From an uncultured Marinilabiliaceae bacterium (GTDB lineage Bacteria; Bacteroidota; Bacteroidia; Bacteroidales; Marinilabiliaceae): 16,084 nucleotides of DNA. The stretch lies in contig CAJONN010000017.1 in the NCBI GenBank assembly GCA_905235955.1, forward strand, positions 1 to 16,084, in the 5' to 3' direction. The translations under genes and the position numbers were made by a program. Below the pieces are notes generated by a model that made no database searches, was not told the origin of the DNA, and worked only from the letters and a program-made list of their open reading frames with translations. Positions 1 through 16,084 of this stretch are shown piece after piece; position 1 is the stretch's first letter; each line of letters begins with the position of its first letter.

Positions 1-25
1 AAAAAATCAGCGTTTTCAGGAAAAC
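1..25 (-). terminator. Candidate intrinsic terminator after priA
   Basis: Read on the minus strand, the priA stop codon (25-27) runs into a short stem, GTTTTC (25-20) pairing with GAAAAC (17-12). A five-base spacer and six T's (6-1) follow at the window edge. The stem is A/T-rich with a very tight loop, and the T tract may continue beyond the window. The position directly after the last gene of a minus-strand group fits a terminator, but the structure is weak. Confidence 0.35.
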
Positions 26-2481
26 TAATATGGGTCGACATCAACATTCCAAAGCACACCTTTGTATTGTTCTTGACTCAAAAGTGTGTTGATGGTGTCG
101 GTCATTATTTGCTTTACTTTGGCTGGTGAACTTTGCTTATCTATTTTGATGATGATGCGTTGCAAATAATATGTTGCAATGCGGTTTATATCAGGCTCTT
201 GTGGGCCGAGTACACGTGGTCCGAATATGCGGCGTAGTAGTTCGCCTGCTTCGAGGGCTGCATAGCGAGTGGTGTCGTAGTTTTTGTGTTTGATAATGAT
301 GTTTACCATGCGGTCGAAGGGCGGATAGTGATACATTTTGCGTTCGGCAAGTTGCTCACGTGCATTGGCTTCGTAGTTGTTGCTTACAATGTGTTGCACC
401 ACAGGGTGGTCGGCTTGGCGAGTTTGCAATATCACTTGTCCTCGTTTGCCGTGCCTGCCAGCTCGTCCGCTCACTTGGCTTATCATCTGAAAACAACGTT
501 CGTAGGCGCGGAAGTCGGGCTGGTTGAGCATGTTGTCGGCATTCATTATTCCCACCGTAGATACTTGCTCAAAATCCAGACCTTTAGAAATCATTTGTGT
601 GCCAACCAATATGTCGTATTTTTTCTGCTCAAAGTCGCCAATGATGCGTTCATACGCTTGTCTGCTCCGGGCTGTGTCGAGGTCCATGCGCACCACATTG
701 GCTGTAGGAAATACTGCTTTTACCTCCTCTTCAATCTTCTCAGTGCCATAGCCTTGTGGCTCGAGTTGCGGACTGCCGCAGCAAGGGCACGTTTGTGGCA
801 GTTGCAACGTATATGAGCAGTAGTGGCACACAAGCTGATGTGTGTTTTTGTGGTAAGTGAGGCTTACATCGCAATTTTCGCATTTTGGTATCCATGCACA
901 CTGGTGGCACTCTATGTATGGCGAGAAACCTCGCCTATTCTGGAACAAAATAACCTGTTCGCCTTGTTTTAGCGCCTTGTCGATAGCCTCTTTGAGCCGA
1001 AGTGAAAAGATGGAAACAACCTCTTTTTTGTGTCTTGCTTCGCGCATGTCGACGGGTATGATTTCTGGTAGCTGAATGCCAGCATAGCGATGTTTTAGCT
1101 CTACGTAGCCATATTTGCCGTCTATAGCATTCTGATAGCTCTCATACGATGGTGTTGCGCTACCAAGTAGCACTTTTGCACCATGAATGCCAGAGAGCAC
1201 ATTGGCCATATCGCGAGCATTGTAGCGAGGGGCAGGGTCGAACTGCTTGTATGATGTTTCGTGCTCTTCGTCAACAATGATTAGTCCCAAATTGCGGAAG
1301 GGCAACATCACTGCTGAGCGCACTCCCAAGACGACTTTGTAGTCGTTGGTGGTGAGCAGTTTGTTCCAAACTTCAACACGTTCGGCATCGTTGAATTTGG
1401 AGTGATAAACGCCAAGTTCGTTGCCAAAATGGCGGCGGAGTCGTTGGGTTATTTGCGTAGTGAGGGCTATTTCAGGCAAGAGGTAGAGCACTTGTTTGCC
1501 TTCGGCTATGCACTTTTTGATGAGGTGAATATAAATTTCTGTTTTGCCGCTCGAAGTGACGCCAAAGAGTAGTGTTGTTTGCTTGCTCTCCCATGCTTGC
1601 TCTATTTGGCTTAGTGCGGTAGCTTGTTCGGGTGACAGAGGGTGAGCCTCTTCAACATTGGTTGCATTGTAGTCGATGCGCGATACTTTGCGTTTTTCTA
1701 CGCATAAGATGTTTTTTTTGACCAACTCGCCAAGTGCAGGTATGCTGATTTGTTTGTTTTGTGCATCTTCACGTCGCAGAGCCTCGCCTTGTTTGGCTTT
1801 GCTGAGGCCACCAACCTGACTAATAAAGTGCATGAGAGCTTCGAGTTGCTTGGGTGCACGTGCAAGGGCATCCATTTGTGCGCCCAAAGTTTCGTCGGTG
1901 CGGCAATTGGGCGAGAGGGAATAATATGTGTCGGTTTTGGGCTTGTAACTGTCGCGTAGCTCTTCGCTGATAAACAGAGCATCGAGTGTGAGCAGTTTTT
2001 TTACTTGTGGCAAAACGTTGAAATCTTTGCAAAACGATTGCAATTCGCTAATGGTGCATATCTTCTTGTTTTCAACGTAGTTGAGTATCATCTCTTGCTT
2101 GTCAGAGAGACGTTGTTGTGCCTCAAAGTCGGCGTTGTACATCAGCCTACTTTCGCTTTCAAGTTTGAGGCCTGAAGGCAACGAAGCACGATATATGTCG
2201 CCAAGTGAACAGCAGTAGTATTGCGACATCCAATCCCACATTTTTAGTTGTGGCTCTACTACAATAGGCATTTGGTCAACTACTTGCTCTATGGGCTTTA
2301 CGTCGTAGTCTGGTGCGTTGTTGTGCAGATGCCTAACAATGCCCGAGTATGATTTTTTGCGTCCAAACTGTACTACTACACGCGAGCCAATTTGCAGCAT
2401 ATCAGCCATTTCGGGCGGAACGCTATATGTGTAGAGTTTGGCTATGGGTACGGGCAAAATGATGTCGGCAAAACTGTTCAT
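25..2481 (-). CDS. priA: Primosomal protein N' (replication restart helicase PriA)
   Basis: PriA is a 3'-5' superfamily 2 DNA helicase in the cytoplasm that recognises stalled or repaired forks and reloads the replicative helicase. The 818-residue product has the family layout: an N-terminal 3'-end-binding region (about 1-110), a linker or winged-helix region, and a helicase core. Visible motifs are Walker A GVTSSGKT (307-314), DEEH (404-407), GSATPS (440-445) and the motif VI-like SGRAGR. The zinc-binding insertion is intact, with cysteines at about 525, 528, 534, 537, 552, 555, 565 and 568. Length is slightly above the E. coli protein (about 730), normal for this phylum. It is the last gene of the minus-strand group and is separated by 131 bp with its own promoter-like box, so it may be transcribed independently. 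Start ATG 2481 gives the usual N terminus (SFADIILPVPI). Identification is secure. Confidence 0.97.
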   Translation of the reverse strand: MNSFADIILPVPIAKLYTYSVPPEMADMLQIGSRVVVQFGRKKSYSGIVRHLHNNAPDYDVKPIEQVVDQMPIVVEPQLKMWDWMSQYYCCSLGDIYRASLPSGLKLESESRLMYNADFEAQQRLSDKQEMILNYVENKKICTISELQSFCKDFNVLPQVKKLLTLDALFISEELRDSYKPKTDTYYSLSPNCRTDETLGAQMDALARAPKQLEALMHFISQVGGLSKAKQGEALRREDAQNKQISIPALGELVKKNILCVEKRKVSRIDYNATNVEEAHPLSPEQATALSQIEQAWESKQTTLLFGVTSSGKTEIYIHLIKKCIAEGKQVLYLLPEIALTTQITQRLRRHFGNELGVYHSKFNDAERVEVWNKLLTTNDYKVVLGVRSAVMLPFRNLGLIIVDEEHETSYKQFDPAPRYNARDMANVLSGIHGAKVLLGSATPSYESYQNAIDGKYGYVELKHRYAGIQLPEIIPVDMREARHKKEVVSIFSLRLKEAIDKALKQGEQVILFQNRRGFSPYIECHQCAWIPKCENCDVSLTYHKNTHQLVCHYCSYTLQLPQTCPCCGSPQLEPQGYGTEKIEEEVKAVFPTANVVRMDLDTARSRQAYERIIGDFEQKKYDILVGTQMISKGLDFEQVSTVGIMNADNMLNQPDFRAYERCFQMISQVSGRAGRHGKRGQVILQTRQADHPVVQHIVSNNYEANAREQLAERKMYHYPPFDRMVNIIIKHKNYDTTRYAALEAGELLRRIFGPRVLGPQEPDINRIATYYLQRIIIKIDKQSSPAKVKQIMTDTINTLLSQEQYKGVLWNVDVDPY

Positions 2482-2507
2482 TGAATATTATCAGATTGTT
2501 TTGAGTG

Positions 2508-2515
2508 CAAAATTA
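2508..2515 (-). promoter_or_regulatory. Candidate Bacteroides-type -7 box upstream of priA
   Basis: The minus strand reads TAATTTTG, a full match to the Bacteroides -7 consensus TAnnTTTG, 27 bp upstream of the priA ATG. A TTG triplet lies about 22 bp further upstream, slightly far for the -33 element. This sits in the only sizeable gap (131 bp) inside the minus-strand group, which supports a separate priA promoter. The motif is short and can occur by chance in A/T-rich DNA. Confidence 0.4.
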
Positions 2516-2612
2516 GCTTGCAATTTTGGCAAATACACAATTATTGGAGGTGTTTCAGCAAAGAGGAATGCAGAAGATGTTTGTTTGTGTTTGATAATGA
2601 GATGGTTTATCT

Positions 2613-3344
2613 CTACCAAAGTTGTGTTTTCCATTGCTTCATCTCTTCGTTGTGTTGCTTGGCTTTGCCGTCTTCAACCTTGTCGAGTAGTGCATAGAAT
2701 TTGGCGCTATGATTCATCTCAATGGTATGACATAGTTCGTGCAAAATAACATGGTCGATGAGGTGCTGAGGTAAGCGCATTAGCTGCACGTTGAGCATTA
2801 TATGCTTGTTGTTTGAGCAACTGCCCCACATTGATTTGATGTTTTTGAGTGTCAAGCCGTTGTATCTGAAGCCGTTGCGTTGTGCCAAGTATTCTACGCG
2901 CTGAGGTAGCACTTTTTGCCCTTCAACCTTCAGCACATGAGCTATGCCTTTTCGCACCAGCTCTTGCACTACTTCGTTGGTTGATGGGTCGATGTTGGGT
3001 GGGTAGACTACGCTGATGATTTTGGGCTTTACTGATATATGCACACGTCTGTCGGGCGATGTTGGGAGCATTTGCAAGTTGTAGCCCATAATAGAAAATG
3101 GGTTGTCAGGGGTGAAAATAGTGGTTTTCTTGCCACGTTTTAGCATTTTAGCTTTGCTCTTCTCTATCCATTCGGCTTCGTTGTTTATGTATTGTTTTAT
3201 ATCTTCTATTCTGATGCCACTTCGTACTGTAATGCGCAAAGTGCCGTCTTCGTGCACACGTATAGATATGCCCCGAGAGTTGATTTTTTCAAGCACTTCG
3301 ATTGTGCCAAAGCGTGCATCTTCAAATGAATAGGTACAATACAT
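2613..3344 (-). CDS. YgjP-like zinc metallopeptidase (DUF45 / WLM-like family)
   Basis: The 243-residue product belongs to the YgjP/DUF45 family of predicted zinc metallopeptidases. The signature is WGSCS (173-177) followed by HELCHTIEMNHSAKFY (202-217), where H202, E203 and H206 form the HExxH metal site and H212 is the likely third ligand. No signal peptide or membrane segment is seen, so it is probably cytoplasmic. Substrates of the family are poorly known; in some bacteria it sits beside restriction systems, but here it lies between a response regulator (26 bp gap) and priA in a housekeeping group. The start ATG at 3344 is the first in frame after the upstream stop. Family assignment is firm, biological role is not. 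Confidence 0.9.
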   Translation of the reverse strand: MYCTYSFEDARFGTIEVLEKINSRGISIRVHEDGTLRITVRSGIRIEDIKQYINNEAEWIEKSKAKMLKRGKKTTIFTPDNPFSIMGYNLQMLPTSPDRRVHISVKPKIISVVYPPNIDPSTNEVVQELVRKGIAHVLKVEGQKVLPQRVEYLAQRNGFRYNGLTLKNIKSMWGSCSNNKHIMLNVQLMRLPQHLIDHVILHELCHTIEMNHSAKFYALLDKVEDGKAKQHNEEMKQWKTQLW

Positions 3345-3370
3345 ATTGCCTCAAGTAAAAAGAGTAGTGT

Positions 3371-4537
3371 TTATGCAATAGGTTTGGCGTATGCCAAAAC
3401 GTCGGTGGCCTCTATTTCTACTCCGTTGGTGAGTATGGCAAGGCGTTCGATGACGTTGCGAAATTCGCGTATGTTGCCTGTCCAGTTTATTTTTTGTAGT
3501 TCTTCAACGGCTTGTGGACTTATGGTTTTGCTGGGTATGTTGAGTTCTTGTCGCACAATTTCGAGGAAGTAGTTGGCAAGTGCAGGTATGTCGTCTTTGC
3601 GCTCGTTGAGCGATGGTACGTTGATTATTATTACGCTGAGGCGGTGGTAGAGGTCTTCGCGGAAGTTGCCGGCTTTTATTTCGTCGGCAAGATTTTTGTT
3701 GGTGGCGGCCAATACGCGCACGTCTACTTTTATGTCTTTGTCGCTGCCTACGCGTGTGATGGTGCTCTCTTGCAAGGCGCGCAGTACTTTAGCTTGTGCT
3801 GGCAAGCTCATATCGCCCACTTCGTCGAGAAAGATGGTGCCGCCGTTGGCTTGCTCAAATTTGCCTATGCGTTGTTTTATGGCTGATGTGAATGCGCCTT
3901 TTTCGTGTCCAAAGAGTTCACTTTCAATTAGTTCTGAAGGTATGGCGGCGCAGTTGACTTCAACAAACGGACCTTGTGCGCGTTTGCTACCTTCATGCAT
4001 GGCACGTGCTACAAGTTCTTTGCCGGTGCCGTTGTTGCCCAATATGAGTACGCGTGCGTCGGTTGGTGCTACTTTGTCTATCATTTCGCGCATTTTGCGC
4101 ATTGGTTCTGAGTCGCCTATCATCTCGTAGGTTCTGTTTACCTTCTTTTTGAGGTTTTTGGTTTCTACTACGAGGTCGGTTCGGTCCATGGCATTTTTTA
4201 CAGTGATGAGTAGCCTGTTGAGGTCGAGGGGCTTTTCAATGAAGTCGTATGCGCCCTTTTTTATTGCCTCTACGGCGGTGTCTATGTCGCCATGTCCGCT
4301 AATCATTATCACTGTGGTGTCTGGCTTTAGCTCCATCACTTTGTCGAGCACCTCCATGCCGTCCATTTCAGGCATTTTGATGTCGGTGATGACAATGTCG
4401 AACTTGCCGTTGCTGAATGTTTCAATGCCTTCTATTCCGTTTTCAGATAGTGTTAGCTCGTGCCCTTCAAGTTCAAGTATGTCTTTGAGCGATGTGCGAA
4501 TGGCTCGTTGGTCGTCAATTACAAGTATTTTTGCCAT
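3371..4537 (-). CDS. NtrC-like sigma-54 response regulator lacking a C-terminal Fis domain
   Basis: The 388-residue protein has an N-terminal receiver domain (1-120) with acidic pair D8/D9, phospho-acceptor D52, switch S80 and K102. A sigma-54 activator AAA+ domain follows (about 138-375): Walker A GNNGTGKE (167-174), sigma-54-contacting loop GAFTSA (214-219), Walker B GGTIFLDEVGD (232-242), and arginine-finger region FREDLYHRL. It ends shortly after WTGNIREFRNVIERL, so the usual Fis-type helix-turn-helix (which makes typical NtrC proteins about 450-480 residues) is absent. The loop is GAFTSA rather than the standard GAFTGA. No frameshift explains the loss: the next gene starts 26 bp later. 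I recall similar proteins of about 385-390 residues with GSFTSA loops in other Bacteroidetes, so this is probably a lineage form acting from solution or through a partner. No histidine kinase lies next to it. Confidence 0.93.
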   Translation of the reverse strand: MAKILVIDDQRAIRTSLKDILELEGHELTLSENGIEGIETFSNGKFDIVITDIKMPEMDGMEVLDKVMELKPDTTVIMISGHGDIDTAVEAIKKGAYDFIEKPLDLNRLLITVKNAMDRTDLVVETKNLKKKVNRTYEMIGDSEPMRKMREMIDKVAPTDARVLILGNNGTGKELVARAMHEGSKRAQGPFVEVNCAAIPSELIESELFGHEKGAFTSAIKQRIGKFEQANGGTIFLDEVGDMSLPAQAKVLRALQESTITRVGSDKDIKVDVRVLAATNKNLADEIKAGNFREDLYHRLSVIIINVPSLNERKDDIPALANYFLEIVRQELNIPSKTISPQAVEELQKINWTGNIREFRNVIERLAILTNGVEIEATDVLAYAKPIA

Positions 4538-4572
4538 GGTTTAGATAGATGGTTTTGGGGGGATTGTGTACG

Positions 4573-5505
4573 TTATTTGAGTGTGCCGTTGATGAACTGA
4601 TATACAGCGCCTTGCTTGAGTGCATATCCACATTGGAAGATGTTGTCTATGCGCATTTCGCGTACAACAAAGTTGATAAAAAGGCTGCCAAGTACTATGA
4701 TGTCGAGGCGTTTTTTGTCCATGTGTGGCATCTCTTGGCGTTGTTGTATGGTAGAGGCTATTATTTTGCGATGAACCTCTTCAAAGTTGGCTACGCTGAT
4801 GTTGTATGATGTTGAAAGTTTGACGTTGAGAAATGGGTGTTTCATAGCGGCAACAATGGCTGCTATGGTGTCGAACGAGCCCGATGTACCAACGAGTGTG
4901 GTGGTGGGGTAGTTGTGTAGGGCTTCGTAGAGTAGTGCGAGCTCTGAGCGCAGATACATCTCAATGGCTTTTATTTCAGATGGTTGTATGGGGTCAGAGG
5001 GTGCAAACTTATCGAGTAGGCGTGCCATACCAAGTTCGAAGCTGTGCTTCCAGATGATGCCGCTTTTGTTGGCTATGATAAATTCGCAACTGCCACCGCC
5101 AATGTCGAGTATCAAAATGCGGTCTTGCCCTATCGGAAATACTTGTTTTACGCCGTCGAAGATGAGTTGTGCTTCGTCGTCGCCTGATATTATTCTGACG
5201 TCGATGCCAAATTTTTCTTTTACAATGTCGCAAAATTCGGAGCCGTTGGAGCAGCTGCGTAGTGCTGATGTGCCAATGGCTATAGAGCGGTCGACGTTGA
5301 ATTTGTTGATGGTTTCAACGTGTTTGCCAATGGCGGTTAGTCCGCGTTCGATGGCTTCTGGTGTTAGTTTGCCTTCGTTGATGCCACCACGTCCGAGGCG
5401 AGCAGTTTCTTTGCTTGAAAATATTATCTGATATTGTTCTTTGCTAACTGCAGCTATGGCAAGGTTGATAGTGTTGGTGCCAATATCTATTATTGCTAAA
5501 CGCAT
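4573..5505 (-). CDS. Ppx/GppA-family phosphatase (exopolyphosphatase-like)
   Basis: The 310-residue protein has the actin-like ASKHA fold of exopolyphosphatase / guanosine pentaphosphate phosphohydrolase enzymes. These release phosphate from the end of inorganic polyphosphate or convert pppGpp to ppGpp. The phosphate-binding motif DIGTNTINL is at 7-15, the acidic catalytic region ISGDDEAQLIFDGV at about 106-119, and the second phosphate loop ILDIGGGSCEF at about 132-142. A GTSGSFDTIAAI segment completes the nucleotide-binding core. The length matches the short two-domain form; the C-terminal HD-type domains of the E. coli enzymes (about 500 residues) are absent, so pppGpp versus polyphosphate preference cannot be decided. 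Start ATG 5505 is 19 bp after the aminopeptidase stop, and the regulator gene follows after 35 bp, consistent with one transcript. Confidence 0.92.
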   Translation of the reverse strand: MRLAIIDIGTNTINLAIAAVSKEQYQIIFSSKETARLGRGGINEGKLTPEAIERGLTAIGKHVETINKFNVDRSIAIGTSALRSCSNGSEFCDIVKEKFGIDVRIISGDDEAQLIFDGVKQVFPIGQDRILILDIGGGSCEFIIANKSGIIWKHSFELGMARLLDKFAPSDPIQPSEIKAIEMYLRSELALLYEALHNYPTTTLVGTSGSFDTIAAIVAAMKHPFLNVKLSTSYNISVANFEEVHRKIIASTIQQRQEMPHMDKKRLDIIVLGSLFINFVVREMRIDNIFQCGYALKQGAVYQFINGTLK

Positions 5506-5524
5506 AGTGTGTCGGGATTTTTAT

Positions 5525-6904
5525 TTAGTTTTGAAAGTGTTCTATTTCGTCTATTGTTATTGGTATTCTTTTGCCCAATATGCGGGCGCCGTTGTGGGTT
5601 ATGAGCAGGTCATCTTCTAATCGGATGCCACCAAATGTGCGATAGTGCTTTAGTTTGTCGTAGTTGATGAACTGTGTGAAGCGTTTTTCGCTTTGCCATT
5701 TGTCTATTAGTTCAGGTATGAAGTATATGCCGGGTTCGTCGGTGAGTACGAAGCCTTCTTGCAGTCGCCTACCGAGGCGCAATGCTGATAGACCAAATTG
5801 TGTGCTGCGTTTTACTTCATCGTCGTAGCCTACGAGTGTGTCGTTGTAGTTTTCCATGTCGTGTACGTCGAGTCCGAGCATGTGTCCTAATCCGTGTGGG
5901 AAGAACATGGCGTGTGCGCCTTGGCTTACTATGTCGTCAGCATCGCCGTGCATTATTCCAGCATCGATGAGTCCTTGAGCTATAACTCGGGCGGCAAGTA
6001 GGTGCACGCTTAGGTATGTTACGCCCGGTTTGGCAGCTGCAGCTGCGGCGTTGTTGGCGTTGAGTACTATTTGGTATATCTCTTTTTGTTGCTCAGTAAA
6101 TGTCCAGTTTACGGGTGTTGTGCGGGTGTTGTCAGTGGCGTAGTGTAGTGGCGATTCGCTACCTGCATCAACAAGTAGTAGGTTGCCTTTGCGCAGTGTG
6201 CCGTTGTAGCTGTGGTTGTGTAGTGTTTGTCCGCTTACGCTGCAGATGGTTGGGAATGATACTTGTCCGCCACTGCGTAGCGATGCGTAGTCGATGGCAG
6301 CATGTATGGCTTTTTCGGTTGTGCCTTCAGTAGCCATTTTCATTGCTGTTACGTGCATTTCGTAGCCTACGGCTGAGTGGCGTTCCATCTCTTCTATTTC
6401 GCAAGGTTCTTTTACTGAGCGCAATGCTATTAGTGCGTCAATGAGTGGGCGCGATGCGTTGGCTTTTACGGCGTTAGGGTGCTGAGATGTTAGGTCGGCT
6501 ATTTCTATTATTGTTTCGCCTCTGTAGGGTGGTACGTAGTGTATTTTTCGCCCATTTTTGATGGCTTTGGCTATGTCGGTAGCCAATGTTTTGCGTGGTT
6601 GTGTGCGGTTTACGCCTACGCTGGCGGCTTTGGTGGAAACTGATATTTGTGGTCCCATCCAAACAATGTCGTCGAGGCTGGGGTCGTCAGCGTATATGGT
6701 GGCTTCGCCGTTGTCTATGATGGCGGCGTAGTCGGGTTCGTCGATGCCAAATAGGTATAGGAATGTGCTATCTTGGCGGAATGTATATTCGTTGGCATCG
6801 AAGTTGAATGCGGCTTGCTTGTTGCCCACGAAGAGTAATATTTCGCCTTCGAGCTGGTGCGATAGCTTTTGGCGACGTGCTATGTATATTTCTTTCTGAA
6901 ACAT
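5525..6904 (-). CDS. pepP: Xaa-Pro aminopeptidase (aminopeptidase P, M24B)
   Basis: This enzyme removes an N-terminal residue that precedes proline, using two divalent metal ions; it is expected to be cytoplasmic. The 459-residue length is normal. The N-terminal domain (about 1-165) has the AMP_N features FDANEYTFRQDSTFLYLFG and DEPDY. The C-terminal pita-bread domain carries all five expected metal ligands: D246 (LVDAGSE), D258 (TDNTR), H341 (HGLGHMLGLDVHD), E390 (LTDEPGIY) and E430 (GGIRLEDD). Start ATG 6904 lies 8 bp after the lptB stop, so the two are probably co-transcribed. The symbol is by family and orthology was not tested. Confidence 0.94.
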   Translation of the reverse strand: MFQKEIYIARRQKLSHQLEGEILLFVGNKQAAFNFDANEYTFRQDSTFLYLFGIDEPDYAAIIDNGEATIYADDPSLDDIVWMGPQISVSTKAASVGVNRTQPRKTLATDIAKAIKNGRKIHYVPPYRGETIIEIADLTSQHPNAVKANASRPLIDALIALRSVKEPCEIEEMERHSAVGYEMHVTAMKMATEGTTEKAIHAAIDYASLRSGGQVSFPTICSVSGQTLHNHSYNGTLRKGNLLLVDAGSESPLHYATDNTRTTPVNWTFTEQQKEIYQIVLNANNAAAAAAKPGVTYLSVHLLAARVIAQGLIDAGIMHGDADDIVSQGAHAMFFPHGLGHMLGLDVHDMENYNDTLVGYDDEVKRSTQFGLSALRLGRRLQEGFVLTDEPGIYFIPELIDKWQSEKRFTQFINYDKLKHYRTFGGIRLEDDLLITHNGARILGKRIPITIDEIEHFQN

Positions 6905-6912
6905 TGTTGTTG

Positions 6913-7758
6913 TTATGCTTTTCCCATTATTGTGTCCATTTCGTCGAAGTTGCGTCGGCGCAAAATGAAGTCGCTACCCAAGTATACGCGGCGTACTTCG
7001 GCATCGTTGGCAAGTTCTTCGGCAGTGCCTGAGCGGAATAGTTTGCCGCTTACTTGTATGTAGCCACGGTCGCAAATGGCGAGTGTTTCGCCTACGTTGT
7101 GGTCTGATATAAGTACTCCGATGTTTTTGTATTTGAGTTTAGAGACTATTTTTTGTATGTCGTAAACGGCAATAGGGTCAACGCCAGCAAAAGGTTCGTC
7201 GAGCATGATGAAGCGTGGGTTGATGGCAAGTGCGCGAGCTATTTCGGTGCGTCGGCGTTCGCCACCAGAGAGTTGTATGCCTTTGCTTTTGCGTATGTGT
7301 CCTAAGCCAAATTCTTCGATGAGTTCTTCTACGCGTTTTTTCTGATATTCTTTTGGAAATTTGGTCATTTCGAGCACTGATTTGATGTTGTCTTCGACGC
7401 TTAGTGTGCGAAAGACTGAGGCTTCTTGTGCTAAGTAGCCAACGCCAAGTTGTGCGCGTTTGTATACTGGGTATTTGGTTATCTCTTTGTCGTTGAGCCA
7501 GATGTGTCCTTCGTTTGGTTCGATGAGCCCTACTGTCATGTAGAATGTGGTGGTTTTGCCGGCTCCGTTCGGACCGAGCAAGCCAACTATTTCGCCTTGT
7601 TGCACTTGTATTGATGGGCCGTCGACTACTTTGCGCGAGCCGTATATTTTGACGAGTTTTTCGGTGCGCAATATCATGTTTTCTTTTTCGGGCGACTGTA
7701 GTCTTTCGAGTGCTGCGTCTGCTGTATCGTCTTTTCTGAATATGCTAAAAATGCTCAT
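6913..7758 (-). CDS. lptB: Lipopolysaccharide export ABC transporter ATP-binding protein LptB
   Basis: LptB is the cytoplasmic ATPase of the LptBFG complex that extracts lipopolysaccharide from the inner membrane and drives it along the Lpt bridge. Counting from M1 at 7758 (281 residues), Walker [10 protein letters not shown] is at 62-70, followed by [15 protein letters not shown], Walker [16 protein letters not shown] and the H-loop SDHNV. The pattern [21 protein letters not shown] and PFAGVDP separates LptB from general ABC ATPases. An in-frame ATG at 7857 would extend the protein, but that stretch lies over the end of prfB and encodes a low-complexity T/H/K-rich sequence unlike the family, so it was rejected. 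The 27 residues from 7758 to the next ATG at 7677 are also not typical, so 7677 is a real alternative start. LptF/LptG are not in the window. Confidence 0.94.
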
Positions 7759-7795
7759 AGTTCCGAACCTTGAGGTGTGTTTGTTGTGTGTGTTT

Positions 7796-8911
7796 TTAGA
7801 TTTCGGCTCCGCCAAATTCCATGAGGTATGCTTTGATGAATGCGTCGAGGTCGCCATCCATTACGGCTTGTACGTTGCTTGTTTGGTAGTTGGTGCGGTG
7901 GTCTTTTACGCGGCGGTCGTCGAATACGTAGCTTCTGATTTGCGAGCCCCATTCTATTTTTTTCTTGCCGGCTTCGAGTTTGGCTTGTTGTGCCATACGG
8001 CGTTTTAGTTCGCGGTCGTATAGTTGTGAGCGGAGCAGTCGCATAGCGTTTTCGCGGTTGTCTTGTTGGCTACGTGTTTCGGTATTTTCTATTAGTATCT
8101 CTTCTTCAACGCCAGTATCGGGGTCTTTGAATTGGTAGCGCAAGCGTACGCCTGTTTCTACTTTGTTTACGTTCTGACCACCTGCGCCACCTGAGCGGAA
8201 GAGGTCCCACGATATTTTTGAGGGGTCGATTTTTACCTCTATTGTGTCGTCGACGAGTGGGGTGACGAATACGGAGGTGAATGAGGTCATGCGTTTGCCT
8301 TGTGCGTTGAATGGCGATACGCGTACCAGTCGGTGTACGCCTGACTCGCTTTTGAGGTAGCCGTAGACGGTGTCGCCCTCTATTTGCATAGTAACTGTTT
8401 TGATGCCTGCTTCATCGCCGTCTTGATAGTTGGTTATGGTTACTTTGTATCCTTTGGCTTCGCAATAGCGTGTATACATGCGGTAGAGCATCGATGCCCA
8501 GTCTTGACTTTCAGTGCCACCAGCGCCAGCTACTATTTTTAGCACTGCGCCAAGTTGGTCTTCTTCGCGGCGTAGCATGTTGGCGAGTTCGAGTTTCTCA
8601 GTGAGGTCTACGGCGTTGGCGTAGGCTGCATCGAGTTCTTCCTCGGTGGCTATTTCGTCTTTCAAGAAGTCGAAGGCTATTTGTACCTCTTCAATGGCGG
8701 CTTTTACGGCTTTGTGCCCGTCGATCCACTTTTTGTTCTCTTTTACCTTTTTCATGTGGGCTTCAGCTTTTTTAGCGTCGTCCCAGAAGCCGGGTGCTTG
8801 CGAGCGTAGTTCATCGTCAGCAAGTTCCATAGTGCGGCGTTCGATGTCGAGAAATTTCTCAAGCGATGCTTGACGTTGTGTGAGGTCTTTTATTTGTTCA
8901 GGTGTTACCAT
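7796..8911 (-). CDS. prfB: Peptide chain release factor 2
   Basis: RF2 recognises UGA and UAA stop codons and triggers release of the finished peptide. The 371-residue product has the class I release-factor layout. Diagnostic motifs are the SPF codon-recognition tripeptide (in [14 protein letters not shown]) and the catalytic GGQ loop (in [15 protein letters not shown]). The gene is read in one frame. The programmed +1 frameshift near codon 25 found in many RF2 genes (CTT TGA C) is absent; the corresponding codons are TTT CTC GAC ATC, so this gene should lack that autoregulation. It starts 21 bp after rimM, and lptB begins 37 bp after its stop. Confidence 0.96.
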
Positions 8912-8932
8912 CTGTGTTGCTAATATCTTGTG

Positions 8933-9466
8933 TTACAATTCGATGAGTCCTTCAGGTAGGTCAAAAAGTATGGTTTTTTGTTTGTCGTCGATGTTGGCAA
9001 TTAGTTCGTCGGCAATGGGTACTAATATTTCATCGTCGTTGTGGTTGATGACGAAGAGTGGGTTGGCACCTACCTGATTGTCGATATCGGTAATAATGCC
9101 AATGTAGCCAGCCTGTTTGTCGGTAGCGCTATAGCCTATCAGGAAGCCGGTAGAGATGTTGTTGGTAGCAATGTCGGCAATGTCGTCGGTCCATTCGCGT
9201 CGAATGTATACGTTGCAACCCGATAGGCGGCGAGCATCGTCGTGTGAGGCAACGAATTCAAATTTTACAAGCACTTCTTCGTTGCTTTTGATGCGCACCT
9301 CTTCTGCGTAGAATGGCACAAGTCCGCCATCGATTTCGAGTAGTAGAAATTCGTAGCAAAGGTCGTCGGCACAGAAGCCCGTATCGGCTCTTACCACAAC
9401 CTCACCGCCAACGCCATGTGGCTTGGCTATAAGTCCAACTTTTACACATTCTTCTTTTTCTGTCAT
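8933..9466 (-). CDS. rimM: Ribosome maturation factor RimM
   Basis: RimM binds the 30S subunit, through S19 in E. coli, and assists folding of the 16S rRNA head region. The 177-residue product shows the N-terminal RimM beta-barrel (KVGLIAKPHGVGGEVVV, about 9-25) and a C-terminal PRC-barrel with the usual LVPIADELIANID stretch (about 148-160). Length is typical. It is the first gene of the minus-strand group, with a promoter-like TATCTTTG box 26 bp upstream of its ATG. In many bacteria rimM neighbours trmD and rpsP; here it is followed by prfB instead. Start ATG 9466 gives the expected N terminus. Confidence 0.95.
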   Translation of the reverse strand: MTEKEECVKVGLIAKPHGVGGEVVVRADTGFCADDLCYEFLLLEIDGGLVPFYAEEVRIKSNEEVLVKFEFVASHDDARRLSGCNVYIRREWTDDIADIATNNISTGFLIGYSATDKQAGYIGIITDIDNQVGANPLFVINHNDDEILVPIADELIANIDDKQKTILFDLPEGLIEL

Positions 9467-9491
9467 CAGCTAATGAGATAAAAATGCAGTG

Positions 9492-9499
9492 CAAAGATA
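9492..9499 (-). promoter_or_regulatory. Candidate promoter -7 box of the rimM-led operon
   Basis: The minus strand reads TATCTTTG, a full match to the Bacteroides -7 consensus TAnnTTTG, 25 bp before the rimM ATG. That leaves a short leader of about 15-20 nt. No good TTG -33 element is visible. The flanking bases extend the match with the plus-strand promoter to TATCTTTGCA. Confidence 0.6.
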
Positions 9500-9575
9500 A
9501 GGATTATGATGGTTTTTTTGCATAGAAGTTGTATGGTGTCGTTGTAAAAAACTTTCGTATTCTCTGTGTATTCAT

Positions 9576-9619
9576 ACTTGTGAAAGTTGAGAAAATAATC
9601 TTTCTTGAGTTTCGCAAGT
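9576..9619. repeat. Imperfect hairpin formed by two copies of the outer repeat
   Basis: Arms 9576-9594 (begins ACTTGTGAAAG) and 9601-9619 (ends TTTCGCAAGT) pair at 15 of 19 positions around a six-base loop ATAATC. It marks the left border of the palindromic element and suggests the outer repeat itself exists as inverted pairs. Confidence 0.7.
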
Positions 9620-9648
9620 AAAGTAGCTCCGAAGGAGCGAAAGAATAC

Positions 9649-9681
9649 AGGCAGTGGTGTAGCGAAGCGAAACCACTGCTA
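9649..9681. repeat. 33-base inverted repeat, left copy
   Basis: This unit is an exact inverted copy of 9786-9818. Each copy is also a hairpin by itself: GCAGTGGT at 9651-9658 pairs with ACCACTGC at 9672-9679 around a 13-base loop containing AGCGAAGCGA. The two copies can therefore either fold separately or pair with each other. Confidence 0.93.
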
Positions 9682-9703
9682 ATTATGCGCCCTCCACAAT
9701 ATT

Positions 9704-9722
9704 AGCCCCGAAGGGGCGAAAG
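9704..9722. repeat. Inner GAAGGGG repeat, left copy
   Basis: The sequence AGCCCCGAAGGGGCGAAAG contains a 5-bp stem (GCCCC/GGGGC) with a GAA loop. It is mirrored at 9747-9765 with 18 of 19 positions matching; the single difference still allows a G-U pair in RNA. Confidence 0.9.
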
Positions 9723-9746
9723 AACAATAACTCACAATTGCTGTCA

Positions 9747-9765
9747 CTTTCGCCCCTTCAGGGCT
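9747..9765. repeat. Inner GAAGGGG repeat, right (inverted) copy
   Basis: Inverted partner of 9704-9722, reading CTTTCGCCCCTTCAGGGCT on the plus strand. Only about 24 bases separate the two copies, and they form the core of the large palindrome. Confidence 0.9.
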
Positions 9766-9785
9766 CTTGTCCGTTGGTTGATTTG

Positions 9786-9818
9786 TAGCAGTGGTTTCGC
9801 TTCGCTACACCACTGCCT
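9786..9818. repeat. 33-base inverted repeat, right copy
   Basis: Exact reverse complement of 9649-9681, including both self-complementary ends (GCAGTGGT at 9788-9795 and ACCACTGC at 9809-9816). A perfect match over 33 bases in non-coding DNA suggests recent origin, gene conversion or selection on the structure. Confidence 0.93.
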
Positions 9819-9860
9819 ATGGTCTATCGCCCTTTCAGGGCTTATTTTCTGTATATTTTC

Positions 9861-9876
9861 ACTTGCGAAACTTAAG
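9861..9876. repeat. Right outer repeat of the palindromic element
   Basis: ACTTGCGAAACTTAAG is the inverted counterpart of the left outer repeat (9604-9619). Its reverse complement matches 15961-15976 at 15 of 16 positions, so the motif is dispersed rather than unique to this element. Confidence 0.8.
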
Positions 9877-9909
9877 GTATGCGAATTATGGTAGTTACAA
9901 CATTATCTA

Positions 9910-9917
9910 TATCTTTG
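9910..9917 (+). promoter_or_regulatory. Candidate promoter -7 box of the plus-strand operon
   Basis: TATCTTTG matches the Bacteroides -7 consensus TAnnTTTG and lies 28 bp before the ATG of the small membrane protein at 9946. A TTA at 9886-9888 is the best, imperfect, -33 candidate. The extended 10-mer TATCTTTGCA is identical to that of the rimM promoter on the other strand. Confidence 0.6.
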
Positions 9918-9945
9918 CATATTAAAACAGAGATTTCAGACAATT

Positions 9946-10158
9946 ATGATAAAGATATTTCTTGCCATATTGCCTCTGTTGGCTATAGCAATGTTGTTTT
10001 TGGCGGTGCGCATTTTGCTCAAAAAGGGTGGCACATTTCATTCGCAACACGTTGGTCAGAGCAAGGCTATGCGCCAGCGAGGTATACATTGTGTGCAGTC
10101 GTTAGACCGATTGGAACATGCCTCAAAGCTCAATGTCAATGAAGATATGCTCCATTAA
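9946..10158 (+). CDS. Small conserved membrane-anchored protein of unknown function
   Basis: The 70-residue product has one hydrophobic N-terminal segment (about 3-24, leader-like or a membrane anchor) followed by RILLKKGGTFHSQHVGQSKAM and RQRGIHCVQSLDRLEH. I recall small Bacteroidetes proteins with the same layout: a membrane segment, a KK-G-F---HV--(N/S)KA(L/M)---GI-C--S-DR core and a single cysteine, here C49. No function is known to me. The gene follows a good promoter-like box by 28 bp and precedes the GT-C gene by 21 bp, so it is probably the first gene of the operon. The overlapping frame at 9879-10142 starts upstream of the -7 box and lacks these features. The tail should face the cytoplasm under the positive-inside rule, because the basic residues follow the helix. 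Confidence 0.75.
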   Translation: MIKIFLAILPLLAIAMLFLAVRILLKKGGTFHSQHVGQSKAMRQRGIHCVQSLDRLEHASKLNVNEDMLH

Positions 10159-10179
10159 ATTCTATAATTATTTCATTTT

Positions 10180-11859
10180 ATGAAAGATAAAAACGCTCAA
10201 GTTGGCTCTGCTTCCAACTTTTTTGCCTCTCATGCCAACGTTATAGCTATAGCGCTTACAATTCTGACATTTTTTGTAGGGTTGCTGCTTTTCAATGTGC
10301 GTGTTGATGAAGGTGGCGACGATAGTACATACATCACTCGTGCCATCGACTTGGTTGGTAGCGGCACTTATCCTACTTATCAGGGTCCGCTCTATCCGAT
10401 GTTTTTGGCCATTTTTGTGGCAATATTTGGTGCCAACGTAGTTTTACTCAAGTTTACATCGCTACTGCTCGTTGCAGCTTCGCAATATATATTCTATCGT
10501 ATGCTTAGAGGTAGAGTGGGCGATAGGGCTATATTTGCCGTTATGGGGCTTATGAGCATCAACTCTATTGTGCTCTTCTTTGGCAGTATGACCTATTCTG
10601 AGGCACTTTTCACTGTGGTGCAATATCTCTTTTTTGCCACAATATTGCGTTGTGCATCGATAGTTGCAACCAACAAAAAAAGTGAATTGCTAAGTACTAT
10701 TCCGCCAGCAGTACTTGTTGTTTTGGCATATCTCATTCGCACTGTTGGCTTCGGTCTTGGCATAGTGGGCGTTGTTTTTCTCTGCATACAGCGCAAATAT
10801 TTGCGTGCTGCAATGTTTGTAGGAGCTATGGCACTTACACTTATGCTCTGGATGGGTATACGCTATGCCGTTTGGGGCGAAGTGAAGTCAGACAATAGGC
10901 AAATAGAGTCGCTAATGCAAGTGCACCCTTATCAAGCAGAAGATGGGCAAGAGACAATAGCCGGATATGCAGGCAGAGTGGTTGACAATTCGAACCTCTA
11001 CATCTCAAAGCATCTGATGCGCATACTCGGACTACACAAAGCCGACGACCGCAGCACAAGTGGCGTTGTAACCCTGCTATTCTATTTGCTTTTTGGCTAT
11101 GGCGCTTATAGGGTATGGCGCAGAGGCAATGTGGCACTGCAACTAATGGTAGTGTCGTCGGTTGTAATGCTGGGCATCACATTTGTAGTGTTGCAAGCCT
11201 TGTGGGACCAAGTGAGGCTTGTGGTGCCATACGTAGCGCCAGCATTGCTCATAGTGCTTTTTGCTCTGATGGAGATATTGCGCATAGTGTTGAAAAGCAA
11301 AGCAGAACTTGTAATGAGCTGTTTGGTAGGTGTTTGCGGAATGTTTGTTCTTTCGCAAACAATATCCAAAATAGATATGCCAACTCTCCGGCGAAACTTA
11401 AAAGGCGATATGCTCTATGGTTATACGCCCGACTGGTACAACTATCTGAGCGTTTGCAAAGAGGTTTATAACCAATTGCCACAAGATGCATACGTAGCTT
11501 GTCGCAAGCCCAATATGGCACGCATATATTCTGGTGGACACAAATTTTTTGGCATATACAACTTCTACACCGAAGATGCTGACGAACTTGTTGACAACCT
11601 AAAAGAACACAACGTTACGCACATCATAGTAGCAAGTTTGCGCCGCGATCCGCTCATACCCAACGATCAGGTTATCAATACCATACATCGCTACATGAAG
11701 TTTGTTATGGATAAATATCCAAACGCCTTTGAACTTTGCGGACAATGTGGAAGCGAAGGCAACGAACCAACCTATCTGTTTGCCGTCAGATATGACTACA
11801 TAGAGGCAATGCGAGCACATTTGGCAACATCTGCCAACAAGGAGGATAGCTATGAATAA
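10180..11859 (+). CDS. GT-C family membrane glycosyltransferase (ArnT/PMT/GT39-like)
   Basis: The 559-residue integral membrane protein has about ten hydrophobic segments between residues 20 and 395 and a soluble C-terminal part (about 400-559), probably periplasmic. The first extracytoplasmic loop after helix 1 contains VDEGGDDSTYITRA (42-55), with acidic residues D43, E44, D47 and D48, the hallmark position of the GT-C catalytic acids. This is followed by YPTYQGPLYPMFLA, typical of GT39-like enzymes. Such enzymes take a sugar from a polyprenyl-phosphate carrier and transfer it to lipid A, protein or another acceptor; the acceptor cannot be read from sequence. The next gene overlaps it by 8 bp and encodes a DPM1-like GT2 domain, a fitting source of the activated sugar. 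Start ATG 10180 is 21 bp after the small membrane protein gene. Confidence 0.85.
   Translation: MKDKNAQVGSASNFFASHANVIAIALTILTFFVGLLLFNVRVDEGGDDSTYITRAIDLVGSGTYPTYQGPLYPMFLAIFVAIFGANVVLLKFTSLLLVAASQYIFYRMLRGRVGDRAIFAVMGLMSINSIVLFFGSMTYSEALFTVVQYLFFATILRCASIVATNKKSELLSTIPPAVLVVLAYLIRTVGFGLGIVGVVFLCIQRKYLRAAMFVGAMALTLMLWMGIRYAVWGEVKSDNRQIESLMQVHPYQAEDGQETIAGYAGRVVDNSNLYISKHLMRILGLHKADDRSTSGVVTLLFYLLFGYGAYRVWRRGNVALQLMVVSSVVMLGITFVVLQALWDQVRLVVPYVAPALLIVLFALMEILRIVLKSKAELVMSCLVGVCGMFVLSQTISKIDMPTLRRNLKGDMLYGYTPDWYNYLSVCKEVYNQLPQDAYVACRKPNMARIYSGGHKFFGIYNFYTEDADELVDNLKEHNVTHIIVASLRRDPLIPNDQVINTIHRYMKFVMDKYPNAFELCGQCGSEGNEPTYLFAVRYDYIEAMRAHLATSANKEDSYE
11839..11845 (+). promoter_or_regulatory. Strong Shine-Dalgarno sequence before the methyltransferase-GT2 gene
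   Basis: AAGGAGG lies 6 bases before ATG 11852, inside the last codons of the GT-C gene. It supports ATG 11852 as the start. Most other starts in the window have A-rich leaders with no such motif, as expected for Bacteroidetes. The same bases encode Lys-Glu in the upstream gene, so coincidence is possible. Confidence 0.55.
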
Positions 11860-13264
11860 CGCTATGCTTCAGTATTTTACCAATGCAGCCAAAGGATGGC
11901 GCAAATATAGGAGTAGGCGTGCTTATTATTGGGACTCAATAACCAACTACTGCAACTACTTTATCCACCCCGACGACAGTGTGCTCGAAGTGGGTTGTGG
12001 CACAGGCGAACTTATTGGCAAAGTAAATGGCAAAAACAAAGTAGGCATCGACTTTTGCGAGGCACTTATTAGTCAGGCCGTTGAAGCACAGCCCAATGTT
12101 GAGTTCCATGTAATGGATGCTGAAAACATTACGCTCAGTAGCACATTCGACGTTGTAATAATATCAAACCTCATAGGCTTTATTGATGATGTTGAACTGG
12201 TTTTCAATCAGATACGCAAAGTGTGCACACCTCGCACACGTGTCATCGTTACCTCGTATAGTAGGCTGTGGGAACCATTGATATGCTTTGCTGAAGCCAT
12301 TGGCATAAAGCGCCGCACACCAGCACAAAACTGGATTTCGCGTCGCGACCTTATCAACTTGCTCTACCTCTCAGGTTTTGAAACCTACCGAGCCAACAGC
12401 AGCATGCTTGTGCCATTCAATATTCCTATTGTTGCACCCTTGTGCAATCGCATTTTGTCGCATCTGCCCATTTTTAGTTGGTTCAATATCAATAATTACA
12501 TATTTGCTCGCCCCATGCCAACAGAAGCTGACTGGGAGAAAAAATATAGCGTTACGGTGCTTGTGCCAGCACGCAACGAGAGTGGCAACATACGCGCAGC
12601 TGTAGAGCGCATACCAGATATGGGCAACCATACCGAAATTATTTTTGTTGAAGGCAACTCAACCGACGATACATGGCAAACCATTTGCCAAGTGCAACAA
12701 GAATATGCTGGCAAGCGCGATATAAAAATATGTCAGCAAGATGGCAAAGGCAAGGGTGATGCCGTGCGCAAAGGCTACTCTATTGCCACCGGCGATGTGC
12801 TTATGATTCTTGATGCCGACCTCACAATGCCACCAGAAGATTTGCCCAAATTCTATCATGCAATAGCTACCGGCAAGGGCGAATTTATCAATGGTGTAAG
12901 GCTTGTTTATCCAATGGAAGATGGCGCAATGCGCACACTCAACACCATTGGCAACCACTTTTTTAGCAAACTCTTCTCGTGGATACTTGAGAGTACTATA
13001 AAAGATACACTTTGTGGCACCAAAGTGATGTTTCGCACCGACTGGTTTAAACTCTCTGAAGGACGCAAATTCTTTGGCGACTTCGACCCCTTTGGCGACT
13101 TCGATATGCTCTTTGGCGCATACAAACTCAACCTCAAAATGGTCGATTTGCCTATCAGATACAAAGAACGAAAATACGGCTCAACCAACATATCGCGCTT
13201 CAAGCATGGCTTGCTCCTGCTCAAGATGAGCGCTTTTGCTGCTACCAAAATACGTTTCAGATAA
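11852..13264 (+). CDS. Methyltransferase - GT2 glycosyltransferase fusion protein
   Basis: The 470-residue protein joins two domains. Residues about 20-215 form a class I SAM-dependent methyltransferase: motif I LEVGCGTGE (45-53), acidic motif II region GIDFCEA (65-71), and motif DVVIISNLIGF (100-110). Residues about 232-470 form a GT-A fold family 2 glycosyltransferase: VLVPARNESGNI (236-247), EGNSTDDTW (267-275), GKGKGDAVRKG (298-308), and the metal-binding DAD at 321-323. The GT2 part resembles dolichyl/polyprenyl-phosphate mannose synthases of the soluble DPM1 type, because no C-terminal membrane helices follow; the end (about 440-470) is basic and amphipathic, possibly a membrane contact. 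It overlaps the GT-C gene by 8 bp, so the two products are likely made together. Whether the methyltransferase acts on the sugar, the lipid or something else is unknown. No stop or frameshift separates the domains. Confidence 0.88.
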   Translation: MNNAMLQYFTNAAKGWRKYRSRRAYYWDSITNYCNYFIHPDDSVLEVGCGTGELIGKVNGKNKVGIDFCEALISQAVEAQPNVEFHVMDAENITLSSTFDVVIISNLIGFIDDVELVFNQIRKVCTPRTRVIVTSYSRLWEPLICFAEAIGIKRRTPAQNWISRRDLINLLYLSGFETYRANSSMLVPFNIPIVAPLCNRILSHLPIFSWFNINNYIFARPMPTEADWEKKYSVTVLVPARNESGNIRAAVERIPDMGNHTEIIFVEGNSTDDTWQTICQVQQEYAGKRDIKICQQDGKGKGDAVRKGYSIATGDVLMILDADLTMPPEDLPKFYHAIATGKGEFINGVRLVYPMEDGAMRTLNTIGNHFFSKLFSWILESTIKDTLCGTKVMFRTDWFKLSEGRKFFGDFDPFGDFDMLFGAYKLNLKMVDLPIRYKERKYGSTNISRFKHGLLLLKMSAFAATKIRFR

Positions 13265-13292
13265 CCAACGCCAAGAAAACGAAACACAACTT

Positions 13293-13766
13293 ATGACACA
13301 ATCAAAAAAAATAGCAGTATTCCCGGGTGCTTTCGATCCGTTTACCATCGGACACGAAAACATAGTGCTCCGAGGACTCAATATCTTCGACGAAATAATT
13401 GTTGCCATAGGCATCAATAGCGAAAAAAATTGCTGTTTCACCATTCAGCAACGCCTCGAACAAATCAAAGCTGTGTTTGCTGATGTGCCACGAGTGCGCG
13501 TTGATAGCTATTCAGGGCTCACTATCGACTATGTGAAGCAGGTGGGCGCAACTCACCTCTTGAGAGGTATTCGGACATCTGCCGACTTTGAATATGAACG
13601 TGCCATAGCACAGGTAAATAAGAAAATGAGCGGTATCGACACAGCTTTTCTTCTCACCATGCCAGAGCACACTCCAATAAATAGCACCATTGTGCGCGAC
13701 ATATTGCGTCATCATGGCGATGCCTCAATGTTTTTGCCCGAAAAACTACGTCATCTATCACTATGA
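13293..13766 (+). CDS. coaD: Phosphopantetheine adenylyltransferase
   Basis: CoaD catalyses the penultimate step of coenzyme A synthesis, joining 4'-phosphopantetheine and ATP to form dephospho-CoA. The 157-residue length is normal. The nucleotidyltransferase motif is FPGAFDPFTIGH (10-21, T/HxGH type). RGIRTSADFEYE (91-102) and the ATP-binding INSTIVRDI (129-137, in place of the common ISSxxVR) follow. The frame is open from 13236, but those 19 extra residues overlap the end of the preceding gene and are unlike the family, so ATG 13293, with an A-rich leader, is chosen. It is 28 bp after the fusion gene and overlaps the next start by 4 bp (ATGA), indicating coupled translation. A housekeeping gene embedded in a glycosylation cluster makes disruption of the operon costly. 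Confidence 0.96.
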   Translation: MTQSKKIAVFPGAFDPFTIGHENIVLRGLNIFDEIIVAIGINSEKNCCFTIQQRLEQIKAVFADVPRVRVDSYSGLTIDYVKQVGATHLLRGIRTSADFEYERAIAQVNKKMSGIDTAFLLTMPEHTPINSTIVRDILRHHGDASMFLPEKLRHLSL

Positions 13767-15241
13767 AACGTTATTTTTTCAAAATATACCTCATTGCAGT
13801 AGCTTTAATAGCTTCAGCTTCAGCTATTTCGGCAGGTAATGTTCGTCTGCATGGCGTGGCTCCCGATTATGCTGGTTATCATATTGAAATATATCGCTAT
13901 GCCGACTATATCACTCATATTCGCGAACTTGTTGGCGTGATGATGGTCGACAGTGTGGGCTCTTTCGACTACTCGTTTGAGGCTGATAGCGTAGAGTATA
14001 TCTTCCTCGACCTTAGTTCATATCACGCTCATCTCTTTGTAGAGGCTGGCATCAACTATGAGGTGATTTTGCCACCATTCCGTTTGCGTCCTGACGCTGA
14101 CCGCTTCAACCCTTTTTATAAGCCTGAAGATATCGAACTTGGCATATCAAACGACAAAAGTCAACTCAACGAAGCCATTCGGAACTACGACCTCTTTTTC
14201 AATGCCCACTATCATAGCAATGCAGTAGATATGGTGCGCTCACGCAATACTCGCAAAGCCGATGAACTTATAGCTCAGTCAGACTCAGTTGCACGCTTGC
14301 AAAAGTGCAATCATCCATATTTCAAAGAGTACGTCAAATATCGCGAAGTGCAGATATATGCTACGCCCCGATTGCGCTCAGCAAGTGCCGTCATTCAGCA
14401 AAAATTTGCTCACGAAGCTGTAGCTTACTCTGTGCCTTCATATTGGGATGCGCTGGGCTTGATAGGGCAAAGCTTCATATCGTCGCACGTGCGCACCAAG
14501 CAAGGTGCTACACTGAAAAAAGTGCTTGGCAATCGTCCGCTCTCCTTTGCCGACATTAGCAATGCCTTGCTTGCCGACACCATTTTTGCCAACAACGAAA
14601 TGCGTGAAGCTTTTATCCTCAAAGGCATCTACGACGGCTACTACACAGGCTATTTCAGTAGCGGACTATCTGATACATTGCTTACTACCGCAACCGAACA
14701 AGCTGTTGGTCAGCACTCTAAGAAAATAGCTCTTGATATTCTGCAGAAGAAAAATAGGCTCAAGCCCGGCACAATGGCGCCCGATTTTACACTGCTTGGG
14801 GCAGATGGCAAAGAACACTCGCTATCTGAACTGCGTGGCAAGTTTGTATATTTGGCATTTATGCACACACAAAACTATAGTTGCCTCAAAGAGATGCCCG
14901 CCCTCTCAGGCATACAGCGCCACTACAAGCGCGACATGTATGTAGTGGGCATAATGACCGATGAAGAGAGCAACCAAATAGGCTCATATTCCAACAATAA
15001 AAAAATAGAGTGGCTCATGCTCTCGTATAATATAATGCAAAATGTAGTGCTCGACTACGGCGTAGAAACAATGCCCTCATACTTCCTCATCGACCCCGAA
15101 GGACGCATATCGCTATCGCCAGCTCCATCGCCGTCAGAAAACTTTGAGCAAACAATAAACAGTGTGATGAAACGATACAAGAGCGAATCGTTGCGTCGCC
15201 GTCCGGAAAAAGAGAAAACCATTTACGACATTGTCAGATAA
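13763..15241 (+). CDS. Exported TlpA/thioredoxin-like protein lacking the CxxC nucleophile
   Basis: The 492-residue product begins with a signal peptide (about 1-24; basic KRYFFK, hydrophobic core, AISA-GN cleavage-like site) and so is probably periplasmic. Residues about 25-330 form an N-terminal region of the type that precedes thioredoxin domains in Bacteroidetes TlpA-like proteins. Residues about 334-470 form a thioredoxin-like AhpC/TlpA fold: GTMAPDFTLLGADGKEHSLSELRGK, the active-site stretch, then the cis-proline ETMPSYFLIDPEG (P438). The usual WCxxC is FMHTQNYSCLKEMP, so only one cysteine (C374, the resolving position) remains and the nucleophilic one is replaced by N371. A normal disulfide-reductase cycle is therefore unlikely; binding, chaperone-like or mixed-disulfide roles remain possible. 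The start overlaps the coaD stop by 4 bp. Confidence 0.85.
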   Translation: MKRYFFKIYLIAVALIASASAISAGNVRLHGVAPDYAGYHIEIYRYADYITHIRELVGVMMVDSVGSFDYSFEADSVEYIFLDLSSYHAHLFVEAGINYEVILPPFRLRPDADRFNPFYKPEDIELGISNDKSQLNEAIRNYDLFFNAHYHSNAVDMVRSRNTRKADELIAQSDSVARLQKCNHPYFKEYVKYREVQIYATPRLRSASAVIQQKFAHEAVAYSVPSYWDALGLIGQSFISSHVRTKQGATLKKVLGNRPLSFADISNALLADTIFANNEMREAFILKGIYDGYYTGYFSSGLSDTLLTTATEQAVGQHSKKIALDILQKKNRLKPGTMAPDFTLLGADGKEHSLSELRGKFVYLAFMHTQNYSCLKEMPALSGIQRHYKRDMYVVGIMTDEESNQIGSYSNNKKIEWLMLSYNIMQNVVLDYGVETMPSYFLIDPEGRISLSPAPSPSENFEQTINSVMKRYKSESLRRRPEKEKTIYDIVR

Positions 15242-15244
15242 ATT

Positions 15245-15898
15245 ATGGTAAAAGCAGAATCGATACACAAGTCGTTTGATAAACTTGAAGTACTCAAAGG
15301 CATCGACCTAAGCATTAGCAAAGGCGAAGTAGTGTCAGTAGTAGGTGCAAGCGGTGCTGGCAAAACAACACTGCTACAGATACTTGGCACACTTGACAAA
15401 CCTACATCAGGGCGCGTAGTCATTGATGGCATAGATATAAGCACGCTGAACGAAAAACAGCTATCAAATTTCAGAAACAAACATATAGGCTTTGTGTTTC
15501 AGTTTCATCAGCTATTGCCAGAATTTACAGCCATCGAAAACGTAATGTTGCCAGCACTCATTGGTGGCACAAGCAAACATGTAGCCTATCAGCAAGCAGA
15601 AGAGTTGCTTAGCTTCTTGTCACTCTCGCACCGGATAGATCATAAGCCATCAGAGATGAGTGGAGGCGAAAAACAGCGTGTGGCCATAGCTCGTGCCCTC
15701 ATCAACAAGCCCTCAGTTGTGTTTGCTGATGAGCCGTCAGGCAATCTTGACTCGCACAATGCCGAAGAGCTACAACGCCTCTTCTTCTCATTGCGCGAAA
15801 AATATGGGCAGACATTCATTGTTGTAACTCACGATATGCATCTTGCTTCGATGTGCGACCGTATGATACAACTTAAAGATGGTGTAGTGGTTGACTGA
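15245..15898 (+). CDS. LolD-like ABC transporter ATP-binding protein
   Basis: The 217-residue ATPase is of the LolD/MacB type used in lipoprotein release or in other periplasm-facing mechanotransmission complexes. It has Walker A GASGAGKT (34-41), Q-loop Q86 ([21 protein letters not shown], typical of this group), signature MSGGEKQR (138-145), Walker B VVFADEP (158-164), NLDS D-loop and H-loop H196 (VVTHDMH). It starts 3 bp after the TlpA-like stop and ends the plus-strand group. The permease partner (LolC/LolE or FtsX-like) is not in the window, so the substrate is unproven; lolD is the likeliest name but is not given as a symbol. Confidence 0.88.
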
Positions 15899-15960
15899 GT
15901 TTTTGGGAACGTAAAAAGTATCTCTAAATACTGCTCTTTCGTCTGACCATATTAAAATTA

Positions 15961-15976
15961 CTCAAGTTTCGCAAGT
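15961..15976. repeat. Dispersed copy of the palindrome's outer repeat
   Basis: CTCAAGTTTCGCAAGT matches the reverse complement of 9861-9876 at 15 of 16 positions and shares the 13-base core AGTTTCGCAAGTA with 9608-9620. It lies about 6 kb from the main element and is not followed by the inner repeats. Confidence 0.75.
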
Positions 15977-16024
15977 AGAAATATTCTACAAACAAGTCCC
16001 CAATATATGACCTTCCCATTAATT

Positions 16025-16054
16025 TTACTTTTTCTGTGCCGACAGAAAAAGTAA
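16025..16054. repeat. 13-bp perfect hairpin
   Basis: TTACTTTTTCTGT (16025-16037) pairs perfectly with ACAGAAAAAGTAA (16042-16054) around a GCCG loop. Neither side has a T tract in the position needed for a canonical intrinsic terminator, although the stem could still help end the plus-strand transcript. It may be a dispersed palindromic repeat. Confidence 0.8.
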
Positions 16055-16084
16055 CAAAAAGAACTCGTCGCTGTTGCCACTCCG

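Follow-up and report, generated by a model that had tools for sequence, protein, structure and literature searches.

The ISPepr1 subgroup of the IS4 family is described as comprising insertion sequences (IS) of typically 1500-1600 bp, with ends of the form YT-AA-YTT---A and AT-rich direct repeats of 7-8 bp, as far as the account in PMC2266710 goes. In Porphyromonas gingivalis, the MITEs BrickBuilt and MITE239/464/700 carry terminal inverted repeats (TIRs) matching those of IS and some contain internal repeats, according to the portion of PMC4596501 cited here. REP sequences are small hairpins in high copy, and the tetranucleotide GTAG is given in PMC3733652 as the tag of GTAG-type REPs.

Analysis of a stretch of 16,084 nucleotides from an uncultured Marinilabiliaceae bacterium (hereafter the window), which is the entire contig C17 of a draft genome (G000; 2,175,419 bases, 271 contigs, 81% complete), indicated that positions 9604-9876 are very probably one copy of a high-copy MITE family, on whose TIRs an ISPepr1-type DDE transposase of the IS4 family would act in trans. 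This reading is supported by a shared TIR, a similar target preference, the copy number, the absence of the element from 14 congeners and its lack of coding capacity. The element is of a known kind; its copy number and its modular design built of hairpins are unusual.

Architecture and position of the element

Self-comparison, blastn against other copies and folding indicated that the element is a quasi-palindrome of 273 bp in which 16-bp TIRs enclose two mirrored arms of three hairpins each (B, C and D). The TIR pattern scan and the comparison of copies placed the left TIR, A (CTTGAGTTTCGCAAGT), at 9604-9619 on the plus strand, with one mismatch to CTYAAGTTTCGCAAGT, and the pattern scan placed the right TIR, A', an exact match to CTYAAGTTTCGCAAGT, at 9861-9876 on the minus strand. 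The left arm comprises, on the plus strand, hairpin B (9624-9645, with a 5-bp stem and a GAA triloop), hairpin C (9651-9679) and hairpin D (AGCCCCGAAGGGGCGAAAG, 9704-9722). A central spacer at 9723-9746, defined by the inverted pairs, separates it from the right arm, which carries D' (9747-9765), C' (9788-9816) and B' (9824-9842) on the minus strand. Inverted pairs and fold defined B, D, B' and D', with the arm alignment as further support for the first three; C and C' were defined by the fold and by diagnostic columns.

Three inverted pairs were found, 9604-9622/9858-9876 (89% identity), 9617-9681/9786-9850 (83%) and 9704-9722/9747-9765 (95%), and the order A-B-C-D-D'-C'-B'-A' given in a preliminary description of this DNA is thus correct. 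The centre near 9734 named there applies to B, C and D but not to the outermost pair A/A', whose axis is shifted to 9740 because the right arm contains a longer linker. Likewise, of the extent 9576-9876 the right border was retained, but comparison with other copies moved the left border to 9604.

The predicted fold of the whole element had an MFE of -84.8 kcal/mol versus -31.4 +/- 3.6 in 200 shuffles (z -14.8), in agreement with the very long hairpin that had been proposed, and C and C' pair unbroken over the 33 bases for which they had been called perfect. Each of the six B, C and D units also folds alone, as anticipated (z -2.5 to -4.3), and A tested alone forms no hairpin of its own (z -0.94). 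A triloop caps the predicted stems of B, B', C, C' and D, and its sequence in the inward direction from the TIR is GAA; for D' the prediction gives a shorter stem with a loop of 5 nt. The ORF list of the window holds no ORF of at least 70 aa inside the 273-bp element, consistent with the earlier view that no gene lies within it, and an Rfam scan of the window returned zero families at the gathering threshold.

On one side of the element lies rimM (8933-9466, minus strand) and on the other a divergent set of plus-strand genes, the first of which is a short ORF at 9946. For the 559-aa protein encoded at 10180-11859, Pfam gave no match at E 0.001, and the next gene encodes a methyltransferase/glycosyltransferase fusion. 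TATCTTTGCA occurs in each outer flank, on the minus strand at 9490-9499 and on the plus strand at 9910-9919 (inverted pair TGCAAAGATA / TATCTTTGCA). This sequence resembles the Bacteroidota -7 promoter element, so that neither transcript would include the element, which would lie upstream of two divergent putative promoters. Another copy of the family starts with an exact TIR at 15961-15976, and its left end (15961-16084, plus strand) is cut by the contig end.

rimM is present in 13 of 14 congeners, and the divergent genes of the window were found in none of the 13 rimM flanks available. Where rimM is most similar, in three congeners (L211-L213), its neighbour is another protein, encoded by frames of 357-396 codons on the same strand as rimM, so that gene order changes at the window.

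Copy number, presumed parent insertion sequence and transposase

Using 9596-9880 as query, blastn gave 105 matches in the genome of origin, eight of them nearly full-length, the window copy included; the others were partial or rearranged, or arose because these copies resemble themselves on the reverse strand. In 60 relatives, including 14 congeners, no match was obtained at E 1e-5. The idea of a mobile multi-copy repeat was therefore upheld: the element is not single-copy, and the further copies map its borders to 9604-9876. With up to two mismatches, CTYAAGTTTCGCAAGT was found at 391 ends in the own genome (197 + 194), about one end per 5.6 kb over 2.18 Mb, versus 2 + 1 for a control pattern; with up to one mismatch the count was 323 (163 + 160), versus 0 for the control. 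At the latter stringency it occurred at most once per genome in 70 other genomes of the same family and was present in 44 of 393 genomes of the order, the own genome included, with no more than nine occurrences per genome elsewhere. An extended-TIR pattern identified four MAGs, RGIG6315, RGIG1614, UBA1749 and SI.B1, each with 5 to 14 TIRs. Plasmid sequences searched with 8933-10158 and viral contigs scanned for CTYAAGTTTCGCAAGTRRAA gave zero matches, and a published description of the TIR family was not found among the literature matches listed, including those for two 11-base TIR words.

Copies of the family are alike in their TIRs and unlike inside, having the A-B-C-D/D'-C'-B'-A' layout, another long core or a total of 83-200 bp, and many are heavily truncated and varied. 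A second interior type, with inverted repeats of its own and AGCGAAGCG-like hairpins, was observed in L043 (115-503, 389 bp) and L070 (329-676, 348 bp), and in part in L058 and L061 of the own genome. TIR-bounded elements were also observed in other MAGs, at 4032-4406 of L087 (375 bp) and at 6614-6924 of L088 (311 bp). By eye, these two are flanked by target duplications matching at 7/8 and 8/8 positions, respectively, which suggests that other genomes have MITEs of their own with the same ends and different interiors.

A complete IS of 1596 bp with a 16/16 TIR at both ends (third base left free) was found in genome G147, and its transposase ORF scored 397 bits for NF049925 (IS4 family transposase; cut-off 250 bits). 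At E 1e-30, NF049925 matched 29 of the 393 order genomes. The locus set comprised 31 loci, of which 30 came from this search, some from the same genome, and one (L171) from a genome in which the TIR had been detected beforehand. A TIR of at least 13/16 lay within approximately 400 bases in the expected orientation at 23 of the 31 loci and in the control orientation at none of the 31, and shuffled whole loci reached 13/16 in 8 of 200; the remaining eight loci had no TIR at this threshold, the flanks of some being cut by contig ends. The ten loci with both ends gave IS sizes of 1575-1699 bp, six at 1575-1596 bp and four at 1624-1699 bp. Perfect 7-bp duplications (TTATATC, TTAATAA, TTATCTA, TAATTAA and TTAATTA) were read by eye at all five IS loci with both ends and flanks readable. 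The YREK motif (Y-2-R-3-E-6-K) was present in all 16 transposases inspected from the 31 loci, and CTYAAGTTTCGCAAGT agrees with every conserved position of the ISPepr1 ends.

RGIG1614 (G096) has four contig ends with the exact 16-mer. Two of these adjoin an ORF start (MDKNREIISE) and the other two an ORF end weakly similar to the NF049925 C-terminus (38% over 26 aa; E 1e-4, obtained in a very small search). The contig ends are likely to be the two ends of one IS; a search of this genome with the G147 transposase gave zero matches. In G095, which has 14 TIRs, no NF049925-like match was found with the G147 protein as query. Inverted repeats around the presumed transposase promoter were also seen in two IS leaders, GGCATTGGG/CCCAATGCC at approximately 285-380 of L150 and TGGCTAAA/TTTAGCCA at 4410-4490 of L085.

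Among 40 genomes, the G147 transposase as query matched G147 and four others; it gave no match in the own genome at E 0.01. The single NF049925 match in the own genome, which contains one stop, lies at the end of contig C271; its score of 28.7 bits (E 7e-7) is below the cut-off, and below-cut-off matches were also obtained in 6 of 14 control genomes. In tblastn searches of 16 relatives against that locus alone, identity reached at most 49% over 45 aa (E 4e-10), and no TIR with up to four mismatches was located beside the stretch, which we read as a putative, internally deleted and weak transposase relic. The congener G014 holds a broken transposase copy with a TIR-like end (3 mismatches). An intact IS4-type transposase was not found in the own assembly; a draft of this kind would probably lose an IS of 1.5 kb present in several copies, and this absence is therefore weak evidence. 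The element is presumably mobilised in trans; the assembled genome contains no more than the weak relic.

The preliminary description had instead offered a REP-associated Y1/RAYT transposase as a possible agent. The small high-copy hairpins in mirrored order, and the GTAG that precedes left B, would agree with a REP/BIME-type array mobilised by such a Y1 tyrosine transposase (RAYT); in the window copy, however, GTAG stands before the left-arm B alone, and the other units show inward TAAG, TTAG and AGAG. The Y1 transposase profile PF01797 gave 0 matches in the own 81%-complete genome but matched 5 of 14 control genomes, and the ends of the element are those of a DDE transposase family. The REP/RAYT origin was rejected on the PF01797 search of the own genome, and we regard it as extremely improbable.

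The preferred reading is that of a MITE on which a DDE transposase of the ISPepr1 subgroup would recognise the 16-bp TIRs in trans, moving the gene-less element by cut-and-paste into AT-rich targets and producing duplications of about 7-8 bp.

Target sites and changes in the arms

Analysis of 156 distinct TIR flanks of the own genome revealed A at -1 in 94 (p 3e-13), T at -3 in 101 (p 3e-12), A at -5 in 90 (p 3e-11) and T at -7 in 79 (p 5e-4); T at -8 was not in excess over background (p 0.08). The target preference of the family is TNANTNA, to which three of the five IS duplications conform fully, one at 3/4 positions and one at 2/4. Counting against the MITE reading, only three of the 27 copies with both ends and flanks assembled show a flanking duplication of 7 or 8 bp that matches at 85% or more (0.39 expected by shuffling, p 0.0035). 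Copy L032 has a 9-bp flanking duplication, and the window copy has no target duplication. The scarcity of duplications may be due to loss by recombination between copies, to mis-joined contigs or to age.

As a missing duplication might be found at another copy, complementary pairs of flanks between copies were counted on 147 of the 156 flanks, the nine with a nested TIR being dropped. Complementary 8-mer pairs numbered 16 versus 4.2 in column shuffles (maximum 11 in 300 shuffles), four of them being left once low-complexity flanks were removed, and 7-mer pairs were not in excess (17 vs 15.7).

Of the 44 arm matches found, 40 were aligned; three duplicates of one contig stretch and one weak match were dropped. 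Alignment of left and right arms revealed 46 diagnostic columns, which recur in independent copies. These columns bear on the proposal that the element is an assembly artefact, a fold-back chimera from sequencing or from metagenome assembly. In favour of an artefact, the draft is in 271 contigs, and a hand count of exact matches in contigs C1-C102 gave 36 that carry a right-end TIR in the first 260 bases. A fold-back product would not, however, be expected to show 46 diagnostic columns recurring in independent copies, and the target preference recurs over 156 flanks; we therefore give an artefact hardly any credence, although mis-joined flanks at some copies are possible. Since so many contigs start near a right-end TIR, the assembly was often broken at family copies, and the TIR family explains many of the breaks in the draft genome.

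The left arm of the window copy is left-type at 40 of 41 diagnostic columns outside C, the exception lying in the TIR, and right-type at all five inside C, the type also found in C'. Compared with L002, the closest copy, five of the seven differences of the shared stretch fall in C, and the full converted-C pattern was present in none of the other 24 left arms. With the left C right-type and the remaining left arm left-type, the perfect 33-base match reads as a short local conversion of the left C unit in the window copy. The perfect palindrome, which had been described as retained, is so in the window copy, but L002 has the usual left C, and the perfection is therefore a property of the window copy. 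The converted C could equally have arisen by template switching inside the palindrome or by conversion from another copy.

A scan of hairpins yielded 83, of which 47 were canonical, 10 off-diagonal and 26 unclassified. In six of the 10 off-diagonal hairpins the outer flank of B' adjoins the D' inner flank, the product that deletion between these direct repeats would give, and in L243, also off-diagonal, the outer flank of left B is joined to the inner flank of right D. The other three, L007, L016 (plus strand) and L035, were judged to be misclassifications or cut flanks.

Pairing in the B, C and D stems was kept in 95.1% of cells. Cells with both sides changed numbered 42 versus 18.5 in shuffles, and the covariation score was 0.172 versus 0.111, values that 0 of 500 shuffles reached in either case. 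Such values, together with the position of the window copy between two sites that read as divergent promoter-like sequences, could point to a domesticated structural or regulatory element, retained because its hairpins are useful to the host, acting for instance as terminators, mRNA stabilisers or nucleoid sites. Yet shuffles give similar numbers of pairs that changed on both sides (5 observed vs 3.5) and of further pair types (18 vs 17), and a large share of the covariation distinguishes left-type from right-type arms and may thus reflect few events. Template switching alone can yield compensatory changes, as described in the part of PMC8794818 cited, and the copies are strongly truncated and diverse. 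A domesticated element is accordingly considered improbable.

In the MITE reading, the interior between the ends is a pair of mirrored arms that have diverged, each built of hairpins B, C and D, and the similarity of the hairpin units would drive local change. Such change would comprise deletions between adjacent units and the passage of a unit to the opposite arm, as we infer for C of the window copy, most simply by template switching or ectopic conversion. A more speculative extension, which we think unlikely, is that single hairpin units, and not entire elements, are the unit of change, being deleted between neighbours and copied by template switching among arms and among copies, that this local copying keeps the long quasi-palindrome alive in a bacterial chromosome and that some 400 ends may have reshuffled flanks and gene order. 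If true, recombination among nearly 400 ends would explain why target duplications are scarce; reshuffling of flanks is, like template switching and mobilisation in trans, something that we infer.

Comparison with described elements

The family represents a very dense set of TIRs tied to a definite IS subgroup, and its many diverged two-arm copies document, in nature, how bacterial hairpins and palindromes are altered, deleted and converted. As in the part of the REP/BIME literature cited (PMC3733652), small hairpins occur in high copy and are partly arranged head-to-head. In contrast to REP/BIME with RAYT as described there, no Y1 transposase was found in the own genome, GTAG is inconsistent and the bounds are TIRs of a DDE-type IS. 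The conversion of C resembles the quasipalindrome correction by template switching reported in the cited parts of PMC7202029 and PMC8794818, in which an imperfect inverted repeat is made perfect over a short tract; unlike those studies, the window case is deduced from one natural copy.

Agreement with the published features of ISPepr1-type IS4 elements, as far as they are given in the source cited above, extends to the ends, which fit YT-AA-YTT---A, and in the related IS to YREK and to AT-rich duplications, of 7 bp here and 7-8 bp as published. Four of the ten related IS exceed the published 1500-1600 bp, and the window element, unlike an ISPepr1-type IS, is 273 bp long, has no transposase gene and contains unrelated hairpin arms. 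With the P. gingivalis MITEs, as they are presented in the portion of PMC4596501 cited, the family shares irregularity of target duplications, which in BrickBuilt are irregular or missing. Those MITEs have IS5-type TIRs and about 10-20 copies each, whereas the window family has IS4/ISPepr1-type TIRs and 391 ends with up to two mismatches; and where two of the P. gingivalis types contain tandem repeats of 23 nt or 41 nt, the window family is built of mirrored hairpin arms.
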